Below, in pieces: positions 1 to 46,837 of a DNA stretch of 46,837 nt. The notes beneath the pieces are model-generated. The model was given only the letters and a program-made list of their open reading frames with translations. It searched no databases and was not told where the DNA came from. This DNA comes from Sulfitobacter sp. (GTDB lineage Bacteria; Pseudomonadota; Alphaproteobacteria; Rhodobacterales; Rhodobacteraceae), in contig JABDKA010000044.1 in the NCBI GenBank assembly GCA_013002405.1, positions 1 through 46,837 of the forward strand. The letters run 5' to 3'. Position 1 is the stretch's first letter, and each line of letters starts with the position of its first letter. Position numbers and translations under genes: made by a program.

Positions 1-1
1 G

Positions 2-196
2 CTAAGTTGGCAATCGCGCAAGACCATCTCGATCGAAACCGGCATTCAGAATGCCACCCTAGGGATCACCCTCGCGGCGATCATTTCGGGGCAATCGGAG
101 GGATTCAGCACAATGGCACTGCCATCCGCGCTTTACGGGATCACCATGTATCTCGTCGCGTTGCCTTTTGTCGCCTGGTTCCGCCGACAGGACTGA
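2..196 (+). CDS. Bile acid:sodium symporter family protein, C-terminal part (5' end outside window)
   Basis: Frame 2 reads LSWQSRKTISIETGIQNATLGITLAAIISGQSEGFSTMALPSALYGITMYLVALPFVAWFRRQD*; the 'ETGIQNATLG' motif and hydrophobic C-terminus resemble BASS family transporters. Confidence 0.65.
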   Translation, partial: LSWQSRKTISIETGIQNATLGITLAAIISGQSEGFSTMALPSALYGITMYLVALPFVAWFRRQD

Positions 197-203
197 GCCC
201 CGC

Positions 204-1982
204 CTACCAGATGAAGGGAATCACCGCGCTTGCCAGAAGCGACATGGAGAGGTTCAGCGGGATACCTACGCGCATGAAGTCGGTGAACTTGTACCCCCCC
301 GGACCGTAGACCAGTGTGTTGGTCTGGTAGCCGATGGGCGTGGCAAAGGCGCAGGAGGCAGCGATCATCACGGCGACAACAAGGGGGCGCGCATCCAGCC
401 CCAGGGCCGCGGCAAGACTTATCGCAATGGGCGTCATGATCACGGCCACAGCGTTGTTTGAGACGATCTCGGTCAGGATCGTGGTCAGGAAAAAGACCGC
501 AAAGATCACCAGCGGCACCGGCAGGGTGCCAAGCGTTGGCGAAATGGCGTCGACCATGAGCGTCACCGCACCCGAATTCTGGAGCCCCGCCCCCACCGCC
601 AGCATGCCGAAGATAAGTGCCAAAAGCTGCCCGTCGATGAAGGAAAAGGCCTCCTCTGCGTCGATGCAGCCGGTGACCAGCACCAGCGCCACGGCGATGA
701 CGGCCAGCAGCAGGATGGGAGCGACGTTAAAAGCCGCCAGCGTCACAATTCCGATCAGGGCCGCAATGGCGATGGGCGCCTTGCCACGACGGAAGGCTCT
801 TGCCGAGGGCTTGCTGACGTCCACCATGTCCATGTCCGAGGCAAGCCGCTGAATATCCTCCGCCGCCCCTTCCAAAAGCAGGGTATCGCCGACCTTGACG
901 ATCAGGTCATCCAGCTGCCGCCCGATGTTCTGGTTCCGCCGGTGCACCGCCAGCGGGTAGACCCCGTAGCGCCGCCGCAGCCGCATGGAGCCAAGCGACC
1001 GGCCCACCATCCGGCAGCCGGGCGTAATCAGGACTTCCACCGTCGTCGTCTCAACCGAAGAAAGCTGATCTACGGGCTTCAGCTCCCTGTTGCTCTGCAG
1101 GCTCAAAAGCTCCGTCATCTCCGTACGCAGGACGATCCGGTCACCGATCTGAAGCGCCACGCCCTTGAGGTTGCGCCGCAGGGATTGATCGCCGCGGATC
1201 ACGTCGATGAGCCGGACCCCTTCCCGCTTGAAAAGCTGGACCTGGCTCACCTCCTCACCAATCAGGTTGGATTCCGACGGGATCACCACCTCCGTAAAGA
1301 ATTTCATCTTGGAACGGTCGGACAACATGGAGGCCATGCTGTCGCGATCCGGCAACAGGTGCCGCCCGAAGAGCGCCAGATAGGTCAGCCCCCAGGCGCA
1401 GACCACGAGTCCGATCGGCATGATCTCGAAGATCCCGAAGGGGGCCAGCCCCTGGCCGCGCGCCACACCATCGACCAGCAGGTTCGTCGAGGTGCCGATC
1501 AGGGTGAGCGAGCCGCCCATGATGGCCGCATAACTGAGCGGGATCAGCAGCTTGGAGGCCTTGGTGCCCAGTGTCTTGGCCAGTTGCACAACCACGGGGA
1601 TCATCACCACGACGACGGGAGTGTTGTTCATGATGGCCGAGGCCCCCATGACCGACAGGATCACCCCTATCACCGCAAGCCGCGGATTGGTCCGGGCATA
1701 ACGCTCCGCCATCCGCGTCAGCACGTCCAGCGCACCGGTGCGTACAAGGGCCCCCATGACAACGAACATGGCCGCGATCGTCCAGGGCGCGGGGTTCGAC
1801 AGGACCATGCGCGCCTCCTCGTAAGGCAGGATGCCGCTGGCCAGCAGAAAGGCGGCACCGGCGATGGCCACAACCTCGGTCGGGAAGGTTTCACGCAGGA
1901 ATAGCGCGAACATCACGACCACCGTGCCGATGCTGATCAGGGCGACGGCTGTGTCAGACAGGTTCAGATAGTCGAGCATCAC
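204..1982 (-). CDS. SLC13/DASS family permease with TrkA-C domains
   Basis: 592 aa ORF; many TM segments, 'MNNTPVVVVMIPVV' and 'SNNAVAVIMTPIAISLA' motifs, central RCK_C-like repeats. Confidence 0.85.
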   Translation of the reverse strand: MMLDYLNLSDTAVALISIGTVVVMFALFLRETFPTEVVAIAGAAFLLASGILPYEEARMVLSNPAPWTIAAMFVVMGALVRTGALDVLTRMAERYARTNPRLAVIGVILSVMGASAIMNNTPVVVVMIPVVVQLAKTLGTKASKLLIPLSYAAIMGGSLTLIGTSTNLLVDGVARGQGLAPFGIFEIMPIGLVVCAWGLTYLALFGRHLLPDRDSMASMLSDRSKMKFFTEVVIPSESNLIGEEVSQVQLFKREGVRLIDVIRGDQSLRRNLKGVALQIGDRIVLRTEMTELLSLQSNRELKPVDQLSSVETTTVEVLITPGCRMVGRSLGSMRLRRRYGVYPLAVHRRNQNIGRQLDDLIVKVGDTLLLEGAAEDIQRLASDMDMVDVSKPSARAFRRGKAPIAIAALIGIVTLAAFNVAPILLLAVIAVALVLVTGCIDAEEAFSFIDGQLLALIFGMLAVGAGLQNSGAVTLMVDAISPTLGTLPVPLVIFAVFFLTTILTEIVSNNAVAVIMTPIAISLAAALGLDARPLVVAVMIAASCAFATPIGYQTNTLVYGPGGYKFTDFMRVGIPLNLSMSLLASAVIPFIW

Positions 1983-2030
1983 AGGATCACTCCGCCCGGC
2001 GCGGGCCAGTGTACAGCTTCGCCCAAGCGC

Positions 2031-2963
2031 TTAGGCACCACAAGACCTCTCACGCCTGCCGAACTTCACGGAAGGCCCGCTGGGGCGCGGCTGGACAAAG
2101 TACATGCCCGCAAACATCGCCGTCAGCGCAATCCAGAGCGTCGGTGCATAGCCTTCCTGCAGGATCATCCAGGCCCAGATCAGGCCGAACCCTGTCACCA
2201 GATAGCTGACCTGCGCACCAAAGACCGCCCCCGCGTGCGAAACCAGCCATACATAGCCTGCGTAAACCAGCACATGAATGACCGAGGCCACCACATGGGC
2301 CCCCTGCACCCGGTCCAGCGGCCAGTCGGGTGCGATGTACTGACCGTCCCAGATCATCAGTGGCGTGGTCAGGATCAGCCCGACAGTCGACGCCCCCAGC
2401 ATCACCTGAAAGGCATTCAGCCCCGCCGTTCCCCAGCGCGTGACGTAGTTCCCCTCAAACCCGTAGAGAAGCGCCACAATCAAATAGACCGCCGCCCAGA
2501 AAAGCGGGATCGGCTGGCCCAGGTCCACATCCGGCAGGATGATGATCAGAACGCCGATCAGCCCCAGGATCAGTCCGATCAGTCTTCGCGCCCGGAACCG
2601 GTCATTGCCAAGCGCCAGCGCGATCACGAAGGCAAACATCGGAATGATGGAGAGCAGCAGCGACATGATCCCCGAAGGCAGATGCACCGCCGCCTGGTAG
2701 GAGAGCGTGTTTGGCAGCACCGTACCGGTCAGCGCAATGACGGCATAGACCTGCAGGGCTGGTCCGTGAAGCGGCAGAGCATCCCGCCGCAGGAGGCAAA
2801 AGGCTCCCATCAAGACCACCGCGATCACCAGTTGCCAGAAGATCAGCCCGAAATGTTCGTACCCGGTCGACACCGCAATCTTGGTCATGGGCATTGTCAG
2901 GCCCCAGCCCGCCCCCATCATGATCAGGCAAATGGCATAAAAGCCGATCTCGCGGCGGCTCAC
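2031..2963 (-). CDS. DMT superfamily (EamA) transporter
   Basis: 310 aa, about 10 TM segments, EamA-like duplication; start overlaps the upstream gene stop. Confidence 0.8.
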   Translation of the reverse strand: MSRREIGFYAICLIMMGAGWGLTMPMTKIAVSTGYEHFGLIFWQLVIAVVLMGAFCLLRRDALPLHGPALQVYAVIALTGTVLPNTLSYQAAVHLPSGIMSLLLSIIPMFAFVIALALGNDRFRARRLIGLILGLIGVLIIILPDVDLGQPIPLFWAAVYLIVALLYGFEGNYVTRWGTAGLNAFQVMLGASTVGLILTTPLMIWDGQYIAPDWPLDRVQGAHVVASVIHVLVYAGYVWLVSHAGAVFGAQVSYLVTGFGLIWAWMILQEGYAPTLWIALTAMFAGMYFVQPRPSGPSVKFGRRERSCGA

Positions 2964-3772
2964 GGTCCCGCGCTGTCCAGTCGCCCGCCCTGCCGCACCG
3001 GCAGGATGCGTGTGGCGCGGCCCGTGCGGTCATCGGTCTCGATATAGACGCCTGACAGGGTTGCCTCATCGTTGGCGGGTGTGAACCGGGCCTTGGGCAT
3101 CCCGGTGATGAAGCGGCGCAGGGGCTCTTCTTTCTCCATCCCGATCACGGAATGATAATCTCCACACATGCCCGCATCGGTCAGATAAGCGGTGCCCTTG
3201 GGCAGGATCATCGCGTCAGCGGTGGGCACATGGGTATGGGTCCCTACGACCAGGCTGGCCTTACCATCGCAATAGTGACCCATGGCCATCTTTTCCGAGG
3301 TGGCCTCACAATGAAAATCCACCACGATGGCCTGCGCCAGACCGCCCAGTGGATGTGTCTTGAAGATGGTCTCCAGCGCTGAAAAGGGATCGTCGAAGGG
3401 CCGCTTCATGAAGACCTGGCCCAGCGCCTGGGCAACCAGTACCTTGCGTCCGTTGCGCGCGGTGAAAAGCCGTGCACCCTTGCCCGGCGCGGTCTTGGAG
3501 AAATTAAGCGGCCGGATAATGCGCGGGTCGCTCTCGATGAACGACAGCATATCCTTCTGATCGAAGGCATGATCGCCGAGGGTAAGGCAATCCGCGCCCG
3601 CCTCCAGCAGGATCTTGGCGTGGGCACCCGACAGGCCGACGCCTCCAGTCGCGTTCTCCGCGTTCACGACGATGAAGTCGAGCTTCCAGTCCTCGCGCAG
3701 CCGCGCCAGATTTTCCGTGATTGCCCGACGCCCCGCGCGGCCCATCACATCGCCAAGAAAGAGTATTTTCAT
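2960..3772 (-). CDS. TIGR00282/YmdB family metallophosphoesterase
   Basis: MKILFLGDVMGRAGRRAI...VVNAENATGGVGL...DHAFDQ...GTHTHVPTAD motifs. Confidence 0.9.
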   Translation of the reverse strand: MKILFLGDVMGRAGRRAITENLARLREDWKLDFIVVNAENATGGVGLSGAHAKILLEAGADCLTLGDHAFDQKDMLSFIESDPRIIRPLNFSKTAPGKGARLFTARNGRKVLVAQALGQVFMKRPFDDPFSALETIFKTHPLGGLAQAIVVDFHCEATSEKMAMGHYCDGKASLVVGTHTHVPTADAMILPKGTAYLTDAGMCGDYHSVIGMEKEEPLRRFITGMPKARFTPANDEATLSGVYIETDDRTGRATRILPVRQGGRLDSAGP

Positions 3773-3861
3773 GATCTGCTGACCTAGGCCGGGTGGACCT
3801 GCTTAGCAAGCCCCGGCAGGGCTCTCTTTCAAAGGAGCGAAGATATCGCGCCCCGCTCACA

Positions 3862-3900
3862 CTTCACTTTGCCTGATAAACCCCACGGGGGTCTGCGCAT
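3862..3900 (+). repeat. Dispersed intergenic motif copy 1: CTTCACTTTGCCTGATAAACCCCACGGGGGTCTGCGCAT
   Basis: Shares TTCACTTTGCC-N-(A/G)ATAAAC-CC core with 18800-18836. Confidence 0.5.
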
Positions 3901-3961
3901 CAAGCGCGCCTTTGGCGCGACGGGATTGAAACCCACGGCGATCAGCCACTTCTGGCGCCAA

Positions 3962-4522
3962 TCAGTTGATTTCAATTACCCCTACTTCTGTAACGACAAG
4001 ATCAAGGGACTGATCCGTGTCCTCCAGGGGCAAATCCTCCTGCTCCTGCCCGGCAAAGGCGAAACCAATCGCCAGGGTCGGCCGCTTTGTGCGCAGCATC
4101 TCCAGCGTCCGGTCATAAAAACCGCCCCCATAGCCCAGTCGTGCCCCCGCGCGGTTGAAGGCCAGCAGCGGGACGATCAGAATTTCGGGCTCAAGAAAAC
4201 TCAGCTGGGCGGGAATGGCAGCGCCGAAGGCGCCCGGCACCATGGCCGTTTCCGGTGACCAGCGGGCAAAGCGAAGCGGGCGCCCTTCCGCCTCGATCAC
4301 AGGCACGCCGACGGGGCCGTGTGCGCTGGCCTCGGCCATAGCGGGCAGCGGGTCAATTTCCGTGCGGATGGGCATGTAGCCTGACAGGGCGACGCCACGG
4401 TAGCCCGCGAGCACGTCACTGAGATAGCCCGCTTGCGCCAGCGGCGCAGCCTCGAAGAGGCTCTTTCGTCGGCCGAAGGCCGCCTTGCGCGCGGCAGCCT
4501 TGGCCGCTGCCAGATCGCTCAC
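3962..4522 (-). CDS. 5-formyltetrahydrofolate cyclo-ligase
   Basis: GTG start at 4522 (VSDLAAAKAAARKAAFGRRK...), 'RLGYGGGFYDRTL' motif; start overlaps the mgtE stop. Confidence 0.85.
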   Translation of the reverse strand: MSDLAAAKAAARKAAFGRRKSLFEAAPLAQAGYLSDVLAGYRGVALSGYMPIRTEIDPLPAMAEASAHGPVGVPVIEAEGRPLRFARWSPETAMVPGAFGAAIPAQLSFLEPEILIVPLLAFNRAGARLGYGGGFYDRTLEMLRTKRPTLAIGFAFAGQEQEDLPLEDTDQSLDLVVTEVGVIEIN

Positions 4523-5925
4523 AGCAGGACCGCGGCCGCAAGGCCGAGAAAGGCGAAGAAACCAACCACGTCTGTTACGGTGGTCACGAAAGCGCCCGAG
4601 GCGAGAGCGGGGTCGATGCCTAGACGTTCGAGGACAATCGGTATGCCCGTCCCCGCAAGACCCGCCACCACCATGTTGACCACCATTGCCACAGCGATGA
4701 CGTATCCCAGAGCGGGGGAACCGAACCAGATGATCCCCACGATCCCCATGACCACCGCGAAAATGATACCGTTGATCAGCCCCACCAGACATTCCCGCCG
4801 GATGACGCGCCAGACGTTCGATCCGGTCAAGTCCTTCGTGGCGATGGCCCGCACCGCCACGGTAAGGCTCTGGGTGCCGGCATTGCCCCCCATGGAGGCC
4901 ACGATGGGCATCAGCACCGCAAGCGCAACGATCTGGGCAATGGCCGCCTCGAACTGGGAAATCACCATGGAGGCCGCGATGGCCGTCACGAGGTTGACCG
5001 CGAGCCAGGGAAGCCTGCGCCGGGTGGTCGCACGGATCGAATCCGACAGGGTCGATTCCCCGTCCACGCCGGCAAGGCGCAGGATATCCTCCTCGTGCTC
5101 CTCGTCGAGGACGACCATGGCATCGTCGATGGTAATGACCCCGATCAGCCGCCCCTCATCGTCCACCACGGGAGCGGAAATGAGGTGGTACTGGTTGAAG
5201 GCATAGGCCACATCCCCCTCGTCTCGGGTCGCCGGGATGATCTGGAAGGTCTCTTCCAGCAGATCCTTGAGCGGCGTATCCCGCTTGGAGCGCATCAGCT
5301 TGCCAAGGGTGACGTTGCCAACCGGGTGCAGGCGCGGATCGACCATGACGATGTGGTAGAACTGATCGGGCAGCTCATCTTCCGGCGTGCGGCGCAGATG
5401 GTCGATGGCCTGGCCCACGTTCCAGTGTTCGGGCGCCATCACCACCTCGCGCTGCATCAGGCGGCCTGCGGAGTATTCCGGATAGGTAAGCGCCTGTTCG
5501 ACCGCCATCCGGTCGGCATCTTCAAGGGCTCCGAGGATCTGCTCCTGCTGGCCCTCTTCGAGGTCCTCGATAAGGTCGACGACATCGTCGCTGTCCAGTT
5601 CCCGCACAGCCTCCGTCAGAACCTGAGGCGTCAGAAGCGCGATCACGTCTTCGCGGATGCCCTCATCCAGTTCCGACAGAATTTCCCCGTCGAATTCCCG
5701 GTCGTAGAGGCGGATCAACCTGCTGCGGTCGTAGGGCGTGACCTGTTCAAGAAGGTCGGCGATGTCAGCCGCGTGCAACGGCTCCATCAGCTCAACCAGG
5801 CGCTCCCTTTCGTCGATTTCGACCGCGTAAAGGATCGAGGCAACGGTCTTGGGATCAAGCTTGTAGGCCTGTGTCTCGTCCTCTTCGGGCGCTTCCGTCA
5901 CGTCTTCTACCTGATCCAACATCAC
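4519..5925 (-). CDS. mgtE: Magnesium transporter MgtE
   Basis: 468 aa; MgtE N domain, CBS pair, C-terminal TM region with 'PIVASMGGNAGTQSLTVAVRAIA'. Confidence 0.93.
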   Translation of the reverse strand: MMLDQVEDVTEAPEEDETQAYKLDPKTVASILYAVEIDERERLVELMEPLHAADIADLLEQVTPYDRSRLIRLYDREFDGEILSELDEGIREDVIALLTPQVLTEAVRELDSDDVVDLIEDLEEGQQEQILGALEDADRMAVEQALTYPEYSAGRLMQREVVMAPEHWNVGQAIDHLRRTPEDELPDQFYHIVMVDPRLHPVGNVTLGKLMRSKRDTPLKDLLEETFQIIPATRDEGDVAYAFNQYHLISAPVVDDEGRLIGVITIDDAMVVLDEEHEEDILRLAGVDGESTLSDSIRATTRRRLPWLAVNLVTAIAASMVISQFEAAIAQIVALAVLMPIVASMGGNAGTQSLTVAVRAIATKDLTGSNVWRVIRRECLVGLINGIIFAVVMGIVGIIWFGSPALGYVIAVAMVVNMVVAGLAGTGIPIVLERLGIDPALASGAFVTTVTDVVGFFAFLGLAAAVLL

Positions 5926-6025
5926 CTACACCCTCCCGGTTGCGGGCGACCATAGGCAGCCGCAAAAGCAGGCGCAATGGCGCTTCTCGATTGTCCACTT
6001 CTCCGCAGCGGCCTAGGGTGCACGG

Positions 6026-7318
6026 ATGACCCAGAAGACCCTCTTGACCGGTCCCACCTTGCGCTTTTCGGGCAATCCGATGACCCGGCCATGGCCCGAT
6101 GTCGTGACCCTCGACACGGAGGGGGCCGTGTTGATCTCGGGCGGCATGATCGAGGCAGTGGGCAAGGCCGCGGAGCTGCGCGCGGCCCATCCGGAGGCCG
6201 AGGATGTGGCGCACGGCAAGCACCGGCTGATCTGTCCCGGCTTCGTCGATGCCCACGCCCACTATCCCCAGACGGCGATCATCGCCTCCTGGGGCAAGCG
6301 CCTGATCGACTGGCTGAATGACTATACTTTCCCCGAAGAAATGCGGCTGGCAGATCCGGCTTACGCGCGAAAGATCGCGGAAAGGTATCTGGACCTGATC
6401 CTCGCCAACGGAACGACGACCGTAGCCTCTTACTGCACGATCCATCCTCATTCGGTCGATGTCCTTTTTGAGGCGGCTGAAAAGCGGGGGCAGCGCATCG
6501 TCGCTGGCAAGACCTGCATGGACCGAAATGCGCCCGACGGGCTGAGGGACAGCGCGCAGTCGGCCTATGACGACAGCAAGGCGCTGATTGCGCGCTGGCA
6601 CGGCAGGGGCCGGGCCACCTATGCCATCACGCCGCGCTTCTCCCCCACCTCCACACCCGAACAGCTTTCCGCCCTGGGGGCCCTCTGGGCGGAGCATTCC
6701 GAGTGCCCGATGCAGACGCATCTGAGCGAGCAGGTGGACGAGGTCGCCTGGGTTCGGAACCTCTTTCCGTCGGCGCGCGACTATCTCGATACCTACGAAA
6801 CCCACGGACTGCTGGGTGAAAGGGGCCTCTACGGCCACGCGATCCACCTTGAACCTCGCGAAGTGGACCGGCTGGCCGAGGTGGGTGCGGCCCTCGTTCA
6901 TTGCCCCACTTCGAACACCTTCATCGGCTCGGGGCTCTTCGATATGGCCGGGCTGGCCGCCCGCCGTATCCCCATCGGCCTGGCCACGGATACCGGCGGC
7001 GGCTCCTCCTTTTCGATGCTCAGAACCATGGCCGCGGCCTACGAGATCGGCCAGTTGCGGGGCACGCCGCTCCATGCGGCCCAGCTGATCTGGCTCGCCA
7101 CCGCCGGATCGGCGCGGTCTCTGCATCTGCACGACCGGATCGGCAGCCTGGCCGCAGGAATGGAGGCGGATCTGTGCGTGCTTGATCTCGCCTCGACGCC
7201 GGGCATTGCGCAGCGGGTGGCGGAAGCAGAGAGCCAATGGGAGGCGCTATTTGCCACGATCATGATGGGGGATGACCGGGCCATTGCAGAGGTCTGGGTG
7301 AATGGGGTTCGACAATAA
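6026..7318 (+). CDS. guaD: Guanine deaminase
   Basis: 430 aa amidohydrolase; GFVDAHAHYPQ, 'WLNDYTFPEE', 'MQTHLSEQVDEV', 'HCPTSN', 'GLATDTGGGSSFSML'. Confidence 0.9.
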   Translation: MTQKTLLTGPTLRFSGNPMTRPWPDVVTLDTEGAVLISGGMIEAVGKAAELRAAHPEAEDVAHGKHRLICPGFVDAHAHYPQTAIIASWGKRLIDWLNDYTFPEEMRLADPAYARKIAERYLDLILANGTTTVASYCTIHPHSVDVLFEAAEKRGQRIVAGKTCMDRNAPDGLRDSAQSAYDDSKALIARWHGRGRATYAITPRFSPTSTPEQLSALGALWAEHSECPMQTHLSEQVDEVAWVRNLFPSARDYLDTYETHGLLGERGLYGHAIHLEPREVDRLAEVGAALVHCPTSNTFIGSGLFDMAGLAARRIPIGLATDTGGGSSFSMLRTMAAAYEIGQLRGTPLHAAQLIWLATAGSARSLHLHDRIGSLAAGMEADLCVLDLASTPGIAQRVAEAESQWEALFATIMMGDDRAIAEVWVNGVRQ

Positions 7319-7369
7319 CAGACCTGACTTCTGCCCGCGAGCAAGGTGAAAGCAGCGCCCTCTCGGGCC

Positions 7370-7792
7370 TCAACAACGGCGCGCAAGCACCATCACCCAG
7401 ACATCGCCGGTTGCCCAGGCCATGCCAAATTCGGTCACCTGGCCATTCAGCATGTTCTTGCGGTGGCCCGGCGATTCAGCCCAGTCGCGCATGACCTCGG
7501 TTAGACTTACCTGCCCCTTGGCGATGTTCTCGGCCACCAGGCACCAATTGTAGCCGACACCGCGCGCGCGGTCGCCGACGGAGGCACCGTTGCGCCCGGT
7601 GTGACTGAAATAACCCTGCTCAGCCATATCGCTCGCATGTATTTGCGCGGCCAGCGCCAGGCGGTCGGACCAGACCAGGGCCCCCCGCCCCCCGTTGCTG
7701 CGAAAGCCATTCAGCCAGGAACTGGCATCGGGGCTTGCCAAGGCGGGCAGAGCCGCCACCATCAGAGACATTACAAGACTTAAGACCTTCAC
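7370..7792 (-). CDS. CAP domain-containing secreted protein
   Basis: 140 aa, signal peptide, 'HASDMAEQGYFSHTGRNG', 'VAENIAKGQ', 'WAESPGHRKNML'. Confidence 0.88.
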   Translation of the reverse strand: MKVLSLVMSLMVAALPALASPDASSWLNGFRSNGGRGALVWSDRLALAAQIHASDMAEQGYFSHTGRNGASVGDRARGVGYNWCLVAENIAKGQVSLTEVMRDWAESPGHRKNMLNGQVTEFGMAWATGDVWVMVLARRC

Positions 7793-9150
7793 AATTCCGC
7801 TCCCAATGTTAGGGCAAGCTGGTTTTGACGTTGGATCAGCCCGCGCATGTCCAACGTCAATACCTGCCCGTCCCTAACAATTGGTTTTCCCTCCACGAAA
7901 AGATCACGCACCGTCGTGGGTCCCGCAAGCAGCAGCGCAGCCGGATCCCAACTGCCCGCACTCTCGATACCGGAAACATCCCAGATCGCCAGATCGGCCC
8001 GCTTGCCTACCGCCAGTCGCCCACAGTCGGACCGCCCCAACACATCGGCTCCGCCGCGCGTGGCAATCTCCAGCGTTTCGCGGGCGGACATCTGCTGGGC
8101 CCCGAAGGCGACCCGCTGCAGCAGCATCGCCTGACGCGCCTCGGCCACCAGGTTTCCCGCATCGTTGCTGGCCGATCCGTCAACGCCCAGCCCCACCTTG
8201 ACTCCCCGATCCCGCATCGCACGGACGGGCGCAATGCCAGAGCCCAGTCGGCAGTTCGAACAAGGGCAATGGGCCACGCCGGTCTGGGTTTTGGCAAATA
8301 GGTCAATCTCTTCCGCATCCAGCTTCACGCAATGGGCGTGCCAGACGTCGGGGCCTACCCACCCCAGCTGCTCCGCATATTGGCCGGGGCGACAGTTGAA
8401 GGCTTCCAGGCTGTAGGCGATATCTTCGTCGTTTTCGGCCAGGTGGGTGTGCATCATCACCCCCTTGTCGCGCGCCAGCAGGGCCGTCTCTCGCATCAGG
8501 TCGCGGCTGACCGAGAAGGGCGAACAGGGGGCAAGAGCGACACGGCACATGGCACCCTCGCCCGCGTCGTGATGGGCGTCGATCAGGCGCAGGCAGTCCT
8601 CCAGGATCGCTGCCTCCTCCTCCACCAGTTCATCGGGCGGCAGACCGCCCCGGCTGCGCCCGATGCTCATGGAACCCCGCGTGGGGTGAAACCGCAGGCC
8701 TATCTCTGTTGCCGCGGCAATGCTGTCATCGAGCCGCGCGCCATTGGGAAAGAGATAGAGGTGGTCCGAGCTGAGCGTGCAACCCGACAGGGCCAATTCA
8801 GCCAGCCCCACCTGCGTCGAGGTGTAGATGTGCTCCGGCGTCAGGCGCGCCCAGATCGGATAGAGTGTCTGCAGCCAGCCGAAAAGCATGGCGTCCTGTG
8901 CGGCGGGCACCGCGCGGGTCAGCGACTGAAATAGGTGGTGGTGCGTGTTGACGAGCCCCGGCGTAACAAGGCAGCCGCTTGCGTCGATGATTTGATGTCC
9001 GCCCGTAAGTCCCTGCCCGATCTCGACAATCACGCCATCGCGCAGCAGCAAATCTGCATCCCGCAATTCGCGGCGTGCGTCATCCATGGTCAGGACGTAA
9101 TCAGCGTTCTTGATAAGAAGGTCTGTGCTGCCCATGGTCCCCGGTGTCAC
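7789..9150 (-). CDS. 8-oxoguanine deaminase (amidohydrolase)
   Basis: 453 aa; 'VTPGLVNTHHHLFQSLTRA', 'WHAHCVKLDAEEI', 'HCPCSNCRLGSGIAPVR', 'GLGVDGSASND'. Confidence 0.85.
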   Translation of the reverse strand: MTPGTMGSTDLLIKNADYVLTMDDARRELRDADLLLRDGVIVEIGQGLTGGHQIIDASGCLVTPGLVNTHHHLFQSLTRAVPAAQDAMLFGWLQTLYPIWARLTPEHIYTSTQVGLAELALSGCTLSSDHLYLFPNGARLDDSIAAATEIGLRFHPTRGSMSIGRSRGGLPPDELVEEEAAILEDCLRLIDAHHDAGEGAMCRVALAPCSPFSVSRDLMRETALLARDKGVMMHTHLAENDEDIAYSLEAFNCRPGQYAEQLGWVGPDVWHAHCVKLDAEEIDLFAKTQTGVAHCPCSNCRLGSGIAPVRAMRDRGVKVGLGVDGSASNDAGNLVAEARQAMLLQRVAFGAQQMSARETLEIATRGGADVLGRSDCGRLAVGKRADLAIWDVSGIESAGSWDPAALLLAGPTTVRDLFVEGKPIVRDGQVLTLDMRGLIQRQNQLALTLGAEL

Positions 9151-9241
9151 GCTGTCGGGCCTGTCTCAGGAACGCAGTCGCGCGGTGGAAAACAGGCAGA
9201 GAACCGCAGCCCGGCCATCACACCGCAGCGCGCCCAAGGCG

Positions 9242-10039
9242 TCAATAGTCTTTGAGAATGGCAAGCGCCTGTGCGTGGATGACCGCATTGGCGGCGGCAA
9301 TGGCACGGCCTCCTTCGTGGGCGCGGCCGCCTTGCCAATCGGTCACGACGCCCCCAGCCGCCTCCACCAAGGCGATGGGTGCCTGGATGTCGTAGGCCTG
9401 CAATCCCGCCTCGATCACCAGATCAACCTGACCCGCGGCCAGCAGCGCGTAGGCATAGCAATCCATCCCGTAGCGGGTGAGCTGAGTGTGACCGGCCACG
9501 GCGTGAAAGCCCTTGCCTTCCGCCTCGCTCCCCACCTCAGGAAAGGTTGTGAAAAGGACCGCCTGAGAAAGCTCTGCGGTCTTTCGCGTCCGCAGCGGGT
9601 TCTGACCCCGCGCATGGGTCAGCAGCGCCCCTTCAGGGGAGCCCTCAAACCGCTCGCCGATGTAGGGCTGGTCAATGATACCGAAAAAGGGGCCCGTCCC
9701 GTTCGACACGGCAATCAGTACACCCCAAGTGGGCGTTCCGCTGACAAATCCGCGTGTGCCGTCGATGGGATCCAGCACCCAGGTCAGTCCGGAGGTGCCC
9801 GCCTGCGCGCCGAATTCCTCGCCCAGAATGGCATCATCGGGTCGTTCAGCCGCCAGGATATCGCGCATGGCCCGCTCCGCCGCGCGGTCCGCAACGGTGA
9901 CGGGATCGTATCCCTGGCTCAGCTTGTTCTCCGTACCGAGAGCGGCACTGCGAAAATGGGGAAGGATCGCCGCGCGGGCGGCATCCGCTAACAGATGCGC
10001 CACCCGGCGGATGTCCGGGTCAAAGGATGGGTTATTCAT
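9242..10039 (-). CDS. hisN: Inositol monophosphatase family / histidinol-phosphatase
   Basis: 265 aa; 'GEEFG', 'WVLDPIDGTRGFVSG', 'YDIQAPIALVEAAGG'. Confidence 0.85.
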   Translation of the reverse strand: MNNPSFDPDIRRVAHLLADAARAAILPHFRSAALGTENKLSQGYDPVTVADRAAERAMRDILAAERPDDAILGEEFGAQAGTSGLTWVLDPIDGTRGFVSGTPTWGVLIAVSNGTGPFFGIIDQPYIGERFEGSPEGALLTHARGQNPLRTRKTAELSQAVLFTTFPEVGSEAEGKGFHAVAGHTQLTRYGMDCYAYALLAAGQVDLVIEAGLQAYDIQAPIALVEAAGGVVTDWQGGRAHEGGRAIAAANAVIHAQALAILKDY

Positions 10040-10077
10040 TCGTTGGTCGACCCGGCGTTCGTCTCTGTCAGGCCGGA

Positions 10078-10452
10078 CTATGCCACATCACTCAACACAC
10101 GTGCCAGTTCAAAGAGCCTGCGACGCTGGTCTTCGGGGATCGCATAGTAGGAGCGGATGAGATCCATCGCCTCCTTGTCGCCCATGACATCGCGGGGAAA
10201 GCCTTCGGCCTTGGGCTGATCCTCTTTCACCGCATCTTCCATGCCTTCGAAGAAATAGGCAACGTTCACGTCAAGCGCGTCCGCGATATCCCAAAGGCGG
10301 GAGGCGCTGACACGGTTTGCGCCGGTCTCATACTTCTGAATTTGCTGGAACTTGATCCCCACGAGTTCCGCGAGCTTTTGCTGAGTCATGCCGGTCAGCC
10401 AACGACGTTGGCGGATCCGCTTGCCCACATGAATATCTACTTTATGCGCCAT
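10078..10452 (-). CDS. XRE-family helix-turn-helix transcriptional regulator
   Basis: 'KRIRQRRWLTGMTQQKLAELVGIKFQQIQKYETGANRVSASRLWDIADAL'; likely start MAHKVDIHVG at 10452 (ORF extends to 10470). Confidence 0.9.
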   Translation of the reverse strand: MAHKVDIHVGKRIRQRRWLTGMTQQKLAELVGIKFQQIQKYETGANRVSASRLWDIADALDVNVAYFFEGMEDAVKEDQPKAEGFPRDVMGDKEAMDLIRSYYAIPEDQRRRLFELARVLSDVA

Positions 10453-10892
10453 GGAACGAACTTTCCTCAAAGCTAAACTTCTTTAGTTGCCACATCCCCG
10501 AGGCCCGGAAAACGGGCGCGATGACTGGCCTTGCCAACCAAACCATACAGAAAGCGACTCACAGATGAAACCAGATGTATTTGCATCTTTCTTATCTCCA
10601 AGAAGCGGCCTGCGAAATCCTCAGAACTCCTCCCCTCGACTTAACGACTTTCTAAAGGCTTTTGATTTTATGGACTTTTTCAATTGAATGCCAAACATCG
10701 ATACGCTGACGCCTGATTTAAAACGATAAGATGAAAACTACTTAAACGCGATCAGCCTGCGGTATTCAGTTGAACGAAGTCAACAACCGTGGGGCGTTTT
10801 TTTCACCACCTGCGGCAAACCACCGTAGGCAAGATCCCGCCGGCGTAAGAACAGCGTTGTTCAGCACCCGCCGCAAAATTCTGACAGTTGCC

Positions 10893-11768
10893 TCAAATCG
10901 CGCGCAGCCGCTGGGCCGACTGAGGCGCGAAGGCGCTTCTGAGAAGCGTGCAGAGGGTCCCGGTCACCTCATCCGCATCGGACCGCGCCCCGTAGAGATT
11001 GACCATCTGCACGGGCAATGCCGGCAACGCGCCATCGTGATCAATCGGTTCAAGATGGGCGGGCTGGGTACCTTCCAGCATGGCGTTGACGGCAAGATCG
11101 GCGCTCACCGCGGCCTCGATCGTGCGATCGCTTTCGGTATCCACGGCCATTTCCCAGGCGATCCCTTCGCGGTCCAGCGCCGCCGTCACCTCGGGCCGGA
11201 AGGTGCAGAAACGGCAGAAGGCCAGTTGCAGGGGCCGCTGACGCCAGGCCGCCCCACCGGGTGCGCCGAGCCAAACAAGCCTTTTCTCCGCGAGGGTCTC
11301 ACCCCCCGCGTCGAGGTGTTTTTCCGTGGTCAGGATCAGATCCCGGGCGCCGCGGTCGAACTGCTCCTTAAGCGTGCGGGTGTAGGAGGCTTCGAGTTGG
11401 ATGCGCATTCGTGGATAGGCCGCATGGAACTGCTTCAGCACCTGAGGGATGGCGGGATAAACCACGTCGTGCGGCACCCCCAGCGTGATCTCTCCTTCAA
11501 AGGCGTGATCGGTGAGGCGGGTGATCACCTCATCGTTCAGCGCCACCATGCGCCGCGCATAGGCGAGAAGCTGTTCACCCGAAGCGGTCAGGGCAATCGT
11601 GCGGCCGGAGCGGTCAAGCAGATCGAGGCCCAGCATGTCTTCAAGCCGCTTGAGTTGCATGGAGACGGCCGACTGAGTGAGGTGCAGAAATCCTGCAGCA
11701 CGGGTAACCCCGCCGGAATCGGCCACTGCAACGAAGGAACGCAGGGTCGTGAGGTCCAGATTTCTCAT
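10893..11768 (-). CDS. LysR-family transcriptional regulator
   Basis: 'MRNLDLTTLRSFVAVADSGGVTRAAGFLHLTQSAVSMQLKRLEDMLG'. Confidence 0.92.
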   Translation of the reverse strand: MRNLDLTTLRSFVAVADSGGVTRAAGFLHLTQSAVSMQLKRLEDMLGLDLLDRSGRTIALTASGEQLLAYARRMVALNDEVITRLTDHAFEGEITLGVPHDVVYPAIPQVLKQFHAAYPRMRIQLEASYTRTLKEQFDRGARDLILTTEKHLDAGGETLAEKRLVWLGAPGGAAWRQRPLQLAFCRFCTFRPEVTAALDREGIAWEMAVDTESDRTIEAAVSADLAVNAMLEGTQPAHLEPIDHDGALPALPVQMVNLYGARSDADEVTGTLCTLLRSAFAPQSAQRLRAI

Positions 11769-11891
11769 ATATCAATTCCCGTGATGGCCAGATCAACAAA
11801 CATTCGTTTTAATAATGCATCACGATGTAGCATATATCAAGCATCGAAATATGAACTGACTTGACATCACAAAAAACGAAGGATGCCTCCC

Positions 11892-12116
11892 ATGTCCTAT
11901 ACGACCCATTCCGCAGCTTCTCGCCATTCCGCAGCCTCCGCACACCGCGGCTCCATTCTTGACCGGATCACGAGCCTTTTCGCCCTCTGGCGCAGCCGTG
12001 CCGTGCTGGGCAGCCTCGATGCGCATCGTCTGGAAGACATTGGCATTTCGGCCGAAAAGGCCGCACGAGAGGCCCGCAAAGCCCCCTGGGATGTGCCCGC
12101 GCATTGGACGATGTGA
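11892..12116 (+). CDS. DUF1127 domain-containing small protein
   Basis: 'RSRAVLGSLDAHRLEDIGISAEKAAREARKAPWD' is typical of DUF1127 (YjiS-like). Confidence 0.85.
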   Translation: MSYTTHSAASRHSAASAHRGSILDRITSLFALWRSRAVLGSLDAHRLEDIGISAEKAAREARKAPWDVPAHWTM

Positions 12117-12260
12117 CCACCGAAAGGGAACAGACGTCAAAATGCGGCGTCCTGCTGCACGAAGATACTTGAATTACCGGCCCCCAATCCCGATATTTGC
12201 TTCGAAGGGGTGTCACGGCAGCGTGGCATCCTCCCTTTAGCCAATTGGAGGTCAATATTA

Positions 12261-13037
12261 ATGGCTGACGTGAATACAATCCGGGCTGCAGCCGGAGCCC
12301 GCGCCGCCGCAATGGACGAGGGCTTGCGCGCCCACATGAGCAAGGTCTACGGCACGATGTCGATCGGCATGCTGATCACATTTGCCGCCGCTTGGGCCCT
12401 TTCCGGCCTGGCTGTCACAAGCGATCCGTCCGCAGCTTCGGCACAGATCGGTCCTGACCAGTATCTGACAGGCCTTGGTTACGCGCTCTATGCCTCGCCG
12501 CTGAAGTGGGTCGTGATGTTCGCCCCGCTGGCCTTTGTGTTCGGCCTGGGTGCCGCGATCAACCGCATGTCTGCGGCTACCGCTCAGACCGTCTTCTATA
12601 TCTTCGCCGCGGTAATGGGTATTTCGATCAGTTCGATCTTCCTGGTCTTCACCGGCTACTCCATCGCGCAGATCTTCCTGATCACATCGATCGCCTTCGC
12701 GAGCCTGTCCCTGTGGGGCTACACCACGAAGAAGGATATCTCTGGCTGGGGCAGCTTCCTGATCATGGGTGTGGTCGGCCTGATCGTTGCCTCAATCGTG
12801 AACCTGTTCCTGCAGTCCGGCGCGCTGATGTTCGCCATCTCCTCGATCGGTGTGCTGATTTTCGCGGCTCTGACCGCTTATGACACACAGCGTATCAAGA
12901 GCGAGTATGTCGCGCACGCCGCCCACGGCGACAGCGAGTGGCTGGGCAAGAGCGCCATCCTCGGCGCGCTGAGCCTCTACATCAACTTCATCAACATGTT
13001 CATGATGTTGCTGCAGCTCTTCGGAAACCGCGAATAA
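12261..13037 (+). CDS. Bax inhibitor-1/YccA family membrane protein
   Basis: MADVNTIRAAAGARAAAMDEGLRAHMSKVYGTMSIGML..., 7 TM, 'LTAYDTQRIK'. Confidence 0.92.
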   Translation: MADVNTIRAAAGARAAAMDEGLRAHMSKVYGTMSIGMLITFAAAWALSGLAVTSDPSAASAQIGPDQYLTGLGYALYASPLKWVVMFAPLAFVFGLGAAINRMSAATAQTVFYIFAAVMGISISSIFLVFTGYSIAQIFLITSIAFASLSLWGYTTKKDISGWGSFLIMGVVGLIVASIVNLFLQSGALMFAISSIGVLIFAALTAYDTQRIKSEYVAHAAHGDSEWLGKSAILGALSLYINFINMFMMLLQLFGNRE

Positions 13038-13062
13038 GGCAAGGGCCTTTCGCTAAGATCAA

Positions 13063-13096
13063 AGCCCCGTCGGATCCGTTCCGGCGGGGCTTTTCT
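13063..13096 (+). terminator. Rho-independent terminator of the BI-1 gene
   Basis: GCCCCGTCGGA-TCCGT-TCCGGCGGGGC stem followed by TTTTCTTT, 25 bp after the stop. Confidence 0.85.
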
Positions 13097-13105
13097 TTGC
13101 GCCGT

Positions 13106-13696
13106 TCAGGTTGCGATCCAGGTTGCTGTCGGGGCCACGTCCCCCTCCTCGTACTCGAAATAGGCGCGCCGGTTGTTGCCGCGTTCCAACTGGCACCAGT
13201 CCAGGCTGAGCGCCTGAAACAGCAGAACACCGAACTGTTCGCGACCCTCTTCCGGTTCATCCCCGTTTGTCGCCCGTGGCTCCTTCAGCGGTGTTGCCGG
13301 GGCGGGCCCGGTATAGGTCAGCTTGCTCCACTTCGACAGGCCCTCCCAGGCCCGTGCGGCTGCTTCCCTGCCAGGTCCCGCAGGATAGATTCGACCGGAG
13401 AGCCGTAACTGCGTGCGTCTGTCGGGATCCCAGCCCAGAACAGTTGCACGCCCGTCCAGGCCCACTTCGTGCCATTTCCCGCTGCGCACATCTGTGTGAA
13501 ACTCCAGCAGACGTTCCCGTTCCTCCACCCGGCGCAACACGATGCTGCGCGCCTCCGGCCAGCCCTCGGGCGTGACCGTGGCCAGGGTCAGGATACGCAA
13601 AGGGTTATCACCCTGCGCCGCCGTGCTGAGCGCGGACCAGGAGGCCGCGTGAATGTCCTTCAGGCTGTCCGTCATGCTGCTCTGTGCATTTGCCAT
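13106..13696 (-). CDS. Pyridoxamine 5'-phosphate oxidase family protein
   Basis: 196 aa; FMN-binding split-barrel pattern 'LATVTPEGWPEARSIVLRRV', C-terminal 'DWCQLERGNNRRAYFEY'. Confidence 0.8.
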   Translation of the reverse strand: MANAQSSMTDSLKDIHAASWSALSTAAQGDNPLRILTLATVTPEGWPEARSIVLRRVEERERLLEFHTDVRSGKWHEVGLDGRATVLGWDPDRRTQLRLSGRIYPAGPGREAAARAWEGLSKWSKLTYTGPAPATPLKEPRATNGDEPEEGREQFGVLLFQALSLDWCQLERGNNRRAYFEYEEGDVAPTATWIAT

Positions 13697-14604
13697 GCGA
13701 GTGCCGCAAGCGCCAGATCACCCAGCCCGTGCCCGCGGAAGAAGAAGGCCGTGCGCTGCTCCGCGTCTGTCCGGCCCGCAAGGGTGCCTGAAACCAGACC
13801 GGAGAGATCCCCGTCCACATCCTGAGGGTTCGCAAGTTTGTCCGGGATTGTCGCCTCCTGCTCCAGATCGTCGATGGCCAGGATGTCCAGCGTCCCAAGC
13901 GCCTCTTTGTGCCAGGGCGCGCCCAGATCCACGCTGGCCGCAAAGGCACCGGGAGAGAGGCGATCGGCATCCAGAAAGGGTTCCTTGACGGCCGTATGTG
14001 TAAGGCAGGTGATCACGATATCGCTGCCTTCCACCGCAGCCTGCGGCGTCTCACAGACCTCCGGCACCAGGCCCAGACCGCGCGCCATGTCGCTGAGCCG
14101 GTCGATGTTGGCCTGCCCGCGCCCCGCAATGCGCACCCGTTCCAGGGGGAACATCTGCTCAAAGAGGCCCAGGTGGGTCCGCGCCTGCAGGCCAGTGCCG
14201 ATGAAGGCGATGCTCTTGGCGTCCTCGCGCGCCAGGTGCTTCGCCGCCAGCGCAGTCAGGCCCGCTGTCCTGATCCCGGTGATCCACTTGCCATCGAGGA
14301 TTGCAAGCGGTGCCCCTGTCTCTCCGTCAAGCAGGCTGACAATTCCGTCGATCTGCGGGAGGCCGCGGTCGCTGTTGCGCTCGTTCAGCACCAGCGACTT
14401 GGTGGCCACCAGGGCTGGGTCGTCCATCGCGGCAAGCGTGGCCATGATATAGCGCCCGTCGGGCGGCAGCAGGACGGATTTTGGCGCTGCCTGTACGCTT
14501 TTCTTCGCAGCGCCGCGGATCACGTGGGCCATCATGTCGGTGATCTGCCCCGCGGTGATGTTCAGCGCCTCAAGGTCGGCTTCGGAGAGAAAGGGAATGG
14601 TCAT
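13672..14604 (-). CDS. Ornithine cyclodeaminase / mu-crystallin family protein
   Basis: 310 aa; 'GKWITGIRTAGLTALAAKHLA', 'IAFIGTGLQARTHL', 'DIVITCLTHTAVKEPFLDA'. Confidence 0.88.
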   Translation of the reverse strand: MTIPFLSEADLEALNITAGQITDMMAHVIRGAAKKSVQAAPKSVLLPPDGRYIMATLAAMDDPALVATKSLVLNERNSDRGLPQIDGIVSLLDGETGAPLAILDGKWITGIRTAGLTALAAKHLAREDAKSIAFIGTGLQARTHLGLFEQMFPLERVRIAGRGQANIDRLSDMARGLGLVPEVCETPQAAVEGSDIVITCLTHTAVKEPFLDADRLSPGAFAASVDLGAPWHKEALGTLDILAIDDLEQEATIPDKLANPQDVDGDLSGLVSGTLAGRTDAEQRTAFFFRGHGLGDLALAALAWQMHRAA

Positions 14605-14681
14605 GACGGTCCTTTGATCCGTGGGGACATCGGCATGACTATCAACGCTGAACCTCGCCTGCGCAAGCCAGCCAAAAACGC

Positions 14682-14706
14682 AAAAAGCCGCGCTCGGGGG
14701 CGCGGC
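14682..14706 (-). terminator. Rho-independent terminator downstream of rpmG
   Basis: Minus strand GCCGCGC-cccgag-GCGCGGC followed by TTTTTG. Confidence 0.75.
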
Positions 14707-14733
14707 CTTGCGGTTCTGTCGGTCAGGCAGATC

Positions 14734-14901
14734 TTACTTGATCTTGCCTTCCTTGTATTCCACGTGCTTGCGCGCCACGGGGTCGTATTTCCGGACTGAC
14801 ATCTTCTCGGTCATGGTCCGCGCGTTCTTTTTGGTCACGTAGAAATGGCCTGTACCCGCGGTCGAGTTCAGACGGATCTTGATCGTGGTTGGCTTTGCCA
14901 T
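14734..14901 (-). CDS. rpmG: 50S ribosomal protein L33
   Basis: [55 protein letters not shown]. Confidence 0.95.
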
Positions 14902-15080
14902 GGTGATTCTCCTGCTGCAAAGCCCCGGGGGCATTGCGTGAATTCTGAAACCCGGCTTTTAACCGGATAGGGGGGTGTGTCAACCACAAAAGGGGTCGGC
15001 AAGCACCATCCGTCAGCGCGCGGAATTCCGGAAATTCCGGGCCGTTTTCTTCCCTAAAACGGCGCCCGGTCCCAAAAAAC

Positions 15081-15461
15081 GCGCGGAAGGCCTATAAGCC
15101 GGATTCTGTCCTCCGGGGTCGCCCCCGAATGGATGACCATTCCTCTGACTGCCCCCTTGCGAGGGCAGCTATAGCTGCCAACCCGGACCTGCTGGGGCGA
15201 AAGCGGCCCCGCCTTGCGGCGCGCGGTCCCTATTTGGCATTGCTCCCGGTGGGGCTTGCCGTGCCGCCCCTGTTGCCAGGGGCGCGGTGGGCTCTTACCC
15301 CACCCTTTCACCCTTACCCCGGGCGCACCCGGGGCGGTTTGCTTTCTGTGGCGCTTTCCGTCGGGTTGCCCCGCCCGGGCGTTACCCGGCACCGTTTCTT
15401 CCTGGAGTCCGGACTTTCCTCGACAGTGGAGTCACCGCCGCGGCCATCCAGCCTTCCGCGC
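15081..15461 (-). ncRNA. rnpB: RNase P RNA (class A)
   Basis: Minus strand contains GAGGAAAGTCCGGACTCC near the 5' end and GGACAGAATCCGGCTTATAGGCC near the 3' end; P1 GCGCGGAAGGC pairs with GCCTTCCGCGC. Ends approximate. Confidence 0.92.
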
Positions 15462-15493
15462 GGTTTCTCAGGTAATCACTCAGCGTGAAAAGG

Positions 15494-16162
15494 TCAATCT
15501 TTATCGGCACTTCCCAGGGCGAAGTCCGCCTGCGACAGTGGACCTCTGCGCCAGGGTGCAAAGCGCAGGCGCGTGGTTTGCAGAAGGGTTTCAAAAGGAG
15601 CCTCCGCAGTGAATCCTGCAGCCCACGCGGCCTTGCAAAAGGTCTCTTCGGTGATCTCAGATGGAACTCCCGGTGCCTCCGCTGAAATCGCCAGGCCCTG
15701 CCGTGCCAACCTTGCCCAGTCAAATCGCGGCCCCGGATCGGTCTTACGCCCCGGCGCCATGCAGGAATGACCGATCACCCCCTCCGGCCCGATGCCCTGC
15801 CGCGCCATGATGTCTCCCAGCAAGGCTTCGAGCGCGTCCATCAGCGGTTCGGAGAAGGGGTGATCGCCGCCATTGTCGAGCTCAATCCCGATGGAGCGGG
15901 AGTTAATGTCCGTCATCCCGGCCCATTCTCCCGACCCTGCGTGCCAGGCGCGGCTCTCTTCCGGCACCATCCGTGTAATCCCTCCCCGACGGGAAATCAG
16001 ATAATGAGCCGAAACCGCTGCTTCTGGGTCACAAAGACGTGCCAGTGCCGCCTCGGCGCTCTCCATTGCGGTATAGTGCAGAACGATGAATTGCGGCGTC
16101 AGGCCGTCGCGGCGCGGGCCACAATTGGGGGAAGCATGATCGACAATGCCCTGAAGGGCCAC
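15494..16162 (-). CDS. N-acetylmuramoyl-L-alanine amidase (AmpD-like)
   Basis: 222 aa; 'IVLHYTAMESAEAALARLCDPEAAVSAHYLI', 'AWHAGSGEW', 'SIGIELDNGGDHPF', 'VIGHSCMAPGRKTDPGPRFDW'. Confidence 0.92.
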   Translation of the reverse strand: MALQGIVDHASPNCGPRRDGLTPQFIVLHYTAMESAEAALARLCDPEAAVSAHYLISRRGGITRMVPEESRAWHAGSGEWAGMTDINSRSIGIELDNGGDHPFSEPLMDALEALLGDIMARQGIGPEGVIGHSCMAPGRKTDPGPRFDWARLARQGLAISAEAPGVPSEITEETFCKAAWAAGFTAEAPFETLLQTTRLRFAPWRRGPLSQADFALGSADKD

Positions 16163-16165
16163 CGC

Positions 16166-16903
16166 TCAGCCTTGCGCGGCGCGGCGGAAGGGCGTCGGAT
16201 CCCAGGTGCAGGCAAAGCCGTCCCCGTCGGGGTCCACACCCAAACGGTCACGCGACGGGCCGCCCTGGGACAAAAAGGCGATCTGCGCCTGATCGGGGGT
16301 CGCGTAGCGGGCACAGGCGCGGGTGAACTTCGCAGCCTTGTTCAGCCCGATCCGGCGATAGACCGGCGTGCCCTTGGCATGTTTCGTTTGCAGGGCGTAG
16401 GCCACAATGTTGGGGCCACTGTCGACCCGGTCGGGCAGCGCCTCCGGCTGGACCACCTCGTAATCCGCGCGGTTCGCGGCAAGGCGCGCGGCGTCCCCTT
16501 CTATGGAGCGCTGGCCGGAAACTGCGTCGAAGTTGTTCTCATCCGAGATGCCCGCGCTGTTGACGACTGCCGGGGGCGGGTTTGACGGGCTCGCAATAAG
16601 CGGGGTTTCACCGGAATTGCTCGATGCCTGATTGCCAACGCCACCCGGCCGGGTGGCCGCCAGCACGCGCCGCGTCTCGGCCGCGGTTGCCGCCGCCGAT
16701 GGATCAGAAGTGCTGGTCAGCGGGACAGCTTCGACGGGCGCGGGTGGGGGCACGATGGAGGCGGCAAGGGCCGCGTCCCGGGCGCGTCTCTGTTCCTCGA
16801 AGGTGCCGTCAAACCCGACACCGCGGCCCGAATCCGGAATCGCGGGCTGGCATGCCGCAAGGGTAAGGCCAAGGCCCAGAAGGGAGAGAGCGCGAATGAT
16901 CAC
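16166..16903 (-). CDS. Lipoprotein with C-terminal Excalibur-like calcium-binding motif
   Basis: Lipobox LTLAAC; C-terminal 'DRLGVDPDGDGFACTWDP'. Confidence 0.65.
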   Translation of the reverse strand: MIIRALSLLGLGLTLAACQPAIPDSGRGVGFDGTFEEQRRARDAALAASIVPPPAPVEAVPLTSTSDPSAAATAAETRRVLAATRPGGVGNQASSNSGETPLIASPSNPPPAVVNSAGISDENNFDAVSGQRSIEGDAARLAANRADYEVVQPEALPDRVDSGPNIVAYALQTKHAKGTPVYRRIGLNKAAKFTRACARYATPDQAQIAFLSQGGPSRDRLGVDPDGDGFACTWDPTPFRRAAQG

Positions 16904-16946
16904 ATGAACCTGCTTTGTCTTTTCCGACTGTTTTATGGCGTTCCGT

Positions 16947-18440
16947 TTACCACCATTTCTCCGGTTTGGCTACAAACCCGGCGGACTTCTCCAGCGCATA
17001 AGCGGAAGAAAGCAGTTCCGCCTCCTCCCAGGGGCGCCCGATCAGTTGCAACCCCAGCGGCAGACCGCGACGGTCCTGGCCCGTGGGCACGGCAATGCCC
17101 GGCAGACCCGCGAGGTTCACCGTGACGGTAAAGACGTCGTTGAGGTACATTTGGACCGGATCGGCATCCGTCATCTCTCCCAGCCCGAAGGCGGCGGAGG
17201 GAGTCGCGGGGGTCAGGATGCTGTCGATGCCCTGCGCAAAGACGTCCTCGAAATCCTTTTTGATAAGAGCCCGGACCTTGCGCGCGCGGTTGTAATAGGC
17301 ATCGTAGAACCCCGCCGAGAGGACGTAGGTGCCGATCATGACCCGGCGCTGCACCTCGTGGCCGAAGCCTTCGGCACGGGTCTTTTCGTACATTTCGGTT
17401 ATGCCGTCACCCTGATCCAGCTTGGCCCGGTGGCCGTAGCGCACCCCGTCATAGCGCGCGAGGTTCGAAGAAGCCTCCGCGGGCGCGATGACGTAGTAGG
17501 CGGGCAGCGCATATTTCGTGTGGGGCAAGGAGATGTCGACAATCTCAGCACCTGCGTCTTTCATCATCGCGATTCCATCGGACCAGAGCGTCTCGATCTC
17601 TTCCGGCATGCCCTCCATGCGGTATTCCTTCGGGATACCGATCTTCTTGCCACGTATGTCGCCGCTCAGGGCCGCTTCGAAGTCGGGCACGGGCAGGTCC
17701 GCGGAGGTCGAGTCCTTCGGGTCATGGCCGCACATGGCCTCCAGCATGATCGCCGCATCGCGCACGGATTTGGTCATGGGCCCCGCCTGGTCGAGCGAGG
17801 AGGCGAAGGCCACGATGCCCCAGCGCGAGCAGCGACCGTAGGTGGGCTTGATCCCCACGGTACCGGTGAAGGCGGCGGGCTGGCGGATAGAGCCGCCCGT
17901 GTCGGTGCCCGTGGCCGCAAGGCAGAGGTCCGCGGCCACCGCTGCAGCCGAACCACCAGAGGACCCGCCGGGGGTCAGGGCGCTGTCGTCGTTGCCGCGC
18001 CGCCAGGGGTTGACGGCATTGCCGTAGACGGAAGTTTCGTTACTGCTTCCCATGGCGAATTCGTCCATGTTGAGCTTGCCCAGCATGACCGCACCTGCGT
18101 CAAAGAGGTTCTGGCTCACAGTGCTTTCGTATTCCGGCAGGAAGCCTTCGAGAATGCGGCTGCCCGCCTGGGAGGGCACGCCCCTGGTGCAGAAGAGATC
18201 CTTGATGCCCACGGGCAGACCGCACATGGCCGGGGCCTCTTCGCCGTTCTTCAAGCGCGCATCCGCTGCTTCGGCCTGGGCCAGGGCAATGTCGGGCGTG
18301 TGATGAACAAAAGCGTTAAGCGCCCCTGCCCCCTCAATCGCCTTGAGGCAGGCTTCGGTCAGTTCCTTCGATGTGGTCTCTCCGGCGCGCAGGGCGTCAC
18401 GGGCCTGTGCCAGACCCAGCTTGTTCAGTTCAGACATCAC
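16947..18440 (-). CDS. gatA: Asp/Glu-tRNA amidotransferase subunit A
   Basis: 497 aa amidase signature '[37 protein letters not shown]'. Confidence 0.97.
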
Positions 18441-18724
18441 TCAACCACCTTCGGCACCGCAAAGAAGCCTTCGCGCGCGTCAGGCGCGTTGGACAGGATC
18501 TTCTCCTGCTGATCTCCGTCCGTCACCATATCCTCGCGCCGCTTCAGGCGCTGGGGCGTGACAGAGGTCATCGGCTCCACACCCTCCACATCAACCTCGT
18601 TCAGCTCCTCGATAAAGCCGAGGATGGTGTTAAATTCCTGCGCCAGTAAGGGCAGCGCCTCGGGTTCCACCTTGATCCGGGCCAGTTTCGCCACCCGGGC
18701 TGCCGTGTTTTCGTCGATTGACAT
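18437..18724 (-). CDS. gatC: Asp/Glu-tRNA amidotransferase subunit C
   Basis: [52 protein letters not shown]; overlaps the gatA start. Confidence 0.95.
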
Positions 18725-18799
18725 GGATAACCTTTCCATTCCGTTGCCGCGCGGTTTAAACCCATGACGCCCCCCTCGCAAGGGTGGCACCGCACGCTC

Positions 18800-18836
18800 T
18801 TTCACTTTGCCAAATAAACTCCCGCCGGTGGCTCCC
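18800..18836 (+). repeat. Dispersed intergenic motif copy 2: TTTCACTTTGCCAAATAAACTCCCGCCGGTGGCTCCC
   Basis: Shares TTCACTTTGCC-N-(A/G)ATAAAC-CC core with 3862-3900. Confidence 0.5.
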
Positions 18837-18886
18837 CAAGCCCGCAAATTGGGCTAACGTTGCGGGCAAAGAAGGAGGATACCCGC

Positions 18887-19582
18887 ATGAACATCATCTG
18901 GCTTGGCCACGGATCATTCCGCATCGAGATCGAGGATCAGGTGGTCCTGGTGGACCCCTGGCTGAACGGCAATCCCATGATGCCGGAGGACCGGCACGAG
19001 GAGGCCATCGCAGGAGCCACGCACATTCTGGTGACCCACGGGCACTTTGACCACATCACGGATGTCGTGGCGATCTCAAAGAGCACCGGCGCGCCGGTAT
19101 CCGGTATCTACGAACTGGCCCAGTATCTGCATGGGCAGGGCGCGGTTGAAGGGCGGACATATAATGTCGGCGGCACGATCGGGCTGGGGGACAAGGTCAC
19201 CGCCGCGATGGTGCCCGCCTCCCATTCCTCCACCACCATGGTGGATGACAAGCCGCTGCATGTGGGCAACGAAGTGGGCTTCATCCTCAAGGGAGAGGGC
19301 AAGACGCTCTATGTGTCCGGCGATACGGGCATCATGGCCGACATGGATTGGATCGGGAATTTCTACAAACCGGATATCGGCATCCTGTCGGCCGGCGGAC
19401 ATTTCACCATGGGGATGGCAGAGGCCGCCTATGCCGCAAAACGCTACTTCAACTTTAGAACCGTCATTCCCTGCCACTACCGCACTTTCGAACTGCTGGA
19501 GCAATCGGCGGAATTGCTGGCCGAAGGCCTGCCCGGCGTCGATGTGATCGAACCGCAGGTGTTGGAACCGGTCAGCTTGTGA
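18887..19582 (+). CDS. UPF0173-type metal-dependent hydrolase (beta-lactamase fold)
   Basis: MNIIWLGHGSFRIE..., 'LVTHGHFDHITD', 'YVSGDTGI', 'VIPCHYRTF'. Confidence 0.9.
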   Translation: MNIIWLGHGSFRIEIEDQVVLVDPWLNGNPMMPEDRHEEAIAGATHILVTHGHFDHITDVVAISKSTGAPVSGIYELAQYLHGQGAVEGRTYNVGGTIGLGDKVTAAMVPASHSSTTMVDDKPLHVGNEVGFILKGEGKTLYVSGDTGIMADMDWIGNFYKPDIGILSAGGHFTMGMAEAAYAAKRYFNFRTVIPCHYRTFELLEQSAELLAEGLPGVDVIEPQVLEPVSL

Positions 19583-19655
19583 CGGGTTGTCACGCCCGGT
19601 CAGCGGAACCAGTGCGGCCCGGGCGCGTTGGCCCGCGTAATCACAGGAGCCGATC

Positions 19656-20372
19656 ATGACAGAACCCAACCGCGATAGGCTCACGCTGGCCATCTTCGGG
19701 GCATCCGGCGCCACCGGCCGCGCCGCTGTGGCCGCGGCGCGCAAGCGCGGCCACACTGTTCGCGCCATGCACCATACCCTGCCCGATGATGAGGGCGACG
19801 ATCCGCAGGTGACCCATCTGCAGGCCGATGTCCTGGCGGACGATCTGAGCGACCGGGTCCGTGGCGTTGACGCGGTAATTTCCTGCCTTGGGGTGGGCAA
19901 CGATCCGCAAACGCTGCTCTCACCGCCGCCGCTTTACACCGAAGGTACTGAAGCCATCTGCGACGCGATGGAAAGCGCCGACGTGAAACGGCTGATCGTG
20001 ATCTCCGCCAGTTTTGTCGAGGCGCAGGATCGTGGTCCGATCTGGTTCAAGCTGCCCGCCATGACCTCGCTTCACCTTGTCTTTGAACAGATGGCGGAAA
20101 TGGAACGCAACCTGAAGCAGCGGGAAGGCATCGAATGGACCGCAGTCCGCGCTGGTTGGTTGATGGAGGGTGCGGCGACCGACGATTACGTGGTTCAGGC
20201 CAATGTGATTCCCGAAGATTTGATACGGACCCGGCACGCCGATCTGGCCGACTTCATGGTGCGTCTGGCAGAGGATAACGATTGGCTGCGCGCCACACCC
20301 GCCATAGCGCGCAAGGAGCCGCCAGAGGCTTCCTCACCCGAGGCCGTGCTGAAGGAAATGACCGGCGGCTAA
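19656..20372 (+). CDS. NAD(P)H-binding (NmrA-like/SDR) protein
   Basis: 'LAIFGASGATGRAAVAAARKRGHTVRAM', 'ISCLGVGNDP'. Confidence 0.8.
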   Translation: MTEPNRDRLTLAIFGASGATGRAAVAAARKRGHTVRAMHHTLPDDEGDDPQVTHLQADVLADDLSDRVRGVDAVISCLGVGNDPQTLLSPPPLYTEGTEAICDAMESADVKRLIVISASFVEAQDRGPIWFKLPAMTSLHLVFEQMAEMERNLKQREGIEWTAVRAGWLMEGAATDDYVVQANVIPEDLIRTRHADLADFMVRLAEDNDWLRATPAIARKEPPEASSPEAVLKEMTGG

Positions 20373-20387
20373 GCCCCGGTTCTGGTC

Positions 20388-20822
20388 TCAGTCACCCGCA
20401 CCCTCTTCGATCCAGACCTTGTCCGAACTGCGCTGCCGGAATCGCAGGCAGGCCAGTTTTCCGTCAAAATGCAGCTGTGAAAAGGGCGCATTTTGTGGCT
20501 TCAAGGCGTCCGTCTCCATCCTGGCGCACACCTCAAAAGTGGTCGGATCACGCTGGCGTATCTCGTAAGCGGTATCCGTGACCGGATCGCGCAGGTCCAC
20601 GACCGGCAGTTCTTTGGCGCAATGGACCGGCACCTCCGCCTCCGGTGCTGTCTGCTGGGCCAGCCTGCACTGTTCGTGCGCGCCAATGCGGCGCAGATGG
20701 TCAAGGCGGGTTTGATCGTTGCGTTCTTTGCGGGCATGACCTGGCCCGCCCACAACAAGCAACCCAGCGACCACGGCAGCCCCCACCAGCAGCGCCACGA
20801 GTATCGCAAGCAGCCGGTTCAC
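20388..20822 (-). CDS. Hypothetical single-TM protein
   Basis: 144 aa ORF with N-terminal TM; stop/start overlap with the upstream gene supports translation. Confidence 0.6.
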   Translation of the reverse strand: MNRLLAILVALLVGAAVVAGLLVVGGPGHARKERNDQTRLDHLRRIGAHEQCRLAQQTAPEAEVPVHCAKELPVVDLRDPVTDTAYEIRQRDPTTFEVCARMETDALKPQNAPFSQLHFDGKLACLRFRQRSSDKVWIEEGAGD

Positions 20823-21436
20823 GCGCCTTCACCTCTGCGGATGTCAGCGAGGTAGTAGACAAAGATCAGCCCGGCGACCAAACCGACGACGGCCGCCTTG
20901 AGCAGGAATTGCAGGGTGAAATCGCCGCTCAGAAACGCGTAGATCGTCGCGATGAGATCCCCCAGCAAGACCGAGGCGGACAGGAGCAGCGTCAGATAGG
21001 TCAGCCACTTGCGAATGGCCGACCGATAAAGCGCGGGATCGGCGGCAAGCTTTGCCCGTTCGCGCCAGGTCAGCCACAAAAAGACTGGCGTGACCACGAT
21101 CAGCACCGCGATGGACCAGCGGACAGTGGTCCTGCGATAGCCGTCCTCGTTCAGCCAGATATCAATCAGGGCATGCAACAGCTGCACCAGATAGATGGCC
21201 CCAAAGAGCATCAGCCCAAACATGAGAGAATAGACAAAGAAATCCCGTGCCGATACCGTCGATTGCGGCCGTGGCACAGGCGGCGAAAAGGGGGTTTGCG
21301 CCCAGGCATCGAGGGCATCGCGCACTTCGGACGCGGCCCAGCCGGAAGAAGCCAGAACGGCCGCGATCTCATCCCGTGACCGGCCCGCCGCCAGCGCATC
21401 GCGCGTGAAACGGCTCAATTCCTTGCTGACGGCCAT
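20819..21436 (-). CDS. DUF5671-like multi-TM protein
   Basis: MAVSKELSRFTRDALAAGRSRDEIAAVLASSGW... followed by about 5 TM helices. Confidence 0.65.
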   Translation of the reverse strand: MAVSKELSRFTRDALAAGRSRDEIAAVLASSGWAASEVRDALDAWAQTPFSPPVPRPQSTVSARDFFVYSLMFGLMLFGAIYLVQLLHALIDIWLNEDGYRRTTVRWSIAVLIVVTPVFLWLTWRERAKLAADPALYRSAIRKWLTYLTLLLSASVLLGDLIATIYAFLSGDFTLQFLLKAAVVGLVAGLIFVYYLADIRRGEGA

Positions 21437-21440
21437 GACC

Positions 21441-21896
21441 TTATCCTTCCCTTTTCGTGGCAAAGAAATCCTTCAGGAGCGCCTCGGCATCGACCGCTGC
21501 CAGGCCGTCGATCACTTCGGGCACGTGATGGCATTGCGGATGGACAAAGACCCGCGCGCCATGGGCCACGCCACCCGATTTGGGATCGGCGGCCCCGTAG
21601 CACAGACGCGCGAGCCTTGCGGCCGCAATGGCCGCCGCGCACATCGCGCAAGGCTCAAGCGTGACATAGAGGACGTGACCGGTCAGCCGTTCGGATCCCG
21701 CCTGCGCACAGGCCTCCTGGATGGCAAGCATCTCAGCGTGGGCTGTCGGGTCCTTCAATTCACGGGTCCGGTTCCCCGCACGGGCAACGACGTCGCCCCC
21801 CGGAGCCACGATCACGGCACCCACGGGCACCTCTCCCCGCGCGGCGGCCGCGCGCGCCTCTTCAAGTGCCAGATCCATGAAAGACTGAAATCCCAT
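21441..21896 (-). CDS. tadA: tRNA-specific adenosine deaminase
   Basis: 'DPTAHAEMLAIQEAC', 'LYVTLEPCAMCAAAIAAARLARLCYGA'. Confidence 0.92.
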   Translation of the reverse strand: MGFQSFMDLALEEARAAAARGEVPVGAVIVAPGGDVVARAGNRTRELKDPTAHAEMLAIQEACAQAGSERLTGHVLYVTLEPCAMCAAAIAAARLARLCYGAADPKSGGVAHGARVFVHPQCHHVPEVIDGLAAVDAEALLKDFFATKREG

Positions 21897-21957
21897 GGCA
21901 CCAATTGGCCACCATCCCCGCCCTTTCGCAAGGCCCGCAAAAGCGTTAGGGGAAGGC

Positions 21958-22767
21958 ATGAACAAACCCGCCTCCTCCAAAACTCCCGAAAGCAACCGCA
22001 TCGCCAAGGTACTGTCGCGCGCCGGCGTCGCCTCGCGCCGCGAGGCGGAGCGCATGATCGAGGCCGGCCGCGTGGCAGTGAATGGCAAGCAGATCACCTC
22101 CCCCGCGCTGAACGTCACGGATGCTGACGTGATCACACTGGACGGCAAGCCCATCGCGGCGGCGGAGCCCCCACGCATGTGGCTTTACAACAAGCCCGCG
22201 GGCCTTGTGACGACGACCCGCGATGAAAAAGGGCGGGAGACGATCTTTGATGCCCTGCCAAATGACCTGCCTCGGGTGATGTCCGTCGGACGGCTTGACC
22301 TCTCCTCCGAGGGTCTGCTCTTGCTCACCAATGATGGAGAGATCAAGCGCAAGCTGGAACTGCCCAGCACCGGCTGGCTGCGGCGCTACCGGGTGCGGGT
22401 CAAGGGGCGGCCTACGGATGTGATGCTGGAACCGCTGCGCAAGGGCATCACGGTCGAGGGGGACCGGTTCCAGCCGATGACGGTCACGCTGGACCGCCAG
22501 CAGGGAGCCAATGCCTGGCTTACGGTGGGTCTGCGCGAGGGCAAGAATCGCGAGATCCGCCGGGCGATGGAGGCCGTGGGCCTGAGCGTGAACCGCCTGA
22601 TCCGCATCAGCTACGGCCCCTTCCAGCTGGGAGAACTGAAATCAGGTGAGGTGGAAGAGCTGCGCCGCCGCGTGGTGCGGGACCAACTGGGTCTGAGCCT
22701 TGAGGACGACAGTGGCACCGCCAAGCCCAAAAAAGTCCACAGGCCCCCACGTAAAGGGCGCCGTTAG
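21958..22767 (+). CDS. rluB: 23S rRNA pseudouridine synthase (RluB/RsuA family)
   Basis: S4 domain 'RIAKVLSRAGVASRREAERMIEAGRVAVNG', catalytic 'VGRLDLSSEGLLLLTNDG'. Confidence 0.85.
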   Translation: MNKPASSKTPESNRIAKVLSRAGVASRREAERMIEAGRVAVNGKQITSPALNVTDADVITLDGKPIAAAEPPRMWLYNKPAGLVTTTRDEKGRETIFDALPNDLPRVMSVGRLDLSSEGLLLLTNDGEIKRKLELPSTGWLRRYRVRVKGRPTDVMLEPLRKGITVEGDRFQPMTVTLDRQQGANAWLTVGLREGKNREIRRAMEAVGLSVNRLIRISYGPFQLGELKSGEVEELRRRVVRDQLGLSLEDDSGTAKPKKVHRPPRKGRR

Positions 22768-22869
22768 ATGCCGTTTCGCCTGAATTAACCGAACTGGACC
22801 TTTCGATCGACCCAGGCCTCCCTAGCGCAGTGGCGGCCAACCCCTTATGTTTCGTGTCGGGAGGCGCTA

Positions 22870-23100
22870 ATGGCCCGAATACTACTCATTGTCATCGCTG
22901 CAGCCGCCATCGTTGCGATTGTTGCGATTCTTCTCACAGTCTGGAATGCTGCGTTTGCAGCAGGATCGCGCAACCTGCGCCCTCTTTTCGGCGCGGACAA
23001 GGAAGGCATGATGGCACCCACCGGTTTGCAGAAAGTCGCTTTCGTGGCGCTCATCGTGCTGCTCTTTGGCGTCGCCTCCGGCTGGCTGGGGGGAATGTAG
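22870..23100 (+). CDS. Small two-TM membrane protein
   Basis: 76 aa, two hydrophobic helices, 3 bp upstream of the XpaC-like gene. Confidence 0.65.
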   Translation: MARILLIVIAAAAIVAIVAILLTVWNAAFAAGSRNLRPLFGADKEGMMAPTGLQKVAFVALIVLLFGVASGWLGGM

Positions 23101-23103
23101 CCC

Positions 23104-23994
23104 ATGGCCAAACGCTACGGCGGCAAATTCAGCCCTGACGAAAAAGCGCCTTCAGATACCGGCACGCCCAAGCGCGCGCGCGCTGAGGTGGACCCGGCGG
23201 GCGGGCGCATCAACGTAATGTTCGTCCCGCCCATCGTGCTGCTGGCCACCACCTTCAGCGATGGCGCGCGGGGACTGACCGCGGGATTGGTTGGCGCAGG
23301 GTTGCTGGCCCTTGGTGCCTGGCTTTTGCGGGAAGGGGTGCAGGCGGAGGCCGCCTACAACGTCCGCAAGATCGCCCGCCGTCCGGCCATCCCGCGAAAG
23401 ATCTTCGCGGCCATTCTAACCGGTCTCGGCGCTGCCACGGCTGTCTACGCCCATCTGGGGAGTGCTTCGGACCTGCTTTCACCGGCCCTCTACGGCCTCT
23501 GTGCCGGGGTCCTGCACATCGCCGCCTTTGGGCTTGATCCGCTGAAATCAAAAGGCATGGAGGGTGTCGATACATTTCAGCAGGACCGTGTCGCACGAGT
23601 CGTTGATGAAGCGGAAAAGCTGCTTGCCGCCATGACCGATGCCATCAAGCGCGCCGGTGACCGCCGGGCGGAGGAACGCCTTGCCGTCTTTCAGGCCACC
23701 GCCCGCGACCTGATCCGCACTGTCGAAGAGGATCCGCGCGATCTGACCGCCGCCCGGAAATACCTGAGCGTCTACCTGCGCGGCGCACGCGACGCCACAA
23801 TCAAATTCGCCGATATATACGCGCGCCGCCGCGACGATCAGGCCCGGGCCGACTACATCGCGCTGCTTGACGATCTGGATCAGAACTTTGCCGCGCGCAA
23901 TCAGAAGTCCCTGCTGGACGACCGCAGCGATCTGACTGTCGAGATTGACGTGCTCCGCGAGAGACTCTCGCGGGAGGGGGTCAGGCTCGAATGA
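23104..23994 (+). CDS. XpaC-like (5-bromo-4-chloroindolyl phosphate hydrolysis family) protein
   Basis: N-terminal paired TM helices then a helical domain 'VARVVDEAEKLLAAM...YLSVYLRGARDATIKFADIYARR'; adjacent to a TelA-like gene as commonly seen. Confidence 0.75.
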   Translation: MAKRYGGKFSPDEKAPSDTGTPKRARAEVDPAGGRINVMFVPPIVLLATTFSDGARGLTAGLVGAGLLALGAWLLREGVQAEAAYNVRKIARRPAIPRKIFAAILTGLGAATAVYAHLGSASDLLSPALYGLCAGVLHIAAFGLDPLKSKGMEGVDTFQQDRVARVVDEAEKLLAAMTDAIKRAGDRRAEERLAVFQATARDLIRTVEEDPRDLTAARKYLSVYLRGARDATIKFADIYARRRDDQARADYIALLDDLDQNFAARNQKSLLDDRSDLTVEIDVLRERLSREGVRLE

Positions 23995-24029
23995 AATGCT
24001 TTATGTATCACTTCAAGGAAACATCATAA

Positions 24030-25229
24030 ATGTCCAAAAATGTTCGTGAAAAGGCCACTCAAGATCTTGCTCTGGTGGAAGAGGTGACAGCCCTCATTCT
24101 GCCGGAACCCGCCCCCGCAGCGGATATCATTCCCCTCAAGGAAGCGGACAAGCCGCTGGGGGATGAGATCAAGCGGCGCATGGCGGAGTTGGACATGGAA
24201 GACACGCAATCCATCGTCTCCTTCGGTTCGGCCGCGCAGGCAGAATTGCAGGAAATAAGTCAGGCCATGCTGGCGGATGTACGCAACAAGGATGTGGGAC
24301 CCGCAGGGGACAGCCTGCGCAACATTGTCAGTACCATCCGGGGCTTTTCCGTCTCCGAACTGGACGTGCGCCGCAAGCAAAGCTGGTGGGAGCGGCTTCT
24401 GGGCCGCGCCGCCCCCTTCGCCAAGTTCACCGCGCAGTTCGAAGAGGTGCAGGGCCAGATCGACCGGATCACGGACGATCTGCTGAGCCACGAGCACACG
24501 CTGCTCAAGGACATCAAGTCACTTGACATGCTTTATGAGAAGACGCTGCAGTTCTACGATGAATTGGCCCTGTACATTGCGGCGGGTGAGGCCAAGCTGG
24601 AAGATTTGGACGGCAAGGTGATCCCGGCCAAGGACAAGGCAGTGTCCAAGGCGGCCAAGGACGATCAGGTGATGGTGGCGCAGGAACTGCGGGATCTGCG
24701 CGCCGCACGGGACGATCTGGAACGCCGGGTTCATGACCTGAAGCTGACCCGCCAGGTTACGATGCAATCCCTTCCTTCCATCCGGCTGGTGCAGGAAAAC
24801 GACAAGAGCCTGGTCACCAAGATCAACTCCACGCTCGTCAATACAGTGCCCCTTTGGGAAACGCAGTTGGCCCAGGCGGTTACGATCCAGCGATCTGCCG
24901 AAGCGGCCGCCGCCGTGCGCGACGCAAACGACCTGACCAACGAATTGCTTACCTCCAACGCGAAAAACCTGCGCGAAAGCAATAAGTTGATTCGCGAGGA
25001 GATGGAGCGCGGGGTCTTTGACATCGAAGCGGTCAAGCAGGCCAACGCGGACTTGATCGGCACGATCGAGGAAAGCCTGCAGATCGCCGACGAAGGCAAG
25101 GCCCGACGTGCCGCGGCAGAAAAGGATTTGCAGGAAATGGAAGTGAAGTTGCGCGACACGCTTGCCGCGGCCAAGGCCAAGGAAACCGGTCTGGGCGATA
25201 CCGTATCTGGTTCCGCGTCGGCTGGATGA
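24030..25229 (+). CDS. TelA-like toxic anion (tellurite) resistance protein
   Basis: 399 aa coiled-coil; 'LPSIRLVQENDKSLVTKINSTLVNTVPLWETQLAQAVTIQRS' is the TelA signature region. Confidence 0.9.
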   Translation: MSKNVREKATQDLALVEEVTALILPEPAPAADIIPLKEADKPLGDEIKRRMAELDMEDTQSIVSFGSAAQAELQEISQAMLADVRNKDVGPAGDSLRNIVSTIRGFSVSELDVRRKQSWWERLLGRAAPFAKFTAQFEEVQGQIDRITDDLLSHEHTLLKDIKSLDMLYEKTLQFYDELALYIAAGEAKLEDLDGKVIPAKDKAVSKAAKDDQVMVAQELRDLRAARDDLERRVHDLKLTRQVTMQSLPSIRLVQENDKSLVTKINSTLVNTVPLWETQLAQAVTIQRSAEAAAAVRDANDLTNELLTSNAKNLRESNKLIREEMERGVFDIEAVKQANADLIGTIEESLQIADEGKARRAAAEKDLQEMEVKLRDTLAAAKAKETGLGDTVSGSASAG

Positions 25230-26185
25230 TCTGGGGCGTTACTCATAGGGCCACAAGGGTCGCCGCGCTCATGTGCGCGGCAGGCTCGCTCGCGGCCTGT
25301 GATGTTCTGTTTCCGGTTGAGCCGACGCTGAAGCCGCAGGCAAGGCCCGCCGTGGTATCGGTTCCGCCCCAGGTCGCGCGCCCCACCTCACAGAAAAGCG
25401 CGATGCTGCGCAGCTACCTCAATCAGGTGGAGCAGGCCCAACTCAGCCAGGGGCTGCTGCGCCAGGACGGTGGTGGTCTGGATGCGCCCTTCACCCCGGA
25501 TGTGCTGGCGCGGAATTTCGAACAGATCGCCTTTTACAATGAGTACGACGGCAATTTCGTCGGCCGCGGAGGGTCAAGCCCGCTGCGCCGCTGGCAGGGA
25601 CCGGTGCGGATGGAAGTCCTCTTCGGCCCCGGGGTGCCCCCCTCGCAACGCCGGGCGGATCAGGACGCCATTAACCGTTACAGCCGACGGCTGGCGCGGG
25701 TCACGGGCCATCCCGTATCCGCCATCGGCGCCCCCAATTTCCTTATCGTCATCGCGTCGGAGGACGACCGCGCCGACACGCTGGCAGAGGCCGCGACGCG
25801 CATCCCCGGCATCACTTCGAACAGCCTGCGGGCCCTGCGAAACATGCGGCGCGATACCTACTGCGCGGTCGCCGCCTATGCTGCGGGGTCTGACCCCAGC
25901 GTCTATACCGCCGCCGTTGCGGTGATCCGCGCCGAAAACCCGGACCTTCTGCGCCTTTCCTGTATTCACGAGGAACTGGCTCAGGGGCTGGGCCTGGCCA
26001 ACGACAGCCCCGCCGCGCGCCCGTCGATCTTCAACGATGACGACGAATTCGCGCTATTGACCGACCACGATGAGCTGCTTTTGCAAATGCTTTACGATCC
26101 CCGACTGCGCCCCGGTATGAGCGCGGCAGAGGCCGCCCCGATCACCCGCATCATCGCGCGGGAACTGGTCAAGGGCGAGCTGTGA
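25226..26185 (+). CDS. DUF2927 domain lipoprotein
   Basis: Lipobox 'SLAACDVLFP'; 'NFEQIAFYNEYDGNFV.....LRRWQGPVRMEVLFG' typical of DUF2927. Confidence 0.75.
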   Translation: MIWGVTHRATRVAALMCAAGSLAACDVLFPVEPTLKPQARPAVVSVPPQVARPTSQKSAMLRSYLNQVEQAQLSQGLLRQDGGGLDAPFTPDVLARNFEQIAFYNEYDGNFVGRGGSSPLRRWQGPVRMEVLFGPGVPPSQRRADQDAINRYSRRLARVTGHPVSAIGAPNFLIVIASEDDRADTLAEAATRIPGITSNSLRALRNMRRDTYCAVAAYAAGSDPSVYTAAVAVIRAENPDLLRLSCIHEELAQGLGLANDSPAARPSIFNDDDEFALLTDHDELLLQMLYDPRLRPGMSAAEAAPITRIIARELVKGEL

Positions 26186-26220
26186 ACCGACATTCTCCGA
26201 CATTCAAACAGGACTGACCC

Positions 26221-27333
26221 ATGGGCATTTTCGACTTTCTCTCCGGTGAATTCATCGACGTCATCCACTGGACAGACGACACCCGCGATACAATGGTCTG
26301 GCGGTTCGAACGGGAGGGGCACGAGATCAAGTACGGCGCCAAGCTGACCGTGCGCGAGGGTCAGGCCGCGGTTTTCGTGCACGAGGGGCAATTGGCCGAT
26401 GTCTTTACCCCCGGTCTCTACATGCTTGAGACAAACAACATGCCCATCATGACGACGCTTCAGCACTGGGACCATGGCTTTAAAAGCCCCTTCAAGTCAG
26501 AGATCTATTTCGTCAACACCACTCGCTTCAACGACCTCAAGTGGGGCACAAAGAACCCCGTCATCGTGCGTGATCCAGAGTTCGGCCCGGTGCGCCTGCG
26601 CGCCTTCGGGACCTATTCGGTGCGGGTCAGTGACCCGGCCAGGTTCCTGGTGGAGATCGTTGGCACCGATGGTGAGTTTACGATGGACGAAATCAGCTAC
26701 CAGATTCGCAACATCATCGTGCAGGAGTTCTCCCGCACCATTGCACGGGCGCAGATCCCCGTGCTCGATATGGCTGCGAATACCCGTGAGCTGGGCAAGC
26801 TGGTGGGGGGAGAGATCGAACAGCAACTCGCTGAATATGGTCTGTCGATGCCGGAATTGTACATTGAAAACATATCTCTGCCGCCCGCAGTTGAGGACGT
26901 ACTTGATAAGCGATCTTCGATGGGCGTGATTGGGAACCTCAACGAATACATGCAATTTCAGGCGGCCGAGGCATTGGGCCGCGAGGGCGCTGGTGCCGGG
27001 GCCATCCAGGCGGGTCTTGGGGCCGGGCTCGGCATGCAGATCGGACAGGCCGCCGCACAGGGCGGCCCCTGGGGCGCACGTCCGCAAGCCGCCGCCCCGG
27101 CTCAGATGATGCCGCCCCCGCCCCCCGTTGAACACGTATGGCACATCGCTGTGGGCGGGGAGACCTCCGGCCCTTTCTCCAAGGCCGCCATGGGCCGCAA
27201 GGCCAGCGAGGGCAGCCTGACGCGCGACACCTTCGTCTGGACCCCCGGTCAGGACGGCTGGCAGAGGGCCGAGGATGTGGCGGAACTGGCGCAGCTCTTC
27301 ACGGTCATGCCCCCACCGCCACCGGGTGCCTGA
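26221..27333 (+). CDS. SPFH-domain (YdjI / 'virion core'-like) protein with C-terminal GYF_2 domain
   Basis: MGIFDFLSGEFIDVIHWTDDTRDTMVWRFEREGHEIKYGAKLTVREGQAAVFVHEGQLADVF; C-terminus 'WHIAVGGETSGPFSKAAMGRKASEGSLTRDTFVWTPGQDGWQRAEDVAEL'. Confidence 0.88.
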   Translation: MGIFDFLSGEFIDVIHWTDDTRDTMVWRFEREGHEIKYGAKLTVREGQAAVFVHEGQLADVFTPGLYMLETNNMPIMTTLQHWDHGFKSPFKSEIYFVNTTRFNDLKWGTKNPVIVRDPEFGPVRLRAFGTYSVRVSDPARFLVEIVGTDGEFTMDEISYQIRNIIVQEFSRTIARAQIPVLDMAANTRELGKLVGGEIEQQLAEYGLSMPELYIENISLPPAVEDVLDKRSSMGVIGNLNEYMQFQAAEALGREGAGAGAIQAGLGAGLGMQIGQAAAQGGPWGARPQAAAPAQMMPPPPPVEHVWHIAVGGETSGPFSKAAMGRKASEGSLTRDTFVWTPGQDGWQRAEDVAELAQLFTVMPPPPPGA

Positions 27334-27343
27334 GGAGGGCTGG

Positions 27344-27769
27344 GTGACCCGCCGAAACCTTACCGTCGCCCTTCACTGGTCTATCGTCTTTCTCATCCTT
27401 GCGATGGTCAAAGGGGGCACGTCGGAGCGCTGGGTGTTGGCCCTTTTCGCCGTCTTCGTGGCCCTCTGGGGTGCCATGACGCTGATCTTGGGCCTGATGG
27501 GCCGACCGGGTCCGAAACTTTCGCCACCCCTGCGCCGTGCCTACCCCTGGATGCACCGCAGCCTTCATATCTTGCTGGCCCTGACAGCCATTGCCGTCGT
27601 CTTCCGCCTGATCGGACGGCCCCTGCCCTGGCTTGACGCATGGACCATGCTATTGGTGACCTTGAGTGCAGGTACTTTCCACGGTGTTTTTCACTTTTGG
27701 CGGCACACAGCACTCTACGACAATGCCCTGCGCCTGATCACCCCACGTTTCATGCACAACATCCTCTGA
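27344..27769 (+). CDS. Cytochrome b561-like membrane protein (short paralog)
   Basis: GTG start; 142 codons, 4 TM, histidines in TM contexts; C-terminus FHFWRHTALYDNALRLITPRFMHNIL. Confidence 0.7.
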   Translation: MTRRNLTVALHWSIVFLILAMVKGGTSERWVLALFAVFVALWGAMTLILGLMGRPGPKLSPPLRRAYPWMHRSLHILLALTAIAVVFRLIGRPLPWLDAWTMLLVTLSAGTFHGVFHFWRHTALYDNALRLITPRFMHNIL

Positions 27770-27773
27770 CCCC

Positions 27774-28328
27774 ATGCTTGCCACGATCCGCTCCCGCCTG
27801 CCCCGCCGCCGCACCTTTCTCAAGGTGATGCACTGGGCCATGGTGCCGCTGCTGGTCTGGTTCGTCCTGGTCACCCCAGACGATGTGTTGCCCTTCGGCC
27901 CAAAGGCCTTCCAGGCGCATTCCATCCTTGCGCTGATCTTTGTGACCATCTGCCTGGTCTGGTGGGCGGATTACTTTCGCAGGGGCCTCGCGAGCCGCCC
28001 GGGCCCGAAGCTGCCGAAATGGGCGTGGCACCTGCACCTCTGGATGCACCGCGCGCTGGTCTGGGGGCTTTTCCTTGTGGCCGTCGGGGGTTTCCTGCTG
28101 GGCCTGACCTCGACCCGCCTGCTCAAGGCCGGGGGATTCCTGCCCATCGCCCCGCCTCTGGGCCTGCGCGAAGCGAACGAGGTGATCGGCAAGCTTCACA
28201 TCTACCAGTTCTACCTGCTGGCCGCCCTGGTCGTCGGCCATGCGCTTTTCCACCTCTGGCGGCACTACCGGCTGCGGGACAATGCCCTGCGGATCATGGT
28301 ACCCAAGCGGCTCCACCGTTTTTTGTGA
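27774..28328 (+). CDS. Cytochrome b/b6-domain (b561-like) membrane protein
   Basis: 184 aa; 'VMHWAMVPLLVWFVL', 'HLHLWMHRALVWGLF', 'GHALFHLWRHYRLRDNALRIMVPKRLHRFL'; C-terminus homologous to the preceding ORF. Confidence 0.75.
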   Translation: MLATIRSRLPRRRTFLKVMHWAMVPLLVWFVLVTPDDVLPFGPKAFQAHSILALIFVTICLVWWADYFRRGLASRPGPKLPKWAWHLHLWMHRALVWGLFLVAVGGFLLGLTSTRLLKAGGFLPIAPPLGLREANEVIGKLHIYQFYLLAALVVGHALFHLWRHYRLRDNALRIMVPKRLHRFL

Positions 28329-28392
28329 AACCGGCCGCTGGCAGCCCAAGCCATTCGTCGCTATGTCTGGGGCCAGAGCCAGAACCGAGCCC

Positions 28393-29496
28393 ATGACCGA
28401 TACGCCAGCCCCCCTCGCCGAGCACCGCTTTCCCTGCGACACCTGCGGGTCGGATCTGCGGTACGATCCGGATACGGCGCTTTTGAAATGCGATCACTGC
28501 GGCAACACCGAACCGATCGAGGGCAGCGGCAGGCACCTTCAGCCCATCGCGGAACTGGATCTGCGCGACGGCCTTTCCGCCGATCTGGCCCAGGCGGACA
28601 TGGAAGAAACCCGCGTCACTCAGTGCCCCAATTGCGCCGCGCAGGTTGAATTCGCCGAAGGCAAGCACGCCACTGAATGCGCCTTCTGCGCCACGCCCGT
28701 CGTCGTCGATACCGGTCTCAACCGTCATATCAAACCCCGTGGCGTCCTGCCCTTTGCGTTGACCGAAGAAGTGGCGCGCGGTGCCATGACGGACTGGCTC
28801 GGCTCCCTCTGGTTCGCACCCAACGGGCTGCAGGACTATGCCCGGAAAGGCAGGAAGATGCAGGGCATCTACGTGCCCTACTGGACCTTCGATGCAGATA
28901 CACGCTCTTCCTACAGGGGCGAACGAGGAACGGTCTATTACGTAACCGTCACCGTGATGCGCGACGGCAAGCCTCAGCGCAAACAGGTCCCCAAGGTACG
29001 CTGGCGTCCCGCCTCGGGACGGGTGGCGCGTTTTTTTGACGATGTGCTTGTGCTCGCCTCCACCTCCCTGCCGAAACGCTATACGGATGCGCTGGAGCCC
29101 TGGGATCTTTCGGCGCTTGAACCTTACGCCCCCGAATTCCTTGCCGGTTTCCGGGCCGAGGCCTATGGCGTGTCGCTCGACGAGGGCTTCACCGAGGCCC
29201 GCGCCAAGATGGACCGGGTGATCGAGCGGGATGTGAAGTTCGACATTGGCGGCGACCGGCAGCGCATACACCACATCGACACCGACCTCAGTGATCTGAC
29301 CTTCAAGCATGTCCTGCTCCCGGTCTGGCTCGCTGCCTACAAATATCGCGGCAAGACCTACCGTTTCGTCGTGAACGGACGCACCGGCCGGGTGGAGGGC
29401 GAGCGTCCCTATTCGGCCATCAAGATCACCATCGCTGTCATTCTGGGGCTCATCGCTGCCGGGATCGCGGGCTACTTCATGGCGCAAAATCAATGA
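28393..29496 (+). CDS. Zinc-ribbon protein with C-terminal TM (YdjG-like)
   Basis: MTDTPAPLAEHRFPCDTCGSDLRYDPDTALLKCDHCGN...CPNCAAQVEFAEGKHATECAFCATPV; C-terminal hydrophobic helix. Confidence 0.8.
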   Translation: MTDTPAPLAEHRFPCDTCGSDLRYDPDTALLKCDHCGNTEPIEGSGRHLQPIAELDLRDGLSADLAQADMEETRVTQCPNCAAQVEFAEGKHATECAFCATPVVVDTGLNRHIKPRGVLPFALTEEVARGAMTDWLGSLWFAPNGLQDYARKGRKMQGIYVPYWTFDADTRSSYRGERGTVYYVTVTVMRDGKPQRKQVPKVRWRPASGRVARFFDDVLVLASTSLPKRYTDALEPWDLSALEPYAPEFLAGFRAEAYGVSLDEGFTEARAKMDRVIERDVKFDIGGDRQRIHHIDTDLSDLTFKHVLLPVWLAAYKYRGKTYRFVVNGRTGRVEGERPYSAIKITIAVILGLIAAGIAGYFMAQNQ

Positions 29497-30167
29497 CATC
29501 CTACGAGACCTTCATCCAACTCCTGCAGAGCCGATATTCCTGCCGCCAGTTCCGCTCCGATCCTGTGCCTGACGAGGAGGTCACCCGCATCTTCAAAGCC
29601 GCGCGTCACGTGCCCTCCTGGTGTAACGCCCAGCCCTGGCAGGTTGAAATCACGCGGGGCGAAGGCACGGAAGCCTTTCGCGCCCTGATGACGGAGACCG
29701 CAACCAAGGGGACACCGCCTCAGCCTGATCTGGAATGGCCCGCGAAATACTCCGGCATCTACGGCGAACGCCGCCGGACCTGCGGCTTCCAGCTTTACGA
29801 CGCGGCGGGGATCGACAAGGCAGACCGCCCCGCCCGCGCCCAGCAAATGCTGCGCAACTACGCCCTGTTCGACGCGCCCCACGTGGCCATCCTCCACTCC
29901 CCGGCCGAGCTTGGGCCCTACGGTGCGATGGACACGGGCGGCTTCGTGACCGCCTTCACTCTGGCCGCCGCCGCCCTTGGCGTGGCCACAATCCCACAGG
30001 CCGCCATCGCCGCCTACGCACAGCAAGTGCGGAACCACTTCGGCATCGGGGATGACCGGCTGGTCCTTTGCGCCATCTCCTTCGGCTACGCCGATGAGGA
30101 GGCTGCGGTGAACCAGTTCCGCACCGAACGGGCCGAGCCCGACGATATCATCAGGTGGCACGGCTGA
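29493..30167 (+). CDS. Nitroreductase family protein
   Basis: '[45 protein letters not shown]', '[13 protein letters not shown]'. Confidence 0.9.
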
Positions 30168-30613
30168 TGCGCGCGCTGCTGCAAAGAGTGACGGAGGCAT
30201 CGGTCACAGTGGCGGGTGAGAGGGTCGGCCAGATCGGCCAGGGCCTGCTGATCTTCGTCTGCGCCATGCCGCAAGACAATGTGGGGACAGCCCAGGCGCT
30301 CGCCACCAAGATCGCCAAGCTGCGGCTATTCAAGGATGAGGCAGGCAAGATGAACCTCAACCTTGCCCAGGTGGGCGGTTCGGCCCTGGTGGTGAGCCAG
30401 TTTACGCTGGCCGCCGACACCTCGCGCGGCACCCGGCCCGGGTTTTCCTACGCAGCCAAGCCGGACCTGGCCGAAGAGCTTTACGAGGCCTGCGCCCAGG
30501 CCCTGCGCGATCTCAGCCTGCCGGTCGAGACTGGCCGCTTCGGCGCGGACATGTCGGTGGCTCTTACCAACGATGGCCCCGTTACCCTCTGGCTCGACAC
30601 CGACCGCCCTTGA
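30167..30613 (+). CDS. dtd: D-aminoacyl-tRNA deacylase
   Basis: [31 protein letters not shown]..., '[25 protein letters not shown]', '[22 protein letters not shown]'. Confidence 0.95.
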
Positions 30614-30764
30614 TCCTAAACAGCTTTGGTTTCGGCGCCGCCCACGTCACGCTTGCCGAGACGCATGGGACCTACGCGCGCGCCAGCGTCAGCACCCGGT
30701 CCAACGGTAGCGACTTTTTCTGCGAGGGGATGCGAATACGGGTTTTTATGAAACCTGCTGCCTA

Positions 30765-30784
30765 CCACTGGTCCCGACCAGTGG
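30765..30784. promoter_or_regulatory. Perfect 9-bp inverted repeat CCACTGGTC-CC-GACCAGTGG, candidate operator or small hairpin
   Basis: Exact inverted repeat in the dtd/CocE intergenic region. Confidence 0.4.
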
Positions 30785-30949
30785 CTCCGTCCCGGTATGC
30801 AGCCGTTTCCCTTGGGAATCGCCCGGCGGTACATCAGACAGAAACCCTGCTAGGGCGGTGCCGAAACTGATCCTGTTTTGGTGAGACCCGCAGCCCCTTC
30901 CCCACATCAAATCATTGACAGACAGATATTTCCGACCAACCGTCCCTTC

Positions 30950-32938
30950 ATGACCAAGAACACCCTCCGCGAGATCACCGAAGAGCCCGATCTCGGTATC
31001 ACACTCTCTGACGGTATTCGCCTCTCCGCCCGGGTCTGGATGCCCGAAGATGCCGCCGAGAACCCCATCCCCGCGATCCTCGAATACCTCCCCTACCGCA
31101 AACGCGACGGCACCTGCGCGCGGGATGCCCTGACCCATCCCTACTTCGCCCGGCGTGGCTATGCCTGCCTGCGGGTCGATATACGTGGCAATGGCGACAG
31201 CGAGGGTTTGATGGAGGATGAGTACACTCCCCAAGAGCTGTCGGACGCGGTCGAGGTGATCGACTGGATCGCGGCCCAACCCTGGTGCACGGGCAAGGTG
31301 GGGATGATGGGGATCTCCTGGGGCGGCTTCAACGGGCTGCAAGTGGCGGCTCTTGCGCCCGACCCGCTCAAGGCTGTGATTACCCTCTGCTCCACCGTGG
31401 ACCGCTTTGCCGATGATATCCACTACAAGGGCGGCTGCCTGCTGAACGAAAACCTCGGCTGGGGGGCCACCATGTGGGCCTACTCCTCCCGCGCCCCGGA
31501 TCCGGCCCTGCGGAAGAACTGGCGCGAGATGTGGCTGGAGCGTCTTGAAAGCGAACCCTTTCTGCCCGCTCTCTGGCTGAAGCACCAAAAGCGGGATGAC
31601 TACTGGCGTCACGGGTCGGTCTGCGAAGACTTCAGCGCCATAAAGGCCAAGGTACTGGCCATAGGCGGCTGGGGTGATGCCTACAAGAACGCCGTGCCGC
31701 AACTGGTTGAGGCCCTGCCCGGGGCCAAGGGCATCGTCGGGCCCTGGGTTCACAAGTATCCCCATTTCGCCGTGCCCGAGCCGCGCATCGGTTTCCTGCA
31801 GGAGGCCCTGCGCTGGTGGGATCACTGGCTCAAGGGGATCGAAACCGGTGTCGCGGAGGACCCCGACTACCGCGCCTACCTGATGGATGGTGTCCGACCG
31901 GCGACCTGGTACAAGGACCGTCCAGGCCGCTGGGTGGCCCAGGCGGAAGGGGCCACCCGGCACCTTGACGCCGAAACCCTCCACCTGACCGACCTTGGGC
32001 TTGCGTCAGATCCGGCGCCACTCAGCCGCACCATCTCATCTCCCGCCGACTGCGGCGCTGAAGCGGGGGAATATTGCGCTATCTGGCTTGGCCCCGAGAT
32101 GCCGGGCGACCAGCGGCGGGACGATGCCCTCTCCACCACCTTCGACAGCGCGCCGCTGGAGAGCGACATGGACATCCTCGGGGCACCACGGATCACCCTG
32201 ACCCTCGCCAGCAACCGGCCGCAGGCGCAGATCGCCGTGCGGCTGAACCACCTCCATCCCGACGGGGCCGCGACCCGCATTACCTACGGTGTTCTCAACC
32301 TCAGCCACCGTCAGAGCGCGGCCGATCCCCGGCCGATGACACCGGGCAAGGCGGAAGAGGTCACACTTAGCCTTGACCATATCGGCTACCGCGTGCCGAA
32401 GGGCCACCGCCTCCGCGTCTCCATCTCTGATGCCTACTGGCCACTCCTCTGGCCCTCACCCGAAAGGACGCGCCTCAGCCTGACCGAAGGCCGGATCGCC
32501 CTGCCCCAGCGCCCCACGCCGGGCGGGGACGAGGTGGCCTTCCCGCCGCCCGACGCGGCAGAGCCCTGGGAGGTGGAGACCGTGCGCCCGGCGAACCATG
32601 TCAGGCGCAAGGAGACCGATCAGGTTACCGGCACGACAGCGCTTATGATCGAGGATGACTTCGGCAAGATACGCGATGCGGGCCACGGCCTGATCAGCGC
32701 CGGAAAGGCCCGCGAACGCTGGGAAATCCATCCCGATGACCCTCTATCCGCCAAGGGAAACTGCCACTGGACGGAGGAGATGGAGCGCGAAGGGATCCGC
32801 CTGCGCACTGAGACCCATTCGAGCATGACGAGCGACCGAACCCACTTCCACCTGACCGCGCGGCTCGAGGCCTACGAGAATGACAAGCTTATCTACGCGC
32901 GCGATTTGGAAGAGACCATCCTGCGCGATCATCTGTAG
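30950..32938 (+). CDS. CocE/NonD family (peptidase S15/X-Pro dipeptidyl-peptidase-like) hydrolase
   Basis: 'LSARVWMPEDAAENPIPAILEYLPYRKRDGT', 'YACLRVDIRGNGDSEG', 'GMMGISWGGFNGLQVA', C-terminal jelly-roll domain. Confidence 0.9.
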   Translation: MTKNTLREITEEPDLGITLSDGIRLSARVWMPEDAAENPIPAILEYLPYRKRDGTCARDALTHPYFARRGYACLRVDIRGNGDSEGLMEDEYTPQELSDAVEVIDWIAAQPWCTGKVGMMGISWGGFNGLQVAALAPDPLKAVITLCSTVDRFADDIHYKGGCLLNENLGWGATMWAYSSRAPDPALRKNWREMWLERLESEPFLPALWLKHQKRDDYWRHGSVCEDFSAIKAKVLAIGGWGDAYKNAVPQLVEALPGAKGIVGPWVHKYPHFAVPEPRIGFLQEALRWWDHWLKGIETGVAEDPDYRAYLMDGVRPATWYKDRPGRWVAQAEGATRHLDAETLHLTDLGLASDPAPLSRTISSPADCGAEAGEYCAIWLGPEMPGDQRRDDALSTTFDSAPLESDMDILGAPRITLTLASNRPQAQIAVRLNHLHPDGAATRITYGVLNLSHRQSAADPRPMTPGKAEEVTLSLDHIGYRVPKGHRLRVSISDAYWPLLWPSPERTRLSLTEGRIALPQRPTPGGDEVAFPPPDAAEPWEVETVRPANHVRRKETDQVTGTTALMIEDDFGKIRDAGHGLISAGKARERWEIHPDDPLSAKGNCHWTEEMEREGIRLRTETHSSMTSDRTHFHLTARLEAYENDKLIYARDLEETILRDHL

Positions 32939-33011
32939 TGCGACCGCAATTTCCCGGGATTACCTCTTGCGAGGCGCTGGTAAATGCGCAACCTTGACCC
33001 AGCAATCAATA

Positions 33012-33035
33012 AAACCCGCCAAAAAGGCGGGGTTT
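33012..33035 (+). terminator. Hairpin AAACCCGCC-AAAAA-GGCGGGGTTT between the CocE-like gene and the ABC substrate-binding protein
   Basis: Stem CCCGCC/GGCGGG with A-rich and T-rich flanks, about 20 bp upstream of the next start. Confidence 0.55.
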
Positions 33036-33055
33036 CGACCACAGGGGAGAAGACT

Positions 33056-34639
33056 ATGAACGACCAACTCAAGTATTACAGCCGCATGGTAACCAAGGGT
33101 CTGATGACCCGCCGTGACTTCATCGGTCGCGCAGCCGCTCTGGGTGTGACAGCCGTGGCCGCCAACTCCATGCTGGCCACCGCATCTCGCGCCGCAGGCC
33201 CCCAGAAAGGCGGCACGATCCGCATCGGCCTGCAGGGCGGTGCCACCACCGACAGCCTCGACCCGGCTACCGCCGCCAACCAGGTGCCGCTGATGGTCGG
33301 CCGCATGTGGGGTGAGCCGTTGGTGGAACTGACCGACGATGGCGGTATCGAAGGCAAGGTCGCGGAAAGCTTCGAAGGTTCCGACGACGCCACAATCTGG
33401 CGCTTCAAGATCCGCAACGGCATCACCTTCTCGAACGGTCAGGCCGTGACCGCAGAAGACGCCAAGGCCACCATCGAGCGCCACTCGGGCGAGGATACCA
33501 AGTCTGGTGCCCTGGGCCTGCTGCGCGACATCGACAGCCTGTCCGTTGACGGCGATACGCTCGTCATCGGCCTCAAGACCGGCAACGCCGACCTGCCCTA
33601 TTTCATGGCCGACTACCACCTGCTGATCCAGCCGGGTGGCGGCAAGGACGATCCGACCGCTGCCATCGGCACAGGTCCCTATATCCTCAAATCCGTGGAC
33701 ATGGGCGTGCGCTTCGTGGCCGAGAAAAACCCCAACTACTGGGGTGATCTGGGCAATGCCGAAACGATCGAGATCATCGTGATCAATGACAACACCGCGC
33801 GTGTCGCGGCCCTGCAGTCGGGTCAGGTGGACATCATCGACCGCGTCCCACCCCGCACCGCGGGTCTGGTCAGCCGCGCGCCCGGTGTCGCGGTTAATAC
33901 CACGGCGGGCCCTGGCCACTACGTGTTCATCATGCACACGGACACGGCGCCCTTTGACAATAACGATCTGCGCCTGGCGCTCAAGTACGGCATCAACCGA
34001 CAGGAGCTGGTGGACAAGATCCTTTTTGGCTACGGTTCGGTCGGCAACGACACGCCGATCAACGCATCCTACCCCTTCTATACTGCGCTCGAGCAGCGCG
34101 AGTATGATCCCGACAAGGCGAAGTTCCACTTCGACAAGTCCGGCCACTCCGGCTCCATCCTCCTGCGTACTTCGGACAATTCCTTCCCCGGTGCGCCCGA
34201 TGCCGCTGCCCTGTTCCAGCAGTCGCTGGCGGGTGCGGGAATTGAGCTTGAGATCAAGCGTGAGCCCAACGACGGCTACTGGTCCGAGGTCTGGAATGTG
34301 CAGCCCTTCTGCACCTCCTACTGGGGCGGTCGGCCGACGCAGGACCAGATGTTCTCGACCGCCTATCTCTCCACGGCAGACTGGAATGACACGCGCTTCA
34401 ACAACGAGCAGTTCGACCAACTGCTGGTTCAGGCACGTGCGGAACTGGACGGGGCCAAGCGGACCCAGATGTACGCCGACATGGGCATGATGCTGCACGA
34501 CGAAGGCGGCCTAATCTGCCCCATGTTCAACGACTTCATCGACGCCCACGGCGACCGTGTCGACGGCTGGGTCGAGGGGGTCAACGGGTTTGCGTTGATG
34601 AACTCCTACGCGCCTCTGCGCATGTGGGTGAAAGCCTGA
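33056..34639 (+). CDS. Oligo/dipeptide ABC transporter substrate-binding protein (Tat signal)
   Basis: 'LMTRRDFIGRAAALGVTAVAANSML' Tat signal; SBP_bac_5 features. Confidence 0.93.
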   Translation: MNDQLKYYSRMVTKGLMTRRDFIGRAAALGVTAVAANSMLATASRAAGPQKGGTIRIGLQGGATTDSLDPATAANQVPLMVGRMWGEPLVELTDDGGIEGKVAESFEGSDDATIWRFKIRNGITFSNGQAVTAEDAKATIERHSGEDTKSGALGLLRDIDSLSVDGDTLVIGLKTGNADLPYFMADYHLLIQPGGGKDDPTAAIGTGPYILKSVDMGVRFVAEKNPNYWGDLGNAETIEIIVINDNTARVAALQSGQVDIIDRVPPRTAGLVSRAPGVAVNTTAGPGHYVFIMHTDTAPFDNNDLRLALKYGINRQELVDKILFGYGSVGNDTPINASYPFYTALEQREYDPDKAKFHFDKSGHSGSILLRTSDNSFPGAPDAAALFQQSLAGAGIELEIKREPNDGYWSEVWNVQPFCTSYWGGRPTQDQMFSTAYLSTADWNDTRFNNEQFDQLLVQARAELDGAKRTQMYADMGMMLHDEGGLICPMFNDFIDAHGDRVDGWVEGVNGFALMNSYAPLRMWVKA

Positions 34640-34642
34640 TCC

Positions 34643-35602
34643 GTGGGTCCCATTACAAAACTACTGGCCCAGCGAATTTCGCTGGGCCTGCTGCTGCTTC
34701 TGCTGGTTTCCATCGTCATCTTCGCCGGCACCTCGATCTTGCCGGGCGACGTGGCGCAGCAGATCCTGGGCCAATCGGCCACCCCTGAGGCGCTAGCCAA
34801 CCTGCGCGAAGAACTGGGTGTGAACGACCCGCCGGTCACGCGCTACCTCAATTGGTTGGGTGGCCTTCTGACGGGGGACCTCGGCACTGCGCTCACCTCC
34901 GGACAATCGATCAATGAGGCCATCGGACGCCGTCTGTCCAACACGCTTTTCCTGGCCATCTGTGCCGCCGTCATCGCCGTACCACTCGCAATCTTCCTTG
35001 GCCTGCTGGCCGTTCGCTACCAGGAACGCTGGCCGGACAAGACCATCTCTGCCACCACGCTCACGACCATCTCCATGCCGGAATTCGTGATTGGCTATAT
35101 CATGATGTTCATCTTCGGTGTTCAGCTGCGCTGGTTCTCACCCACCGCCGTGGGCTACCGTCCGGACGCCGATTTCTTTACCCGGCTTGAATCCATCGCC
35201 CTGCCCGTCATGGTTCTGACCCTTGTGGTGCTGGCGCACATGATGCGCATGACCCGGGCAGCCATCCTCAACGTGATGCAGTCCGCCTACATTGAGACGG
35301 CAGAGCTGAAGGGCATGAGCACCTTCTCGGTCATTCGCAAGCACGCCTTCCCCAATGCCATTTCACCCGTTGTGAACGTGGTGATGCTGAACCTTGCCTA
35401 TCTGGTGGTGGGCGTTGTCGTGGTTGAGGTGGTCTTCGTCTATCCGGGCATGGGTCAGTACCTTGTCGACCATGTGACCAAGCGCGACCTGCCGGTTGTG
35501 CAGGCCTGCGGCATCATCTTTGCCGCCATCTACATCGGGCTGAACCTCGTTGCTGATGTCGTCTCCATCCTCACCAATCCGCGTTTGCGGCACCCGAAGT
35601 GA
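34643..35602 (+). CDS. Oligo/dipeptide ABC transporter permease (DppB-type)
   Basis: GTG start; 319 aa; 'ELKGMSTFSVIRKHAFPNAISPVVNVV' EAA-like loop. Confidence 0.92.
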   Translation: MGPITKLLAQRISLGLLLLLLVSIVIFAGTSILPGDVAQQILGQSATPEALANLREELGVNDPPVTRYLNWLGGLLTGDLGTALTSGQSINEAIGRRLSNTLFLAICAAVIAVPLAIFLGLLAVRYQERWPDKTISATTLTTISMPEFVIGYIMMFIFGVQLRWFSPTAVGYRPDADFFTRLESIALPVMVLTLVVLAHMMRMTRAAILNVMQSAYIETAELKGMSTFSVIRKHAFPNAISPVVNVVMLNLAYLVVGVVVVEVVFVYPGMGQYLVDHVTKRDLPVVQACGIIFAAIYIGLNLVADVVSILTNPRLRHPK

Positions 35603-35612
35603 GGGATAAGCA

Positions 35613-36434
35613 ATGAACCTACGCATCCCCTTCGCGGCCATGATCGGCCTGTTTCTCACCGGCCTCTTTTTCCTGGTTGCCATCTTTGCCCCCCTCATCG
35701 CGCCCTACGGCTATGATGAGGTGGTCTCAAATGGCTTCTGGGATGAGGCCTCTTCCGAATACTTGCTGGGGACTGACGGGATCGGGCGCGATCTGCTGAG
35801 CCGGATCATTTACGGCCTGCGTACGACCATCTGGATCGGGACGCTGGCGACGCTCCTCAGCTTCACCACAGGGTCGATCCTTGGTTTTCTGGCGGCGGTC
35901 ACGGGCGGCTGGGTTGATCAGGCGCTGTCGCGCTTTGTCGATCTGATCATGTCGATCCCCTCGCTCATTTTCGCGCTGGTGATCCTGTCGATCACACCCA
36001 TCACCATCGGGGTGCTGATCCTGGTGATGGGCCTGCTCGATTCCACGCGGGTCTTCCGCCTTGCCCGTGCGGTGGCGGTCGACATTACGGTGATGGACTA
36101 TGTGGAGGCGGCCAAGTTGCGGGGTGAGAAATTCGTCTGGATCATCTTCCGTGAGATCCTGCCCAACGCGCTCTCTCCCCTCGTGGCGGAGATGGGCTTG
36201 CGCTTCATCTTCATGATCCTCTTCATCTCGACCCTCTCCTTCCTCGGCCTCGGCATCCAGCCACCCCAGGCAGATCTGGGTGGCATCGTGCGTGAGAACG
36301 CCGAAGGTCTAACCTACGGCATTGGTGCTGCCCTCTATCCCGCCATCACGATTGCACTGCTGGCAATTTCGGTGAACCTGGTGGCCGACTGGGTGCTTGC
36401 GCGCACCACTTCGCTGAAAGGAGGCCGGGGATGA
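35613..36434 (+). CDS. Oligo/dipeptide ABC transporter permease (DppC-type)
   Basis: 273 aa; 'YVEAAKLRGEKFVWIIFREILPNALSPLVAEM'. Confidence 0.92.
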   Translation: MNLRIPFAAMIGLFLTGLFFLVAIFAPLIAPYGYDEVVSNGFWDEASSEYLLGTDGIGRDLLSRIIYGLRTTIWIGTLATLLSFTTGSILGFLAAVTGGWVDQALSRFVDLIMSIPSLIFALVILSITPITIGVLILVMGLLDSTRVFRLARAVAVDITVMDYVEAAKLRGEKFVWIIFREILPNALSPLVAEMGLRFIFMILFISTLSFLGLGIQPPQADLGGIVRENAEGLTYGIGAALYPAITIALLAISVNLVADWVLARTTSLKGGRG

Positions 36435-38068
36435 GCGATATACTTCTCAAGGTCCGCGGCCTCAAGATCGGGGCAACCGTCTATCCGCCCGGCGAAAAGC
36501 CGAAGGAAATCGAGATTGTTCACGGTGTCGATTTTGATCTCGAAGGCGGCAAGGTGCTGGGCCTGATCGGTGAATCCGGAGCTGGAAAATCGACCATCGG
36601 GCTTGCCACCATGGCCTACGGGCGCGGCGGCGTTGAGCTGACGGGGGGTGAGGTCTGGGTCAACGGGCGCGACATCCTTCAGACCGGCCTGCGGGACGTA
36701 CGCCGTCTGAGAGGTGGGGAGGTCACCTATGTGTCTCAATCCGCCGCCGCCTCCTTCAACCCGGCCAAAAAGATCATGGAGCAGGTGACCGAAGCGGCCA
36801 TCCTGCAAAAGAAGTTCTCCAAACGCGATGCAGAGGCTCGCGCCGTGGAGCTTTTCCGCAAGCTCGGCCTGCCTGATCCCGAAAGTATCGGTGAGCGGTA
36901 TCCGCACCAGGTTTCGGGCGGTCAGTTGCAGCGCTGCATGACCGCCCTTGCCCTCTGCCCGGAACCCGATCTGGTGGTCTTTGACGAACCCACTACCGCG
37001 CTCGACGTGACCACCCAGATTGACGTGCTCGCCGCCATCAAGGAGGCCATCCGGGACACCGGCGTGGCCGCGCTTTATATCACCCACGACCTGGCCGTGG
37101 TAGCCCAGGTCAGTGACAATATCATGGTGCTGAAGATGGGTGAGATGGTGGAGTACGGCACTACCGATCAGATCATCAACAACCCGCAGGAAGAGTACAC
37201 TCAGGCACTGGTCTCCGTCCGCTCCATCCGGCACGAGGAAAAAGAGCCGACCGACAATCCGCTTTTGCGGGTGGAGAACATCACGGCGCGCTATCGTGGC
37301 ACCAAATTCGATGTGCTCAAGAACGTGAGCGTGGAACTGCACAATGGTCAGACCCTCGCCATCGTGGGTGAATCCGGCTCGGGCAAGTCGACCCTCGCGC
37401 GGGTCATCACGGGCCTCCTGCCACCCAGCGATGGCCAGATCCATTTTGACGGACGCACCCTGAGCCCAGATCTGCGCACCCGCGGCATTGAGGACCTGCG
37501 CGAACTGCAAATGATCTACCAGATGGCCGACACGGCGATGAACCCACGCCAGACCGTGGGCACAATCATCGGTCGACCGCTCGAGTTCTACTTCAATCTC
37601 CGTGGCAAGGCCAAGCAGGCGCGCATCCAGGAATTGCTGGATGAAATCGAATTGGGCGAAGGCTTCCAGGACCGCTATCCGGCGGAGCTTTCGGGCGGTC
37701 AGAAACAGCGGGTCTGCATCGCCCGGGCTCTGGCAGCCAAACCCAAGATGATCATCTGCGATGAGGTCACTTCGGCCCTCGACCCGCTGGTGGCGGACGG
37801 GATCCTGAAATTGCTGCTGAAATTGCAGAAGATCGAGGATGTCTCCTACCTCTTTATCACCCACGATCTGGCGACAGTCCGGGCGATCGCGGACAGTATC
37901 GCGGTTATGTACCAGGGCGAAGTGGTACGTTACGGGCCGAAGAGCCAGGTGCTCTCGCCCCCCTTCGATGACTATACAGACCTTCTGCTTTCTTCGGTCC
38001 CCGAGATGAAGCTGGGCTGGCTCGAAGATGTGATCGAGCACCGCAAGATGGAGAGTGCGGGGAACTAG
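36431..38068 (+). CDS. Dipeptide ABC transporter ATP-binding protein, fused DppD-DppF type
   Basis: Two Walker A (GESGAGKS; GESGSGKS) and two ABC signature (VSGGQ; LSGGQ) motifs in one 545 aa ORF. Confidence 0.95.
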   Translation: MSDILLKVRGLKIGATVYPPGEKPKEIEIVHGVDFDLEGGKVLGLIGESGAGKSTIGLATMAYGRGGVELTGGEVWVNGRDILQTGLRDVRRLRGGEVTYVSQSAAASFNPAKKIMEQVTEAAILQKKFSKRDAEARAVELFRKLGLPDPESIGERYPHQVSGGQLQRCMTALALCPEPDLVVFDEPTTALDVTTQIDVLAAIKEAIRDTGVAALYITHDLAVVAQVSDNIMVLKMGEMVEYGTTDQIINNPQEEYTQALVSVRSIRHEEKEPTDNPLLRVENITARYRGTKFDVLKNVSVELHNGQTLAIVGESGSGKSTLARVITGLLPPSDGQIHFDGRTLSPDLRTRGIEDLRELQMIYQMADTAMNPRQTVGTIIGRPLEFYFNLRGKAKQARIQELLDEIELGEGFQDRYPAELSGGQKQRVCIARALAAKPKMIICDEVTSALDPLVADGILKLLLKLQKIEDVSYLFITHDLATVRAIADSIAVMYQGEVVRYGPKSQVLSPPFDDYTDLLLSSVPEMKLGWLEDVIEHRKMESAGN

Positions 38069-38077
38069 GTCGGCACC

Positions 38078-39037
38078 ATGTCCTCCGCCGCTCCTCAGAC
38101 GGTTCTGATCACCGGCGCGACCGGCACAGCGGGCCGTGCGACGGCATTGGCGCTCCGCGATGCGGGTCACCACGTCATTGCTCTTGGCAGGCGCGATCCG
38201 GGCATCACGGGCATTACACCCGTTCTTGGAGATGTCACGAAGCCTGCTGTTCTCAGCGCCACCATTGCGATCCATCGCCCCAGCGCTGTAATCTCCTGCC
38301 TTGCCTCCCGCACGGGTGCGCCTGCGGACGCCTGGGCGCTGGACCACGCGGCCAACCTCGCCCTACTTGAAGCGGCGCAAAGGGGGGATGTCGCGCACTT
38401 CGTCCTGCTCTCCGCCATCTGCGTGCAAAAGCCGCGCCTGGCCTTCCAGCACGCCAAGCTGGCCTTCGAGGCTGCCCTGCAAGCCTCGGGTCTGACATGG
38501 TCGATCGTCCGCCCGACGGCCTATTTCAAATCACTCTCCGGTCAGATCGACCGGCTGCGGGCGGGCAAACTCTACCTGATGTTCGGCGACGGCCAGTTGA
38601 CCGCCTGCAAGCCCATTAGCGACGGCGATCTGGGCCGCTACATCGCGCACTGCCTGCGGAACCCTGCGCGCCAGAACGCCATCCTGCCCATCGGCGGGCC
38701 CGGCCCCGCAATCACCCCGGCGGAGATGGGTGCCGCGCTTTTTGACGCTCTCGGCCTGCCGCCTCGCTACCGCCCGGTATCACCCCGTGTGATCGGCACC
38801 ATCGCGGGGGGCCTCAAGGTTGCCGGGCTTTTCCACAAGGGCCTTGCCACCAAGGCGGAACTCGCGCGGATCGGACACTACTACGCGACCGAGTCCATGC
38901 TGGTCTGGGATGCGGCGCGACAGTGCTACGATGCCGACGCAACGCCAGAGTACGGCACTGAGACCCTCTTCGACTTCTACCGTGACCTTGCCGCGGGGCG
39001 CGTCGTCCTTGATCGCGGCGATCACGCTGTTTTCTGA
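38078..39037 (+). CDS. bciA: Divinyl (proto)chlorophyllide 8-vinyl-reductase-like protein (BciA/DVR family, SDR fold)
   Basis: 'TGATGTAGRATALALRDAGHHVIALGR', 'RPTAYFKSLSGQIDRLRAGKLYLMFGDGQLTACKPISDGDL', 'PIGGPGPAITPAEMG', 'IGHYYATESMLVWD.....YDADATPEYGTETL' as in BciA/DVR. Confidence 0.75.
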   Translation: MSSAAPQTVLITGATGTAGRATALALRDAGHHVIALGRRDPGITGITPVLGDVTKPAVLSATIAIHRPSAVISCLASRTGAPADAWALDHAANLALLEAAQRGDVAHFVLLSAICVQKPRLAFQHAKLAFEAALQASGLTWSIVRPTAYFKSLSGQIDRLRAGKLYLMFGDGQLTACKPISDGDLGRYIAHCLRNPARQNAILPIGGPGPAITPAEMGAALFDALGLPPRYRPVSPRVIGTIAGGLKVAGLFHKGLATKAELARIGHYYATESMLVWDAARQCYDADATPEYGTETLFDFYRDLAAGRVVLDRGDHAVF

Positions 39038-39112
39038 CCCGCCCGACCGCAACGGAAAGCGTTGCGCGGACACGGTCAATCTGCCCATATGCCAGTCAAC
39101 TCAGGAGGCCCC

Positions 39113-39949
39113 ATGGACAAGAAACTGCTGCTCATCATCCTCGACGGTGTGCCCTACCGAAACTTCCGCCGCCTCTTCGGCAACCTCGAAGGCTGGGTCG
39201 ACAGCGGGGCGGCACGGGTCTGGAAGCATCGCGCGGTCCTGCCCTCCATTTCCGCCTCCTGCTACGCCTCGATCCACACAGGCGTTGCCCCCGCTGAACA
39301 CGGCAGCACCGGCAACGGCAATGTCTTCCGCCTCAAGCACCGGGATGTCTTTTCCCAGGTACGGGAGGCGGGCGGTGTAACGGGTGCCGTGGCACATTCT
39401 TTCTGGTCGGAGTTCTTCAACCGTCATCCCTTCGACTACGTCCGCGATATCGAGTACGACGAGCCGGAGAGCGACACGATCAACCACGGGCGTTTTCACA
39501 GCATGACCGGCTACGGCCACGCCAATCAGATGACCCCCTCGGACGTGGACCTTTTTGCCACCCTGACCAACCTCTGCCTGCGCCACGGGCTGAACTACGG
39601 CATGCTGCACACCTGCACGCTGGACAGCATGGGCCACCGCTTTTTCCACGACTGCCAGGAGATGGACCATGCCTGCGCCGTGATGGACGAGATGCTGGCC
39701 CCCTTCATCCCGCAGTGGCTAAGCGCTGGCTATGAGGTGATTGTGACAGCCGACCACGGGCAGGACGAACGCGGACACCACGGCGGGCGCGGGTCCCTGC
39801 AGCAGGAGACGGCGCTTTACTACTTCGGAGAGGCGGAGGGTCCGTCAGAGGATGCCGTCATCGACCAGCTACAGCTGGCCCCGGCGATCCTGGGACGGCT
39901 TGGGGCACCGGTGGCGGAGACGATGAAGGCGGAGAGCTTTTTACGGTAG
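39113..39949 (+). CDS. Alkaline phosphatase superfamily / nucleotide pyrophosphatase-like phosphodiesterase
   Basis: MDKKLLLIILDGVPYRNFRRL...LPSISASCYASIHTG..., 'VTADHGQDERGHHGG'. Confidence 0.85.
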   Translation: MDKKLLLIILDGVPYRNFRRLFGNLEGWVDSGAARVWKHRAVLPSISASCYASIHTGVAPAEHGSTGNGNVFRLKHRDVFSQVREAGGVTGAVAHSFWSEFFNRHPFDYVRDIEYDEPESDTINHGRFHSMTGYGHANQMTPSDVDLFATLTNLCLRHGLNYGMLHTCTLDSMGHRFFHDCQEMDHACAVMDEMLAPFIPQWLSAGYEVIVTADHGQDERGHHGGRGSLQQETALYYFGEAEGPSEDAVIDQLQLAPAILGRLGAPVAETMKAESFLR

Positions 39950-39971
39950 GTCAGCGGTCTTTCTGAGCCTA

Positions 39972-39992
39972 GTCCCGGACCCGATCCGGGGC
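39972..39992. repeat. Imperfect palindrome GTCCCGGACCCGATCCGGGGC, copy 1 of tandem pair
   Basis: Near-identical to 40010-40030; palindromic; resembles dispersed alphaproteobacterial CCCGGATC..GATCCGGG elements. Confidence 0.7.
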
Positions 39993-40009
39993 TTCCTGGC
40001 TTGGTAGAG

Positions 40010-40030
40010 GTCCCGGATCAGGTCCGGGGC
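40010..40030. repeat. Imperfect palindrome GTCCCGGATCAGGTCCGGGGC, copy 2
   Basis: See copy 1; overlaps the 3' end of the minus-strand hydrolase ORF. Confidence 0.7.
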
Positions 40031-40992
40031 TGCGATGGCGCATAGGGCCATTCCCCCTTGCCCAGTGCGGCAACCGCCTCAACTACTTCATCGAAGAAAC
40101 CCGCCGCCTTTTGGGACATATTCCGCGCGCGCAGGCAGGCGTGGACCATCCCCTTCACCTCGCTCCAATGGGCGGGCACGCCCGCGTCGCGCAGAAGGTC
40201 GCGGTAGGTCTCCCCGTCGCTGGAAACGGGATCGCACTCCGCCGTTACGATCACCGTCGGCGGCACGCCAGTGAAATCGGTATCCAGCAGCGCCGAGTAG
40301 CGCGGATCATCTGTCGGCCGCTCTGCCCCACCAAGGCGGATATCCCGGTAGAAGGCGATGTCGGCAAGGGTCAGGTGCGGGGCTTCCGCATGGGTGACAT
40401 AGGAGCCTTTTGTGATGTCGCCGCCGAATCCCGGATAGATCAGAACCTGACCAATCACCCGTCCATCGATACGCCCGCGCGCATGATGGGCGACAGAGGC
40501 AGCAAGTTTTCCGCCCGCACTGTCGCCGCAGAGCACGATATCATCGGGGCACTCCTCGCAGATGGCCCCGAAAGCGGACCAGGCATCGTTGAAACAGCCG
40601 GGAAAGACCGTTTCAGGCGCCAGACTGTAATCCACCGAAATCACGCGATATCCGGTCCTGTCGCAGATCTCGGCACAGACGTCATCGTGGCTGTCGAGCC
40701 CGCCAACGATAAATCCGCCCCCGTGGTAATAGATGACGGTGACGTTGCTATCGCCGCTGACGTAGGACCGGCAAGGGACCCCGCCAAAGGCCACTTCCTC
40801 CACCTCCACCCCTTCGGGGCGCGGCTGGCGGAAGATGGCGCACATTTCATCGTAGAGCCGTCTTTGCCCTGCGACGTCAAGCGAGACGGCATTGGGGGGA
40901 TAGGTGGCGTCCAACCGCCTGATGTAGGCCCACATTTCGGCGTCGATCAGGCGGTTGTAGTCGGTCTTCTTGCTCAAGCAGCCTTGTCCCAT
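40018..40992 (-). CDS. Alpha/beta hydrolase (HSL-type esterase/lipase)
   Basis: 'VIYYHGGGFIVGGLDSHDDVCAEI', 'LCGDSAGGKLAAS'. Confidence 0.9.
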   Translation of the reverse strand: MGQGCLSKKTDYNRLIDAEMWAYIRRLDATYPPNAVSLDVAGQRRLYDEMCAIFRQPRPEGVEVEEVAFGGVPCRSYVSGDSNVTVIYYHGGGFIVGGLDSHDDVCAEICDRTGYRVISVDYSLAPETVFPGCFNDAWSAFGAICEECPDDIVLCGDSAGGKLAASVAHHARGRIDGRVIGQVLIYPGFGGDITKGSYVTHAEAPHLTLADIAFYRDIRLGGAERPTDDPRYSALLDTDFTGVPPTVIVTAECDPVSSDGETYRDLLRDAGVPAHWSEVKGMVHACLRARNMSQKAAGFFDEVVEAVAALGKGEWPYAPSQPRT

Positions 40993-42854
40993 TGCTGAGT
41001 GAAGCCGCCAAGAGCCTTTTGCACATCCTCTTCGGAGGCGCCGTTCATGTCGATCTGCGCCACAAGGCCGCGCTTCTTATCATCGATCACATTGGTGACG
41101 CGCGCGGCGGTCCCCGCATCGGCCAGTGACTTGTCGAAGACGCGGGTGATCGCCTCTTTGCGTAGATCGGGTTTGAAGATCTTGCCGACGGCGGTCTTGG
41201 GCAGTTCACCCATGATCGACAGATGCTTGGGATGCGCGGCGCGCTCCTGCACCTTCTCGCGACAGAAGTTGAGAAGCTCCTCTTCCGTCACATTCGCCCC
41301 TTCAACCAGTTCGACGTAGACGCATGGGATCTCTCCCGCGTGGCTGTCGGGCTGGCCCACGGCACCGGCAAAGCTGACCGCCGGATGACCCAGCAGCGCT
41401 TCCTCGATCTCTGCCGGGTCGATGTTGTGACCGCCCCGGATGATCAGATCCTTGGAGCGGCCCGTGATCCAGAGGTACCCATCCGCGTCAAAACGGCCCA
41501 GGTCACCGGTCTTCAGATATTTGTCTTTGTAGTAAAGGCCCTTGTTCTTGTCGGCCTCGGTATAGGTATTGCCGACATAGACGCCGGGGTTGTGCACGAC
41601 GATCTCACCGATCTCGTCAACGCCCGCTTCAACCTCGCCCTTCGCCGAGCCCTTGATGATCTTCACATCCGTGTAGGGGAACGGAATGCCGATGGAGCCG
41701 ACCTTTTTAAGGCCGTCCACCGGGTTGCCGGAGACAAGGCAGGTGGCTTCGGTCATGCCGTAGCCTTCGACGATGGTCATGCCGGTCGTTTCTTCGAAGC
41801 GCTTGAAGAGTTCCAGCGGCAGCGGGGCGGAGCCGGAGAAGGCAGTCTTGACCGTGGAGATATCCGCGTTGACGGGCACCTGCATGGTCGCGGCGAGAGC
41901 GGTGGGGACGGAGACGACAAAGGTCACCTTCCAGCGCTCGACCAGCTTCCAGATATTGTCAAAGACCCCCTCACCCCGGTAGCCCTGCGGCGTCGGGAAG
42001 ACCACGTGCGCACCAGAGGCGAGGGCCCCCATCAGCATCACCTGGCAAGCCATCACATGGAAGAGCGGAAGCGGACAGAGCATCACGTCGTTTTCGTCCA
42101 ACAGCAGTTCCGAACCGACCCAGCCATTGTAGATGGTGCCGGAATAGAGGTGCTGTGCCACCTTGGGCATGCCCGTTGTGCCACCCGTGTGGAAGTAGAA
42201 GGCCACCCGGTCTTCCTGAACGTCCTCAAAGCTGAGCTTCTTGGGTTGCTTGTTCATTTCCGCATTGAAATCCATGTACTTGGCCTGGTTTTCGACCTTT
42301 CCCTTGGGGCGGATGAAGGGCACGATCCAGGATTTCGGCGGCGTCAGATAGCGTACAAGATCCACTTCCAGCACGGTTTTGACATTCGGCGCCAGTTTCA
42401 CGGCCTTGGAGGTCTTCTCGGCCACATCGGTCTTGGGGAAGGGCTTGAGCGTGACCACGACCTTTGCGTTGGTCTCACGCAGGATCGAGCCGATCTGTTC
42501 GGCCTCCAGAAGCGGGTTGATCGGGTTGGCGATACCCGCCACGCCGCCGCCCAGCAGGGTCAGCACTGTCTCATTACAGTTGGGCAGGACATAGGCCACA
42601 ACGTCACTGGGCCCAACACCGAGAGAGCGGAAGAGGTTGGCCGCCTGGCTGACTTTGTCGCGCAATTGCGTCCAGTTCAGGGTCTCGGCCTTGTCGGTCG
42701 GTCCCGAGAGCAACTGAAAACTGACCGCATTGTGGTTCGGAAACTTGTCCGCGGTTCCGCTCAACATCCCGAATAGTGTCTTGGGCAGATCGCGTTCGGC
42801 CCAGGGCCCCACGGCTTCGATCTTTGCGCGGTCTTCTAGTCCTTGATAGCTCAT
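40974..42854 (-). CDS. Acyl-CoA synthetase (AMP-binding)
   Basis: 'YFHTGGTTGMPKVAQH', 'EGYGMTEATCLVSGNP', 'TGDLGRFDADGYLWITGRSKDLIIRGGHNI'. Confidence 0.95.
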   Translation of the reverse strand: MSYQGLEDRAKIEAVGPWAERDLPKTLFGMLSGTADKFPNHNAVSFQLLSGPTDKAETLNWTQLRDKVSQAANLFRSLGVGPSDVVAYVLPNCNETVLTLLGGGVAGIANPINPLLEAEQIGSILRETNAKVVVTLKPFPKTDVAEKTSKAVKLAPNVKTVLEVDLVRYLTPPKSWIVPFIRPKGKVENQAKYMDFNAEMNKQPKKLSFEDVQEDRVAFYFHTGGTTGMPKVAQHLYSGTIYNGWVGSELLLDENDVMLCPLPLFHVMACQVMLMGALASGAHVVFPTPQGYRGEGVFDNIWKLVERWKVTFVVSVPTALAATMQVPVNADISTVKTAFSGSAPLPLELFKRFEETTGMTIVEGYGMTEATCLVSGNPVDGLKKVGSIGIPFPYTDVKIIKGSAKGEVEAGVDEIGEIVVHNPGVYVGNTYTEADKNKGLYYKDKYLKTGDLGRFDADGYLWITGRSKDLIIRGGHNIDPAEIEEALLGHPAVSFAGAVGQPDSHAGEIPCVYVELVEGANVTEEELLNFCREKVQERAAHPKHLSIMGELPKTAVGKIFKPDLRKEAITRVFDKSLADAGTAARVTNVIDDKKRGLVAQIDMNGASEEDVQKALGGFTQQWDKAA

Positions 42855-43066
42855 ATGGATTCTCCCCTTGTCGCCGTTAGTTCGGCGTTCAATTCCCTAC
42901 GCGATAGAATGGTGTGCTTTGGGGGATTCCGCAAGCGGAGGCGGTTTTCCAGAACGCCTGAAATCGCCTTACGTAACGACAAATGGTGCGCAAAAAGGAC
43001 CTTTTCGCGCCAATCTGGCATGGTGAGCGGTGATTGCCGCTATCAAGGCCCAATGGCAGGGCGCAA

Positions 43067-44869
43067 CTAGGCGGCAGCAGCCCCATCGGTGAACTGCAGC
43101 CGGGCAAGACGGGCGTAGAGCCCACCGCGCGCGACCAACTCATCGTGAGTGCCCTGGGCCACGATCCGGCCCGATTCAAGCACCACGATGCGGTCTGCCT
43201 TCTTCACTGTGGCGAGCCGGTGCGCCACGATCAGGGTCGTGCGGTCCTTGCTCAATTGATCCACCGCATGCTGCACGGCCCGCTCGCTTTCCGCATCAAG
43301 CGCGCTTGTCGCCTCATCCAGCAGAAGCACGGGCGCGTCGCGCAAGATAGCGCGGGCAATGGCGATACGCTGCTTCTGTCCGCCCGAGAGCATCACGCCC
43401 CGCTCTCCCAGATAGCTATCGTAACCGTCGGGCAAGGCATCGATAAAGCCATGTGCCGCTGCGGCGCGGGCGGCGGCAAAGACCTCCTCATCACTGGCGT
43501 CGGGCCTGCCAAACCGGATGTTCTCAAAGGCAGAGGCGGCAAAGATCACCGGGTCTTGCGGAACCAGCGCGATGGTGCGCCGGAAGGCGTCGCGGGCCAA
43601 GTCGCGCAGATCTACACCGTCAAGGCAGATGCGCCCCTGATCGGGATCGTAAAACCGCAGTATCAGCTGTATGATCGTGGTCTTGCCCGCACCGGAAGGG
43701 CCAACGAAGGCCACCGTTTCCCCCGGCTGGATGTCCAGGTCCACCCCGTCGAGGGCGGCAATCCCCGGCCGCGCAGGATAGGAAAAAGCCACATTTTCGA
43801 AGGTGATCCGACCCTGAACCGGTTGCGGCACCGCCCGTGCCTCGGGCGGGTCCTGCACCGCATCCTCTGACTTCAGAAGCTCCACAAGCCGCTCGGTCGC
43901 GCCCGCCGCGCGCTGAAGCTCTCCCCAGATCTCGGACAGGGCCGCGACGGCGCCTGCCACCATCACCGCGTAGATGACGAACTGAACCAGCGCCCCGGTG
44001 GACATGTCCCCTGCGCGGACGTCCCGCGCCCCGATCCAGAGGACACCGACGATGCCCGTGAAGACCAGGAAGATGACGATGACGGTCATGGCTGCGCGGG
44101 TGCGTATCCGGCGGCGCGCGGCATCGAAAGAGGCTTCGGTCATCTGTGCGAACTGTCCCCGGCTCGCTGCCTCATGGGTAAAGGCCTGAACGGTCTGCAC
44201 GGCCGAAAGGCTTTCGGAGGCATTGCCGGAGGAGGCCGCGATCCAGTCCTGGTTCTCCCGGCTGATTGCCCGCAACCGACGACCCAGCGTCAGGATCGGC
44301 ACGATCACCGCAGGCACAATCAGCAGCACCAGCCCGGTGAGTTTGGCCGAGGTCAGAAGCATCAGCGCCAATCCCCCTATAAAGATCAGCAGGTTGCGCA
44401 GCGCGATAGAGACCGATGAACCGATCACCGAGAGGATCAGCGTGGTGTCGGTCGTGATCCTGCTTAACACCTCGCCGGTCATGATGCGTTCATAAAAGCT
44501 CGGGCTCATCCCGATGACGCGGTCGAATACGGCCTTGCGAATGTCCGCGACAACCCTTTCGCCCAGGCGGGTGACCAACGCGTAGCGCAGACCCGTCCCG
44601 ATGGCCAGGAGGGCCGCAATGCCGAGCGCGGCCAGAAAGTACTGGTCAAGCAGAGCCGCGTCTTCGGTCTCGAAATTGTCGATCACACGGCGCACGGCAA
44701 GCGGCAGGGTCAGGGACACGATGGCCGTCAGCACCAGCGCACAGATCGCCGCCGCCACCAGTCCCCGGTAGGGCCACATGAAAGGCGAAAGCGCGCGCAA
44801 AGCGCCGATCTGGCGCGATTTTTCGCGTTCCTCGGAAGCGGTTGGTGCAGGTGCGGGCGCAGGGGCCAT
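43067..44869 (-). CDS. ABC transporter, fused permease/ATPase (MsbA-like exporter)
   Basis: 6 TM + NBD: 'GPSGAGKTTIIQL', 'LSGGQKQRIAIARAIL', 'LLLDEATSALD'. Confidence 0.95.
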   Translation of the reverse strand: MAPAPAPAPTASEEREKSRQIGALRALSPFMWPYRGLVAAAICALVLTAIVSLTLPLAVRRVIDNFETEDAALLDQYFLAALGIAALLAIGTGLRYALVTRLGERVVADIRKAVFDRVIGMSPSFYERIMTGEVLSRITTDTTLILSVIGSSVSIALRNLLIFIGGLALMLLTSAKLTGLVLLIVPAVIVPILTLGRRLRAISRENQDWIAASSGNASESLSAVQTVQAFTHEAASRGQFAQMTEASFDAARRRIRTRAAMTVIVIFLVFTGIVGVLWIGARDVRAGDMSTGALVQFVIYAVMVAGAVAALSEIWGELQRAAGATERLVELLKSEDAVQDPPEARAVPQPVQGRITFENVAFSYPARPGIAALDGVDLDIQPGETVAFVGPSGAGKTTIIQLILRFYDPDQGRICLDGVDLRDLARDAFRRTIALVPQDPVIFAASAFENIRFGRPDASDEEVFAAARAAAAHGFIDALPDGYDSYLGERGVMLSGGQKQRIAIARAILRDAPVLLLDEATSALDAESERAVQHAVDQLSKDRTTLIVAHRLATVKKADRIVVLESGRIVAQGTHDELVARGGLYARLARLQFTDGAAAA

Positions 44870-45010
44870 GGGTCGTCCTTCTCCGTCTTCCCGCGGTCAT
44901 GGCGCGACTGGCCAGCGGGGTCAAGCGCTTGGCTTGTCGCAGCTCATCCCGTTGTGCTCAACGGGCATCGTTCGCACGAAGGCAGACTGCTGATTTTCCG
45001 GGTTCGTGGA

Positions 45011-45057
45011 TGGAGCGGGCGACGGGAATCGAACCCGTATCATCAGCTTGGAAGGCT
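45011..45057 (-). pseudogene. 3' fragment of a tRNA-Gly(UCC): anticodon arm to CCA only
   Basis: Minus strand AGCCUUCCAAGCUGAUGAUACGGGUUCGAUUCCCGUCGCCCGCUCCA; no acceptor/D-arm 5' half follows (AT-rich sequence instead). Confidence 0.85.
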
Positions 45058-45147
45058 ACCGCGCTTATCGATAATTATCTTTTTATAACAATACAGTAAA
45101 GATATATGATCTGGATCTTTGTAGGTTAACTGTCGGAAAAGATTTTC

Positions 45148-45221
45148 TGGAGCGGGCGAGGGGAATCGAACCCCTATCATCAGATTGGAAATCTGAGGTC
45201 TTACCATTACACAACGCCCGC
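45148..45221 (-). tRNA. tRNA-Gly (anticodon UCC), CCA encoded
   Basis: Minus strand GCGGGCGUUGUGUAAUGGUAAGACCUCAGAUUUCCAAUCUGAUGAUAGGGGUUCGAUUCCCCUCGCCCGCUCCA; acceptor, anticodon and T arms pair, D stem imperfect. Confidence 0.93.
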
Positions 45222-45293
45222 TCAGCGTGATACGACCTATTTCATGCGCATTCATTGGTCAAGTATCTGCTGGATATTGAGGAAGGAATTTCG

Positions 45294-45989
45294 ATGGCCA
45301 AACCACACGCTGTAATCATCGGGGTCGGCAATGGCCTTTCAGCAGCTTTAGCACGAAACCTTGCAGTAGACTACTCTTTGACACTGGCGGCACGCGGCAC
45401 GGACAAGTTGAAACTATTGGCTGACGAAACCGCCGCCCGCATGGTACAGCTGGATGCCACGGACGAAGACGCTGTAGCGGCGCTTTTTGACAGGCTTACC
45501 GCTGTGCCACGGATCGTGATCTACAATCCCTCAGCACGGGTGCGCGGACCGATTTCGGAACTGTCCGCAGATGATGTGCGCAACGCGGTCGAGGTGACAG
45601 CGATTGGGGCGTTCCTGACAGGTAAACATGCTGCCAAACACATGCTTCAGGCAGAACCGATCGACGGGACACGCGGTACCATTCTCTTCACAGGCGCATC
45701 TGCCGGGGTCAAAGGCTTCCCGCACTCCGCTCCGTTCGCCATGGGCAAGTTCGCACAACGCGGCCTGGCCGAGAGCATGGCGCGGGAACTGCATCCCCAA
45801 GGCGTTCACGTTGCCTGGATCAACATCGATGGCGGCATCCTCAATCCCGGCCGGGCGGAACCGGACGACAGGCCCGGATCAATGCTCCGGCCGGAGGCCA
45901 TTGCACGGACCTACCGGCACCTGATCGAGCAGGACCGAAGTGCCTGGACCAACGAAGTTGCCGTACGGCCCTGGGTCGAGCGGTTCTAG
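45294..45989 (+). CDS. SDR family NAD(P)-dependent oxidoreductase
   Basis: MAKPHAVIIGVGNGLSAALARNLA...; 'GTILFTGASAGVKG', 'SAPFAMGKFAQRGLAESMARELHPQGVHVAWINIDGG'. Confidence 0.85.
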   Translation: MAKPHAVIIGVGNGLSAALARNLAVDYSLTLAARGTDKLKLLADETAARMVQLDATDEDAVAALFDRLTAVPRIVIYNPSARVRGPISELSADDVRNAVEVTAIGAFLTGKHAAKHMLQAEPIDGTRGTILFTGASAGVKGFPHSAPFAMGKFAQRGLAESMARELHPQGVHVAWINIDGGILNPGRAEPDDRPGSMLRPEAIARTYRHLIEQDRSAWTNEVAVRPWVERF

Positions 45990-46016
45990 AGGGCTTTTGC
46001 AGAGCGGGCATTGCAT

Positions 46017-46709
46017 ATGCTGACTGACGATGAACTGGACGAACTCGACGCATTGCTGTTGTCCTTTCCGATGGAAGCAGACGGCATGCTTCTCAGCGAG
46101 TTTGATGGCTTTTGTGCGGGCCTGATCGTGTGCCCCGAGATGGTCATGCCGGGGGAATGGTTGCCCTGTGTGTGGGGGAACAGCCCTGAGCACCTTGAGA
46201 GCCTTGAGGACGTCGAGGCCGCGATGGGCTTCATCATGCGCCACTACAACGACGTGGCGCGTTCCCTGACCCCACCTGCAACGGGATACGCTCCCCTCTA
46301 TGACGAAGATACCAATACCGGTGAAATCCTCTGGGAAACCTGGTGTTGCGGCTTTGAACGCGCGATGCGGCTGCGTCCAGATACCTGGGAGCGCATTGTG
46401 GCAAGCGGCGACGAAGAAGCGGCAGCCTCAGTCAACATGATGCTGGCACTCTACAACATCGCCGAAGGTCAGAGCGATCTGCCCAAAGCCTCGGTCAGAA
46501 CCTTGACCGATGAGGCCCCGGACGTCATCCCGAACCTGGTTCTGGCGATCAACGATTGGACCAAGTCTGACCGGACATCTGCCCCCTTCCCGGCTTGGGC
46601 TGCGGCAAACAAGTACCAGGCCCCCTATCAGGGATCAAAAGTCGGGCGGAACGCCCCCTGCCCTTGCGGCTCTGGTCGCAAGTACAAGCGCTGCTGCGGG
46701 ACCAACTGA
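46017..46709 (+). CDS. UPF0149/YecA-like protein with C-terminal SEC-C metal-binding motif
   Basis: '[16 protein letters not shown]...[16 protein letters not shown]' and C-terminal '[19 protein letters not shown]'. Confidence 0.9.
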
Positions 46710-46806
46710 GCCCAGCAGGATAAGCATCACGGTGATACATCGAAGCGGACACCGGGCTTTGTGTAGTTCCAACTGCCTTCAGCGGCACCGAAATTCCCAC
46801 TAATTC

Positions 46807-46837
46807 GCTGTTAATCAATTGGTCGTAGGTTCGATCC
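46807..46837 (+). pseudogene. 3'-half fragment of tRNA-Asn (anticodon GUU), cut by window end
   Basis: GCTGTTAATCAATTGGTCGTAGGTTCGATCC matches the tRNA-Asn anticodon arm to T-loop; the about 30 nt upstream lack an acceptor strand and D-arm. Confidence 0.7.

Follow-up and report, generated by a model that had tools for sequence, protein, structure and literature searches.

Integration into tRNA genes by genomic islands usually follows the rule that the gene is restored with a fragment borne by the element (PMC4383910). In the tRNA-dependent lysogeny of actinobacteriophages, demonstrated experimentally in 2024, the core is only about 10 bp, the gene is not rebuilt and the cognate tRNA is encoded by the phage itself; examples include Fionnbharth, LeBron and Gaia, and the authors leave open how prevalent this kind of integration is elsewhere (PMC10865867). 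It is the closest known system to the one described here.

We analysed a window of 46,837 nucleotides from Sulfitobacter sp. (GCA_013002405.1, contig JABDKA010000044.1), in which an intact tRNA-Gly(UCC) gene is followed by a second copy of a tRNA-Gly(UCC) 3′ half. Given the split halves, the replacement gene, the integrase and the fixed attP anatomy that we observed, it is very probable that a genomic island split tRNA-Gly(UCC) at the anticodon loop and carries a complete replacement gene at its attP.

The tRNA-Gly(UCC) locus

The window is the entire contig C88 of a draft Sulfitobacter-type genome of 252 contigs. Its features are listed in Table 1. The intact tRNA-Gly(UCC) gene, which had been proposed from the sequence, was recovered by both programs used. 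The proposed 3′-half copy, downstream of the gene, spans 45011–45057, and more than 100 Rhodobacteraceae records have a tRNA-Gly(UCC) whose 3′ half matches the 44 nt at 45011–45054 exactly. The AGC that follows also agrees with the tRNA. This identity indicates that the fragment is the normal half of the family, whereas the intact gene departs from the usual sequence; the native 3′ half is the displaced fragment, which matches the tRNA-Gly(UCC) of the lineage. The differences between the two 3′ halves in the T-stem and the anticodon stem were as originally described; the island allele of this strain has U32 and A31-U39.

Table 1. Positions of the island end and its neighbours in the window.
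Feature	Position	Strand	Basis or remark
ABC transporter of native left flank (outside island)	43067..44869	−	Adjoins uninterrupted tRNA-Gly(UCC) in Sulfitobacter relatives
Native tRNA-Gly(UCC) 3′ half, displaced; attL at left end of island	45011..45054	−	Exact 44-nt match to family consensus 3′ half; gives a perfect tRNA when joined to the C198 5′ half
Crossover (overlap), 7 bp, CTTCCAA, in anticodon loop	45048..45054	−	Also at attR end on contig C198
attP arm, 93 bp, within island between crossover and replacement tRNA	45055..45147	−	Constant length across spacers
IHF-like site, YAANNNNTTGATW	45086..45098	−	2 mismatches in window; fixed 44 bp from core
Putative integrase arm-type site 2, CCTACAAA	45118..45125	−	Fixed place, 11 bp from site 1, in nearly all spacers
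Putative integrase arm-type site 1, CCGACA	45131..45136	−	Fixed place, 11 bp from site 2, in nearly all spacers
Replacement tRNA-Gly(UCC), complete gene carried by island	45148..45221	−	ARAGORN and Rfam; both halves differ from native halves
Promoter-like region of replacement tRNA	45222..45265	−	Predicted from TTGACC and an AT-rich −10 region
Island cargo: short-chain dehydrogenase	45294..45989	+	Pfam adh_short; also adjoins island tRNA in G008
Island cargo: UPF0149/SEC-C protein	46011..46709	+	Pfam; adjoins dehydrogenase in G008, G025 and G029

The window holds the left island end alone, with the dehydrogenase and UPF0149 genes, and the island runs on beyond the end of the contig. The contig ends inside a 30-nt tRNA-Asn(GUU) 3′-half sequence (46808–46837) that starts at the anticodon loop and is identical to the tRNA-Asn gene on another contig, C249. 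This sequence is probably another att fragment and the cause of the assembly break. An ordinary RNase P RNA of bacterial class A was also found in the window (15079–15459, minus strand).

The far end of the island

The native tRNA-Gly 5′ half, with its promoter, was found on another contig of the same genome (C198, from 15655). It reaches CTTCCAA and then diverges into a region containing CCGACAAAAAGCCGACAAA, which is followed by a tyrosine integrase gene with the domains Arm-DNA-bind_3 and Phage_integrase. An AlpA-like gene and an AAA ATPase are also encoded at this end. The extended common core of attL and attR is AGCCTTCCAA (10 bp). The proposed tyrosine-recombinase attachment site was substantiated. 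C88 and C198 carry the two island ends of this draft genome, with the middle unassembled; by sequence logic and by analogy, they would join into one island. The genes on the native side of the C198 5′ half (FGE-sulfatase-like and nirK) are not conserved in the genus, and the empty site was therefore demonstrated with G028 instead of this genome: there, the displaced 5′ half still has the right flank that relatives show next to their uninterrupted tRNA gene.

Every full-length integrase homologue of about 70% identity or more for which sequence before the start was available had a tRNA-Gly 5′ half about 165 bp ahead of it, and that half stops at the anticodon loop; the exception, L303, is a 3′-truncated copy. 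These 5′ halves were of the UCC type, with CCC in L285. The gene order suggests that the orphaned native tRNA promoter may drive int. A distant integrase (L300, about 48% identity) adjoins a tRNA-Gly 3′ half rather than a 5′ half.

The position of the native 5′ half and promoter beside the integrase indicates that the island brought in the intact gene as a whole. The original prediction, that an element-borne allele had displaced native sequence, was right in that the fragment is native and the intact gene carries element sequence, but this gene was not assembled from a native 5′ half and an element 3′ half. Such a hybrid is what a classic island would leave if its attP held a 3′ half only and nearly all of the island had later been deleted. 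An intact tRNA with a 3′ fragment is indeed the usual signature of such islands (PMC4383910), but the native 5′ half at the integrase end already contradicts this reading, which we regard as very unlikely.

Split genes and complete carried tRNAs in other genomes

Both island ends were available in 15 genomes. When the displaced halves were rejoined, they gave a tRNA-Gly(UCC) with all five of the five anticodon-stem pairs, and the acceptor stem was fully paired in the 15 genomes, with one G-U pair in Shimia gijangensis. When native and island halves were mixed, stem pairs were broken or weakened in 10 of the 15. In the other direction, the island tRNA equals the native allele in five genomes, so that by sequence alone a hybrid there would look the same as a complete carried gene. 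The native stem of G014 and Ruegeria sediminis is TTAGC/GCTAA, and in Roseicyclus 2-496 the native acceptor sequence is GCGGGCG as against GCGGGTA in the island tRNA. In several genomes, the native halves form proper pairs with one another but mismatches with the intact gene, which also argues against a classic hybrid.

The 7-bp overlap was the same at both island ends in 14 of the 15 genomes; the exception, G002, has two tandem integrases. Mutated overlaps still match at both ends, as with CTTCCAC in G028 and TTTCCAA in isolate 988-3Z. In six cases a single contig holds both island ends, and these islands are 14.7–54.7 kb long. In relatives, the ABC transporter gene of the left flank lies beside the uninterrupted tRNA, which marks this flank as native. 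The decaying tandem full tRNAs that the original prediction named as a refutation were not found.

A tandem duplication with later decay of one copy would account for two similar sequences in the same orientation. However, a second full gene was found at no locus and the copy always begins at the anticodon loop, while the upstream breakpoint, the length and the arm motifs are constant across genera and an integrase family is associated with them. The probability of this explanation is close to negligible.

In G014, which has 37 tRNA genes, the island copy is the only recognised tRNA-Gly(UCC); seven long class II tRNAs are untyped. Since the split gene would otherwise be lost, we reasonably infer that the cell would depend on the island copy.

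The 93 bp spacer and its fixed length

The spacer was exactly 93 bp in 30 of 34 distinct sequences, whose mean pairwise identity was 51%. In about 25 of the loci compared, which belong to many genera, tRNA and fragment lay 137 bp apart; in three others the distance was 138–139 bp. A control with the reversed pattern gave no match in the census of 398 family genomes. The exact spacing in so many loci of many genera, together with the empty control, indicates that the arrangement is not due to chance. Constant spacing in unrelated genera is also unlike the outcome of the independent deletions that a classic hybrid island would need.

The two putative arm-type sites are direct repeats in the tRNA-proximal part of the spacer, and similar motifs also adjoin the start of the integrase. 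The IHF-like motif had on average 1.97 mismatches at the 44 bp offset (34 spacers), compared with about 4–6.7 at other offsets. With its tandem arm motifs and IHF-like site, the spacer has the anatomy expected of an attP arm. The original prediction took the gap of about 90 bp as a sign that the element had been almost entirely lost. This did not hold, as the gap is the attP arm and more of the island lies beyond the end of the contig.

The conserved motifs and the constant period of 137 bp could also belong to a non-autonomous mini-element of that length, or to a conserved tRNA-like RNA, rather than to the end of a large island. However, far ends of large islands with a 5′ half and an integrase were found, six of them on the same contig, and the spacer is poorly conserved outside the arm-like and IHF-like sites, which fits attP rather than an RNA. 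We consider the mini-element or RNA extremely unlikely, and we retain the island that carries a complete replacement gene.

In the proposed mechanism, the tyrosine integrase would insert the island in the anticodon loop of the chromosomal tRNA-Gly(UCC), and Int would recombine these sites. As attP and attB share only about 10 bp, neither junction rebuilds the gene. The native 3′ half remains at 45011–45054, and the native promoter and 5′ half lie next to the integrase at the opposite end of the island. A complete tRNA-Gly(UCC) is supplied by the island, exactly 93 bp from the crossover and just past the tandem integrase-arm sites. This replacement tRNA would be expressed and essential, and precise excision would restore the native gene.

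Distribution in Rhodobacteraceae

The unit of tRNA, spacer and 3′ half was found by pattern census in 7 of 62 genomes of the genus and in 16 of 398 genomes of the family (14 of 353 genera). In the family scan, the integrase was present at E < 1e-90 in 25 of the 398 genomes. Of 23 genomes tested, 13 had integrase homologues, and most of these 13 also have the tRNA and 3′-half unit. Roughly 4–6% of the Rhodobacteraceae genomes sampled carry the system.

One member, with an integrase 77% identical, adjoins a tRNA-Gly(CCC) 5′ half. That genome also contains a full tRNA-Gly(CCC) gene and, 93 bp after it, a tRNA-Gly(CCC) 3′ half. As the island that splits the CCC gene carries a full tRNA-Gly(CCC), the carried tRNA follows the target. 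Halves of tRNA-Gly(CCC) were likewise seen next to integrases of lower identity (about 50%), and no carried tRNA was found for them with the pattern used.

Island content and mobility

The gene content of six islands comprises the integrase, DUF3987 or VapE-type primases, restriction and BREX components, transporters, metabolic genes and insertion sequences. Among the best 25 families per set in Pfam or PHROGs, none was a phage structural or packaging family. An integrase search of viral contigs and a scan with the attP pattern found no excised or free form. Phage and plasmid records held only integrases below 60% identity, the best among the matches listed being about 24–28%.

In G014 and G002, fragments of tRNA-Asn 3′ halves recur near the ends of tRNA-Gly islands (L154:5661, L185:7255, L160:3584), a hint of a second island family that targets tRNA-Asn and is stacked in the same places. 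At L152 (G029) and L179 (G025), tRNA-Gly lies beside the dehydrogenase–UPF0149 pair without a 3′ fragment, and G029 has a decayed 5′ half 11 kb from tRNA-Gly. Both loci are perhaps islands locked through recombination between the two 3′ halves. At L185 of G014 (about 2.47 Mb), dehydrogenase and UPF0149 genes adjoin a promoter-bearing tRNA-Gly 5′ half at a great distance from the tRNA-Gly locus; this 5′ half is an island remnant.

Comparison with known systems

By all sequence criteria, the present family would work like tRNA-dependent lysogeny. In both, the element encodes a tyrosine integrase with an arm-binding domain, the core of about 10 bp lies in a tRNA gene, the tRNA is rebuilt at neither junction, and the cognate tRNA is carried (UCC in 15 genomes, CCC by the island that splits that gene). 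However, the elements here are alphaproteobacterial genomic islands and, with phage structural genes absent among the families listed, not recognisably temperate phages. They form a single family tied to tRNA-Gly, in which the switch from UCC to CCC is matched by the carried tRNA. The tRNA of Fionnbharth overlaps the protein gene 37, whereas here the tRNA is part of the attP module at a fixed 93 bp.

Classic tRNA islands of the Islander type with the anticodon-loop ("A") sublocation likewise have a tyrosine integrase, a crossover in the anticodon loop and a tRNA fragment that marks an end (PMC4383910). Their attP tRNA fragment rebuilds a hybrid, whereas the present islands displace the two native halves and carry a complete gene as a third copy. 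The 2-kb length filter used for Islander would reject the near 3′ fragment (PMC4383910). Elements that target the 5′ end of tRNA genes (Zhao and Williams 2002, cited in PMC6563490; pTN3-like archaeal integrases, PMC8371274) also have a 5′ tRNA fragment at the far end, but they too restore an uninterrupted tRNA through hybrid formation.

Significance

It is likely that this Rhodobacteraceae island family makes itself indispensable: it splits a single-copy tRNA-Gly and becomes its sole carrier, the rescue gene is fused inseparably to attP, the target and the carried isoacceptor switch together, and the host allele has been repeatedly replaced. Integration of the tRNA-dependent kind, so far found mainly in actinobacterial viruses, extends to another phylum and to islands that are not recognisable phages, and it accounts for the orphan tRNA halves that programs for finding islands would throw out. 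The built-in attP–tRNA module offers a compact candidate from which roseobacter integration tools could be made. An element that holds an essential tRNA gene should penalise imprecise loss of the island, and the finding suggests a route for the horizontal replacement of tRNA alleles.
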